Below are positions 1 through 64,000 of a stretch of DNA of 64,000 bases, in pieces. Location of the stretch: the NCBI GenBank assembly GCA_942159475.1, contig OW804096.1:111202194-111266193 (forward strand), given 5' to 3'. The DNA is from Sthenelais limicola (lineage: Eukaryota > Annelida > Polychaeta > Phyllodocida > Sigalionidae). A program made the translations under genes and the position numbers. Numbering within the stretch: the stretch's first letter is position 1; the number at the start of each line of letters is the position of its first letter. The notes below the pieces were generated by a model. The model searched no databases, was not told the DNA's origin, and saw only the letters and a program-made list of their open reading frames with translations.

Positions 1-574
1 AGGAATTGAAAGAGTAGCTGTGGGAAAAGGAGGGTGGGAAAGGGGGATACCCCTTGGAATACAGATTTTTAAAGATTACTATCCACAATATGCGCTTAAC
101 TGGACCCTTCCGACTGTCAACCATCGCAGATGGATACATCACTAGTATACAATATTGTGGCTTCATTAAAGGTTTAATAACATACATGTAATATATTCAA
201 ATTGGGGTGTTCTAGAGAGGCTCTATAGTTACACCCCACCCCCTCCCCCTAGCTAAACAATATTTACTGATATGGTTTCGTCTCTTAAGTCACTCAAATG
301 GTAGAAATACATTTAGAAAATAGACATCCTAAATCTCCCTTTCATCCAAATAATTTCTTATATATAAAGCAAAAGTAGCATGGAATTCCCTTTCAACAGA
401 AAATCTGAACATAGAATAACAAAAACACTCCAGAAAACATTTCGAAAACTTATACTTCAATAATTAATATTAATAGGTTTATACTACAAACATATCAAGA
501 GGTTGTATTTCTTTCTCAGCTGGTAAAATAATATTCAGTTGTTGTTATTCTATTTTACTTTATTTAGACACATA
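1..574. other. Gene-free AT-rich flank
   Basis: I see no credible exon, RNA gene or repeat boundary before the TIR element that starts at 575. Confidence 0.5.
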
Positions 575-3271
575 TGGGTGGGGCTCCCGAAAATGTCCAT
601 TTTGCCAAAATCACCCATATTAATTCCATAATTTATTCGGATTTCATGCCACATAACTAACTTTACAGTATTTTGTACCTTCCCAAGTGTATAATAAGGA
701 CATATTGAGAAATATATATAAAGATTCTTTTTTATGCAAAAAAATCATATTTTTATGTTAGAAAATGTCCACAAATGCATGTCCCTGGCATAAATTCTTT
801 TTTGTTTCAATGAAAAGTTATATAAAACTTATTAATTTGTTATTTGTTTTTAATTCGACATGAAGCATATGTAAGAACCTCCTTCTGAGTTTATTTTTGA
901 ATTTAATTTTGTTTTATTTATTTTATTATTTTCTGTCGTTTCATTTACATCTCTCCAAATAACTTATGAAGATTATTCATAAATTGATAAAATCCACAAT
1001 AAAGGTTCTACCTAGGAAATGTTTTGCTTTCCGTTTTGTGTTCTTGATATAGTCCCATATCACATAAAACTTTGAATTTTTATTTTTTTCCAATTTTGAC
1101 CATACACATGGTTCCATAAAGTTGAGACATAGAAATTCCGAGTTTGACTGCCATTTCTTCTCATAGTGAGAAAGTGCATTTTTATTCAAATATTCATGAA
1201 AATACATTCATGATTATGCACATTTATTTGATATTTACCCATCCTATATGTTGACTTTGAATATATTAGCAGAGAACCCACCTTCTGAGTATGTGTTGTG
1301 TTCGGGGACAGGGGTGTTGTGTTCGGGGACAGGGGTGTTGTGTTCGGGGACACAGAGATTAAGACCAAAAAGTAATGAAATTGAAAAGTAATGGGAAAAT
1401 CGACTAAACCCTTCATTTATGCATGCAGTTTTGTATATAACCCATTGGTTATATTTCCATTGAATGCCTATCTTCCCTTAGACAAAGGGGTTGTTGTGTT
1501 CGGGGATAGGAGGGGGTGTTATGTTCGGGGATAGGGGTGTTGTGTTCGGGGACAGGGGTGTTGTGTTCGGGGACAGAGGGATTATGACAAAAAAAAATAA
1601 CAAAAATTGAAAAGTAATAAAAAAATAGATGAAATTCTTCATTTATCCATGCAATTTTGTATATAGCCCATTGGCTATATTTACATTAACTGTTTAACTT
1701 CCCTTGGATTAAGGAGGTGTTATGTTCGGGGACAGGGGTGTTGTGTTCGGGGACAGGGGTGTTATGTTCGGGGACAGGGGTGTTATGTTCGGGTACAAAT
1801 ATGTTCTGGCCAAAAAATGATAAAATTGGACAAAAATGAAAAAGTAATGTATGCTATTCAATTGTGTATGTAATTCTGAGCATAAATTATTGGTTATATT
1901 TTCGTTGATGTCAGAACTTTTATTAAATAAATGGGCTGTTGTGTTCGGGGACAGGGTGGGGTGTTGTGTTCGGGGACAGGGGTGTTATGTTCGGGTACAA
2001 ATATGATATAATGAAAAAATGATAAAATTGAAAAACTAAAGTATGCTATTCAAATGTGTATGTAATTCTGAACATAAATCATCGGTTATACTCCAATTGA
2101 CTGCTTAATTTCCCTTCAATTAAGGGGGTGTTATGTTCGGGGACAGGGTGGGGTGTTGTGTTCGGGGACAGGGTGGAGTGTTGTGTTCGGGGACAGGGGT
2201 GTTATGTTCAGGTACAAATATGCTATGACCAAAAAATGATAAAATTGAATAAAAATGAAAAAGTAAACTATTCTAATCATTTCTCTCTGTAATTCTGCAC
2301 ATAAATCTTTGGTTATATTCCCATTTACTGCTTGGCTTTTATCTTATAAATGGGGTGTTGTGTTCGGGGACAGGGGCCTTGAAGCAGCATGAGTAAATTG
2401 GTAATTAAAGGGAAAATATGAATAATAGAATCAAAATTAATCCGAAATAAGATGCCCCTATGGGTATCAGATGAATACAGACATAGACAATGGCAATATA
2501 TTAGGGATTTATAGGTATTTTTGCAATATTTGTGTGTCTGTTGTGTTCGGGGACAACCCAGAAAATAGAATATTTATCATAAAATCGTAAAAATATATGA
2601 ATATAGGCCTGAGTTTTATCAAGTTAATTCAATATATCTAGTTTGAAAGCAGAAATAATAGTTAAATTCCATAAAAATTGACATGTGTTGTGTTCGGGGA
2701 CTAGAATAGCATAGTCTTCTTCCTTGGACCAAAAAATTCATGCTTTTTCAGGAGATAATAATAAAAATAGGTAGAAGTGGGGAGAAAACCCCTCCAATTT
2801 CTGAGTCATCCCTTAAAAAAGCAGAAAACATGAAATATTTAATTTTACATTGGTTAGCAGGGAAAACTTTGAAATAGAATTGGCAGTGAAGCAATAGTGG
2901 TTGAAGGAACAGGAAATAGAAATGAATAAATACATGGAATATCATATAAAATACATATTTCTTCAATGAATACAAGAACACATGTCTAAGTCTAAGTGAA
3001 TGAGGAGTAATTACATCAATATCATGTTATTTTCCGTTTTTATTCAAGTTTATTCATTTCCTACCCGAACACAACAGGCACTGTGGCCAAAAATGGACAC
3101 TTTTTGGATAGACTTTGTAGGAAATCAGAAAAAGCTCAGAAAAATTCATAACTTTAGTATGTTTAAGCTTGTACCATAGGCTATGACCAAGAGAAGGCTC
3201 AGATGAATTGAAATAAAATAAAATTTTGACCTTATTTTTTTTAAAGTGGACATTTTCGGGAGCCCCGCCCA
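575..3271. mobile_element. Non-autonomous TIR element, 2.7 kb, putative TA target duplication
   Basis: The left end reads TGGGTGGGGCTCCCGAAAAT from 575. The right end, read on the minus strand from 3271, gives the same run with one change (TGGGCGGGGC...). Similarity continues to about 29 bp with two mismatches. A TA dinucleotide lies directly outside each end (573-574 and 3272-3273), as expected for a Tc1/mariner-type target site. No transposase ORF lies inside, so the element would depend on an enzyme supplied in trans. The interior is AT-rich and holds the GTGTTGTGTTCGGGGACA minisatellite. Parts of the terminal sequence (aaaatgtccac, ggccaaaaatggacac) recur just inside both ends, as subterminal repeats do. 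The TIRs are directly visible. The superfamily is inferred from the dinucleotide alone. Confidence 0.72.
1299..2372 (+). repeat. Clustered minisatellite, ~21-bp unit GTGTTGTGTTCGGGGACAGG
   Basis: Units of GTGTTGTGTTCGGGGACAGG occur in groups of two to four at about 1299-1352, 1490-1575, 1715-1795, 1930-2000, 2125-2215 and 2350-2375, with lone copies near 2537 and 2688. The groups are separated by a diverged AT-rich spacer of about 200 bp (aaaaatgataaaattgaa..., then attggttatatttcca...) that is itself repeated. The structure is therefore two-level: a short unit inside a longer unit. It lies wholly inside the TIR element. Confidence 0.85.
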
Positions 3272-3800
3272 TATATACATACTGATAGTTTATACACTCT
3301 CTCCCTGTCTATGTTGTTTTTGTTTTGCCCCCGTGGGACTCTCCCGGTGGACATGGGGCCTGCTAGTATGTATTAATTTGGCAATAAAGTATTATCATAT
3401 CATGTCATATTTCAAAGTTAATGACACCAACTATATTAAGATCGGACTATTATTTCAAAAGTTATATCTTTACTCAACCAGAGAAAGGGGGTTCATCCCG
3501 CCATAATAATACGTCCCCCAGTGGGATGATCGTTGACCAGTCGGACCAATATCTTAATTATGACCTTGACCGTTTTCTTTTGCATATGACCCTTAGTGGT
3601 CATGATGAAATCTCTATTATGTGTATATGTGTACTTCTGCTTATAAAGTTTACGTTCGATCAATATTATGCAAGTATAGTGGATATTTGGCAAAGAGTAT
3701 CTTTTCATTGATTACATTTATTTCTTTCAACTTTTTTTCCAAGCATAGATAATTATAAGAATACCCAGTGGTTACAGAATGGCACTTGGTGGATTCGGAA

Positions 3801-3907
3801 TCAGGAGATTCTGGAGATCTGGAATCAATCAAAAAGCATTGGTATGACCCAAAATGCAAGGGTCACCAAATAATTCATATTCTGCCCCTGGACTATTCCA
3901 AATGAAT
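3801..3907 (+). repeat. Direct repeat copy 1 (~107 bp)
   Basis: Begins TCAGGAGATTCTGGAGATCT and ends with ctggactattccaaatga. A second copy lies at 4841-4946 in the same orientation with only a few differences. No coding sequence is evident between the copies. Confidence 0.8.
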
Positions 3908-4840
3908 GTATGAATTATTTTATTCGAGACTATGGTCACATTGGTTACATGTTTCTGAAAAAGATTTTTCAGATCTGTCAGTATTCACCGTTATTTAACT
4001 AAGAGGCAGGAAAAGAATAAAACACAGGAGAACAGCTTAGATCTTTTCTAGATACATAAGGCGTACTATACATTTAAAGCAGTAGTCGTAAGTTATGTAC
4101 ATACATACATGAACCTGATGACATATTGATCAGGTTAGAATACTTACTAGTAGAGTAAAAGTGTTGGTTATTACCTGTTAGACATGTTTTTTTCTTTAAA
4201 AAATACAATAATATAGTCAACATTCCTTTGCAGCTGTGTATGTAACTTACAAAATGAATAATAGGCATTAAGGCTTTATAGAATAATCAGGTATGACCTC
4301 ACTGCAGACTGAGCATATAAGCTGCAGAGTGGATGTACGCATATGATAAGGTAGAACTTTGGGTTTAGGGGTTAAATTAGATTACATTACATAGTCCATA
4401 CCAAGGTGAGAAATGAATCCAGGCCATCGACTCCATAGGGTTTGCACTGTCAGAATCCCTGCCCTTTCTCAAGAACTGCTAGGAATACATGGAGAACTTT
4501 TGGGATATTATAATGTAGACTATTAGTAATTGGAAACTGCTGAAAAAGGTAGTGCCCCAGATGCTGGAACGAAAAACACTATTTTGGGTCTTATCTGATG
4601 GCCTACAGTTGCCCTTCGTTCTCAAACACTTTGATGCTGCGACATTTTAGCGTGTGCTAATTTGGTCACTACAATAATCCATGGATTTCAACTGATATTA
4701 AGTAATTTCTTCACCTGTTTTTCAAAAGGGTATTATTGCACATCGCAGTAATGACTACATGGTGCTTATATTCAAAAGTTTGAATGTATGAAATACATGG
4801 ATCATATATATACAATTCTACAACATTCTTTTTTCAAACG

Positions 4841-4946
4841 TCAGGAGATTCTCGAGATCTGGAATCAATCAAAAAGCACTGGTATGACCCAGAATGCAAT
4901 GGTCACCAAATAAATGATATTCTACCCCTGGACTATTCCAAATGAA
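4841..4946 (+). repeat. Direct repeat copy 2 (~106 bp)
   Basis: Near-identical to 3801-3907 and about 1.04 kb downstream of it. The intervening 0.9 kb shows no ORF or terminal structure, so either a local duplication or two insertions of one short repeat is possible. Confidence 0.8.
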
Positions 4947-5340
4947 ACGATTAAGGAAGGGTAGATTAATTGACCACTTGTCGCATATCAATAACCTCTT
5001 TCATATTGTAGAGAAAAATTAAGTACACAAAAAGGTTGTTTCAGTTGAGTTGTCTCCACCACAATCATAAAATAAGACAAGAGAATATGAAGACAGGGGT
5101 TAGTCAGGTTTTCATTCCATTCACATACTGATCTATTCATTCCTTAAACTCATTCATTTTACGACCATGTAACAATTTCCCCTTGGAGCAATAAAAGAAG
5201 ATATCACCTGGTGTATTCTCATTATACGAACTACGAAGTAGCACAGAATTCAATACTCCTTGACAATTGAGCAAATGAAAAGATAAGAAATAAATGAATG
5301 GCCAGCAAAGTACATGGAAACCTTTAATGCAAATAATACA

Positions 5341-8300
5341 TTAATGGCCACCATAGGAAGACATTGGGTTAGGCACTTCCTGGCCATTGCACCTGTCACC
5401 ATCGCAGAAACAGTACATATCCTGCTTGTTGTCTCCTTGGTAATGACATCCCAATAGATTTGGATCCACCTTGTACTGCCCAGAATAACATCCACGAGAG
5501 ACAGCTGAAAAACATTTATGTTGAAATGCATTTATTTGTATATAAAATAGCCTACTCCATTCAAGGTAACATATCAACTAAGGGGTGAGTACTAATTTCT
5601 AATGTGTTAATTCTCCCTATAAAATACCACTATATGAATGCTAGCTAGATGATCACTATAATCATGGCTAATGATCAATATATTGGTGAAATCGCAAGAA
5701 TCATTTGAGATTTCATCTGGAAATCGAAAACAGTAAAAATAAAATGGAAGAAATAAAACTTATGCTGTTTATCAAGTTACCATAATTATGTTCTTTTTGT
5801 GTTTCTCGTTTCTGCAGAGGAAACATCGCTGTATAATGTGCGGTTTTAATTTGTGGCGTTGTTACCTCACTACTATCTATTTATTATCATCTGATTCAAG
5901 GGAATTTGCACAAACACAAATTAAACAATACTTTCTGCTTGTATACTACATAATTATATCAAATCCAATTAACTTGATACAACTCAGGGATACATATGTT
6001 TTATTATTTTATAATAAACAACATAGTTTCTGAGTTGTCCCCAAGCACAACACACACAGGATTGAATACTGCAAAAATGCATATAAATTCTGGTTTCAAC
6101 TGTAGGCTTTATTTCCTCTCACAGAACCTCTCACACAAGACAAGAGAATATCTTCTAGCTGAGACTGCAACTACACTCGAATAATGGAAAATCTTAGGAA
6201 TTCACAGGAGTGTGTTTCATCAAAAGTGCCCAGTGTGGAATGAATCGTAAAAAGCAATAATAATGAGAATGTGATAGCAACACATCAATATATATTTAAG
6301 GAAGTGGACAGCTTAGTTTCTTCCTTTTTATCATGTAGATTTAAACATCCTCCACACTATCGCCAGATTATTACAGAGATAAATGAGAAAAGAAGCTATT
6401 GACCATTCTAGCTGAGACTGCAACTGTAAATGAGCAGTGAAAATCAGAAGGTTCTGTTTCTGTCTTGATTTTCTCCTTCGTGTGAAATGATTGGGGGGAT
6501 ATTTTTTTGAAGTTGTAATATTCTCAAACTTTGAATATCCATTAAAATTCAGGCCCGCACTAGCATCGCCACTCTTCCTGGATGTCCTCCTTCAATTAAA
6601 CACAGTTTAAAGTGATTCATAGGCTATGTGTAATTTGTGTAGGTGTGGTCCAGAGACCTCATGATACTCATCCTGGCACAAATAAAACCTAGGGGAGTGT
6701 ACACTTCGAGCAAATATCTCTCTAGAAGGGTTGGGGGCCCTGTACACAGAAATAAGTAGCTATTTGGCTATCAGGGGCTCCCCTCACAGGTCTGGGAGCC
6801 GAATGTTGGCAGTGGCAACTGGATGGAGGCACCACTGTATGCATGCTCATTCCACTATTAGGGCCATTATTACATAGGCTACTTGATCAGTTACTATAGT
6901 GTGGTATGGGTGCCTTTAGCTTTTTCTAATCGCACACATGTGCCGTTGATAGTTTTCAAACATTGTCTTGATAATTCGGCAAGAAATACACTACTAGTAA
7001 GGTTAATGTAACAAATAAATTGATAAATTAGTATATAATAAATACCCAATGGCACTCTGTATGGTTTGTGATCGAGCTCAATCTCGAGCGATGACAAACC
7101 TAGTTGTGTCATTGAGTATAATTAAATGCTTTTAGCTTAATTTTATCCTATTTTCTTTTGATTTTCAGCCTAGGTATATTTGATCATTCATTATTTCCAC
7201 TCTTAATCCTGCAAATATCCATTCAAGTAAGATTCTCATATAAATAGCATAATTTGAGCCAAGGCCAAGAACACCAAAACCTGCAGCAGCTACCGACAGA
7301 GGTGCTTGCAGTACAAGTAATTCCATCTCTATTTGCTTTCTCCTCAGACAAGTGCTCCCTCTAGTAGGATAGCTTATATAATTGTCCACCATACCCAGAT
7401 GGAGGGACTGGAAATGATGAAGAAACGGAGGTGTCAAATTATATCGTGTTATTAATTAAATTTTTCATATAAGAGTAAAGTGCTTAACAATGAATTTCCG
7501 TTTCCTTGATTGTGTATTGGATCTTAAAAAAAACAGTTGATCAGCAAATCTATGTATAGAAAACCTGGTGAGAACGAAAAATGGATAACACTTCTGGCCG
7601 TTTTGTAATCCCTAACTCGCTATATCTAAAGCATTTAGCAACTTTATATTCTAAAAATGAGGTAGCCTATATTTTTTGTAAGATTAATTCAGACTGGTAT
7701 GTGGTTAATGTATAGGAACCTAGCGCAACTTTGTAGGGTCAGAGTGGTTGTCTTTTGAGTGGTTTATGGTAATATTTTTCACCATTTTTCGCCATTCACA
7801 TAACCTTTGATCGGAGAAATAAATTAAGGGAGACTCCACTGAAAACGAACATTCCTTCGTTTAAAAACGAATGAAAATTAATATCGAATCAATAATTATG
7901 TAGATATCTTCAGCTCATCCTGCAAGGATTGGCTGTCTAATAATAAATTTTAATAAAAAAGGGAGTTGTCATATTAATGTTTCTGCATCACAAAAGTTTA
8001 ACTACATGGGACCAATTAAACTGCCCATTAATGATGATCAAGATCAGTACAGCTGCGGCCAATCACCTCACCAAGCCTGGCAGTCATCATTTTCATTTTT
8101 CATTTTCTGCTCAGGGCTGTTTATTTAAACTATGCCGTCACACCAACCTGTGGTCATTTAAATGATATATAGGCGTACTGGTATTTGTAGGGAGGGAATT
8201 AATTTTACAGGATGAACACGTGCAGTTCTAACATCACTTCTGAAAGTACTTACTTGTCTGGGAATACAGAAAAATAATCAAAAGTTGGAAAACATCCAGG

Positions 8301-11300
8301 GTTGATAACGCGTTGTGACCGATTTTCCGAAAACACATCACATATGTTTTCGGAAAATCGGTCACAAGTCGCAAAATTGATATTTTTCAACGTGATTTAT
8401 TTACAGGATCTGTTTGTAGGAATGTTCTCATCTTTGGGGTATGTACTGTGTAAAGTTGTATGATTTTACATTACTCTGTATTGACTATATCTATGCATTT
8501 CTAAGGTCATGCTATAGTGTATAATTATTAGATACTTTAGTAGTAATGGTCCACTCAGAAATGTACAACTTTAAAGAAATAAAAACATCAAGTTTAGAAT
8601 ATACAAATACTTATTAAATGTCCTAATGTTTACCATTATTGGAATCGGCTTGATCTCATATTTCAAATACAATGATATCTCAAAATCGAATTTTCAAAAT
8701 CGAATTTTTACGACTTTTGCTGAAATAATGGGATGCAAAAATAAGAAGAAAAGGCTGACTTGGAGTAAAATCGCACAAAAGAAAACAACAAGTTAATTCG
8801 TGGACACAATAGCAGCAGGGCTTCAGTGATTCATTTGAATTATACAAATTCCTGACAGCATTGTGTGAGAACACAATGCAATAAAGACGAACTTTGCTCG
8901 GGTACGTGTATCTAATATTGTGAACCAGCAGAAAACGGCTATACATGTTCAACCGGTGAATGTTCAACCGGTTAATGAAAAAAGACCAATGGTTCTCAGG
9001 AATTCTTTAAGAACGCGTGGAATATCAATGAAATTTCGCGTCGAACCCTTATCATAAAACTCATAAGACTTCCCATTAGAAATAAACGTAAGTTAAAATG
9101 TGAAGTATATGGCCCTCGATCCGAAACAATTCTACTAGACATATGAATGTTAATAATTGAATGGGTGAATGGTAATTGAATGGGTTATCAATTTGTGACT
9201 AATAACCCGTCAGTGTACATGCGTCATTTTTACTGGCTTGTCGTTTGCTCTTTTTCTCACGGTTAGTTGAGTCATGACCAATATATATATCATGTTATAG
9301 ATTCCCACGTGCCTACATAACCAGCCAGTGACACCAAGACCACAATGGAAATGTAATGTTCGATGCTTAGGATATCACGTATCCATCTGGCTGTTTTGTA
9401 ACTTTTTAGGGGTAGTTCGCCATAAATAGAATTTGCCCCTGGCAAAATGATCTGTCATACCTTTGCCACCGACAGGAATCATCACTCAATAAGTGACTAT
9501 TTATTTGAATTCCTCAGAGAGTGGGAACAAAGAGAGAAATAAATGTAAAATGTGGAGACGATCCGATGAAAAGGTTGACCTCATATGTGACAGTTTTCGA
9601 TTGAAGGAAATTGTATCGTAAATATTATTAACAAAACGCATTCAAAAGCAACAGCTTAATGATACCAGGACTATTGAAATCAGAGGGTTTAAGCAATAAT
9701 ACTCACTTCCTCTCTTATCCATTTTGATGAAACAGTTGTTATAGCAATCCCAGTCATCCACACCAGAATGTTTGGCACTATATGCATCAATGGGACCCTT
9801 GCATGCTTCAAAGCCGCCTGGTGGGCTCATCCTTTTCTTCGTAATATATCTGTTTTATGAGATAATATTATGATATTTCAATTAACATTATGATTTTGTA
9901 TGAGTGGACTGAAATATATAGCGCCAATGATTGGAATGCAGTGTACGTAAACAAGAAGTTTATGTTTCTAAATGAAGCTTAAGTAATGGAAACTGGAGCT
10001 TTCTTCGCCCCTAATAGTTTCTATTTTTGAAAATTTATAATTGTGTAAATGCATATTCAGGTCAGACTTACCTATTTTTAAATTTCGTTTCGGTTTCATA
10101 CACGGTTTTAGGTACACATACTTTATCCCACTTTGGAACTGTTTCGTAATGTCCGTACATTCTACCACTATATGATCTGGGTTTCTTGTAGACATAATCA
10201 ATGCTCTTTTCCCATGTGCATTCTTGGATAGTTTTTGGAACCTTCAAAATATTGATATGATTAGGTTTTGATCGCACTATATATAACTGTATTGTCACCC
10301 CGCTGCCGTCGAGGTTCAAGTTCGTTTTATCAATACATGTTTGTTAATCATAAGCTATATTCATAAAGTAAAAAGAAAGAATTTTGGAAATAGTTTATAT
10401 CTCTCCACCGAATAATTCCAATCAGCTCATGGAGCCACTCATGAAATGAAGCCTCGTTATGTCCAATTAATTGTATAGCCGCATGGTTCTATCATTACAG
10501 TATACGTGTGCCTTTAAGTGAAGTATAACGACCAGAGTACATACTGAACTTACGGTTTTAAGTTGTGGCTAGGCTAAATCTTAAACATCTTAAACAGTAC
10601 TTACATAATAAGCTATAGTATCCCGCCTCTCTCTTTCTAATTTTCATCCTCTCCCTTTCTCACTCTCACCTCTTTCCCCCAGCTTCCCCTATCCCCACGG
10701 ATACTAGTTAAAGCAGTAGACGAGATATGTGGTGGTGGTGGTGGGGGGGGGGGGGGCAGGGATGAGAGAGTGAGGAGGAAAGGAAGAGCAAGAGAAATGA
10801 AAATAGGGAGGGAGCGAAGGAGAAAAAGAGATGGATGATCAAGAGATACATATCAAGGGAGAGGGAGGCTAGGGAGGAAGAGGCGAGAGGGAAAGGAAGG
10901 GACAGATAGGTAGGGAGAAGGGAGGGAGACATAGAAAGAGTAACTGTGGGAGGGGAAGGGCGGGATGAGGATGAGGCAGAGGAATATATAAGCTTTGGAA
11001 TACAGGATATTATATCTAACAATCCATAATATTTGATATAGTTGTTTTAACATTTAAATCGAAAACTTAGAACTTCATCATTTGCCACGGCCATCTATTA
11101 CTTTGGGAAACGGAGATAGGCGAAAACCGTGGACGTACATTATAGTAGCTGTAGACAATACACAACTGAAACTGCAAACAGTACTGGTCGATAACAATAA
11201 AATATGTATCACCGATACTTGTTTCTTAATCATGCTTATTGGGCAAGATAAAGACTTGAAAAGACACAGATACATATTATGAAATTTACCTGAACTTTGA

Positions 11301-13499
11301 AGGGTTCCCGTATCAATACCTCGAAAGTCTCTGGGCGTGGCGGACGATATTCACACTGGAAGCATTTTTCTGTTGGCAAATAGCAGCCATAATAAGTTAT
11401 TAGAATAGATATGAAACACCGGGGAAATTTTAATAGATTACCATAAACAATTCTTATATGCAACATGTTGTCCCGTTTAAGATTCGTATTGGAATAGAAT
11501 AATGAGTGCTATAAAGAATGGGTTAGAATTTTCGCTCTTGGTCTTCTGTACGTATGTGTTATGAACTTGTTATGTAAAGATGGCAATGAAGTAATCGTAC
11601 CTAGTTCAATAAGTATGCCTTCGGCTCGGGGAACACTTTTTAAAGGCGGGGGATTTTGTTTCATTTTGCTGGTAATATTTTTAATATCTTTGGAGTAGAT
11701 CAACACTTTTCCCAAAAATCAGCAGCTTTCTGTATGTTTACTAAGCTTAACGAAGGGTGACTTGTGAAGAGACAAAAGTACGGTGTCTGCACGGGTAGGT
11801 ACAAATAGCTATCATCGTGAATGACAAAAAGTATGATGTCCGTCTAGGTTGGTGAAATAATCTATCATCGTTTGTGACACAAAGTATGATGTGCGCGCCT
11901 ATGTCTGCGCAAAAAAATTCTATCATCACTTATGATGAAATGAATGTTGTCTGTCTACGTCGGTAGAAAGTGTAATAATGTTCTGTACAAGTTTATAACG
12001 GCGATATCGGCGATTATGTTTGGTTCGCGAAATAAATTAGATATTGAGTGGACTGCACAAAACTGCTGTCGCATCAGGACGATCAATCATATTCCCCTCA
12101 TATTCGCTCCAATTTATTATTGTATTTATTATTACTATTCAACACTGCAATATTAGCGCATGTAAAGCGGCCAAAGGCGTACTGGACATAACGAATCCAA
12201 CAATTTAAAATACCAGTGATCTTCTTCGCCTTTGAATTCGGTGTATTTGAATCAATTAACTCCTATAGAAATGCTTGCCCTAGGAACTTGTTCTGTTTTA
12301 CCAGCATGTGGTGGAAACTGCTTGCAATATACAGAACGATATGGATACATGAACGGAAGTGTTTCCTCTGATGAACAGGGGAATACATTATTCGAAGCTA
12401 TGAAAGTGATTTTACATAATGATGTATTTCAAATCGGTTCGATATGTAGGCCTACGTTACTCGAAACCCAGACATTTTGTAGCAAAACTATAACAATACT
12501 TACTCGTTTTGTGAACTTTCTTCGGGGCTGAAATAATTTGATTAGGAATGTTAGACGAACAATTTAAATACATAACAAAATCATAACATACAGCGGATTT
12601 ATATTCGACTTACTTTAGCTTATTTTGGTTGCAACGCCAATTCGATAGTGGAATAAGTCCTAAATAGTCCTAAGTAGGAGGACAATTTGAGCATATCATA
12701 TCTACTTTAATTTAACTTTGCTTACGAGGTGGGTAGGCCATGACCATTGGCACTTGTGGCTTCTCCATCATTCTCCCATAGGTTGGAGACATGGCTAATG
12801 GGGAATAAGACGTACTCTTTCCCTCAACCCTCTTGCCATTAGTTTGTACCTCGTATACGCGGACTTCAAACGTATGGGGTGTCATCTTCGGCTCATTTCC
12901 TTCAGGGAGGACAATGCATAGGGTAAAGCGGGGTGATATGGGCATGTAAGGAATATAGGCACCTTCAGTTATTAGACCGTAATACGAATTTCTGTTGCTG
13001 CCACCTAACATCATCCTCTGCGTTTACAACTGTGTATACCATAGTTTAACAGTGGATTTAGTGGTGCCATAAGGGTAATAAGGTAGGCCTACCATAAGGG
13101 GTAATATGGGTACCATAAGGCCCCTTATTATTCCCATTTGGCTTTTGCTGCACTGACATTTTTCATTCTTATTACAGGGCCATATTGCAAATATTCTGTG
13201 AATCAGAATGCAATATCTTTATTAATATGGCAGATATATATACGGTATTGAGTTTTTCAAATTGTTTATTGTCATCAGATATAAAATTCGCGTATTTAAC
13301 ATTCTACACACATTTACTCCATTAACATGCAACTGAGAAAGAATTACATACCTGAGTACCCTCTGGTCATCATGACAGTATTATCAGCAAAACTGCCATA
13401 TACTGGAGGGTAGTAAAAGCCATTGTCGTTGGAAGAAGCGGAAATTAAATATAGTAGTTCGAAAAATGATGTGATCCAAAATATAGCGTTAAAATCCAT
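5341..13499 (-). CDS. Secreted Ly6/uPAR-like cysteine-rich protein, five exons (paralog 1)
   Basis: Exons on the minus strand: 13499-13352, 11369-11290, 10241-10072, 9849-9707 and 5504-5341. The total is 705 nt, or 234 aa plus a TAA stop. Every intron is GT-AG and the phases run 1, 0, 2, 1. Exon 1 encodes a hydrophobic N-terminus (MDFNAIFWITSFFELLYLIS) that looks like a signal peptide. Exon 2 carries CFQCEY, exon 4 GGFEACKGPI and VDDWDC, and exon 5 RGCY, VDPNLLGC and YCFCDGDRCNG. The ending on CN, with almost nothing after it, suggests a secreted protein with no GPI or membrane anchor. I count 12 cysteines in the mature part. The linker between the first CxxC and the last module is longer than in a typical 70-90-residue Ly6 domain. 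Exons 2-5 are supported by alignment with the plus-strand paralog; exon 1 is linked only by matching phase. An ATTAAA signal lies at about 5328-5323. The ligand and role are unknown. Confidence 0.72.
5505..9706 (-). other. Intron 4 of the minus-strand Ly6-like gene
   Basis: This 4.2-kb intron holds no clear gene. It contains a lone reverse-complement match to the CGGGGACA minisatellite word near 6035-6055 and a perfect 23-bp hairpin at 8313-8367. A 90-codon minus-strand ORF at 7437-7165 encodes a hydrophobic stretch, but it has no matching splice phase or recognised family. Confidence 0.5.
8313..8367. repeat. Perfect 23-bp inverted repeat (hairpin)
   Basis: The left arm at 8313-8335 (ttgtgaccgattttccgaaaaca) is exactly complementary to the right arm at 8345-8367, with a 9-nt loop. 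It lies within intron 4 of the minus-strand Ly6-like gene. It may be a collapsed MITE or a small-RNA hairpin; the sequence does not decide. Confidence 0.85.
10735..10985. repeat. Purine-rich low-complexity tract
   Basis: A poly-G run at about 10740-10756 is followed by about 230 bp of G/A-rich sequence (gggagggagaag-type). It lies in intron 2 of the minus-strand Ly6-like gene. ORFs across it are compositional artefacts. Confidence 0.8.
12712..13004 (-). CDS. Candidate alternative terminal exon, Tyr/Pro/Met-rich
   Basis: An open frame of about 100 codons lies inside intron 1 of the minus-strand Ly6-like gene. An acceptor TTAG at 13008-13005 would join it in phase to exon 1 (13499-13352), giving a secreted protein of about 146 aa with no Ly6 module. 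Both segments have a similar character, rich in Y, P, M and S (YYPPVYG in exon 1; SPTYGRMM and AYPPRKQS here), which argues that they belong together. The polypyrimidine tract before this acceptor is poor, and the CAG at 13022-13020 would be out of phase. Exon 1 might therefore serve two products, or belong only to this one. No family is recognised. Confidence 0.4.
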
Positions 13500-14686
13500 G
13501 TCCCTGCAAATTGTTGAATTTCTTGGTTATAAATGGTTTGAACACTCCAGGCAGGTATGGATATAAAGGATCTCTCAGTGAACAATTGTACCTTTCTCGT
13601 CTCAAGCAGGTTTGCCTTCAACCACAAACTACAATGCCTCTAAGTGAACTCTTTCCTGGTTTCGCTTCTCTATATGACCATTGTTTAAATGTATTTCATT
13701 ATGATGAACGTTCGGACCCCGGGGGTCTCCATCCGCTTGTCTAGTCGCTTGACTGTCCGTCGATCACTCATCAAAGTACAGTAAAATCCACTATGCCTCC
13801 AGCTCTTTCCAGTCTTGATTAACTACTATAATTTACACTAGGCAATGTAGTCACGCTTTGACACTGGCCTATCATATCAAGCGCATGTATATTTTTAGGA
13901 GTGACCACCGCTCGTTCTTTCTAGTAAGTTCTTTCTATAGTATGATGATTAAAAGTATTGATATGAGGTAAGGTTGACTAACAGGAGCAAGCAGTTATAT
14001 TATCTGTTACTATGATTAAAGGCACATTAATTATAGCCTTAAAGTTTAATGTTTTCAGTTTGCGTCTATTATATATATATTCAAAAGTTGTTATAGTATA
14101 TCTCAAACCTTTTGCTATATTCATGATTGGAGACCAGCGTAGCATGCAACTAGTACCGGTCTAGTCATGTAGTTGTTTCCACTGTATTGGAACGAGTCTC
14201 CTTGCGTCATAATACTTAATCGTGTTCCTGTTAAATGGTTTGAAATATTTGTTTCCAGGATCAAGATTGAAAATTGAAGTAGTCACATCTCTTTATATAT
14301 TGTTGCCGTCGTAGAAGTCCGGTAGATCGAGTGTTGTGTCTGTATATTTGTCTTCTTCATCGTCTGTTGACATCATAGAGATAATACCAATCAAGGCTAT
14401 CGTTACCATTCATTGCCATGTGGACGCTAAGTTGTATTATGCAAAATGGGCTGTGGAGGTAACTGATGACTCTTCAACAACACTGTAAGAATGAAGGACA
14501 GTTGAAGTACAGTTTGAGATGTTTATTGGTGCTGACCAAATCAAGACTCACAGGACTCACAGGTTGATATCCATATAATATTAGGGAAACGGTGATTATT
14601 TGTCAGGCATGTTCTGGGAATCAGTGATGTCACCAGCTGTTTTTCTGCTCTGTACAGTTCCGTTGACCCTGTCCAGAGGACATTGT
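13500..14686. other. Upstream region of the minus-strand Ly6-like gene
   Basis: I see no further exon here. The promoter of the minus-strand gene should lie just above 13499, but I cannot identify a TATA box or other site with confidence. Confidence 0.4.
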
Positions 14687-15225
14687 ATATGAGTAATTCT
14701 CCCAATCGAACATCATTTCATTTTCCACCCTAGGGTGTCTACAACCTGTATTTGGGATGATCACACTTGATTATAACCATTTTATTTGAATTCCTTGGCC
14801 AGAATGAGGCTTTGGGAAGCCTACTTTCAAAGTTCCTATGCCAGAATCTTCACTGCTATGGCAATAAAAGGCCTCTCTCTCTCTGATTTGACGTGGAGCC
14901 ATCCAATCACAGGTAATGAGGATGCAGGTAGGAGGTATAGAAATGAAAATTTTAGTTAGGTATCCTTATGTAAAAATAAGGTATAACACTAGAAATAAAA
15001 GTGATAATTATGTCTAAACTGATCTAGACATAAAAAATATCATTTTGGAATATTTGTGTCGTATTACAACATATATTAGCTTCAAAGTAAGAGTAACCAT
15101 TAATATTAAATTGCATTTAGTATTTGTGGACGGAAGATGCATATTTATGTATATTTTGATAAAAATAAAAGTTACTAGCCCACGATGTCTCTGAAACCTT
15201 TTATTCCCTTGCATAGAAGTCCTTG
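14687..15225 (+). repeat. Dispersed repeat, copy 1 (~540 bp)
   Basis: Begins atatgagtaattctcccaat and ends near ccttttattccctt. The same sequence, roughly 80-85% alike by eye, recurs at 63389-63945 in the same orientation. Shared blocks include ctacaacctgtatttgg, tgattataaccattttattt and gacatgtattagcttcaaa-like runs. There is no coding capacity. This copy lies just beyond the 3' end of the LINE. Confidence 0.8.
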
Positions 15226-15819
15226 AACTGGTATGAGAATATTTTATGTCATGTTACGACATGTGATATATCTCCAATATTTTTTCTAAAAAACATTTAC
15301 ATATAATTTTGACCTTCTTAATAATTATTTAAGCCTGCTTGAAAATGGTGAAAAATATAAATATGATTAAATAATGATGTAATTTTGTTTTGTTTTTAAA
15401 AGGTTTTATTCAACATAATGCTGCCATCTGGGCTCATACAATTCTAAGTATCATCAATGTTGCGTCCCTTGTAGGTTTTTTAGTTTTTTTGTTTTTTTCT
15501 TACATTTTCTTTCACTCATCATCAATGATTTGATATCTCAGTTGTTTATCATTTGTACAATAACGACTTGGTTCTGACTTACTGACTTCTTCACCTTACA
15601 AATTCGAGAAACAAATTTTGGACTATCTCTTACATTATGCGAGATGTTTATTCGTCCCCTTCTAACTCACTCAAGATTTTATTCCAATCATTTTCTTTGG
15701 GTTTTTTTCTCCCCAGAATACTATTATTATATTCCCTCACTCTTATATTCATTCTCAATTCGTTGGCAAATGCATTGAAGTTTATTTTGTTGTTGTCAAA
15801 GATCCTGAATTATCCAATT

Positions 15820-18800
15820 CATTGTATTTTTTCTCTTATTTTGACCACTGTATCCCAACAGAATACTTGTGTTATTTAACTCTCCTTCCTTAAACCCTGT
15901 TAGAATTTTACTGTTTTTGACCCACTTTCTTATCTTTTCCCACAACATATTTGGCTTTGTACAACCAAGGAAAAAATGATCAATCGAGTCGATCTTGTCA
16001 CAGTATTCACAGTATGGAGATAACTTTATCGTTTTCTGTTTAAGGTATTCGTTACAACCAATCGTCCTATGGAGGACTCTGTAATGCAGAGCTTGCCACT
16101 TTTACAACATTCAAATGATATAATGAATTTTTTTTCCACAATTCCAATGACCCAGAGAAATTCTCATCACGAATTATATTGTTCCATCCCTCTAACTTTT
16201 CATAATCTGGTTTGGAGAGTTTCACCAGCTCCTCATATACCTCTCTGTTCATAAAATCATATACATAGTATCTTTTCATTTACATGGAACATTATGTTTT
16301 TCTTTTTGGGTATGACAAAAATATCTGAGGCAATCTGACGAAGCCACTCCCTTAAAGCTTGGTATAGCAGAGATTAGTTTAAGTCTATCAGTTATGTCAC
16401 AATTGATATTGTATTTTGCAATAAGCTCTCCTGTAGACATGATTTTCTTTTCACCATTCAATAAATCACCAATAATTTCGATACCATTTGCCTTCCAATC
16501 AATGTTTCTGAGTTTTTTCCCATCTTTCTTAACCCACTGGTTCTCCCATATTCTTTCAAGGTAGACTTCCAAACCAGACTCTGGTTTTCGGCTATAGTAC
16601 ATTTTATTCCATTCCTTTAACATCTCAGTGTAAAAGCAACTTAGTGACTTTTGTGGCATGTTTTTGTTTGTCAATACATTCTCGATCTTATTCAGATAAA
16701 ACGCTTCTAATATCCCTGCCCATTTGGAATGCGGTTCATTCAACAATCTTTGAATCCATTTAACTCTGTTAGTTATAAAGATTTCTTCTACACACCTAAC
16801 CTTCATGCCACCGTTTTCGTAACTTTGTTTTAAAAAGTCAAAACTGATCTTCACCCCCCTTGATCCCCACATCATCTTCTTTGTGAGAGATTTTATTTCT
16901 TTTCTAACATTTTCATCGAGTTGGACACACAATAAAATATGTTGTACAATGGGTAATATTAGTGTGTTATTTATGGTAGCCTTTCCTCTCAAAGACAAGT
17001 TTCTTCCGCTCCATATACCTATTACCTTTCTCATTTTAGACAAAGCTGTATCATAATTCGCTTTAGCCTCATTCCCTCTGTTGTAAGGGTTGAATATGTG
17101 GATTCCCAAGATTTTTACTGAATTCTCCCACTGAATTCCATCTTCCACTTTGACATTATTTCTTAGAGATTTTCTAACTATTATTCCTTTCGTTTTCTTA
17201 ATATTTAACTTTAAACCAGAGGCTTCTCCAAACAATTTGATGTTAGCCATTGCTTTGAGCATAGAAACATTGTCTTCTGTCAGAATTGTGGTGTCGTCTG
17301 CATATTGTATAATCTTATGATCAATTCCACCAGTCTTCATACCTCTTATGTTTTCTGCTTTCCTTATACTATTAGACATGTATTCGACAATAATTGTGAA
17401 TAAAAATGGCGATATGGGGTCGCGTTGCTTTACCCCTTTCTGTATATCAAAGTATTGAGAAAAATAACCATTGACCGTGAAGCACGCTCTTGATCCCTTC
17501 AAAAATATTTTGATCCACTCAATAATATACTCAGGAAAGTTAAAAACTTCCAGACCCTTAAAAAGAAACTCCCAACTGATTGTATCATAAGCTTTTTGAA
17601 AATCTAACGTAACCATCCTTCCTTCCTTATTTTAAAATTTTTGGAAGCTCAGAATGTCATGCAACCTTCGAATTGCTACACCTATATAACGCTTATTCAT
17701 GAAACCGTATTGATCTTCATTAATAGTATTGTTTAATACACATTTCATTCTCTCAGCTATAAGTTTTGACATGATTTTATAATCGACATTTAACAATGTG
17801 ATTGGTCTCCAGTTATGTATATAGCGCAAATCAGCCTCTTTTTTGGGAATTACAGAAACGACCCCTTGGTATTGGTCCCAGAACATTTTACCACTAGCCT
17901 TTACATCATCAATCATGTTACAAAACAATGTCTTAATATCATGCCAGAAAAATTTATAGAACTCAACGGTCAACCCATCGTTACCTGGGGATTTCCCGTC
18001 TTTCATCTTAGGAACACCTCATGCTCTGTTATATTTCTTTCTAACCTTCCATGCTGCGTATTATCTATCTTTACGTCCCTTTTTGCTGTCGACCGCCTCA
18101 TATTTAAATAATTTTTCATAAAAACTCCTGCCTTCTTCTAGTATTTCCTCTCTGTCATTACTTAGTTTTCCTCTTATGAACAAGTTGTTAATTGATTTTT
18201 TTTTCCCCATTACCTTTCTCAATATTAAGGAAATATTTCGTTGGCTTTTCTCCAGCCCTTGCCCAATTAGCTTTAGATCTAAACAAGGCTCCCTCTGCCT
18301 TCAGAAGCTCGCTTGTCATTTAGTTATTCTTGATCTCTTTCATTTTGTCTATTTCTATCTCTTCTAACAAAAGTTTTTCGTCTAACTCAGCCAGTCTCTC
18401 TCTATTACTCTTTCCTCTTTCTCGTCTCACTCTAGCATCCCTCACACTGATCTTCACAGCCAGGCTTTTACATTCATTTTTGACAATGTGCCACCTGAGA
18501 CTGTCACTAATACCACTAGCATCTTTGTATTCTGCTATGATTTCTCTTACTCCCTCAGTATATTCTTCCCTCTCAAGCAATCGACTATTAAATTTCCAGA
18601 ACCCCTTCCCTCTACCCCCCTCCCCCCCCCCCGAGCAAGATATGTTCACCTCTTTGTGATCTGAGAGCGTACTAATTTTTACTTCAGCTGCGACCAGTCT
18701 AACTAGCAAGTTATCCTGTATAAATATATAATCAAGCCTAGATCTTTGGTGTTTTCTTCTCCATGTATGTTGAGACTTATTAACCGAGGCCAACGCATCA

Positions 18801-19395
18801 TTAAGTTCAAATTCATGAATTAACTCTGACCATGCAATTCTGGCTTTGTCCCTTGGTTCCCCCTCTATTTCCAGATTAAAGTCACCCATTAATATAAGGC
18901 TATCATAAGACATATTATTGACAGTATTTTTAACCTCTGTAAACATCTCAATTTGCTTTTTGGCAAAACATGCATTGGGTACGTACATCGAGCATACACA
19001 CAGTTTGGCTCCTTCTATCTCGAGAATTACATATACAAATCTCCCGTCCCTATCCCTCCCATGATCACTTCCACATCAAAATCTGGCGTTAACAGTATCA
19101 TTGATCCCCTTTTACTCGGAGAGCCATGGCTGTAGAACATCCTACCAGGCCACTGACTTCTCCATATTACCTCGGATTCAGCCGAACTATGAGTTTCCTG
19201 GAGCGCGAAAATAGATCTTTTTTGACATAAAAGGTTGCTAAACATAGCTTTTCTTTTTTTGATCTGCCCTAAACCGTTAACATTTATCGATATAAAATTT
19301 ATATTATTGTTTTTGGGTTCTCCCCTTGCCTGCAGGACTGATGATGTTGTTACTTGATGCTGTTCCTCGACCCGTTTGTTGTTGTTATCCTCCAT
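15820..19395 (-). pseudogene. LINE ORF2: AP endonuclease + reverse transcriptase + CCHC end (broken)
   Basis: The N-terminal part (19395-19027) has the APE signatures NVNGLG and LQETHS. After a frameshift near 19045, the frame 18988-18320 has MGDFNLE, SRLDYIF and TLSDHKE, the catalytic Asp/His set. The next 300 nt shift again. The frame 18006-16276 then holds the RT: DGKSPGNDG, NWRPITLLN, DQYGF, TLDFQKAYD, GVKQRDPISP and QYADDT (catalytic Asp pair), interrupted by one TAA near 17632. Two more shifts follow, at about 16278 and 16067. The C-terminus ends with a knuckle (CEYC ... DHFFLGC, 16016-15958). The protein would nick target DNA and copy the element's RNA. This copy cannot make it whole. 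Confidence 0.88.
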
Positions 19396-19437
19396 TTTGA
19401 ATTTGTCAAAGAGAGGCTAAGTCCGGTCATGGTCCGT

Positions 19438-21087
19438 TTATGAGTCTTTTGGCACCACCTTCTTCGCTCTTGCCTTGTTGATACTTTCCCTTACTTTGGT
19501 CCAGGCAGCTCCCATGATATTTCCGTTCTTTGGCCATTTTGTCTGGTCAAACAGGTCAGGGCTTCTGAGCCCCAAACCTATTCTCCAAACAGAGTCACTT
19601 GGCGATGCCTCTGCTAGAGCCGTGTCTCCTGTATCCACCAGGTATTGCACAATGTCAATGTTATCCTTGACTTTGGCCCGAAGCCCTTCTACAACGATAT
19701 CATTAATCTTAGAGAACCATTCTATGTACAGCTTTGACGCTGTGTTCCTCTCTGCATTCAGGGTTCTCTTTAACATTACCACGTCGTGAAGCCCCAGCAT
19801 GGCATATGCCCTTATAAATTCTCCTGTAGCCTTCAGACAAGAAAAGGTGATGTATTGTTCCATGGAACTGAACGACACCCCATTTGTCTGAAATCTAGCC
19901 ATGAAATGATTCGACAGTGGTGAGTCTTGGCGGAAAAACGCAAACACATACTCATTTTCTGCTTTGGAGAAGGACATCGGATTCAAATCTTTGGGGAGAA
20001 GATCATACCTGTCACAGGGTATCACCCTGGCAAAGTCTCCTGTGCCCAGGTAAATGTTACCTTCGTGCTGCATAACTCTGCCATACACACCAAAAGCCCT
20101 CGCTTTCCTTACCACGAACTCGGCTCTCGCCACTCTTTCTCTGAGTATTTTTGGTAAATCCCTCTTTACCCAGACCTTTTTGGGTCCTCCAGCCTCTAGA
20201 AAGAGGTCTTTTAAGTCGAATCTTGCGTCGTATAGGTAATCAGCTTCTGTCTCCTCTTTGAATACCACTTTGACGTTCTGCCCTACCCTGTAGTATTTTA
20301 AACCTTTTGGTACGGGCATCTTGGCACCTTTTACAAAGATGGTCTCGATCGCAGTTGGTAGGAAAGTTTTGTCTTCCTCTGGGGTTCTTTTTGGGATCCC
20401 TTAAAAAATTAGGCATCTTTTCAGGGCGTCCTTGTCTTTTAGCAATCTATCGTTCTCTGATTTCTCTGCTTGTTCCGCAATTTGGACGAATACTTTGTCC
20501 TCTTTGCGTACCATAACTTTCTCCATGGCCACCTGTTTTCCTTCCAGTTTTTGCACCTTTTTGCTAAGTGCCTCAAACTCTGTCCTTATCTTACTCCCAG
20601 CCGCCCTGTTTTCTTTTATAACAGTTGATTGTGCTCTCATCATGGTTGCATGTTTTGCATGTCTTTAGTGAGTTTTTAGTCACCTTTACCGCTCCTAGGC
20701 ACTCCTTCATCTTAGCATTCATGTTAAGCATTAGCTGCCTCATGGAAACCGAGTTCACAACATTCGCTTCTTCCTCCTCAAATTCTTCTTCCATTTCTAC
20801 TTTTTCCTCTTCATCCTGTGATTCGCTAGAGTCTAGCAAATCCAAGGGGTCATATTCTGAAGCATCAGCCATTTTTTCCTCTTATTTGGTCCAGTGTCTT
20901 GCTCGTCGTCTCTTTCGTCGTCTGATAAAGCTCTCTTTGAGCTGTGGCTTACTCCACTCATGCGTCTGTTCACAAGAGACGGCCATGTCAAGGCTGTTAT
21001 GCCAATGTCAAGGTCGTTCTTGTTGACAAAGTTTTCTGACGAGGAACTAACTGGCCAGTTATTTTGCTTATTTTGTCCTCCCGACAT
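19438..21087 (-). pseudogene. LINE ORF1: acidic region + coiled coil + RRM/CTD + NADAR fusion
   Basis: The reading frame starts at ATG 21087 (MSGGQNKQNN). A single-base slip in an A run near 20880 moves the frame to an acidic stretch (20872-20650, EEEKVEMEEEF), and a second slip near 20645 restores it. A Lys/Glu-rich coiled coil follows (20643-20420). The motif RCLIF then meets an in-frame TAA (20403-20401), with GIPKRTPEE directly after it. This resembles the RNP2 strand of the L1 ORF1p RRM (x-IxGIPE). VKVVF is an RNP1-like strand, and DLPKILRERVAR matches the CTD pattern. From about 19950 the protein continues into a NADAR domain. The RRM/CTD call is by pattern only. In a living element this would be a trimeric RNA-binding protein of the retrotransposition particle with an added enzyme domain. 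Confidence 0.72.
19474..19950 (-). other. NADAR (YbiA-like) domain within LINE ORF1
   Basis: Counting from ATG 20319, residues 124-282 follow the NADAR layout: an opening FAFFRQDSPLSNHF (family: F-x-SPxSNF), then VSFSSMEQY with the key Glu154 of the family's S-x-E-[QH]-Y motif. A helical middle follows, then YLVDTGDTALAEASPSDSVW (family: LLxTGDxxLvEAsPxDxxWG; Asp242 and Trp245), IGLGL, and GNIMGAAWTKVRE (family: GxNxLGxxLMxVRxxL). All signature positions I can name are present, so the fold and active site look intact. Known NADAR proteins cleave N-glycosidic bonds of ADP-ribose-type substrates, and some reverse guanine ADP-ribosylation of DNA. Activity of this domain is inference. Confidence 0.8.
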
Positions 21088-21090
21088 TTA

Positions 21091-22084
21091 TGGTAGGCAC
21101 ACGTTATTATTTTTCTATACAAAGTCTTGACCCACGATGAAATTGATCATTAAACTGTCTTACTTTCTGTCATATGAGTCCCCAGTCAAGTTTTACTGAT
21201 ACCGCTGAGCGATAATACCAGTATTTCTCCGTACGCCGTGCTCGGTCGACTGACACTGTCTATTCTCCTTTTCTATGATTTCTACCTTTTTCTCTCATCT
21301 AGTTTTTCTCTTTTCAGTCTCTATGTAGCTACCTATTGTCTATTCCTATCCTATGACTGTCCACCTTAATCCTTTACTCCTACTCTTTCTGTCTACCTTG
21401 TCCGTTAATGGTGGCACCTCCTGGGTGGGGATTAGGCGACCGTTAATCCACACGTGTTATATGGCGGGCTTTTCACACTACACAGTCTTACTTAGTCCTT
21501 TTTTTTTTTACAGCTCCACTTATTTTTGTCACCTCACAAACTTGGTAGAATAGCAATTGCTTGCGTTTTGTCTCTTTATACCTTGTCACCTTGTCCTGTG
21601 GACAGCTATTTCACACACCTTTCCTGGCGTTTGTGGGCGATAATCCCAGCCTTGTAGGATTAATGGCGGGGATCTTGTGGCGCCTTTCTGTAATTATCAC
21701 TACTCCGGAATATAGAGTCTATAGTCCATTCAACAATTTCAAGTGCACTTTTTCGCCTTCCCTAGTTGTTTATGAGCAACTCTGGGTATTTGAGTTAATC
21801 CGATTATCACTGAATCCTGAAAAAAAAGAAGAAATTAGTAGCCGAAGCCTAGCAGTCTCCTTGTCTCTCCAAAACTCAACCGGAAGTTTTCAATAATGAT
21901 GTTATTAAATTCAGGAGAGCTTGTGTACCAATGTCGCTGTTACACCATAGTGTCACCATTATGCCATCATGAGAGAACAACAACGGGCCTCCCTCTTCCA
22001 AATTACCCACTCAATCATATTACATAACTCTCTCATATATAAACCCTTGCTGCCCTCCATACAACCACACTTTCGAACTTTGCT
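21091..22084. other. Unassigned stretch, possibly LINE 5' UTR then YR-element remnant
   Basis: No gene is recognised here. The first few hundred bases may be the LINE 5' UTR. From about 21900 the pyrimidine-rich sequence leads into the RT fragment at 22085 and may be its degraded upstream part. Confidence 0.35.
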
Positions 22085-22468
22085 TTGCTGTCGCCACCTT
22101 GCCTACCTCTCCGGCTCCTGTTGCCTATAGACTGGCCTTTGAACTGCATGCAGCGCAATGGCAAGGTTTTTTTTGTTAGCAGTATGCCCTTTGGTACAAG
22201 GATTAGCTCGTTGTATATGCAGCGTATGGCCAACTTCATATCTCGTGGTTTACACGCAAAAGGAGTAGAAAGTATTATCTATTTAGATGACGCCCTCCTC
22301 ATTTGCCCATCTAATGACAATCCACAAAACAAGTTTGACATAGCCCGCTGTGTCATCCGAGCATTAGGCCTCCCAATCGCCTGGGAAAAGATTATCTCTC
22401 CAAACCCCTCAAATGAGAAATTCGCTCGGCTTCTTACACTCGCCGTCAAGTTAGTGTCAAACACATGA
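22085..22468 (+). pseudogene. Reverse-transcriptase fragment of a DIRS-like (YR) retroelement
   Basis: The frame contains MPFGTRISSLYMQRM (RT motif B region) followed by IIYLDDALLI (catalytic YxDD palm motif) and ARCVIRALGL. This order and spacing is that of the DIRS/Ngaro RT group and resembles MYLDDLALIS and ARSILKELEL in the element at 30.5 kb. The fragment ends without the downstream RNase H, and upstream RT motifs are not readable. The sequence upstream of the palm is corrupted. Confidence 0.7.
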
Positions 22469-22506
22469 TATCTAAGAAGACATTACAATCAATCATAGGC
22501 CATATT

Positions 22507-22840
22507 GTTATAACTCATTGTGTCATATATTAGTGTACCTAAAATTTTAATTATGAATGGTCATATGCCTATACCTTCACCGTAGCTCCTACATCCATGG
22601 AGGCTACCTCTATAATGAGTAATCCCTCATCCCCATTGGTCTGGCCACGCCCTCCAATGAGGGTGGAAGGCTGACCTGATGGTAAGCCTCCCCTATAGGA
22701 TATAAGGGGCTCTCTGACCCCTTACTCATCAGTTGCCTGCCTGATTAACACCAAGGTTATACCATCACTCTGTATACCTTTACCAGGAATAAATACACTT
22801 CAATACTTCGTTACCTTTTGTGTTACACTAGTTGTAACAT
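22507..22840 (+). mobile_element. Possible solo LTR
   Basis: The stretch begins TGTTATAACTC and ends TTGTAACA. It contains a TATAAGGGGCTC core near 22700 and an AATAAA-type signal (accaggaataaatac) near 22790, a plausible promoter and polyadenylation pair for an LTR. No second copy and no clear target duplication are visible in this window, so the call is tentative. Confidence 0.35.
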
Positions 22841-22979
22841 GTTGGTGGACAACCCTTAAGATTCCAATTCCTTAACACACTGCTTATAAGGAGAAAACAC
22901 CTAAAATATCCTGGACTTTTCTCATCATAAATTGAGAACATATAAGAAGACTGCACGATTGGTAACTCTGGATTTTCAG

Positions 22980-24087
22980 TCATATTGGACAGGTGGTAAA
23001 ACTGGCCCATCTATTTATGAACAGACTATTGCAAACACTCAGAGAGTCCCCATATTCCACATTTTCTAGCATGTTCGTGCACCAATCAAACATATCATCC
23101 TAAAAATACATTATACTATAATATTATATTGTTGTATAATAATGTAAATATAAATGCAATACAGCCATAATTTAATAACTGGCAACTCATTTTCCCACAA
23201 CACATCGCATCTTCCAGACATTTATCTCTAACTTTTATGATGTATCTCATTTTCCTGTGACACATAACTGCACAAATATTGCCCCGCACATCAAGTAAAT
23301 TGTGATCGGTAATAACTCACCGGAATAACAGAAGCTAATGGAGTCTCCGCTGTTTGAATCAGTTCCTCCTAAAAATAATAAAGAGGGAGAATGTTGATAA
23401 CCTCCATGTAAAACTATTCATTCCAAGACTAAAGAAAGGCTCACTTATTAAAAATATGTATCTCATTCTTCCTGTAACACATAACTGCACAAATATTGCC
23501 CCGCTCATCGAGTAAATTGAGATCGCTAATAACTTACTGGAATGACAGGAATCTCAGCTGCCTGAATCACTTCCTCCTAAAAATAATTTAATAGTATTTA
23601 AAATATTTTCTAATAATGTATATAATATAGTTATATATATCAGCAAATCCATATAATAATTCACAAATAACAAAAAATCTTACCAAAGTTAAAGGAGTTG
23701 TTATAATTTGCGCTAGCTGTGAATTGTCATACGCGGACTGAATAGACTTTTCAATCAGTCTATTTCTCATTGATATCGGACGTTCCTCACCAGTAGCATT
23801 CTATATAATAAAAAATATAAACTTTAACTTGTTGTATTTAAAAAAATAAATGATAAATGATAATTCATACTATAAACGTTTATAAATATTTAAACTTACC
23901 TCCAATTCTAATATTCGCTTCTTGACATCTGTTCGCCTTGTAATTCCAAAATTCTCAGCAAAAGAAATAACTGATTCTACATCACAAAAGTGATGCAAAA
24001 TATTCTCAAGACGAACAAAAGTACCAAACGTCACTTGTAGCGTCTTGTATACAATCTTTTTTAATACAAAATCCTTATAAGGAGCAA
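22980..24087 (-). CDS. Unrecognised intron-rich gene, last five exons
   Basis: Minus-strand exons: 24087-23900 (188 nt, acceptor phase 1, after a good polypyrimidine tract), 23800-23684 (117 nt), 23576-23538 (39 nt), 23368-23321 (48 nt) and 23099-22980 (120 nt including TGA). All four internal junctions are GT-AG and phase 0, giving 169 residues. The product includes FGITRRTDVKKRILELE, then a 39-residue exon, two sister mini-exons (EEVIQAAEIPVIP and EELIQTAETPLASVIP), and a C-terminal exon starting DDMFDWCTNMLENVEYG. No family is recognised. Upstream, 24200-24088 has a coding-like frame in another phase (EDEYGNVLRVGSIPIF), so the first exon shown may be longer or broken. It could be a host gene or an old transposon-derived gene. 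Confidence 0.55.
23205..23590 (-). repeat. Tandem duplication of a mini-exon with flanking intron
   Basis: About 130-150 bp around the exon at 23368-23321 and around the exon at 23576-23538 match. The shared parts are the acceptor TTTTTAG|GAGGAA, the exon, the donor, and about 80 bp of following intron (gttatt.ccgatc.caatttact, then gcggggcaatatttgtgcag). The spacing is 208 bp. The right copy's exon is 9 nt shorter, which keeps phase 0. Confidence 0.8.
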
Positions 24088-24636
24088 CTCACAATAACGG
24101 AGAAAAGAAAAAATTGGAATACTGCCAACTCTCAGTACATTTCCATACTCATCCTCATTATCCAGCATTAATTTATAAACCTCAATTAATAGTAAACCCT
24201 ACTCGATTAAAACTACATCATGATAATTGCAGTAATTAAATATAATTAAAAATGCTTTAACAAAGGATATACTTAAATAAAGATGAAAGTATTTTAGTTT
24301 ATTTCCTTCTTTTTGATTTTATTTCACCGTTCTACCTCCCGTTCTACCTGTGTTGAAAGCGAATCAGTCCTATGGCGTGATTCCCCGCAGTTGGGCCTAC
24401 TTTTGGCGGGCCCACTGTCATAAGCGCATTCGGTGTGTGTGGTTAATCTACCTTAAATCATCAACTTGATATTTAATTTAGATATATTCAAAATAACTTC
24501 AAACATTTCTCTATAAGCATGGTTTGCTTGTAGATATAATTTGGTTAATTTGTGTTCCTTTTAAACAGTACAAGACGGCCTAAAACAGCACCTCAGAACT
24601 GTTGTTGTAGGTCAACTTAGTACTGCACATTGGCCA

Positions 24637-24715
24637 CTCAGAGCGTGGAGTTGTATACAGCACAACTCAGAGCGTGGAGTTGTATACGTGCACAACGTAT
24701 ACAACTCTACAATAC
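24637..24715 (+). repeat. Small direct repeat with inverted tail
   Basis: actcagagcgtggagttgta occurs twice in a row (about 24638 and 24666) and is followed by the inverted word gtatacaactc. It lies just before the LINE fragment. Confidence 0.7.
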
Positions 24716-24769
24716 GTTGTTTCAACACGAACGCGTATATAATAAATATATCTCAGGTCAAAAGAGGGG

Positions 24770-25302
24770 ACAGTTACTTATGGGGTACCTCAGGGGACAA
24801 TTCTGGGACCCATTTTATTTACGATGTATATCAATGATCTGTATAGTGCTGTCAATCTGAAATACTTCTTATACAACCAACAATGGTGAATAATATTTAT
24901 ATCTGAAATAGCTTATCTTAATGTCTACTGACTTATGTCTCTGTCAACCTTTAAAAATGTCTTGCACGTATTAACGGCAGACTATTTGTCGGGTAATTTA
25001 CATGTGACGTAGTCATGTTATTATAACGCATTGTATCATTGAAACTTGTTGGATGTATTCCACTGACTGGGTTCAGAAACTGGGGCAACTTGTTTTAGTG
25101 TTCCAGTCTTCTGAACTCACTTAGGAACATAGTGTTATCATAGTGACAATCTTCAAGCCATGCAGTGACAGTCGGCAAACTGTTGCTAACCAACAACTTG
25201 CTTAACATCTATATCTCGACTTTGAACCTTAGATTTGGAGCAACCGCATTGTATTATACCATCTACAATAAAAGGATTTTTGAATTGAATTGAATTGAAT
25301 AC
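24770..25302 (+). mobile_element. 5'-truncated non-LTR retrotransposon fragment with (TTGAA)n tail
   Basis: From 24770 the plus strand reads the RT block TYGVPQGTILGPILFTMYIN followed by DLYSAV, the 4-5 block typical of Jockey/CR1/RTE-type LINEs. The frame ends within 100 nt and the rest looks like a 3' UTR. The copy terminates in a short repeat (ttgaattgaattgaattgaat, 25275-25299), the kind of simple-repeat tail used by CR1/RTE-like elements. It lacks endonuclease and most of the RT. Confidence 0.75.
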
Positions 25303-26239
25303 AAAATATATTATATCAAATTCACTCAAATGCTTAGACTATAGTATCGGCTCGTGACATAATAGGTAAAAAAGAAACTCGTATATCAAATGGTAACAAC
25401 AACCTCTATGGTATCAAAACATAGTTAAAGGTCAAGTGTAATGAAAATTCTAAAATTCGAGATAAGGGCCGATTTACATTTGTGGTGGCGCTATCGATGA
25501 CATCTGAGGTTGAAAAAATATAAAAAAAACTTTTAATGCCCATTTTTCACAGCTTTCTTATGAGTACACAAATGGGGCTCAGTTTGCCTTAGTAGAGGGT
25601 GTGTATTCGCGCCCCACCGCTGTGATGTCATCTGCATCCAAGCTAAGGCCTGCTTTAGTCTGGCTAAGCATTGTCTCATAGCATGTAGGTGTTAGTTGGT
25701 CTTGTACGGCTCAATTTATGGATGGCATTCATGCAGATATTCTAAATTTTGACAATTCCTTCTATTTTCGGTAGTGGCCAGTGTGAAGGGAGGTCACAGA
25801 GGTGTTAGGTAGCTTCACCTTATCCCCATCCTTGCTAGTGTTCGTGCCTGGGGAGCGTTCGCACATAGGGTCCCATAAGACCTGGGTATTCTTCTCAGGA
25901 AAACTGTTAAACATGATTAGGAATAAGTAATTATATGAGAGGATCGACCTTAGTATGCCCCACTGGTTCTATTATTCCTGAGAACATATAATTATCCTTA
26001 GTAACATATTATTATCAGAGTACGAAATTAACTTTTTTCTTCGCCCGCCAACCTGGCGGGTGAAGTAAGAGATTTACCCGCCCACATAGAAATTTATCTG
26101 CCTGCAAATTACCCTAAATTAAAGAAGTTTAAATTATGAAATATCATCCTTTCTTTTGATGGAGCTTTTGTCTTAATCTAAGTTAATGTCTAACAGATGA
26201 TCGAGTTCCATAAATGCAGAGCTAATATATACTTTATAC

Positions 26240-27480
26240 ATAGGTCTTAGTCCAGTAGACAAACCCCCAAATATGGAGGAAGCGTGACTTGGAGTACTAC
26301 TACGATTTTTTTGCTGAAATGGATTCAGCAGGTGGTCAGGTTCAAGAAACTGATCCATGCCAAGCTGGCATGGTTGAGCATTTTTAATAAAATCCGTTTC
26401 CATGGCAACCAACCATGAAAATGGGGATTTTAGAATTTTGCATATCTCTGGAAATAAAAATGATATAAACTTGATTCAAGTGACCACACATATGTAACCT
26501 GGTACATGCTATCAGATGAACACCTGATGAAGGTCATTTAAGGTCAAGGTCAAGGTCATTTGAAGGTCAAACACCAAAAATTGGCATTTTTAGACATATG
26601 AAGTTGTGTTGTTACATGCTGAATGTTCCATTGTGGTTATTTTTACAAGTCAGACTCCAGCAACCTTGTACATGACATATGACAGACCCCCAGTCATTCA
26701 AAAACTTTGTTAGATGCATGTTGCCATGACAACAGCCTTTGATAAATTGATACTTCTTGTGGGGCAGATAAAGTGGGTTTTTTGGGGCAATCATTAAAAT
26801 GATGAGGCAAGCACCAAATTTGGCACAAATGTTTCTCATACATAACCTTTCAAACAATGCCTGTTGGCCACCTGACATTTCAAGATGGCCACCATTTTTT
26901 TCAAGATGGCCGCCATTTGAGGCCTGAAAATGCTATTTTTGACACAGAATTGGCTAGAAGAGTCCGATTTGAATGATCTTTACACTGAATCATACTTTTT
27001 TACCATTGTAGAGGTCATATTTGTATTCTTGAGCCACCTTAAATTTCAAAATGGCCACCATTTTCCAAGATGGCCGCCTTTTTGCCCTGAAAATGCTATT
27101 TTTGCCATAGAATTGGCTACAATAGTCCGATTTGAATGATCTTGACATTGAATCATACATTTTTACTAATGAAGTGGCCATATTTGTATTCCTGGGCCAC
27201 TTGAAATTTCAAGATGGCCACCATTTTCCAAGATGGCCGCCTTTTTGCCCTGAAAATGCTATTTTTGCCATAGATTTGGCTACAATAGTCCGATTTGAAT
27301 GATCTTGACATTGAATCATACTTTTTTACTAATGTAGTGGCCATATTTGTATTCTTGGGCCACTTGAAATTTCAAGATGGCCACCGTTTTCCAAGATGGC
27401 CTCCTTTATTGCCATGAAAATGCTATTTTTGCCATAAAATTGGCTAGAATAGTCAATTTAAGTGATTTTGACATTGAATC
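26240..27480 (+). repeat. Long inverted repeat, left arm
   Basis: Matches the reverse complement of 33750-34815 closely over about 1.1 kb. Landmarks are cttggagtactac, gaaactgatccatgccaagc, aggtcaaggtcaaggtca and the tandem aagatggccgcc units at the inner end. There is no coding sequence. Two opposite insertions of one repeat family, or the arms of one larger foldback element, would both fit. Confidence 0.85.
26925..27480 (+). repeat. Tandem repeat, ~163-bp unit, inner part of left arm
   Basis: About 3.5 units start with gaaaatgctatttttg at roughly 26928, 27088, 27251 and 27416. Each contains tccgatttgaatgatcttga and a closing aagatggccgcc block. The same unit occurs about three times in the right arm, and degenerate single units occur near 28085-28200 and 32040-32240. 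Confidence 0.85.
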
Positions 27481-27681
27481 ATATACTTCTCACCACCAGG
27501 TAGAATATTATATCCAGGGGGCGCCACTTGAACTCACACTAGAGGGCGTACATATCTGTCATATATATTGGCTGACCAGGGCCTCGCTCGGCCACTTCTG
27601 TTCCAAGGACTGAGCAAATTTTGTTTTGGACCCGTGAGTCCCGCTCAAGTCATGCTTGGTTGCTTCCATGTGTAGTGACAC

Positions 27682-28083
27682 TTGGCTGTCACCAATACTG
27701 TCAGTATGGTTAAAAGAAGCTGTTGGAAATGTGGTTGTGTCAGGCACGACCCACCAACTGGTCAGAAGTGTACAAAATCTATTGAGAGAAAGCTTAGTAT
27801 CTCTTCATTAGAAAATATCGATTGGGAAGATTGGAGGCCCACTCGTACCATTGGCAAGAAGAAGAAACAAGCCACTTAGGGCTCAAAAGTTTGTGAATCC
27901 ATTCCTAAGGGCACATGGTTTAAACGTGAAAAGTCAGACTTTTTACGCCATCCTGACGACTCTTCTGTCCCGAAGCAGGACGCCACGAAACTGGTAAGGT
28001 TATCGAACATGGGGGTGACTGATAATGAGAATGATTTAAAGCTTGATATAAACGACTGGCCGCCGCTTGGCCAGCCTGTATGA
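27682..28083 (+). pseudogene. Zinc-knuckle gag-like ORF, interrupted by one stop
   Basis: A frame from 27682 (inner Met at 27706) has a short Cys motif, CWKCGCVRHDPPTGQKC. After an in-frame TAG (27877-27879) it stays open to TGA at 28081 with coding-like composition (DINDWPPLGQPV at its end). The pattern CxxCGxxxHxxxxGxxC resembles the start of the gag-like ORF at 59.86 kb (CAACGFEHTRTGMVSC), so it may be the N-terminus of a YR-retroelement gag. Units of the surrounding repeat resume directly after the stop, so the piece looks inserted. Confidence 0.5.
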
Positions 28084-28399
28084 GAATTGGCTAGAATAAT
28101 CTGTTTTTAATGATCTTGAAGTCATATCATATGTATTTGCCTATGTAGAGGCCATATTTGTATTCCATAGCTACTCAATGCACCAAGATGGCTACCAATT
28201 TTTGCCATAAAATTTGATAAGTTTATATCACTTGACTCATTTGATTGATCATAATGTAGTCAAATCTATATTCCTGATCTACTTACAGTGAGAAGGTAGT
28301 TGCTGTTTTTCAAAATGTATGATATTTTCCCAAATGTCCACTATTTTTTAAAAAAAGATCCTATTTTCTTAGAACAGATTTGTATGAATCATTTTCGTA

Positions 28400-29360
28400 T
28401 TCATATTCATCAGCAAGATGACAGATTGAAAGTATGCTTTCAGGCTTGCTAATATCAGATCTGACCTATCTAAATACCTCAAACATGTATCCCCCTTGCA
28501 CTTAAACCTACAGAACAGTTTTGAGAATATGTGATACTAGACATACTGGAAAATGAGGATTAATGATGATTACAATAACCATTCCCAAAACAATTATCTA
28601 TAAGCAGAACACTAGGTAAGATCCCCTGTGCACTATGTTCTCAAATCAAATTGCCTAAACTACAGGTGGTAGTGATGTCCAAAGGACTTGCCACTGACCA
28701 TCAGCATCCATTCACCCCCAATCATTAAGGCTTGGCATTTCTGGTAGGCAATCTAAATTGGCCCAAATGTAGCCTCCCTGGTAGGTGGCACGTTTCAGAT
28801 TCTCAAGGATGCTTGAGTGGGTGATATTGTCTGAAAGCATATTTAAATATGGTTCCTCTTCCCCTGAGGGCAGATATAACTATTACAACCTGGGAAGGCA
28901 TGGAAGAACAGGATGTCTTTTGTTTTCTCCGGCCCAAGAGCCTGACTGAGAGCCCAGACTCTCCCAAGAGCCTGTACAGGAATATAGCTTAGATGTTTCC
29001 CATGACTAAAAGTCATCCACAGCTTGTGCACACCAAGCCTTTTGACTTACAGCAAGACACTGACCCCAATGATCATGGCACTTATTTTCCCTTCTAAGGC
29101 TGCATGTTTTGCATATACAAATATGTGTCTGTCTGCCTCTTCATACATACCTTGACAAATAAGTTGTTGTGGACAGTATGTTCTCTCTTGGTTCCTGATG
29201 TACACATTTCAACGATCTATTCAGCTAGGAAGATGTACAACTCTTACTTATCATCCATGTCTTTGAAAAAGCTCTGCCAGTTGTTGGGAATTTTGGGAAT
29301 CTTCTCAAACTGCATCCAAGATGATATCTGTTCTCTGGAATATAGACAAATACACCTGGA
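28400..29360. other. No gene seen
   Basis: About 1 kb between the repeat remnant and the left flanking repeat of the YR element. I see no exon, RNA gene or repeat ends here. Confidence 0.4.
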
Positions 29361-29485
29361 TGGAGGGCAGCAATTTATTCTTGCATATTTCCTAAGGGTC
29401 TTAGCAGTGTGTGAGACAATGATCTCAGTGAAGCAGAACCATCCACAAAAATGACATCAGCCTCTGGTTCAATTTCTGGCAGGTA
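29361..29485 (+). repeat. Direct repeat flanking the YR element, left
   Basis: Begins tggagggcagcaatttattc and runs past gacatcagcc to ggcaggtagac. A nearly identical copy at 31720-31845 lies on the other side of the retroelement. Confidence 0.82.
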
Positions 29486-29519
29486 GACGTTAGTCTTGAG
29501 AATGAGAGCAAGTTGGACA

Positions 29520-30818
29520 TCAAAGAGAAGTAGAGACTGTTCTAATGCATATGTACATGGTGAGGGAATAGTGTTTTACCCATTTATCGCATTCAGCCTT
29601 TTCTTTGGCTCCTAGGTGGGCTCTGCTCAGCGCATCGGCCACATTATTGATGGCCCCCGCGATGTGGCCATAGCTGAGTATGATGTTGAATTTGGCCTGG
29701 ATCATCCAGGCCATTCGGGTAGCAGAGGTCATCACAGGATTCTTGCCCTTGCCACTGGTAAATATGTGCACGCTGGCGAGATTGTCACACAGTATGTGGA
29801 TGTGGGTGCCTCGATCATCTTCAGTCACAAACGTGTGTAGGGCTCCTGCAATGTTGAGGGCCTCAACTTCTGATATGTTGTCTGACTGCATGCTGATGGG
29901 GCATATCTGGTGGGCATAGGCGTGTTGTCCATCAGTGGCACCTATCCCCGATAGGCAGGCGTCAACTAGGTATACCTTGGTGGCATGGATGGCTGGTATG
30001 AGGGCTATGCCATTCCAATCACTGCAGAATGCCTCAAACCAACGAATGTCCTTTCTCATCTCAGAGTTTATGTTGCTATGTGCACCATTGAATCCCCTCA
30101 ATGCCTCCAGCAGTCTAGAGACAAATAGCCTGGCCGGTTGCACGCACTTGCTGTCATGTATTAAGGACCCTATGAGGGATTGTAGTTCCCTTTTGGAGAT
30201 TGATCTCTTCTTGAGGTATTTCTGCGCGATCCTCACTATTTTGTCGACCTTGTCTTGTAGTATTGATAGTCTCATTAGTCTGGCATCGATGTTGATTCCC
30301 AGCCAAGTTACCTTCTGGCTGGGGGGTTGCAACTTGTCGGTGGCTTCTACTAGTTCTAGTTCTTTTAAGATAGACCTGGCGCATGAATATGCGTCCCTGG
30401 CCTCATCGAAACTGTTGCTGATGAGTGCCAAGTCATCTAGATACATGAATGCTGTGTGGCTGTGGCATTGAAGCATGGCCACGATCGAGTTCGCCACACA
30501 TTGCATGTGCGCACTGGATCATACCTTGAACATGAACACTAGGTCCTCAACTGTAGGCAGAGAGTGTTCCCTTTGTATTCCCCAGACTGAATTTTTGATG
30601 ATGTATTTATTCACAGATGATTCGTCTGGGAATGTGAGGTCTATAATCACACGTCTTGCGTCAAAGTGTTTCTTTGCACGTGACATCATTGGCGATGTAT
30701 GCGACCACTGTTTAAACGGTGGAGAATTAAATGGTCCTACCAGTCCATTCAGTTTGAGTTCCTTACTTATGAAGTGGTCGATCTTATCCTGGTACTTAGT
30801 GGCGCTCGAGTGGTTCAT
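29520..30818 (-). pseudogene. YR-retroelement RT/RNase H, internal deletion
   Basis: The upstream part has GLVGPFNSPPF, VIIDLTFP and VEDLVFMFKV. A TGA then stands directly before SSAHMQCVAN in the same frame. The segment normally between them, which carries the first catalytic Asp (xDIxxAYRxI in the family) and the PFG motif, is absent, so about 40-60 residues have been lost. The downstream part keeps FMYLDDLALI, TWLGINID and a DIRS-type RNase H (LVDACLSGIG, SEVEALN, LCDNLAS, ISYGHIAGA-like) ending in VADALSRAHLG. Such a product could not polymerise DNA. Confidence 0.8.
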
Positions 30819-31700
30819 AGTGCCAGTGTTGTCGGATGTTGGACTAGGTAGCCCATGGGGAAGCCGTATGATACAAAGGAGAGGATTTCTCGATCCTCGG
30901 CCGAGTCTGAGAGCAACCTCCTCCAGCCTGTGCTGTTGAGCATGCTGGGTATTGGTATTTTAGCGCCAATGGCGTTTGGGAGGCCACTGTCCTTTACTTG
31001 TTTGTATATGTGACCAAGCGCCCCCCACGTCAGCTGACAGCTGGTGTCGGGCCAGTGTGTAGATCGGTGTGTGGCTAGCGATGTGGGGTCAGTGTTTACA
31101 TGTGATGGGTCTGCCCTTCCCGCACAGACATCGATAACTGTGTTGAAATAGCTGTCAGGGACGTGATGTCTCTTATATGGATCACTCACCCTCTTGTCAC
31201 TTAATCCTAATCGGGGGATGAACTCCTTAGCATTTGGGTTAAGCCCAGAGTCACACTTGCTAACTGTGGAGTGGTGGTTATCGTTCCTGGAGCCGCCATC
31301 TTTGTTGTGCTTCCTGGTCTCCCGCGCTGCATTACCTTGCGCGAGACTAGACAAGACAGGTCCCTGGGAGACCCCTGGATAGATAAGTGGGTCATTTTTA
31401 CAAGTGGCGAGGGGGCGTGGCGCATCGATGGACACAATGCGCCAGCTATTCGTTTTTTGAATTATGGGGAGCCTTATAATCAGAACTGTTATTTCCCTTG
31501 CTTCTAGATGTATTTTGATTGGAAGAGGTGCCTGCCCTGGGGGTGTATAGTCCATCCGACTGTTGTTGTTGGTGCTTCAAACGCTTCTGGCATTCTTTGA
31601 TGCTATGGTGTGTGCGCCTGCCTACAGATTCACAGTAGGCGCAGGCGTGCAACAGCATAATGTTTGAATCCTTGTGGTCCCCAGAATGATTACAGCCGTC
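30815..31700 (-). pseudogene. YR-retroelement gag/linker ORF with CCHC knuckle
   Basis: The frame 31658-31446 has ACAYCESVGRRTHHSIKEC, a C-x2-C-x8-H-x4-C zinc knuckle followed by a Gln/Ser/Asn-rich tail. The frame 31555-30815 continues with IPIPSMLNSTGWRRLLS and FVSYGFPMGY, the sequence that in DIRS-like elements precedes the RT. The two frames overlap by about 110 nt, so a frameshift lies near 31500. The start of gag is not present before 31700. Confidence 0.6.
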
Positions 31701-31719
31701 CCTCGAGTTGAACTTTCGT

Positions 31720-31845
31720 TGGAGGGCAGCAATTTATTCTTGCATATTTCCTAAGGGTCTTAGCTGTGTGTGAGACAATGATTTCAGTAAAGCAGAACCA
31801 TCCACAAAATGACATCAGCCTTAAGGTCAAGTTGTGGCAGGCAGG
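31720..31845 (+). repeat. Direct repeat flanking the YR element, right
   Basis: Same sequence as 29361-29485 with a few substitutions, including gtcttagctgtgtgtgag for gtcttagcagtgtgtgag. Confidence 0.82.
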
Positions 31846-32239
31846 CTACATGATCAGTTAAGCAGCCAAGTTAAGGAGGAAGAGGATTCTTCTAGATGAA
31901 CAACACAGGGGAAATGTTTATATATCCATCCGGAAATCTGAGTCTTGATTAGCCTTAATAGGGGTGGGTCATGTCTTCCAACAGCATTATCTGGAGTGGG
32001 ATGTTGGTACATAGAAATGCTGGCTCCATACAAAGATGTTGTGGCTTTTGAGGGAAAAAAAACAGCCATTTTGGAAAATGGTGGTCATCGTGAAATATCA
32101 AGTGCCAAGATAATACATATGGCCTCGTAAAAAAATGATCCAATGTCAAAGTCATTCAAACTAAACTATTCCATATGACATTTCCAGGGCAAATCAGGCA
32201 TCCTTCTTAGTAAAAGGTGGCCATCTTGAAATTTCAAGT

Positions 32240-33740
32240 GTGTAGTTGACGTAGGGAGTAAGTGTCAGACCTTTTCCATCCATCTATTAAATCAACCTAA
32301 AAAAACCAGTCCATCCCGGGTTCATCCACCAATATGTAAGTTCTGTTTGTGATTATATAATATTATGTAATTATTAAATTATGTAATAATCATACACATT
32401 AATATGGGGAGATATGCAAATAGGATATGATATGATGACGTAATAATAACTAATGGCTCATTTCCTACCAATTATACACATGTCATTGTACTCTGCAAGA
32501 ATAGATTGTATATTGTCATATTATTTTGTGTATCGATTAATAAACGTTTCTAATAAAAATAAAAATAATGGTAATAGAGACTAATACCAATAGATATATA
32601 AATATGATATTCAAGGATGATAACAATGATAATGATAGATATTCTAAATAAGCAATAAAACGAAATAATATATCCTAATAGTCTCAGTTGCTGTTTGATA
32701 ATATTACATAATATGCTGATAAGATCTAATGATATAATATAGGGGTAGCTTAGCTCTCTAGGTAGTATATATATTTCAATATAGACTATATTAATTAACC
32801 CAACTCTTACTCATTACATAATAATGCAATATAAATCAATATATCACCAATGAATATTCAATACCTGATTATATAAGCAGAAAAGTAGACCTGTGTCATA
32901 TATAGCTGAATATACTGGATATATTAAAGTAACCCACAATACCTGACTCAATGTGTAAGGAAACCAAACTATAATTACCAAAAGAAGGCAAGAGATGTAC
33001 TTTCTCTCACAAATAAACACAAATATCAATAATAATCATTCAATACTTCTTCCTCTCTTGGGGAAGGAACTTTCTTCTCCCTCTCTACTGGGGGAGGCAA
33101 ATATTCAGCACTAGAGCGCCTGGTCTAGGCTATACACAATATACACACATAAAATCACAATCACAATAATTCCTGAAATAAAGTACAAATAATGCAATAC
33201 AATTGGTAAAATAAATGGAACTCACAGTACCCCAGGCTGTAGAAAAGGACGGGAAGAATACAGCAGAAAATAAAGAATCAAACCAATTGTTCTATTGGAC
33301 TTCCAGGGACCAACCCATCCGATAGCAACAATTCCTGTTCAGTTCTTCACTCTCCACTGGAATCTCAATGTCTGATTTCCTTACCATCCTTCCCTGCCTT
33401 TTATACCCACCCTCATGAATAATAAAGAAATAACCTTGTGATTGGTTTAGAAAGGGTCTAGCAATGAGTTTAAAACAATTTACCTTGGCTGGGATAAAGG
33501 GAGAATGCTAAAAAGTCGCCCAGCATTGATAAGCATCCAGCTGGTAGCCTTACCTTGTCTAGCATCTAAATTAATCCCGTCTGGGAACAACAATGCGTCG
33601 GCAGACAAGGCATTTTAGTAATCTTTAACCATCAAAACATCTGTCAGAAGTTATAATGAATGCTGTAATTACATTGACGCACTGCAATGGCTGCGGCCAC
33701 ATTGTTATATTTTAAGAAATCTTCACAAATAACTAACACC
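32240..33740. other. AT-rich spacer, no gene seen
   Basis: The stretch is rich in ataata-type sequence. A short GA/CT-rich block lies near 33050-33090. No exons or RNA genes are evident. Confidence 0.45.
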
Positions 33741-33749
33741 ACTACATTG

Positions 33750-34815
33750 GTAAAAAGGTATGATTCAATGTCAAAATTATTCAAATGGGTCTATTCTAGC
33801 CAATTCTAAGGCAAAAAATAGCATTTTCAGGGCAATAAAAGTGGCCATCTTGGAAAATGGTGGCCATCTTGAAATTTCAAGTGGCTCAGGAATACATATA
33901 GGGCCACTACATTAGTAAAAATGTATGATTCAATATCAAGATCGTTCAAATCGGACTATTGTAGCCAATTCTATGGCAAAAATAGCATTTTCAGGGCAAA
34001 AAAGGTGGCCATCTTGGAAAATGGCGGCCATCTTGAATTTTAAGTGGTTCAGAAATACAAATATGCCCTCTACAATGGTAAAAAAGCATGATTCAGTGTA
34101 AAGATCATTCAAATCGGACTCTTCTAGCCAATTCTGTGTCAAAAATAGCATTTTCAGGCCTCAAATGGCGGCCATCTTGAAAAAATGGTGGCCATCTTGA
34201 AATTTAAGGTGGCCAACAGGCATTTGTTTGAAAGGTTATGTGTGAGAAACATTTGTGCCAATTTTGGTGCTTGCCTCATCATTTGAATGATTACCCAAAA
34301 AAACCCACTTTATCTGCCCCACTAGAAGTATCAATTTCTCAAAGGCTGTTGTCATAGCAACATGTATCTAGCAAAGTTTTTAAATGACTGGGGGTCTGTT
34401 ATATGTCATGTACAAGGTTGCTGGAGTCTGACTTGTAAAAATAACCACATTGGAACATTCAGCATGTAACAACACAACTTCAAATGTCTAAAAATGCCAA
34501 TTTTTGGTGTTTGACCTTGAACTGACCTTGACCTTGACCTCAAATGACCTTGGTCAGGTGTTCATCTGATAGCACGTACCAGGTTACATATGTGTGGTCA
34601 CTTGAATCAAGTTTATATCATTTTTATTTCCAGAGATATGCAAAATTCTAAAATCCCCATTTTCATGGTTGGTTGCCATGGAAACGGATTTTATTAAAAA
34701 TGCTCAACCATGCCAGCTTGGCATGGATCAGTTTCTTAAACCTGACCACCTGCTGGATCCATTTCAGCAAAAAAATCGTAGTAGTACTCCAAGTCACGCT
34801 TTTTCCAAGTTCTAC
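33750..34815 (-). repeat. Long inverted repeat, right arm
   Basis: Reverse complement of the left arm at 26240-27480, including about three of the 163-bp tandem units (33770-34190), the aggtca cluster (about 34505-34560) and the gtccagtaga terminus. The arms are separated by about 6.3 kb. Confidence 0.85.
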
Positions 34816-35379
34816 TGGACTATCTGATAAATGTAACAAATAGGAAAGACAGGAATCCACTGCTATCCTTCTCCCTGTTTCTGTTAGGGAATGAGGGAAG
34901 GGCGAGAAAATGAGGGAGAAAGGGAGAGGAAAGAGGGAAGAAATTTACTTCTCAATGAAATCCTCAACAGATGTATAATAATATAAGTCTCCAGAGGGGC
35001 AAAAGGATAAAAAAGAATGCAAGGATGACTCCCGCTCCATTGGACCATACATACATCTAGTGTGTGTCCTATCTACCTACCAGTCACGCAGGACATGGAT
35101 GACGTCACAGGTTGCTTGACCCGTGCTAAGATGGCTTCTCACCCTTGCCGCACTAGGTTGTGGTGGCCTTACAAATGGTAGCGCTTAAACACCTCCCACT
35201 GGTTTAATTTATTAGGTATAAAGCTATAACTTTGTAGATCGTTTCAAAATATCCCTCCGAATGCATCAAACATCAAATAAAAACCTTTACACTTGACCTT
35301 TAAAAAGAAAACTCATATATCAAATAACCACCAGCACCAACTAGCAGGTTTATTTCAGTCTGAAACTCTATAGAATAAT

Positions 35380-35725
35380 GTCATAGATAAAAAGAAATGA
35401 ATGATTCATAAAAAAATAAGTCTTGAAATATCCTATAGATAAAAAAAATGCAAAAGGTCCATAAAAAAAGTATCTTGATACATAAACAAAAATTCATGTT
35501 CATAAAAAAAAAGAGTACCACTAGTGCCACCATCTTAGTATGGGAACTATTTGGTACTAAAGTACAGTCTAAAACTTTATGACAATACCCTACAGATAAA
35601 AAAGAAACAAAAGGTTCTTAAAAAAAGTCTTGGAACATAAAAAAAAAGAGAGTACCACTAGCGCCACCTGTTTAGTATGGAGAGTCCCATAGCGGCCTGT
35701 TTGGTACTAAAGTACGTTCAAAAGC
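35380..35725 (+). repeat. Short tandem duplication, A-rich
   Basis: A unit containing gataaaaaa, aaaaggt, cataaaaaaaaagagagtac and cactagcgccacc occurs twice (about 35440-35580 and 35590-35720), with a partial copy before it. Confidence 0.7.
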
Positions 35726-37900
35726 GACCTGTATTACTACTGGCGTGAATCTCGCCTGAAGCGGATGGGTCCCTCTGTGAAAATGATCGAAGCTAAGGAG
35801 ACTGAGGACGGGTATGAAGTAACACTTTGGAAAGCAGTGATCATCCTTCCTCGTTCAGTCACACTTGCTACGATTGACGTTTGCAGGTGCTCAGACACAT
35901 CAATAGGTTTGATGTTCGAGCCCAATCAGAGACTGCTGAAGGTATTCTCACTGGGATGCCTTGACACGTATGTGTCCGTGGATGAAAAAGCAGTGATAGC
36001 CTTCACTAATCCGTCTGGAGAGTCCCTACATCAAGAGAATGATGTGGTGGTCAGAAAAGTGAGTGAGGTGACACTGCAATCATCCCCTACTACTTGTCCA
36101 GAGGGGGTAGATCCAGAGAATAGAAGAGCCATCGTTAACTCGATACAGATGGTGGAGCTACCGTCTGTAGTCGATGACAATCTGATTGCCCCTGACATTC
36201 CAGTACCACCAAGCACAGAAAGTCTGCTAGTGAAACTAGTGAGAGAAATGCACTTGACTGATCCAAGCGAAAAGTTGCAAGTTGTGAATCTCTTGAATGA
36301 GTTCTGTGGGTGCTTCGCATTACCCGGCGATGGGCCGGGCTCCACCCATGTCGTCCAATATGTGATTGACACTGGTAATGCAAACCTATAAAACTCTGCT
36401 ATAGGCAGATTCCAGTAGCCAAGCGTGACCTAGCGGCGGCTGAGATATGGAGGATGTAGAAGCAGGGATGCATAGAGCATTCTAACAGTCCGTGGGGAAC
36501 ACCCATCATGATGGTTGGTATAAAAGATGTCTCGCAGCATTTCTGTGTTGATTATCACCAGTTAAATTCTGTGACTGTGAAGAACAGCTTCCCGCTCCCT
36601 CATATTGATGAGTGCATTGAGGCGTTGGGCGGAAACTAGTGGTTTTGCACCCTTGACTTGGAATGCGGGTATTGGCAGATTGCAATGGACGAAGAGAGCA
36701 AACAGAAAACTGCTTTTCTGTCCAGGCAGGGCTGTTCCAGTTCAAAGTGATGCGCTTTGGATTGTGTAATGCCCCTGCCACTTTTCAACGTATGATGGAT
36801 TGAATGCTAGGCGATCTATGTTGGAAGTCATGCCTGGTGTATTTGGATGATATGGTAGTATTTGGGAAAGCCTCCTAAATCTATGTCTAGTGCTCAAGAA
36901 GTGCTCAATACAGGAGTTTGGATTGAAGCTGAAACCCAAGATGTGAGAACTATTCTGCAGGGAAGTGGAATACTTGTGGTCGCATTGTGTCAAACAAGGG
37001 CATCTGTGCAGATCCAAAGAAAGTGCAGAAAGTCCATGAGTGGCCACGATTGTGAACTCTGCTCAAAGGAGAAGAGATATTCTCAGCTCATAGAATGGTC
37101 TCCGGAGTGTGATGTGGCTTTCCAGGGCATAAAAGAGTTGCTAACCTCTGCTCCAATGCTGGGATATCTCCGAAGGGAAGGGAAGTTCATCCTAGACACA
37201 GACTCTAGTGAGTTTGGCATGGCAGGTGTGCTTTCGCAGATACAAGATGAGAAAGAGGTAGTACTTGGGTATGCCAGTAACAGCTTGGATAAAGCCCAAC
37301 GGAATTACTGCGCCACAAAGAGAGAGCTCTTAGCAGTATTCACCGACCTGAAGAAGTTCTGGCATTACCTGTTGGGAAACTGAAACTTCATTGTGTGAAC
37401 AGATCACACCTCCTTGCATTGGCTGCTGAACTTTAAAGATCCAACTGACATGCTTGCACACTGGTTGACTCAGATGCAGGAGTTCGGTCTGGATCAGAGC
37501 ATGATTCTCCATCGAGCCAGAAAGAAGCATGTGAATACTGATGCCCTTTCTAGAGTTCTGACTCAGAAGTTTGGCCACGTTGACTGTGAAGACTGCGGAG
37601 CGCATGACGCAGTTGTCGCGATGGCAACAGTTAGTCTAAAGCTGCAGGAAGATGTGATCCAGAAAGCCCAGCAGAGTGACCCCATAATCCTAAGAGTTAT
37701 CGATGTGTTGGAAGGTACCAAGCCGGTCCTGGAAAGCAGTCCCTGTTCGGGGAGTCGGATGAGTACTGTACCTACATCCATAACAGAGGGAGTTTGAAGA
37801 GAAACGGTGTCTTGTGCTATGAATGGATTCGGAAGAACATACTTGAGGAAAATCTGGAGGTGGTCAGTCCAAGTCCCCCAGTAGTGACCGGGTTGGCAGA
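35726..37900 (+). mobile_element. Ty3/Gypsy-type pol relic
   Basis: The relic runs in pol order on the plus strand. A 208-codon ORF (35765-36391) ends in a segment that normally precedes the RT. A broken RT follows at about 36395-36880, with VDYHQLNSVTVKNSFPLPHI, LDLECGYWQIAM and a YLDDMVVF-like palm near 36840. An RNase H follows at 36862-37383 and its continuation to 37797. Stops and frameshifts interrupt the RT repeatedly. No integrase and no pair of LTRs are visible. The sequence from 38090 to 38340 has an AATAAA signal (gtgaataaagag, about 38262) and might be 3' LTR or UTR. Confidence 0.8.
36862..37797 (+). pseudogene. Ty3/Gypsy RNase H region
   Basis: The ORF 36862-37383 contains FILDTDSSEFGMAGVLSQ, YASNSLDKAQRNYCATKREL and FWHYLLGN, the canonical Gypsy RNase H motifs with the catalytic Asp and Glu. 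A TGA at 37381 splits it from TDHTSLHWLLNF. The remaining frame, 37414-37797, includes HVNTDALSR, the usual RNase H end, then an H/C-poor segment. Two stops make it non-functional. Confidence 0.8.
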
Positions 37901-38349
37901 GAGGGAGGACAGAGTATGGACAGGAAGCATGGACAAGAAGCAGTGGCTTTGCCCCTTGTCCGTTAACGTGGAGCGAATGGATATTGATTCGCTAGGCACG
38001 ATCATGGCCTCCGCAATGACCACCGCTTGTCGGACATTCGGCTCCTCTTCCGGGCTCCCCTGCAGGTTGCTTTACTTGATTTGATAGCCTTTTCTACACT
38101 AGGTGTCAAGTGCTTTTACCTGTTATAATTCTATTGTACTATCTTCCCACATTGGTACTGATACCCTTCTTCCTTTATAATCTGTATCCTTTTATCCTTT
38201 CACTGGCTGGTGTCAGTGTTGGTTACCCAGTAGCCATCCCCAGTACAGAGAAAGAGAGTTTGTGAATAAAGAGAAAAGGCTAGCAAGGACTGAAGGATCT
38301 GGATTCTGTGCTTTGGTATTCGCATTCCGAGTGTATCACTCATAATAAT

Positions 38350-39225
38350 GTCAAAGTGGTGATTAAAGTTGTACTATGTCATGGATGTGTGGTGAAATAT
38401 CTTCTAATTTAGAAATACCTATTTTGGGTCAAATTTCATGCCCAAAATAGTATGGCTCCCTTTAAGACTTGTGCAAAATTAAAAGGCCCCCCCCCTTTCT
38501 GGGTGTGTGCAAAAAAATGTGGCCCCCCCCCTCCTCCTAGCCCCCACCCTCCAGTGATTAATTATGAACAGTCCCTTAGAGGGCACCATCGCCCGACTTA
38601 ATACTTAATAACTGAATAATAGAGTTGAATGCATATCTAGTCTGAAGGCAGGTCTTTGGGTTGCAAAGCTACCTCGCCTGATGCAACAGACGTAATGACT
38701 GGTCATAATGAGTGGCCGATTAATGCTTTCTCAATAACTTTTATCCAGATATCATAAAAATAAAACCCAAAATCCTTCATTAACTATCATGTTGTCAATG
38801 TAATCTGATACTAACAGCAGAAATAGCTTCACAATAACTCCGTAGCAATGCTCTCATTAAAAGGATTGATGACCTTTCTGACCCAAACCTATCTTGGGTT
38901 TCCTACCCTTCTTATATCTCTTTGAGCATCCATATAATAATAGGGAAAGAGCTTTTTCTACGAAAAGAGGTAGAAATCTATATAAGGAAAAGAGGGGTTT
39001 CTTTGTCTCACATGTTCTTGGAATTTGTCATTTTACAAACCATCTTATTCATCTGTACAGTTCTGTCCACCCTCTCTGGAGGATTATATATTATGTAGTT
39101 TGTGAAAATATCTGGGTCTAAAATGCGATTTTGAAGCTTTTTTTAAATTGCGATCTCTACACTCTATTTATAGCCTGGGAAGGTCCCTGTGAGATACTAC
39201 ATCATTTCCCACAACCTATGTCCAG
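38350..39225. other. No gene seen
   Basis: Anonymous sequence with poly-C runs (about 38487 and 38524). I find no exon or RNA gene. Confidence 0.4.
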
Positions 39226-39229
39226 ACGT

Positions 39230-39680
39230 TGATACAATTCTCCAAGTTCCGTATTAAGGTCTATAGACCTAGACAAAGCGCGACTCAGTGGCAGCACCTA
39301 TGTTGCCGTCGAGGTAACTCTCCTGAGAGCTTGCGCAGTCGCAACGACCTTCATAGGTCGAGACAAGGATATAGCCAGGTCGCCCCTTTATTGCATCCAA
39401 CTTTTAAAAAACTCATGTGACGAACAATTCTAGTCCTGGGATCCGCTTACCCTGACTATTCCCCTACTTCTAGTCTAGGGCCGATGTCCACACAACTTGT
39501 AATAAACGATTTCGGCCACTTTTCCCCCATTCGGCATGAGTCAGCCTAGGTGTATGACTCCTAGAATGTAGACATACACTGCCAACGACGGCAGATAGCT
39601 CAATTGGTATAACGCTCACCTACAGACTGAATGGTGGGAAGTTCGAGGCTCGCCCAGGTCACACAGGATTATTTTTCATC
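39230..39680 (+). mobile_element. Composite tRNA-like SINE, copy 1
   Basis: A body (gcgcgactcagtggcagcac, then ctcctgagagcttgcgcagt, acgaacaattctagtcctgg, ataaacgatttcggccactt) is followed by a tRNA-like unit at 39591-39657. The same body-then-tRNA order occurs reversed at 57800-57330. The two copies support a defined repeat family in which the Pol III-like part follows the body. Confidence 0.65.
39591..39657 (+). tRNA. tRNA-like Pol III promoter region (SINE-borne, not a functional tRNA)
   Basis: An A box (tagctcaattggt) and a B box (gttcgaggctc) lie at tRNA-like spacing within gcagatagctcaattgg...cgccc. The acceptor stem does not pair, so I read it as a tRNA-derived repeat part. Confidence 0.5.
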
Positions 39681-40224
39681 TCTGGGTCACATAGCTGCTA
39701 ACGGTATGTCATTCTACGCGAAAGGGACGGCGGGTGGGTTTGATGATTTGTGGTGATGGGAAAGGCAGGAGAAACAAAATATCCATATAATGCTTTAACC
39801 TGTGTCAACAATAATACAAAAACCTCCTAAACATGTCTAAATAACATTCGCAAGGTGCCTACTAGCAGCCGCCTACTCCCGAAGGGGTCCTGATGCCTAA
39901 ATCAACAAACTGACATAGACATTTCTTATGATCGAGAACCGACATAGACCTTTTCTTAGAGGGACAAATGACATTGGGATTCCGGGGACAAGGGACAAAT
40001 ACTCATCCTTAGCACGACAAATCGACACAGGACCCCCCCCTCCATCAGGAGCTCTTCCCTAGACATATTTAGCACAAGTCATCAGATATGAACTTGTTTG
40101 ATATGTGTTTGCTGATGAATTGTGGGCGTAAAATTGTCAATGAAACAAAGGGGGCCATTCAAACCTAAGGTCTAAATTACCGGGGCGGGGGTACATAATA
40201 TGTAATTTTTACCTAATATGAGCA

Positions 40225-40460
40225 GTGTAGAGGGTGTAATGGGGGCCATAGAGGGTATAATGGGGGTCATGGAATAACATGGAGGGTAAAATGATGGTCA
40301 TAGAGCAACATAGAGGGTATAATGGGGGTCAAGGAGCAACACAACCATTTACGACACAACCATACCCTCCATAGTGCTCCATGACCCCCATCATATCCTC
40401 TATGATGCTCCATGACCACCATTATGCTCTCGATGTTGTGCCTTGACCTCCATTATATCC
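40225..40460. repeat. Foldback pair of minisatellite segments
   Basis: Plus-oriented units (gggggtcatggaataacatgg, about 40230-40345) are followed at once by minus-oriented units (tccatagtgctccatgaccc, about 40365-40455). The unit is the one that forms the main array at 42.6-44.6 kb. Confidence 0.8.
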
Positions 40461-41458
40461 CCATCCCGATGTGCATAATTGCATTTCTGACCTAGTTTTG
40501 ACCTGGAACTTTTGACCTGATATTACCTGGTGCTTTACTAGTGGAAATCGTAAATGGTTGTGATGCTTAAACTTGATTTTACAATGCTATATGAACCCGA
40601 TTTATAAATGTACTTTTGATGCTCTCAACGATGCACTATTGGCCAGTGTAGTTAATGCTCTTCTGATGCTCTCAATAATGCACTATTGGCCAGGTTCAAA
40701 AACACACTTATGAGGCACTCAGTGAGACACAGCACATTGTGCTGGTGCAGATGGATATTTTTGCTCACAGAAAGGTTTGAAGGATATCAATATTCCCAAA
40801 AGATGTTGGAGAGAGTTGGACAGTGCATGTGTCTCTCTCTTTATATGCATCATTTATTTTCATCAACTCTGCCATCCTCTGTGTGAGCCTGACTGCTTAG
40901 CAGTACTTATTTGATGTATTCCAGTTGTTTGTTGGCTCTGCCTCACCCAAGCCACTAGGCACAATCTATATGTACAATCATTAGGGTGTTTTGATTATTG
41001 CATTTTTCAATATCAAACAGGTATATAACACACATAAACTATAGAATTATATCACTTATAACATTCATATATACATGATGTGGAACATCTATGGTGGTAT
41101 AAATGCCACACAAGTGTATTAACGGCACTTTTATTGTAAAAGAAATTGTAAATGCAACCCAGTTACCAGTTGCGCCACCTGGTGGCAACAGTACCGCCAC
41201 CTGGTGAGAACAAGTGGCATAATGGTAAGCCTATGGCAAGATACACCATGAATGATTGATGGTATTATGATCAATTCTTAATTAAGGGAACACATAGGTT
41301 TGCTACAAACAAATAAATTATAATAAGTATGATATAAACTTTAGGCTCTAGTCAGTGCAAAAGCATAGCATTTTAAGAGTCTGCCACATATATCAATGTT
41401 TATAATAAAAAACAGGACAGATGAAAGAATACTTCCAGGCATCGCTTCTGCCTAAATA

Positions 41459-41791
41459 TTGTGCCATATTGATAAACAGACAGGCTCTCACACTGAATCA
41501 GAAAAAGATCTGAAAAAGGTACAGAAGGCTATGGAAAAGTCAATGGAGAAGACTTTGGAGAAGAACATAGCTAGAATGGAAGCAACCATCAAAGCACAGC
41601 ATACGCCCATAGCGACAGTCCCTGAACCAGTTATCGTGTACAATGGCAACAATGGCCAGAACCAAAGCCAAAACCAGGGCCAGAATCAGAACCAGCCTCA
41701 GCGATGGGATAATTATAACAATCAACATCCATCACAGGGCAACTACCAGAACAGACCTCAGCAGAATGGTTACCACAAGGGCAGCCAATAA
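41459..41791 (+). CDS. Gln/Asn-rich ORF, possible gag-like fragment
   Basis: The 110-codon frame has a charged helical N-half (KKVQKAMEKSMEKTLEKN, likely coiled coil) and a low-complexity C-half rich in Q, N, G and Y (NQSQNQGQNQNQPQ). Layouts like this occur at the C-terminus of some retroelement gags, but also in unrelated proteins. No splice sites or neighbours support it as an exon. Low confidence. Confidence 0.25.
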   Translation: MCHIDKQTGSHTESEKDLKKVQKAMEKSMEKTLEKNIARMEATIKAQHTPIATVPEPVIVYNGNNGQNQSQNQGQNQNQPQRWDNYNNQHPSQGNYQNRPQQNGYHKGSQ

Positions 41792-41976
41792 CAAGGGCCA
41801 CAACAGAGTGGATATCAACAGTGGCCGAAATAATTATGAACATCCCTTATTGAAATGCTGAAAATAACATATCAAGCATATATATGTATATTAATGCCCT
41901 ACTTGGTAGCCTGATATGCGATATGCATGGGAGTTCCATAGCATTACAACATCACTAAAAGCAAAGAATTACACAG

Positions 41977-42048
41977 TGTAAAATATTAATGTAAATATCA
42001 AGGGTTCGTAGATCTACGAGCCCTTGATATTTATATTAATATTTTACA
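41977..42048. repeat. 72-bp palindrome without loop
   Basis: Two 36-nt arms meet at tagatcta (centre 42012/42013) with about two mismatches. Arm words include tgtaaaatattaatgtaaat and aagggttcgtaga. It may be a collapsed MITE or a foldback. Confidence 0.85.
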
Positions 42049-42599
42049 TTAATCAGCCAGGGTGCGCTCACTTTATTATTCTTATGCTAGTTCTTATACT
42101 ATACTATTATTCTTTAACATGCAACTCATTTTCTTGTGACACATCACATATGCGTTAAGCAGTAAAGGCCCAAATATTCTTCATTAGTACAAATATCTGG
42201 TCTATTCCTACGAAATGGGCCCAGGCCCCTTTTCCCTACCTTTGGCCCCTCTATGCCTCATATCTCAGTCTAATATTCATTGATATTAAAACAAATCATA
42301 CTGACACATTCCTCTTGGTATGAGAATTCCTCTGATATTATACACTATTATAGGGCTGATGGATATTTTATTACCCTTTAAAATCAACATTTTCATAGAA
42401 AATTGTCAATGATTAAACATTTGGGATTTGGAGATTCAGAAATTTACATCAATTTGTGTTTTTTATATCTGATTAAATTTGCTCAGTCACCAGGTTCGAA
42501 TTTCAATGCATTTCAGTAACCCAACTTACTTTTCAAAAATATTATAGCACAAAGAAAATTAAAAAGTTTTTTATTTTTATGTCGCACATGTTGCTCACT

Positions 42600-44580
42600 T
42601 TGGTGGTAATGGTGGTCATGGAGTAACATAGAGGATATAATGGGTGTCATGGAATAACATAGAGGGTGTAATGGGGGTCAGCACAGAGGGTATGGGGGTG
42701 GTCATTGAGCAGCATAGAGGGTAAGATGGTGGTCATGGTGTAACATGGAGGGTATATTGGAAGAGAGTGCAGACACGGCGACTGGTATTTCATAAGAGTC
42801 AGTGAGAGGCGGGCTCTCCCTTAGCTTTTATTCAATGATTCGAGTGCTGCCCGCGTGGACGCAGCCACGCCCCAGGCCTCCCGAGCCTACCTAGAAACCC
42901 ACTACTGTAACAGTGGTCATAGTAACATAGAGGGAATGATAGGGATCATTGAGGACTGTAGAGAGTATGATGGGGGCCATGGAGCACTATAGAGGATATA
43001 ATGGTGGTCATGGAGCAGCATAGAGGGTATAATGGTGGTCATGGAGCAGCATAGAGGGTATAATGGGGGTCATGGAGTAACAGAGGGTATGATGTACAGA
43101 GGCCATGGAGCATTATAGTGGGTATAATGGGGGTCATGGAGCATGATAGAGTGTATGATAGGGGTCATGGAGCAATATAAAGGGTATTATGGGGGTCATG
43201 GAATAATATAGAGGATATGATGAGGGTTATGGAGCAGCATAGAGGGTATGATGGGGGTTATGAGTAACATGGAAGGTATAATGGTGGCCATGCAGTAACA
43301 TAGAGGGAATGATAGGGATCATGGAGGACTATAGGGGTCATGGAGCATCATAGAGTGTGTAATTTGGGCCCTGGAGCACTATAGAGGATATAATGGTGGT
43401 CATGGAGCAGCATAGAGGGTGTAATGGTGGTCATGGAGCAGCATAGAAGGTGCAATTGGGGTCATGGAGTAACTTAGAAGGTATGATGGGGGCCATGGAG
43501 CATTATAGAGGGTATAATGGGGTCATGGAGCATGATAGAGTGTATGATAGGGGTCATGGAGCAATATAAAGGGTATTATGGGGGTCATGGAATAATATAG
43601 AGGATATGATGAGGGTTATGGAGCAGCATAGAGGGTATGATGGGGGTTATGAGTAACATGGAAGGTATAATGGTGGCCATGCAGTAACATAGAGGGAATG
43701 ATAGGGATCATGGAGGACTATAGGGGTCATGGAGCATCATAGAGTGTGTAATTTGGGCCCTGGAGCACTATAGAGGATATAATGGTGGTCATGGAGCAGC
43801 ATAGAGGGTGTAATGGTGGTCATGGAGCAGCATAGAAGGTGCAATTGGGGTCATGGAGTAACTTAGAAGGTATGATGGGGGCCATGGAGCATTATAGAGG
43901 GTATAATGGGGTCATGGAGCATCGTAGAGGGTATGATAGGGGTCATGGAGCAATATAAAAGGTATAATAGGGGTCATGGAATAACATAGAAGGTATAATG
44001 GGGGTCATGGAGCAGCATAGAGGGTATGATGGGGGTCATGTGGTAACATGGAGGGTATAATGGGGGTCATGGAGCAGCACAGAGGATATGATGGAGGTCA
44101 TGGAATAACATAAAGGGTATAATGGGTGTTATGGAGTAACATAGGGAGGGCATAATGGTGGTCATGGAGTAACAAAGAAGGCGTAATGTTGGTCATGGAG
44201 CAGCACAGAGGGCATAATGGGGGCCATAGAGCACTATAGAGTATAATGGTGGTCATGGAGCAGCATAGAGGGTATAATGGGGGGTCATGGAGTAACATAG
44301 AGGGTATAATGGTCATGGTGGTCATGGAGCAGCACAGAGGGTATGATGGGGGCCATGGAGCAGCATAGAGGGTATGGTGGGGGCCATGGAGCAGCATAGG
44401 GGACATAATGGTCATCATTTAGCAGCATAAAAGGTATAGAGATCATCATGGAGCAACATTGAAGGTATGATGGGGGTCATGAAGCAGCATAGAGGGTATA
44501 ATTATTGTCATGGAGCAGCATAGAGGGTATAACAATGGTCAATGAGCAACATCTAGAGGATGTAATGTTGGTCAATGAGC
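42600..44580 (+). repeat. Large minisatellite, ~32-bp unit
   Basis: Degenerate units such as ggtcatggagcagcatagag plus ggtataatgggg repeat about 55-60 times. A non-repeat block of about 150 bp (42755-42905) interrupts the array. ORFs across it are by-products of the repeat. Confidence 0.92.
43130..43925 (+). repeat. Higher-order duplication (389 bp) within the minisatellite
   Basis: The block starting near ggagcatgatagagtgtatg is repeated with an offset of 389 bp (agcaatataa at 43171 and again at 43560). The two copies are almost identical although single units differ strongly. This shows a recent duplication of a 12-unit block. Confidence 0.88.
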
Positions 44581-45379
44581 AAAATTTGCGTGAAAGAATG
44601 TGTCAGATGTTACTCATCTATGCACAATTATTATGGTACATTTTGCTGGTTTTAGTACACTAGAGAATATTGGTTATATTTGGGCCAAAATCTAGGTTTG
44701 AAGCCACAACAGGCTTACAGATGAAGACTTAGATGATTATTAGGGATTATAAGGTGGTATTATTAAAAATTCAGATAGAAATCTTACCTTTGTTCTTGAT
44801 AATTGTGACCTCATCCTTCATTGATGAAGGTTATTGACAACATGTCTTATGAAAATGCTGTTAGAGCCCTATCCCATATTTTAATTGTGTATTCCAGAGA
44901 TCAATAGTTCCAGAGAAACTTACCTAATAGAAGAATTTGGACCAAAACTTGATCTTTGAACTTGAAATGTTGACCTTGACTATGACATTGGTCATTGACA
45001 AGACATCTAATGCCTGTGCTCCCAGAACCTGCTCATAATGGGTAAGCTAGGGATAAATAATTCCAGAGATACATATACCTAATTCTAGAATCAAGACAAA
45101 AATGTTATGTTTGACCTTGGATATGGTGATCTTGACCTTACCAAAGGTCATTCATATGATGTCTCATGGAAGTGATGTTAGTGTCCTATCACATGCATAA
45201 ATGTGTACACTAGTGATAAATAGTCCCAAAGATACATACATAATACTTAAATTTGAACCAAAATTTGATGTTTGACCTTGAAAATGGTGACCTTGACCTA
45301 AATAATGGCTTTTTGACCCTTGGCCGCTGGCCTATAAGATGGGGGGGGGGGATTTAAAACTGTTACACTGGTATACACG

Positions 45380-46635
45380 TACACGTGTATATACATGTAT
45401 TTATGTATGTGTGGGTGGGTGCGGGGGGGGGGGGGGCGGCGGTGCTGTGCTATGCGTAGTATATTGTGATAGGCAACTATAAAGAGGGCTTATTTTATTC
45501 CAGCAGTTTTCGATGTGCATGCTCAAATATCGGCCCTCAAGGCAAAATGGATCCGTTTCTTTTTATTAGGACTGAATAGTGACTTCAATATATTAAAAAA
45601 ACGTGATGAAACGAACCATGCGTGTTTAATCATGCAACTTGGATGCCCGAAGCCCTCCGGATTTGCATGTTATTCTTGTGGCTGTTACTCAATTCTAATT
45701 TCCAAAATAGCCTCCCCAAATATCGAATTTAGTTCTCTGATTGAGGGACAATGCGCAGACATTCATTGAACATACCAGATCGGGTGCATGGCGGGCGTCC
45801 ACCACTTTGACTTTAACACTCCCACACAGGGTTCCAGAATGGTAACGATAAACTCAACCGATATGGTATATCTGAACCATGATGGATCCGATTGCTAATG
45901 GTAGATCGATACATAAATATGTGACCCAGAGACATCTCTCAGTCTATCACCTGCCACCGGTTAATTGTAATACACCTTCAGCCAGGGATTGTCGATTAAT
46001 TGATTTAGCACTACACAAGATCATATTTATTCCGCCGACAGGTGCGAAGTCATAGTGTATCTAATGAATCTCAATTAAAATCTCTAATACTTTAGTGCAA
46101 CACTCATTCATTACAGCCAAAAGAGGTGGATGGCTTATAATTATAGTTACAGCGCATATATCTTTTATATTACACTACACAATGTCAAGAACACGCACTC
46201 ACTCAAAATGATCACCTATCATAACTAACTTACGACCAAAAACGCTGTATAACCCTAGTTACTAAGAAATGGAAAGAGACATGTATACATGACAGAACTA
46301 GATTACTCTTTCTTTTATCAACAGCTGTTTTATGCCATACCATGAACATATTCTGAGACTTTTCCTTCTTTTTCTTTTAATTTTTCTCTCTAACTTTTTA
46401 TTCTTTGTTTTATTAGAACGTTCCACCAGCCATCTGGTTCCTTCTTTTCTATGGGAACATTTCTTTTCGCCTGACATTTAGTCATACTTCGATAGAAAGG
46501 AAGACAGTATGTAGTGAACGGCAGATTCTTAGGTGTTTGAGTAACAAATTCCGTGAAACTGAAAGAACAACAAACGAAGGTGAAGCGGACTTCAAGTTGG
46601 GGTTTGGTATCCCCCTCCCCCACGGGACTTGGCTG
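45380..46635. other. No gene seen
   Basis: Begins with a G-rich run (about 45422-45440). An 84-codon plus ORF (45515-45769) has no splice or family support. No RNA gene is seen. Confidence 0.4.
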
Positions 46636-46643
46636 ATTGGCTC

Positions 46644-48089
46644 CCGGGGGGAGGGGGCACTCAGAACCAAAGTGGGTTCCCATGCCCGTTCCTAATTTCA
46701 AGGAGAAAGGGTTGTTTTTTCAGGCACAATCAAGGACCTTGAAAATAAAAAAGGGTACCTTTTCAGGTCTCTCTCCTTTAAAATAAATACTTATTGAGGT
46801 CTCAGACACTCATGAGCAAAATATGTTCTTGCGCAATGGGAATCATGAGAAACAGGAAACAGCTGAATGATTTTTATCTTATACTTCTAAGAAAACTGTC
46901 AAAAACTGAACAAAGAATTCAGCAGATATTTGTGCTGTAGCAAGAGAAGGTGCCATATCTCTGAAATAGTAGGCCTTAATTACCCTGAACACCTTTGTTT
47001 TGATACATCACCAAGACATTCAACTCGTCAAAGGAGAAAAATCTCACTTGAGTTTACATAACTGCTTATTAGACTAATCCAATGTGCCTATGACTTTGCA
47101 CAAGACAAAAACAATTTAGCCAAGAAAAATAAAGAAACTAGACACTCCAAAAACCGAAAGGACAAACCAAGAGCTCAAAATAAAACAAAATTTATAATCG
47201 ATAAGTAATACGGTATTTTGAAGGAAACTTTACTTGATAACATGATAAATAAGACCCGTGATTTTGTATGAAACAACGGAATCAAATAATAAATGTTTCA
47301 TTGGGGAACTACATTGGGGTAATGGGTGGGTTTATGTACTAACACCATGAAAAATGTATTTATGTCCAAATTGAATTTTAAGAAATATATAAAGAATCAA
47401 ACGAAGACTATATAATAATTAATACCTCAGATAATATATACCACATTATATAATATATATTTATTAGTGCGTTGATATCTAACGCTACTATATCTTGTAC
47501 AACTTATACAACTCCTTTGCTATGTAACGAAAAGCATCATTAGTTAAGATTCACCCAGGATACAAACGAAGATCAATGGCCACATTGAGATGTACCTATG
47601 AGATCAATAAAAACGTTACAACAACAACAAATTGACAATAATATTTAAACTGCTGACAAGAAAAAGATAAATTTTAAAAGTTAAGTTAAAGTTAGGTTTG
47701 AAGTACAATTTCATACTATATTCCCTGCTGGTATTTACTGTAGTGAACATTATATGAACTACTTCAGCTCATTTTTTACCAGGACTAGATCACATCGATC
47801 AATGTTGGTCTTTACACGTTTCAATAGAATTTTAGTCTGAGACAGACTATAACATAAGCCATCAATGAAAACTCACCTTTTGAGGAATCGATTATTGGTT
47901 TTCATATATATATCCCTGATATATATTCTCCTTGATTTTTCAAAAAGGGGTCCTCCTAGCCAGGTAAAATCTCCTCGTTTTAATAGAAAAAGGGTACTAA
48001 TTTGAGGGAAAAGTCCTTGAAAAGGGTCTGTTTTTTTAGTTGGGGAACGAGCGCGGGAACCCACTTTGGTTCTGAGTGCCCTCCCCCGG
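46644..48089. mobile_element. Non-autonomous TIR element, 1.45 kb, putative 8-bp target duplication (hAT-like)
   Basis: The left end reads CCGGGGGGAGGGGGCACTCA and continues gaaccaaagtgggttccc. The right end, read on the minus strand from 48089, gives CCGGGGGAGGGCACTCAGAA and the same continuation. Flanks are attggctc (46636-46643) and tttggctc (48090-48097), an 8-bp duplication with one mismatch, as expected for hAT-type insertion. Below the TIRs, weaker inverted similarity extends about 100 bp (cttgaaaa and agggtacc words). No transposase ORF is present. Confidence 0.65.
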
Positions 48090-48969
48090 TTTGGCTCCCT
48101 GTGGCATGACTATTCCCTGTGGCATGACTATTGGTGAAAATTCTCGGGGCTAACGCCCCCCGAATTGTCCATCAGGCAACAGACCACTTAGACCATCCAA
48201 AATCTCGGGTATTAATGCTATACTAACCCAACATCCGGATTTTTGTAATGAAGCCAAGTTATATATGAGATTGTTGGAATACAACGTATCTGTGCAAGGG
48301 TTAGAGAAATGCTATACAAAGCGGTGGAGAAAGCTGCTGGAAGAGGTTGAACTTTTGTCATCTGTTTAATGTTTTATATCTCCCTCTTGTTATTGAAGAT
48401 CAAGTGGTCCTAGTCGTTAAAGGTTGAACATCCTCTCACTTATGAGTAAATATGTCTGCTGAGAAAATAGAAAATGTAGAAAATACCAAAAAAACTACAA
48501 AATATAAGGGACACAATATTAACTTTGTCTTAGAGCTGTATAAGCTGCGATGGCAGGTTATTTTTGAATAAAACCTTTAAAAAAAAACAAAAAAAACCCA
48601 ACATCCGGCCCCATAAAGGCCCATTCACATTACAGCAGCTGACTGGGTGTACGCCAATCGCCAATCGCCAATCGCACGATAAGAAAAACCAACGTAGAAG
48701 ATCGTGGATGTGAACACACAAACGTATCATAATGTGTGAGGTTGTTCGGCAAAGTGCGATGGTAGAAACATGTTGCCCACTTGCCCGATTTTCACGCCCG
48801 CCGCACCTTCATATTCATCGTGTGGTGAAATGAACTAATCTTGGTATTTGTTATTGTAGTTTAAGCGGAATGTACATGCAATATACATGGCTATCCACGG
48901 CATTCCACGGCAATATGGTGACCGTAGAGCCCAGTTGAACATGTTCGATTTTGCTGGATGTCAAAGAAT

Positions 48970-49255
48970 GAATTGGAGGGAGGGAGGGAGGGAGGGATAG
49001 GAGAGAGGGAAGGAGAAAGAGAGAGAGAGTAGGAAAGAGAGGGAGAGAGAGGGAGAGAGAGAGAGAGAGGGAGAGAGAGAGTTGAGGGAGGAGAGAGAGG
49101 TGAGGGAGGAGAGAGAGGTGAGGGAGGAGAGAGAGGTGAGGGAGGAGAGAGAGGGAGAGATAGAGGGAAAGAGAGAGAGGAAAAGAGAGAGGAAAAGAGA
49201 GCGGGAAAGAGAGAGGGAAAGAGAGGGAAAGAGAGAGGGAAAGAGATAGTCTAGT
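48970..49255. repeat. Purine microsatellite, (GA)n / (GGGA)n
   Basis: About 280 bp of nearly pure G/A on the plus strand, made of ggga, gaga and gaggtgagggaggaga sub-repeats. A 165-codon ORF on the minus strand is a by-product (poly Ser-Leu-Pro). Confidence 0.95.
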
Positions 49256-50049
49256 CAATCTAAGGAAATATTTGGGGCGACCTAAAACAAATTGCAAAAG
49301 AATTTCTTTTTGCAGGAATCTCTTCTTTATATCCCTTGTTGAAGCCAAAGAAAATTTACCTCTCTAGTCATAGGGGTAGTTGCTAAAATGTCCGCTAGGT
49401 GGCCCGATTTTCATGTTTTCGCTTATAACTCCAGAAATACACCTTATAAAGATTAGCTTATATTAAATCAATAAAACTAGACAGAATTTCTGATTTTATG
49501 AGCTATTGTATAGGCCTCTACCATCATATGCATCGCAAAGATATGGTAATTTTAATATTAGGGAAAATACAGGATTATGCAATCATAAAAATTCAAATGT
49601 GAAAATCATAAATTCATGTAAGGTCTGAGCTAACATTACAAAGTTTATTGTCCATAGAGTTTGCTTTCATTTGAGATGAATAGTATTGCTCTGTTTCTAC
49701 ATACATGATTTTTCATGAAACCCCCAACCCCTCCCCACGACCCCACAGTCGATTGTCAACCTTACTCTTATGTATCATTGAATGACTCATCCATGTGACT
49801 GTCAACTTTAAGAAATAAAGATTTTGCAAAAACAAAAAAAAAACAATTATAAGGAATTCATGGCTGTATAGTTTTGATGGAGGTGAAGACACACCGGACA
49901 CTTCTCACTCACCTGGCATTCACACTCAATGTCGCACAATTGACACTTGCCCCTGTCTTGACGCTCAGGGTCATATAAGAGCCTATAGCCTGAACTAAAT
50001 GATGTATACCTACTGCCATATTTTTCTTAAATCAGTTTTCAACTTCTCT

Positions 50050-50055
50050 CCCCCC

Positions 50056-50095
<40 letters not shown>
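50050..50095 (+). repeat. Poly-C then poly-T run
   Basis: About 14 C followed by about 30 T. On the minus strand this is a poly(A) then poly(G) run, possibly an old retro-insertion tail. Confidence 0.9.
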
Positions 50096-50098
<3 letters not shown>

Positions 50099-50917
50099 TT
50101 CAAAAAGTTTTATTCAGTCTATCAACAAAACGAACTTGGACAGTTCACATCTAGAAATACATTCCATCCACTGCTCTCACCTTGTGATGTTTCTGTTAAA
50201 TAAATACACTTATATCAGCTGCATCGCTTGTTTCATTTGTGACCTCTTCCCTTCCACCCGTCCTGCAAAGGCAGGTGGTATAATACCAGATCCGAAAACT
50301 CCTCGGCAACGTGTTTATCTCGCCGAGTTGCTTGTGTACCCAGGTTGTTCGTTTTTTAACATATCCCACCTTGTCAGCTGCTTCTTCTTATTTATCAATA
50401 TTTACTAAAAACTACAGTTCATTGTAAAAGCCCTCCCACAATTTAAATTCCCTTCATTGACCGGCCCATATCTCGTGCAGTCTTTTAAAGCTCTCAGGGC
50501 AACCTTAATTTCCCTCAAGAACACGAAAAAACATGCATTATTGTCATGGAACAATCTATTTTTATAAATATAAAATTTGGCTTTCAATATAATATAATTC
50601 AATCTTTTGTGTTTTGTTTCTTGGGACACTTCTCCCCTTTTTTAATTACTCCATTTATAATTCCCAGCCGCTCTTCTTGAATTATCACAAAGAAGATTAC
50701 GCGCTGTCCCCGATCACACACTTGATATTATGCTGAGGTACATATATGAATTGAATAGCCTCATTGTCCCGAATCCGAGCTTCATTTCGATAATAAGCAC
50801 TTCGTATTTAAGTCAATTTGAAGGGTGATACTTAATGTTTTAGGAGTAAGAGTTCTTAGCCTATAAATTGGCATGCCAAGGTTGAATCAGTTTCATAAAT
50901 TGTCGATATATAACTGA

Positions 50918-50984
50918 GTCTGTGTAGCATAAGGGTTAGAGCATTCGCCTGACAACGAGAGTTCGAACCCAGGCTGGGGAGGCG
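50918..50984 (+). tRNA. tRNA-like sequence (SINE head or tRNA pseudogene)
   Basis: gtgtagcataagggttagag (A-box like) is followed by a strong B box, gagttcgaaccc, at about 50959. The stretch is too short for a full tRNA cloverleaf and the acceptor arm does not close. The following 140 bp carry inverted words (gctaaacgtcac and gtgacgtttagc). Confidence 0.5.
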
Positions 50985-50989
50985 TTTTT

Positions 50990-51175
50990 ACATGACGCTA
51001 AATGTGTACTTCCAAGGACGCTAAACGTCACACAGTAAATGCCACACACGTGACGTTTAGCGTTTTTGGAAGACGGTAAAAGACATGACATGCTAAACGT
51101 CACACCAAAAGAACGTATTAAAAGTGAGGACAAGAAAAACGTCTTGTTTTGTGTATCATGGTAAGACGTTTGACT
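50990..51175. repeat. Interleaved inverted words (gctaaacgtcac / gtgacgtttagc)
   Basis: ggacgctaaacgtcacaca (about 51017) is complementary to cgtgacgtttagcgt (about 51049), and atgctaaacgtcacacc (about 51091) repeats it. The block follows the tRNA-like sequence and may be the body of the same SINE. Confidence 0.6.
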
Positions 51176-51966
51176 TTACAGTGTATAAATTTAGTAAATC
51201 CACTAAATGAAGCTGAAAAATTGTTTTAGATCTTCATTTGGGTTTTGGGTTTTCAGAGGTGTCACTACTGGGCCTAAAAAGCTTTGCCTCCAGTGTCTAT
51301 GTTTTTGCCTGACTTGATGAAATAGTCAAACCGTTCGGTCTAGTAACAGCTAGGTTAATCATAGTAAAGGGATTTGCGTCAGAATACTCTGAGTTTAGTG
51401 ACGTTAATAGTGGGGAAATGTATCACAACAGACAAATCAATTTTCCATGATAGAGCATTATATACCTCATTTCAATTTGTGTCCCATTGTAAATAAGATT
51501 TATGACACGAAATTCCAGAGCAGAATTGTCACATTTTAATAATTATTTTGATGGAATGCACGGATATATTTGGATTACGTCATGATCAATATATATTACA
51601 TTCCGATGGAATATCTCTTTTTTGGTGTTACTGAAAGAGATTATTAATTAGGTGCCGCCAATGATCGATGTAGAGCAAATTAAATATTCCTTGCGCAAAA
51701 GGGTTATCCAGGGTATCTTAAAGTAACATGTGTAGTGATGTATTGACCACCCTCATGCCCTGGCTGACTAATCTGTATTTCATGAGGACATCCAAGCACA
51801 GCCCCGTTACTATCAGAACAGTCGTGTGACATGCTATGGATGTGAAATCATGGCATGATCTTTCCACCAGTAAAAACAAACTCGATCAAAGTGTCCCTCT
51901 GTGACCAGGTGTCATGATAGTGACATATGCTGTGGTTATTTAGGGGTGCCACATTGAAATACCTGT

Positions 51967-51990
51967 GGCTAGCTACTTAAATAACTAGCC
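51967..51990 (+). promoter_or_regulatory. Possible core promoter of the plus-strand Ly6-like gene
   Basis: cttaaata, a TATA-like word, stands between ggctag and ctagcc, an inverted pair, about 105 bp before the start codon at 52082. The position is reasonable for a promoter, but the word is weak. Confidence 0.3.
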
Positions 51991-52081
51991 GTGTGGTGCT
52001 CCTCCAACTTATGTCATTCAGCTACCAACGAGTGAACAGATCACACGTTCTTGTGACTACAGACTAGGAAGTTTACTAAGG

Positions 52082-55000
52082 ATGTTGCGTTTGATTCTAA
52101 TTTTAGCCGTAGTCGGAGCGGGCCTGGCCTCATACCCACCAAAATACCAAAAGAGAAGTAAGTAATAATTAAGGAAATCTATAATATATCTTTTTTAACC
52201 TTTCCAAAATTAGTTGAAAACTCTTTTGTTTAAAAATCGGTTATAAATGTTGTTCAAGTTTCACCAACCAATTTAAATCTTAGCTATCTATTAACGTTGG
52301 CTTTCTAAATTGGACGTATCACTAACGGAGACACCTGGCGGAGACATTCTTAATCCAACTTATATCATATATATCATATTTTTATTCTGAATCATCACAT
52401 TACATCATTTCAGAAGAGGATGCCTACCTCTCCTGGGAGGTCTTCCAGGTGGATCCTTATACTTAATATTAGTTAATCGATTTAACTAGATATCGCGATG
52501 CTTAGTAATTTACCAGAATTGAGTATAATATACGTTATTAACCCCAATCATTACGATGGAAGTCAAAGGCTCATGTAATTAAATAGTTAATCTTATAAGT
52601 GTTCGTGTGAATCTTTCCGACTTTTTTAATTAGAAGTTTTCAAAAGTTCAGTGTCAGTGTCCAGTCGGTTTTGTAATACTGATTCATAAGATGAGCCGCC
52701 CCTCTTTACCTCCCCAATTCATTAACTGTCAAATCCCAGCAACATACAAATAGCAGTTTTAAAATAATTCAATCATGGAAATAATTTCCAGTGTAAAACA
52801 AATCAGAGATTGCCGATGTAGCGACCATACAACAAGGGCTTACATGCCTTTTATAGTTTTGTGTCTATTTCAATAAACGCCTCTTTTGCTCCTGTTATAA
52901 CTTTGAAATATACAACAAACTTTTGCTTTATTACTCTCTCCCTAATTTGACGATAAGTACTCGTCGTATTCACTCAAATAAGTCGTTCTAAGATACGACC
53001 TAAATTTAACTCTAGTTTTAGTTTCTTGGACGTCATCCGAGAGGCCGTTCCAAAGAGTCGTCAATACATAGACATATGATTTTCTAAATAATTCATTTCT
53101 TGGCTGCGGCACAATTAACTTCTTTCCTTTTGCTAATCTCCTCATCTTACGTTACTTCGCGGACATATTCATGACAATATAGTGTGCGCAGATTGTCGAT
53201 ATGTATTATAGTTAGGTATCTTAAAATGGAACGTTCGTTGACAGAATTGAAATATTGGCATAGTAGTGCTCCACTATAATGCGTTATCGACCATAAATTA
53301 TAATTTCATATGGCAGGATGCTACCAGTGCGAATATGTACCGCCCAAGAACATCACAACGACAGTGTATGAAGTTGAGGAGGTGGAGGAGGAGGTGAGTA
53401 AATTATATTATCGAAGTCCCAAGTATATACGGTACGGCCACAGCGATGGGGATGGGATTCCCTCCTTCTTGAAGAGTATATGTAATTACGGTCTGTATTC
53501 CTCCTACGTGTTCTGGGAATTACAAATAAAGGGAGACAGCTATATTAGGATTGGCACAAGACCATTGCTTCAAAATGGCAAGCGGAATGAATGTTGGGAC
53601 CAGCTGTATATATATGGGGAAAGGAATTCTGGAAGAATTTCATGCAGTGCGCATGTTGACTTCTATTCTGACAGTTCCTCTCGCCAGGTCCGAAATGGTC
53701 CTAATATCATTAGAACACATTAATATATGCTGAGCGTTGCATGGTTCCTACCATGAAACATTAGCGACATTCTAAAAAACTTTTTATATTCAAACTATTC
53801 CTTCAATATAAATAGGATATGCCTGTAGAGTATGTATATCCATGTGTTATCTATAGTTCATTTTCCACCATGGTTAAACCTGAAAGCATTTCCCTTTATA
53901 CTTTTCACAATGTGTTTTACATTCCACACGAAGCGGCTAGCTGAAGTTAATCAAGTGTGACTTATTCCCTGGCACATTGCTTTTTAGATGACAGAGCAAC
54001 TGTAACTAAATATAGGGCAAAATACAGCAATGCATATCACCGTAGCACTCAATCCAGCATGGACAGACAGATTTTATTTGAACCAAATGCTTTCACATTA
54101 ATGCAATGTCTTGAGAATATAAGCTTTGCAATGATAACGAGTCATTATATTTAGAATCTGTTACTACCAATGTCAATCAATTGATACACATGTATTACCT
54201 TTTAGCACCCTCAAACCAAAGTGAAGTGTACGTACGAATTTGAATTCTATGGTGACGCAAGCGAAATTGATGACCGTCCAGAAAATGACTGCAAGGAGCC
54301 TACATGCATTCACGAGACAGTATATAAGACCGTCAAAACAACTCGTAATGTTCCAAAGGTTTTAACCGTGGGTAGAATTTATTCTTACATTTGCACTTCA
54401 ATTAAATGGTACTAAAACAAAACATTCGCTTTAAGCAGCTGAAGATGGCATCACTTTATTGTGAATAATATCAGTATTCTAATTATAGACAATATACTGT
54501 AAACGTATTTACTGTAGCGTAGATAAATTTTTGCGCACTAAGTACTTTGACACCTTTTCGCGCTGATTTAAATTCGCGCAGCAAGGAAGTCTCACACCTT
54601 GTTTATGCAATAATTATACCTTTCGCCCAGGATTTATTGCCACGAACAAAGGTGGATACGCGAAAATAAATACTGCGCGACATTAGTAAGTTTACAGTAA
54701 TCAATATAACATCACTATATCTTCAGGAGCTTACACGTGCAGGAGGTTTCGAAGCTTGCAAAGGTCCAATAACCCCAGTATCAGCCAAGATCTATGGTGT
54801 TGATGATTGGGAATGCCATGATAACTGTTACGTACGGAAAGACGCGTATGGCCGTAAGTACGATTATAATCATACATAGTTTGAAATGTTGAAATATTCT
54901 TGCTTGTATAATATACACATATATATTATATATATATATATGTGTGTGCATGCATACACGGTATATTGTATGTGTGTATATTTATGCGTGTATACATACA

Positions 55001-55709
55001 TGTTGTATGTCTGATACATCTATGTATACTATATAAATGAATATGAATAATTATTGTTTTAATAACTACTTATGGAAGCCTATGAGTTCGAAGCGCAGAG
55101 AGTAATGAAGAACTAGTTTGGAGGCACAGCCGGAAAACGAGATCTTCAAGTACCATATATATGTGTATTAGTATTTTTGACGTTTCCACTATTTTTTCTG
55201 TTAATAATCAACACAAATGAACAATGTTTATTTGAAAATGTTCTGCGACAGATATTACATCAAAGACGTTATTCTCAGTGAGAGCAGACAATAGGTATTT
55301 AAGTGAGATATAAATAATAGCGGTTGAAAATATAAAGTAACATCCAAAAGAATAATATTACAAATATAATATATATTTACAATATATTTAAATATTTCCA
55401 CTTATTCTTAGTTTCTCAGCGTCGTAATATTTAATGCATTTTACAGTCACCTTTGACCCTTGTGCATTGAATATATGAATCCTGGGTGATTCTGTCTCAT
55501 ACTTCTGGGTAATAACTTTACTAAACATGAAAGAAAAAGAGAGATGCGCCATGTTGATTAATCAATATTTCTTTTTTTAAGGCATATCAAGAGGCTGTTA
55601 CAAGGATGAGTTGGATGTAGACCCCAACTTGTTAGGCTGTAACAAACAGGGAGGATATACCTATTGCTTCTGCGACGGATCAAACTGCAACGGAGGCAAT
55701 CCTAATTAG
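52082..55709 (+). CDS. Secreted Ly6/uPAR-like cysteine-rich protein, five exons (paralog 2)
   Basis: Exons: 52082-52157, 53317-53393, 54206-54367, 54727-54853 and 55582-55709; 570 nt, 189 aa plus a TAG stop. All introns are GT-AG with phases 1, 0, 0, 1. Exon 1 gives a clear signal peptide (MLRLILILAVVGAGLAS). Residues 27-51 start CYQCEYVPPK. Residues 52-105 hold KCTYEFEF and NDCKEPTC. Residues 106-147 hold GGFEACKGPI, VDDWEC and NC. The last exon has RGCY, VDPNLLGC and YCFCDGSNCNGG. I count 13 cysteines. The end of exon 3 is uncertain: ACC|GTGGGT at 54367 keeps the linker equal in length to that of paralog 1, while AAG|GTTTTA at 54358 is three codons shorter. No GPI-like tail is visible, so secretion is expected. 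Function is unknown. Confidence 0.85.
52942..53145 (-). pseudogene. C-terminal fragment of a non-LTR retrotransposon RT
   Basis: The frame ends like the C-terminus of CR1/L2/Jockey-type ORF2: VPQPRNELFRKSYVY, TTLWNGLSDDVQE and KFRSYLRTTYL (family pattern: vPrxrtexxkxSfxyxgxxxWNxLpxxl...). It is antisense within intron 1 (52158-53316) of the Ly6-like gene. Only the last 67 codons are preserved, as expected for a 5'-truncated insertion. Confidence 0.7.
53394..53723 (+). other. Intron-2 readthrough frame of the plus-strand Ly6-like gene
   Basis: Directly after the exon 2 donor (GTGAGT, 53394) the same reading frame stays open for 109 more codons to TAA, with coding-like composition (YVFWELQIKGDSYIRIG, NECWDQLYIYGERN). 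If the donor were skipped, a secreted isoform without the cysteine module would result. No counterpart lies at that place in paralog 1. It may also be chance. Confidence 0.3.
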
Positions 55710-56263
55710 ACAGAATACACATACTTTATACAGAATACTTTAACATAATTTGAAATGAATGTGAATTCCAAATGGTTCTTTCAAGAGACTTACGATTTCC
55801 ACAATTTTGCAATGGTTCTAAAAGAATCAGAGATATCTGGGTAACCAGTGTAAGCCATCTCTGTCTGTATGTTTGTCTGTCTGTCTCTCTATATTATATA
55901 CATGTATATATTATTCTAATATATATAAAACTATATATATATTACATGCAGAACTTAGGAATGTAAATCTGATGTAATTTATTGATTCATTGTAAAAAGA
56001 AAAGAAAAAGACAGTTTTATTATATTTGACGTTTAGCACCCTTGGCATGCTACTACAAAGGGTAAAATGTATGGATTTTGATTCATGACTTATCATAATT
56101 CTATTAAATCTGCACTCGTTGACATGGGTAAAAAACTAAAGAGTTTCTAATGTTTGTTCCGTTGCTTTCTTTCTTGCGGTTTGGGGAAAGCTTTTGCCTT
56201 GCCCGTTCATTTCTGAATCATACCAACATTATAGAATTTAATTTCCCCAAACAATATTAACAA

Positions 56264-56925
56264 TTACACATTACACATCCCAGGAATGTGGCGGGCAATC
56301 AGTTGAACGTTACGGGAGGTACATAACCAGAAGGTGTCCCTGAGGAGAGCCATACATAGCGGATTAGCCCCAACCCCTTTATTTAGCATAGCCATCGCTT
56401 GAGTGTTGTCAGAATAAATTGTAATAATACCTTGGTGCAACCGATCCTCCTCACGTATACTGACAGTTCTGCAGGCCGCTGAAATGTCAATAGAAGTCAT
56501 ATAACATCCTGGAGTAATTAATCAGCTGACTGGCAAGGTCAGATGAACGATAGCAAAACACATCACAAGTAGTAGCCATATAATTGTTAATAGAAGTGCC
56601 CAGTGGTCTTTTGCAATCAGTGATCGGCCTGTATTTATTCCCCGGTTTTGGCACAGCACCAATAGAATGGATGCAGGTGGGTTTCTCCAGCGAAGGAATA
56701 TACTTCCAGAATCTCCTCTTAGAGAAGATTAGAAATGAATCGATATGGATCAGGATCAGTCACAGAAGAGTAATTGCGTCGATCGTAAGGCTCAACATCA
56801 ACATCATCAACAATTTGAAAACCATAGGAGACACCGTTCCAAATGAATTCTCTTAGGGTAATATCGCTTTCATACATTATAGTTCGTGCTGGCGAGGGGC
56901 CTGAGTTGGGAGGGCAAGCCTCCAA
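56264..56925 (-). pseudogene. YR-retroelement RT fingers joined to RNase H by a deletion
   Basis: The frame from 56925 contains SPARTIMYESDITLREFIWN. About 56720-56580 reads KPTCIHSIGAVPKPGNKYRP and then ITDCKRPLG, an RT finger block. After a gap, 56500-56264 has IYSDNTQAMAMLNKG, LLRDTFWLC and QLIARHIPG, the DIRS-type RNase H (catalytic Asp in YSDN). The YxDD palm is not there. Confidence 0.75.
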
Positions 56926-57329
56926 TTAGGTGTTCAACATAAATGGTGTGAGGGAACAGTGGCAAGTCAGCAACATAGGAGCACAGGGAATACTCTGAAT
57001 AGCTCTGAATAATCATTATACATACGCAGCCAATAGTTATAGTCCTTGATCAAATCTGGTTGCTCAGGCAGATATAGTTGCGGTACAAGAGGGCAATAGG
57101 GGCTAGCTGAGTGTCTAACAGGTGTAGCGAATGAGGCACCCGAGTCCGAACTGAGATCCGACCAGTCCAGTGAGTGGCAGCGGCTAGTCGGCGCTTTGCG
57201 AATGTTATTTGGATATATTTAGGCCGTTTTTCTTAGCACAATGAAACATTATTATGGATATTTTGTTTTTCAAATCACCAGCCTTCCCCGTCCCCCAGCA
57301 CCCAGTGCAAACCCACCATCCGTCCCCGC

Positions 57330-57800
57330 CTCCGTCCCGTCCAGGCCGTGTAAAGACAGCTCTACACGGCCCAACAAGTAGAGGATGATAAAAAAAAGCT
57401 GACGGACCAGGGCAAGGTTTGAACACTCAACCTTCACGCTTGCAGTCCAGTGCTCTAGCCGCTGAGCTACGGAATTGGTAGTGGTAGTGAGGCTGAAGTT
57501 TGCTAGTGATATGAGTAGGGCCAACCCATGCGTAGTGTTGAAAAGTGGCCGAAATCGTTTATTCTACAGCTCTGTGGACAACGGCCTTGTATGAGCAGTA
57601 GGGTTATAGGAGGGGGAGTCTGAATCCGGGTCTGGAATTGTTCGTCACATGTGTTTTTAAAAAGTTAAATGCGATATGCCTGGAAGCCCTCTCCTACCTT
57701 GTCCCAACCCTTTGGGTCTGGCGCGCCTGCGCGAAATCTCAGGGGAGTTACCGAGACGGCAACTAGTGCTGCCATCTGTTGGGCGCTTTTGGTCCAGAAA
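57330..57800 (-). mobile_element. Composite tRNA-like SINE, copy 2 (opposite to copy 1)
   Basis: On the minus strand the body (about 57800-57540) holds ggcagcactagttgccgtct, gagatttcgcgcaggcgc, acgaacaattccagacccgg and ataaacgatttcggccactt, each recognisable in 39230-39530. The tRNA-like part follows at 57474-57408. It is inserted in the YR element at 56260-59860, so it is younger than that element. Confidence 0.65.
57408..57474 (-). tRNA. tRNA-like Pol III promoter region (SINE-borne)
   Basis: The minus strand reads ccgtagctcagcggctagag (A box) and, further on, gttgagtgttcaaacc (B box). The anticodon-loop-like ctgcaag would fit a tRNA-Cys ancestor (GCA). The 5' and 3' ends do not pair as an acceptor stem. 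Confidence 0.5.
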
Positions 57801-58783
57801 GTCAGGTGAATAACAAGGTGTGGCATGCTGAGAAGGTTTCCAACTGGCGAGAGGAGACACATCTAGTAGGCTTCCATAGATTCACAAGGCTCCTGTGGGG
57901 CAAATAAGGCAGATGCGGAATGTGTGGCACCAACATTCAACAATTCAAGTGTCAACTCGGAGGGCAAAACAGTGTTTTGGTCGCCATTTTGGAGAGAAGT
58001 CTCGTTACACTTCTTATAATGATGTCACTCGCCACCCATCAATACGACACACATGATCTTTGGGGCAGTCAGTGTGGTATGGGAGCAATTCTTGTAGTTA
58101 TAGAAGTAGCAATTCGTTTCTGGGTAATCGTCAGGCACTCTGAATCCTTTACCTTTATTCTGATTATTCGATCCAGGGGTGTGTGTGGCACCAGATTAGA
58201 ACTATCGTCACAATTTGATGGGAATGAAGGGATGTCTTGGGCTATTTACTTTCATAAGTATGGAATGTTTTTGTACATTGACATTGCCCACCATCCCGCC
58301 CATCAACAAACGCATTAAAATCGTTTGGTTTGTGTTTAATTAAATGTGCAAAACGATCGCCGCGATGACGGGCGATGTTTTGCACATCATACGGTGGCTG
58401 CTATGACGTCACTACGAGCATGTTACCGAGTATGGCCAAGTGCGAGGAAGAAGGCTTAAGCACTGGAGATAGCTAGACATGTGTTGGGAAATCAGGGTAT
58501 GTGCATTACGAGTACAATATAGACACTATGAACCCCAACGTTTTGCTTCTTAAAAATGTTGAGGATGTCAAATCTGGCATTGGCTTTTCACCTGGATGAC
58601 GAAAACATAGGATATCGGGACATCAAGCCAACTTTGCTAGACTAAACTCGTCGCTCCAGGGGGCTGGTGGCGCGCTCTTGTGCCTATGGGAGAATCAGGA
58701 TTCCCAATTAAGGGAATGCCACTGCGCCATTTCGTCTAGCACTAGGGGAATCCTGGGATTTCCTACCCGATCTTTGGGTCATG

Positions 58784-59856
58784 TTAGCTGCATATGGATT
58801 GATCGGCAGCAAGCATATGATCATAGGAAAACTGCAGCGCTTCGCCAAGCACAACTCTGTCTACCACCGAATGATTATAGTCAATATAGGCAGAGTCATG
58901 ATACAATTCTTTCTGACCATGCTTGGCGACAAACAACAAGTGCTCTAAATAGCTAGCTGATCTGTCATCACCAGCGGCAATAAGGGACATAAACACACAA
59001 ATCATACTGTAAAACAAATTTCTATAAGAGAGCTTTTTGGGATCTAGGTGCCTGAGCTGTACAGAATTATCTCTGTACTGAACAAAAAACTCGGGTCTGA
59101 GCAAAATACCTTGCGAGCATTTTTGGCTGTCCGGGTCGATAGTAGATGCCAAGTTGGAGAGAACATTGGTGATAAGCAGGCTAGTAGTGGAGGTGTCCAG
59201 GCTCCCAGGGCCTGACCCAGCCCGGCCAAAGGCACTATTGTAATCGGTGCCCAAGTGAACCCAAGACGGTATACCACTGCCCACTGGAATGGGGTTGACA
59301 GTAGGGGTGACAGTGGACGTAGCAGTGGTGTTGGTAGTGGAGGTGACAGTTGTAGTAGTATGGGTGATGGTAGCAGTAGTAGTCATAGTGGAAGAGGTAG
59401 CATTAGACCCTTTGGGCCTAGTCCCGGTAGGACCCGTAGTGACTGTAGTAGTGTACCAGTAACCGGTTTGGTAGGTTGCGGGCCAGCCCCACCCAAGGCA
59501 CGAGACTGCTGCTGACCGGTAACAATGTCCAGTCTAGCGATTAAATCCGTATGCTGCACAGAAAGTGTATTAAACTTGTCCAGAACCATCTGTAAATCCA
59601 ACGACTGTTTGGCATTAAGAGCAACTAACTTCTGAATGTCCTCAGGCAAAGTGGCTGGAGTGGCACTTTTAGACTCCAATTTAACAGAAGTAGAGTCCTT
59701 ATCTTGAGACAAGGCGTCCATGTCCATATACATTTTCCAGTCGTCAGGACCTTTAGCTCCTGCTGCAGCTGCAGCCTTGATAGCAGCATCTTTAAACTTA
59801 CAGCTAACCATACCTGTACGGGTATGTTCAAAACCACACGCTGCACAAGTCTCCAT
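58784..59856 (-). pseudogene. YR-retroelement gag-like protein with one frameshift
   Basis: The frame from 59856 opens with a Cys/His motif, CAACGFEHTRTGMVSC, then an Ala-rich and a helical stretch (LNAKQSLDLQMVLDKFNTL). Near 59395 the frame shifts into 59386-58784, which begins with a Thr/Val repeat and holds DPKKLSYRNLFYSMICVFMS and YLEHLLFVAKHG, a block I know from DIRS-type gag proteins. The role would be to form the RNA-containing particle. Confidence 0.65.
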
Positions 59857-60620
59857 AACTCACAAATTTCCCTACAAAAATTGAACAACAAGTAGGAGTG
59901 TGAAGTGACCCGCAGTGGTCAAGTGAGTGACTGGATATATACAATATTACAATATATACAATACATACAATATTATTGAGTGGATAATGAAACCTTAGGC
60001 TACCCACCACCCTCCCGATGCTGTCCCTCCCTCCTCCCGTGGCCAGTCGCATTGAAATCGTTTCGTTTTAGTGTTAAATTCATGTGCACACCATCGCTGA
60101 TGTCTGGCAATGCTGTTGCACATTATATGCTCTATGGTGGTGCTACTGGTGAGAGAGTGGGAAACCATTACTCTGAGTTCACCCGAACTTCCACAAGTAC
60201 GGCCAAGTATCTTCCAATGTAAGAGAGTGATGGCTGTGATGGATACACATTCCTGGTATAGATAGTACCACATGCGGTCTCATGTGCAGTTATTTACTAG
60301 TAAGAGCTTAAAAACCTTCTAATAGGGAGATTAGAACAGTCTAATAGGGAGAATAAGGTAGGTCTGGAGGCCGGGGATATGGGAAATAGGGCTATATTTG
60401 GATATCTCGGAAGATGCACTGGAGGAGCTAGTAAATGTGGTATGGAATGAGGTACATGAAGGGATACTGGAGGAGGTAGTGGAGGAGGCACTTCAGAAGG
60501 TGCTGCTAGGGGTATTTGAGGAGGCACTGGAGGAGGTACTTAATCGCCATTTCGGTCCTTTTCTTTACCCATCTTTTCCTGGTACCATGTGTAATGACTA
60601 GTCTTAATGAGGTTGTATAT

Positions 60621-60751
60621 ACATCTCCACCGGGGAGGATACCCTATAGACTCATCTTAGTGTTAAACAGAGACTCTTAATTTTCTTGTCGAATTAAGTC
60701 TCTGTTTAACACTAAGATGAGTCTATAGGGTATCCTCCCCAGTGGAGATGT
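60621..60751. repeat. Long hairpin, ~60-bp arms
   Basis: Left arm 60621-60682 (acatctccaccggggaggat...) and right arm 60692-60751 are complementary except for one mismatch and a 2-nt bulge; the loop is 9 nt. It could be a collapsed transposon end pair or a precursor-like RNA hairpin. Confidence 0.9.
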
Positions 60752-60759
60752 TCACCACT

Positions 60760-62450
60760 CCGTTGATGTATGGCTGTAGGAACAGAGTCTTGAATGATAT
60801 GGAAACGTAATTAGACATAGCAGAGTGTCATAATGTCATTTTCAAGTGAATCACACAAAAGTATAGCTTTAAATCGAGAGAGTGCACATGATGAATAAAA
60901 TATAAAGGGAATAATTATAAGTAGAATGGGGAAATTCAAAGTTTGGTCAAAATATAGAGTTGACCCATAAATGAGATACATGTATATGTATAATATCTAT
61001 CAGGTAATAGTCATGTCCCTTAGTACAAAATACATCCTTGACACTTGACACCCAAATAGTAAAATATTTCATGAATAGGCAAGAACCGAAACGCTCTCTT
61101 TAGGTGGGATAGCAACAGCTAGCACTGATTTCATACCGGCACCGGGGCCTATCTGAGGGTGGGTGGGGCACTGACCACAGCTGTAGGTACACACCCGCTC
61201 ACATACAGTGCGGGTGCATGTATCATGCACTCAACCTGCACCTACACACAACATTTGTTCTGTTATTTGTTTTCCATAATTATCAAAGGAACATTAAGTA
61301 AGGTGAAGATAGGGCATGGTGTTGTCTCATATATCCTCAATTTGGTGGCAGTATTAAATGTTTTTCTGTCTCTAAAATTACATTTAATGAAGGGCCCTCT
61401 CTGTGTCCATTGGAACCTGCGCCCTCATAATGTAAACACAGGTGGCTTGACCCCTCTTCCGGTCAAAATTACCCATCCTGCTCTACTCTGGCCCCAGTCT
61501 ACCAGTCAGCATATCCCATTCTGAATCTTGTCTATTGAGGGTCAAAATGAAATCCACTTCACTGTGGTCATTTTAGGAAGACTCCTTTTCGGAGAAAGTC
61601 ACGCCATAATTTTGGCGTGAGAATAAACCTTGCATTAGTAAAACTAACACAACTAATCAAGACCAAGCATATGCTGAAACCCAAATTTATAAATACTTAT
61701 GAATCATGGCTCTCTAAGTCAAAACAATATGAAAGGTAGGACAAATCAAAGTCGCAATAAATACAAACATGTTCAGAATAGACAGTGGTCAGCTATAAGT
61801 ATCCAGGATTCTGCTGATGCTTACCCTATATTTTCCATGATCACGTCTCTCTCTACATGCCTGTTTTGTGACGCCTACTAAGCCAAGGCATGAGGAAGGG
61901 AAAGCTTGTTAGGTGTGGGAGGACTGCAGCTATCGTCAAAGTAAGCAGCACCTTTCCGGCTAGCCAATCATTCTACTAACCGCCCCACCTAGATCTCACG
62001 CTCCCTGGCCTTCACCTTACTTCCCAGCTTCAAAATTTTTACTTGGTCACTTCCTTCCTAGACTCTGGAGTGACTACACCTACTCATACTCTACTAAACA
62101 CTACTAAACACTGGATTTTTGGTCTAAGGTTCTTCTGCTGCCAAAACAGTGCAACGTGATCATATTGTTTTGCACATAATGGCAGCGCCAATGATTGACC
62201 CTCTGCACATATACACATATAATCCAATATATTTATAATTAACTAAAATATATAACATTCTTCCCCTCGTTTTCCTGTTAAGATGACTTGAGTACTTGTA
62301 TTGGTTGTTTATGAAGGTAAATATGAGTTCGATTTAAGTATAGAGGCAAAATTATTATGGAAATGTTCTCTATACATGTGTCCATACAATGCATGTATAT
62401 GATGTCACATAATTATATCATGTCACATAATTTATGTCACCATAACATAC
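60760..62450. other. No gene seen
   Basis: No exon or RNA gene is supported. The 121-codon ORF at 61159-61524 has no splice context. A small hairpin (cacgccataattttggcgtg) lies at about 61591-61610. Confidence 0.4.
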
Positions 62451-62451
62451 A

Positions 62452-63195
62452 GGTGTAGCAGTTCTAATGTACCCCCCATCAGATGTACCCCCCCGGTATA
62501 ACTAACCTAGGTCTAATGTACCGGGGGTACATTTGACCTAGGTCCAATGTACCCCCGGGGGTACTTTAGACCTAGGTTGGATATACCCCCTCCAGTTTTA
62601 ATGTACCCCCGGGGGTAAAATAGACCTAGGTCAAATGTACCCCCACCAGGTTCAAAGTACCCCATAGGGGGAAACTAAACATAGGTCTAATATACCCCAA
62701 ATATTTGAAAATAACCAAGTACTGATCGAAACATTAATTCTTTAAATTATGACAATAAAAGTAATAGTACATACCTAATAGTCAGAACTGAATAGATTTT
62801 AGTAATAAATTATTGTGATCTGAGAAAAGTATTTAATTCAGGATATGAATTACGCAGAGTGCTGTTCTCATCACATCCTGCAGCATTTTATTAGATATTA
62901 AATTATTGACATAATATTATAATAGTGACAATTCCACTTATAGGCATTACATGGAGCAAAAATCGTAAATTCCAATCTACAATAGTCCAATTCAATTTTA
63001 AATGTGGGGTTGTAGCATAATCTTAATTTGAGGCAGGTAATGGAATCAATAGAATTTACAAAATTCAAGATTATCAAAGAAACAAAGGGGGGTAATTTGA
63101 ACCTAGAGGGGGTCATTTAAACCTGAGGTCTAAATTACCGGGGGGGGGGGGGTACATTAGATCGGGGGGTAATTTAGAACTGTTACACCGGCATG
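62452..63195. mobile_element. Short TIR element with internal ACCTAGGT/CCCGGGGG palindromes
   Basis: The left end, aggtgtagcagttctaatgt, is the inverse of the right end, which reads on the minus strand ccggtgtaacagttctaaat; both continue into a poly-C run. Inside, 62480-62700 repeats acctaggtctaatgtacccc in both orientations. The block at 63075-63170 (aaacctgaggtctaaattac) matches 40150-40195, and an end-like ggatttaaaactgttacac occurs at 45350. This suggests the 40.1-45.4 kb minisatellite region lies in a related element. Confidence 0.6.
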
Positions 63196-63388
63196 TTACG
63201 GTGACATCAGGTTTTAGCCCTCTTGAGGTGCACTAATAATGCACTGCAGTGGGATAATGTGGCTTTATATGTTTGAGCTATTTGCTGACTTACTTTCCAC
63301 CATACTTTAATTTTTTCAACTCTAAATATTTATTTTTTCATTAATTAAAATGTCCGACATGTTATGGGGACATAAAACCTTCCCAAAT

Positions 63389-63945
63389 ATATGAGTAATT
63401 CTCCCAATCGGGCAGCATTTGGTTTTCCAGCCTAGGGTATCTACAACCTGTATTTAGGATGATCACACATGATTATAACCATTTTATTTGAATTCCTTGG
63501 CATAAATGAGGCCGTGGGAACCCCACTTTCAAAGTTCTTATGCTAAAATCTTCGCCGCTATTGGGATAAAAGAGCGTTTTCAGGATAGAAAATATATAAT
63601 AGTTATAGAATTTGAATATAATACACAGCCTAATTTAGAAAATATATTACTTCTGCTGAACAGAAACGGTTTCTACACATGCATACACGTTCATTATCGT
63701 GAAAAAACTCAACATTCATGTATTCATCTGATCTAGACTCGGAAAATATTGTTTTGGAATAACTGTGTCGCCGTTACGACATGTATTAGCTTCAAATGAA
63801 TGGACTTTCCCTAAAATAATCATTTATAATATATAGCATTATGTTTTGGAGGAGGGAAGATGCATATATGTATTTATATTTCAGTAAATATAAAAGTTAT
63901 TGGCCCATCACGTTTATGAATCCTTTTATTCCCTCAAATAAGATT
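63389..63945 (+). repeat. Dispersed repeat, copy 2 (~555 bp)
   Basis: Same family and orientation as 14687-15225, from atatgagtaattctcccaat to tccttttattccctc. ORFs within it are not conserved between the copies. Confidence 0.8.
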
Positions 63946-64000
63946 CATTCTATTGAGTCGACGTCCACTATTAATTCTAAGCTTCCCCATCACTGGTTAC

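Follow-up and report, generated by a model that had tools for sequence, protein, structure and literature searches.

A LINE of the polychaete Sthenelais limicola encodes an ORF1 protein that is predicted to be an RNA-binding subunit of the L1 type, with coiled coil, RRM and CTD, and to end in a NADAR domain. Judged from a comparison of genomic copies, this ORF1-NADAR fusion is a feature of the lineage and has been maintained by purifying selection. The copy from which the analysis starts lies in the window, as the stretch of 64,000 nucleotides analysed here will be called, and is itself broken. What would a retrotransposon do with such a domain? The best reading, to which we give about one chance in two, is that NADAR is an RNP-bound eraser of ADP-ribose that would shield LINE RNA or nascent cDNA.

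The window element and its ORF1

The element lies on the minus strand. Its ORF1 occupies 19438..21087 as three segments in two frames with an in-frame TAA at 20403-20401. In the ORF listing of the window the minus-strand frame 20400-19438 is open for 320 aa, and its end is separated by 42 nt from the ATG of ORF2. Upstream lie a piece at 20664-20401 (same frame, behind the TAA), a piece at 20881-20591 in another frame and a third listed at 21087-20833, the segments falling in frames -2, -1, and -2. ORF1 therefore starts at about 21087, upstream of the frame taken by the initial annotation. By eye, the N-terminus at 21087 looks like the start of the open 545-codon ORF1 of a sister copy, L115.

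ORF2 starts with an APE-type endonuclease (18320..19395, minus strand, two frames, from ORF and profile matches), followed on the same strand by the reverse transcriptase (RVT_1 profile match, 16276..18018, with a stop at 17634-17632) and a zf-RVT zinc finger (15940..16101, 29.0 bits against a cut-off of 27.5). These matches are spread over several broken pieces. An AATAAA at 15405..15410 (minus strand), followed by an A-rich stretch, possibly marks the 3' end of the element. The likely 3' end (15383-15510) recurs reversed at 48592-48469, where the two are 79% alike. Elsewhere in the window, at 29520-30518, there is a minus-strand 332-aa frame with a YLDD motif, which we take to be RT-like and perhaps part of a DIRS- or LTR-type element.

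To judge by its reading frames the window copy is a dead, decayed L1/Tx1-like LINE. Our count from the ORF frames gives at least eight disabling changes over 5.2 kb. From that count, a 963-nt stretch would stay intact by luck about one time in five. This matters because the initial annotation drew attention to a NADAR part that is open despite frameshifts elsewhere. The part is indeed open, but with a chance of ~0.2 its openness is weak evidence when taken alone, and it is the other copies that carry the weight.

Profile, sequence and fold matches place NADAR (PF08719) at 19480..19929 on the minus strand, which in the frame from 20400 is residues 158-307. On this frame the Pfam model scores 55.5 bits against a cut-off of 35.1 (E 1.1e-14) and is the sole Pfam domain over its cut-off; in the sister copies L115 and L125 PF08719 scores 69.9 and 68.5 bits. 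The same stretch is covered by phrog_1017, a PHROG of unknown function (2.7e-18), and by the PADLOC candidate model PDC-M42C (4.2e-22). TIGR02464, the NCBIfam model for a riboflavin-intermediate N-glycosidase, matches at 4.3e-15, but its 56.3 bits lie under the 73.7-bit cut-off for membership. By sequence, a NADAR structure (8bau) was the only solved relative found at E 10 (E 5.7e-4).

An AlphaFold2 model of 408 aa of the window ORF1, read through the single TAA (mean pLDDT 83.7), predicts one long helix, followed by parts that resemble an RRM and a CTD and, last, by a NADAR fold. The helix corresponds to a putative coiled coil at 20437..20661 (model residues 2-76). It is followed, also on the minus strand, by an RRM of the LINE-1 ORF1p type at 20161..20415 (residues 84-168; Foldseek to human LINE-1 ORF1p 2ykp/2yko, 2e-4) and by an RNA-binding CTD of the same type at 20047..20151 (residues 172-206; fold match). 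The best Foldseek matches of this predicted model are 8bau (5.7e-9) and YbiA 2b3w (8.8e-7), and next come six chains of human LINE-1 ORF1p trimers with E up to 0.001, the best being 2ykp (2.0e-4). A separate model of the 320 residues alone again finds 8bau (1.0e-6) and 2b3w (7.1e-5). Thus a NADAR domain in the ORF just upstream of an APE/RT ORF2, and the coiled coil and RRM/CTD placed before it by the initial annotation, all stood up to profile and fold comparison.

An ORF2 with APE endonuclease, RT and zf-RVT, together with an ORF1 predicted to hold a coiled coil, RRM and CTD, marks the element as L1/Tx1-like. Among solved proteins its RT is closest to LINE-1 ORF2p in pairwise comparison (78.8 bits, against 52.2 for R2). 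Against the protein database the RT matched 62 proteins, the best 30% identical, and ORF1 had no match at 1e-3. Scans of viral contigs with the window ORF1 and with the window RT found no relative of either.

Sister copies, a second lineage and selection

With the 960 nt as a DNA query, 22 matches, the window among them, were found in the genome (161 contigs, 1.13 Gb). Leaving out two small matches, 19 further family loci were read (L109-L127). The initial annotation had proposed that copies of the family lacking the domain would point to a chance insertion. The NADAR part was found in 17/19 of them, L127 is a remnant only, and L123 showed no NADAR in the 2.6 kb examined. Two of the loci, L110 and L111, are the halves of one interrupted copy. 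In five others (L115, L116, L118, L119, and L120) ORF1 is an open frame of 545 codons that ends in NADAR, with the endonuclease frame directly downstream. NADAR is part of the family, a point that the annotation had proposed to check. Since L115-L120 are mutually 97.6-99.8% identical over 954 nt, their subfamily is young.

How general is the association? A search of the genome with the window RT yielded 11,946 first-look candidates, of which the best were scored; after two small second pieces had been dropped from 96 rows, 94 loci were left, window included, ranging from 95% down to 43% identity. They were compared with 150 places out of 152 matches (3,811 first-look candidates) from a search with the L115 NADAR, a pair being a NADAR upstream of the RT, on the same strand and within 9 kb. 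Such a NADAR is present in 58/94 scored loci, counting the window, where the crude chance expectation is 0.0006 per locus, and the NADAR-RT distance is 1.8-2.41 kb in 49 of the 58. From the highest identity tier to the lowest, NADAR-bearing loci number 3/5, 12/23, 12/24, 7/10, and 24/32. With length thresholds that were picked after the list had been seen, the domain is upstream in 20/21 loci with an ORF2 frame of at least 1,260 aa and in 33/38 with at least 1,000 aa, as against 25/56 with shorter frames. The 36 loci for which no NADAR was listed, five of which (C1:92210245, C2:97286899, C5:105454462, C5:68412193 and C1:92773879) have an ORF2 frame that reaches 1,000 aa, cannot be counted as NADAR-less because scoring was limited to the best candidates and many of the copies seem to be truncated. 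These counts therefore make NADAR a standing part of the window's LINE lineage.

A second LINE lineage with NADAR is seen in a search of the genome with the Pfam NADAR model. The best 150 of 5,561 first-look candidates were scored, and all 150 are over the cut-off (103.7-119.1 bits). Twenty of them (L083-L102), chosen for differing scores, were examined at 9.4 kb each. In 20/20 the NADAR is followed, on the same strand, by an endonuclease-RT match, which is nearly complete in 17 loci and fragmentary in L084, L091, and L099. The NADAR frames are 219-827 aa long, and in six aligned ORF1s an RRM/CTD-like region precedes NADAR and a variable tail follows it. Where ORF2 is a single long frame, as in 12 loci, it has 905-1,081 aa. 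The RT is 22-30% identical to that of the window in 12 of the 13 loci compared, L098 being unmatched, and six ORF2s scanned over their full length showed no zf-RVT at E 0.05. Our guess is that this second lineage is a CR1-like LINE. In some loci ORF1 and the EN-RT ORF are separated by an extra ORF (L086 3492-4199, L094 3606-4214, L089 3631-4281). A DSRG motif occurs in the extra ORF of L089, L094, and the L086-type copy L107. That of L086 has a weak GDSL-lipase match (17 bits, cut-off 32.9), and those of L094 and L089 matched no Pfam family.

Five more of the 150 places (L103-L107) were chosen for their short open frames. L106 holds an ORF1 and endonuclease of the second lineage; the ORF1 of L107 is 98% identical to that of L086, with no EN-RT in the stretch examined. 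The other three are stand-alone NADARs without LINE parts. Here a 162-aa NADAR ORF (L103 1495-1980, minus strand; L104 947-1432, reverse strand; L105 1447-1932, plus strand) occurs as three dispersed copies on one chromosome beside non-LINE ORFs, the copies being 97.7-98.6% alike over their shared parts. The neighbouring ORF of L103 has an endonuclease PHROG match (1.4e-6) and that of L104 matched no Pfam or PHROG family. NADAR may also be riding on another mobile or viral-type element at these places. Elsewhere, four proteins (P0063-P0066) have NADAR after a region that can be aligned with the RRM/CTD of the window ORF1. Protein P0067, of 1,143 aa, combines NADAR with PF03919, PF01331, and PF03291, which we take to be parts of an mRNA-capping enzyme.

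In the NADAR tree the second lineage groups with P0063 and P0064 in one clade (97/91), and the window's family forms a separate clade (100/100) on a stem of 3.09 changes per site. This topology suggests two separate captures of NADAR by LINEs, but trees that hold LINE NADARs together are not rejected (p-AU 0.11, 0.07, 0.12 in one test and 0.09, 0.15, 0.18 in another), those with a single origin of all LINE NADARs (0.11 and 0.09) among them.

Selection was estimated as dN/dS (Nei-Gojobori) for 18 pairs of the second lineage, among top-scoring copies and so with a bias toward intact ones. Seven pairs are informative, having at least 20 changes and a computable dS. In five of them NADAR is strongly constrained (L085-L093 0.05, L083-L085 0.06, L084-L094 0.04, L092-L095 0.08, L091-L095 0.10). 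The constraint is weaker in L100-L095 (0.31, dS 2.0) and in L098-L099 (0.58), L099 being a broken, decayed locus. As for the other 11 pairs, six are dS-saturated, one has no synonymous change and four have fewer than 10 changes (0.09, 0.14, 0.28, 0.04). The region before NADAR gives 0.05-0.07 in L085-L093, L092-L095, and L091-L095, and the tail after it 0.23-0.49 in all seven informative pairs. In the window's family the sole computable diverged pair, L112-L115, gives 0.08 for NADAR (dS 0.81) and 0.08 for RRM/CTD; more distant subfamilies are dS-saturated in NADAR, with dN 0.23-0.34. Near-identical copies give 0.38 (L115-L116) and 0.32 (L115-L118) on 12-13 changes each and 0.09 (L117-L119), and the window, L109 and L110/L111 among themselves give 0.38, 0.42, and 0.57. 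Young or decaying copies would be expected to give such higher values on few changes. The purifying selection that the initial annotation proposed to look for is thus apparent in both lineages.

The active site

Residues are numbered here as in the P. nicotianae NADAR. Thirteen copies of the window's family form an ungapped alignment of 318 codons, with L121-L124, L126, L127, and the more distant tiers of the L115-NADAR search left out. They amount to about five independent lineages because seven belong to the one young subfamily. E43, K75, W89, E125, D130, and W133, among them the catalytic glutamates E43 and E125, are kept in 13/13. The residue at 125 is Glu, neither Asp nor His, and Glu at this position is reported to mark the YbiA subfamily of NADAR (PMC11543638, PMC11125620), where the window's family accordingly belongs.

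The initial annotation regarded the motif residues as intact. However, this does not hold throughout. At the K50 position the window has Cys188 (codon TGT, 19837..19839, minus strand), and there is Cys in 13/13 aligned copies, followed two residues later by Lys or Arg, again in 13/13. Private decay of the window copy is therefore out as an explanation for C188. At the R93 position the window has Ile and the family Ile or Val, and LINE NADARs do not conserve R93. R79 is harder to place: it is not conserved in one alignment, and in another the window's Arg218 (13/13 in the family) falls on it. A further difference is a private change of the window copy, where the Gly of WGIG, present in the other 12 aligned copies, is replaced by Arg273 (codon 19582..19584, minus strand).

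The second lineage tells a different story. Its 20 loci have K (14), R (5) or I (1) at the K50 position, the I being that of L091, whose ORF2 is decayed. E43, K75, W89, E125, and W133 are found in 20/20 and D130 in 18/20. K50 is K in 45/45 viral NADARs. In the E. coli C7 NADAR the equivalent K95 is described as essential for efficient hydrolysis of guanine-linked ADP-ribose, and a K95R variant as active in vitro (PMC11543638). The second lineage, with K or R in 19/20, therefore looks capable of catalysis; the departure is in the window's family. If the window's family is catalytic at all, Cys at the K50 position means that catalysis would need another way, and substrate or chemistry may have shifted.

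Function and known systems

Three strands of published work make the RNP-bound eraser the best reading. According to two reports, the NADARs tested hydrolyse ADP-ribose linked to guanine, in DNA as in RNA, and are inactive on phosphate ends (PMC11543638, PMC11833690). A guanine-N2 DNA ADP-ribosylating activity is reported from some animals, for example six clams (PMC11209040). Finally, invertebrate RNA viruses have NADARs too, and the ADP-ribosylation of host macromolecules is their proposed target (PMC9503650). In the hypothetical scenario, LINE RNA is coated by ORF1p and NADAR would act on the RNP. There it would free bases, guanine being the most plausible, of their ADP-ribose, whether in template RNA, in the nicked target or in new cDNA. 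Host or intruder ADP-ribosyltransferases would then be unable to block reverse transcription. In other words, since evolution has kept the domain, LINEs may be undoing a host mark on nucleic acids. The initial annotation also suggested that the LINE may counter host ADP-ribosylation, with PARP-type sensing of nicked target DNA or tagged RNA/DNA in mind. PARP-type sensing of nicked DNA finds no support in these data, and on the published chemistry ADP-ribosylation of guanine bases in RNA or DNA would be the better fit (PMC11543638, PMC11833690). That earlier interpretation is thus partly supported: the conserved family fusion is borne out, whereas the countering of host ADP-ribosylation, like the RNP location, the catalysis and the substrate, is something we infer. 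A more far-reaching version, less likely than not, would make NADAR a standing LINE weapon, under selection in at least two distinct lineages of one genome, against a host restriction by base ADP-ribosylation, a eukaryotic counterpart of the DarT/NADAR conflicts of bacteria and phages, with a new specificity at the lysine-less site of the window's family.

What if the domain reads the mark and does not erase it? The window-family NADAR might have lost full catalysis and bind ADP-ribose, either free or attached to nucleic acid or protein, for instance in finding nicked, PARylated target DNA. Cys at the K50 position in 13/13, Ile or Val for R93 and the very long stem branch of the clade (3.09 changes per site) are what such a loss might look like, and purifying selection cannot distinguish a catalytic from a binding role. 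However, the six other residues kept in 13/13 (E43, K75, W89, E125, D130, and W133) are seemingly more than plain binding needs, and at the catalytic lysine K or R stands in 19/20 copies of the second lineage, so a reader is unlikely. A role in making or maturing LINE RNA, through 5'-end, splice-leader or RNA-repair chemistry of the kind suggested for SNA-3 in nematode trans-splicing, is less probable again. P0067, with its NADAR joined to PF03919, PF01331, and PF03291 (presumably capping parts), is in keeping with it, and the Ectocarpus authors propose processing of retrotransposon RNA intermediates (PMC12477816); yet the tested NADARs are reported to be inactive on phosphate-end ADP-ribose (PMC11833690), and no hint of trans-splicing was noticed in the element.

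Small molecules are a still less likely substrate. YbiA is reported to act on riboflavin intermediates (PMC11543638) and TIGR02464 does match the window frame, which would suit an N-glycosidase for small ADP-ribose or riboflavin-type compounds whose link with the RNP is incidental. But the match is under the family cut-off (56.3 vs 73.7 bits), and since NADAR is fused with an RNA-binding protein in both LINE lineages, its substrate is more likely to be borne by nucleic acid; we consider the idea very improbable. Lastly, from the decay of the window copy by itself one might suppose that a host NADAR gene had fallen by chance beside a LINE, or that the fusion is a passenger. With NADAR in 58/94 and 20/21 RT loci and in 17/19 family loci, and with the dN/dS values given above, chance insertion and passenger status are refuted, and we give them next to no credence.

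Accessory domains of LINEs reveal the obstacles that hosts put in the way of these elements. An ORF1p domain of ADP-ribose-eraser type, selected in two lineages, therefore makes nucleic-acid ADP-ribosylation a possible barrier to retrotransposition, for which the literature found holds no test. The natural exchange of Lys for Cys in the active site also poses a direct question of structure and function.

The initial annotation left room for LINE-borne NADARs being undescribed, but the kind is already known. A 2025 Ectocarpus paper (Genome Biol) mentions, in one sentence and a supplementary figure, that the ORF1s of several Tx1 LINE families of the oyster Crassostrea gigas appear to hold a YbiA-family NADAR (PMC12477816). 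It was the one relevant report found on NADAR, YbiA or DUF1768 in retrotransposons, in literature where subscription journals and preprints are thinly covered and earlier reports are possible. Selection, prevalence, domain order, the second lineage and the Cys-type site go beyond its accessible text. By that description the oyster elements are Tx1-type LINEs with NADAR in ORF1, like the L1/Tx1-like family of the window. An LTR retroelement has NADAR as well, but in Pol and not in ORF1, and its blast matches are almost only bacterial, a possible horizontal acquisition. Human LINE-1 resembles the window's element in the coiled coil, RRM and CTD fold of ORF1p and in the RT of ORF2p; its ORF1p is not known to have a NADAR. 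With P. nicotianae NADAR (8bau), E. coli YbiA (2b3w) and E. coli C7 DarT1-NADAR the window's family shares the fold and E43, K75, W89, E125, D130, and W133, but it differs from them in having Cys for K50 and no equivalent of R93, that of R79 being unsure. The NADAR-bearing polyproteins of animal RNA viruses likewise belong to selfish elements and place NADAR beside replication proteins, although in viruses and not in retrotransposons (PMC9503650).
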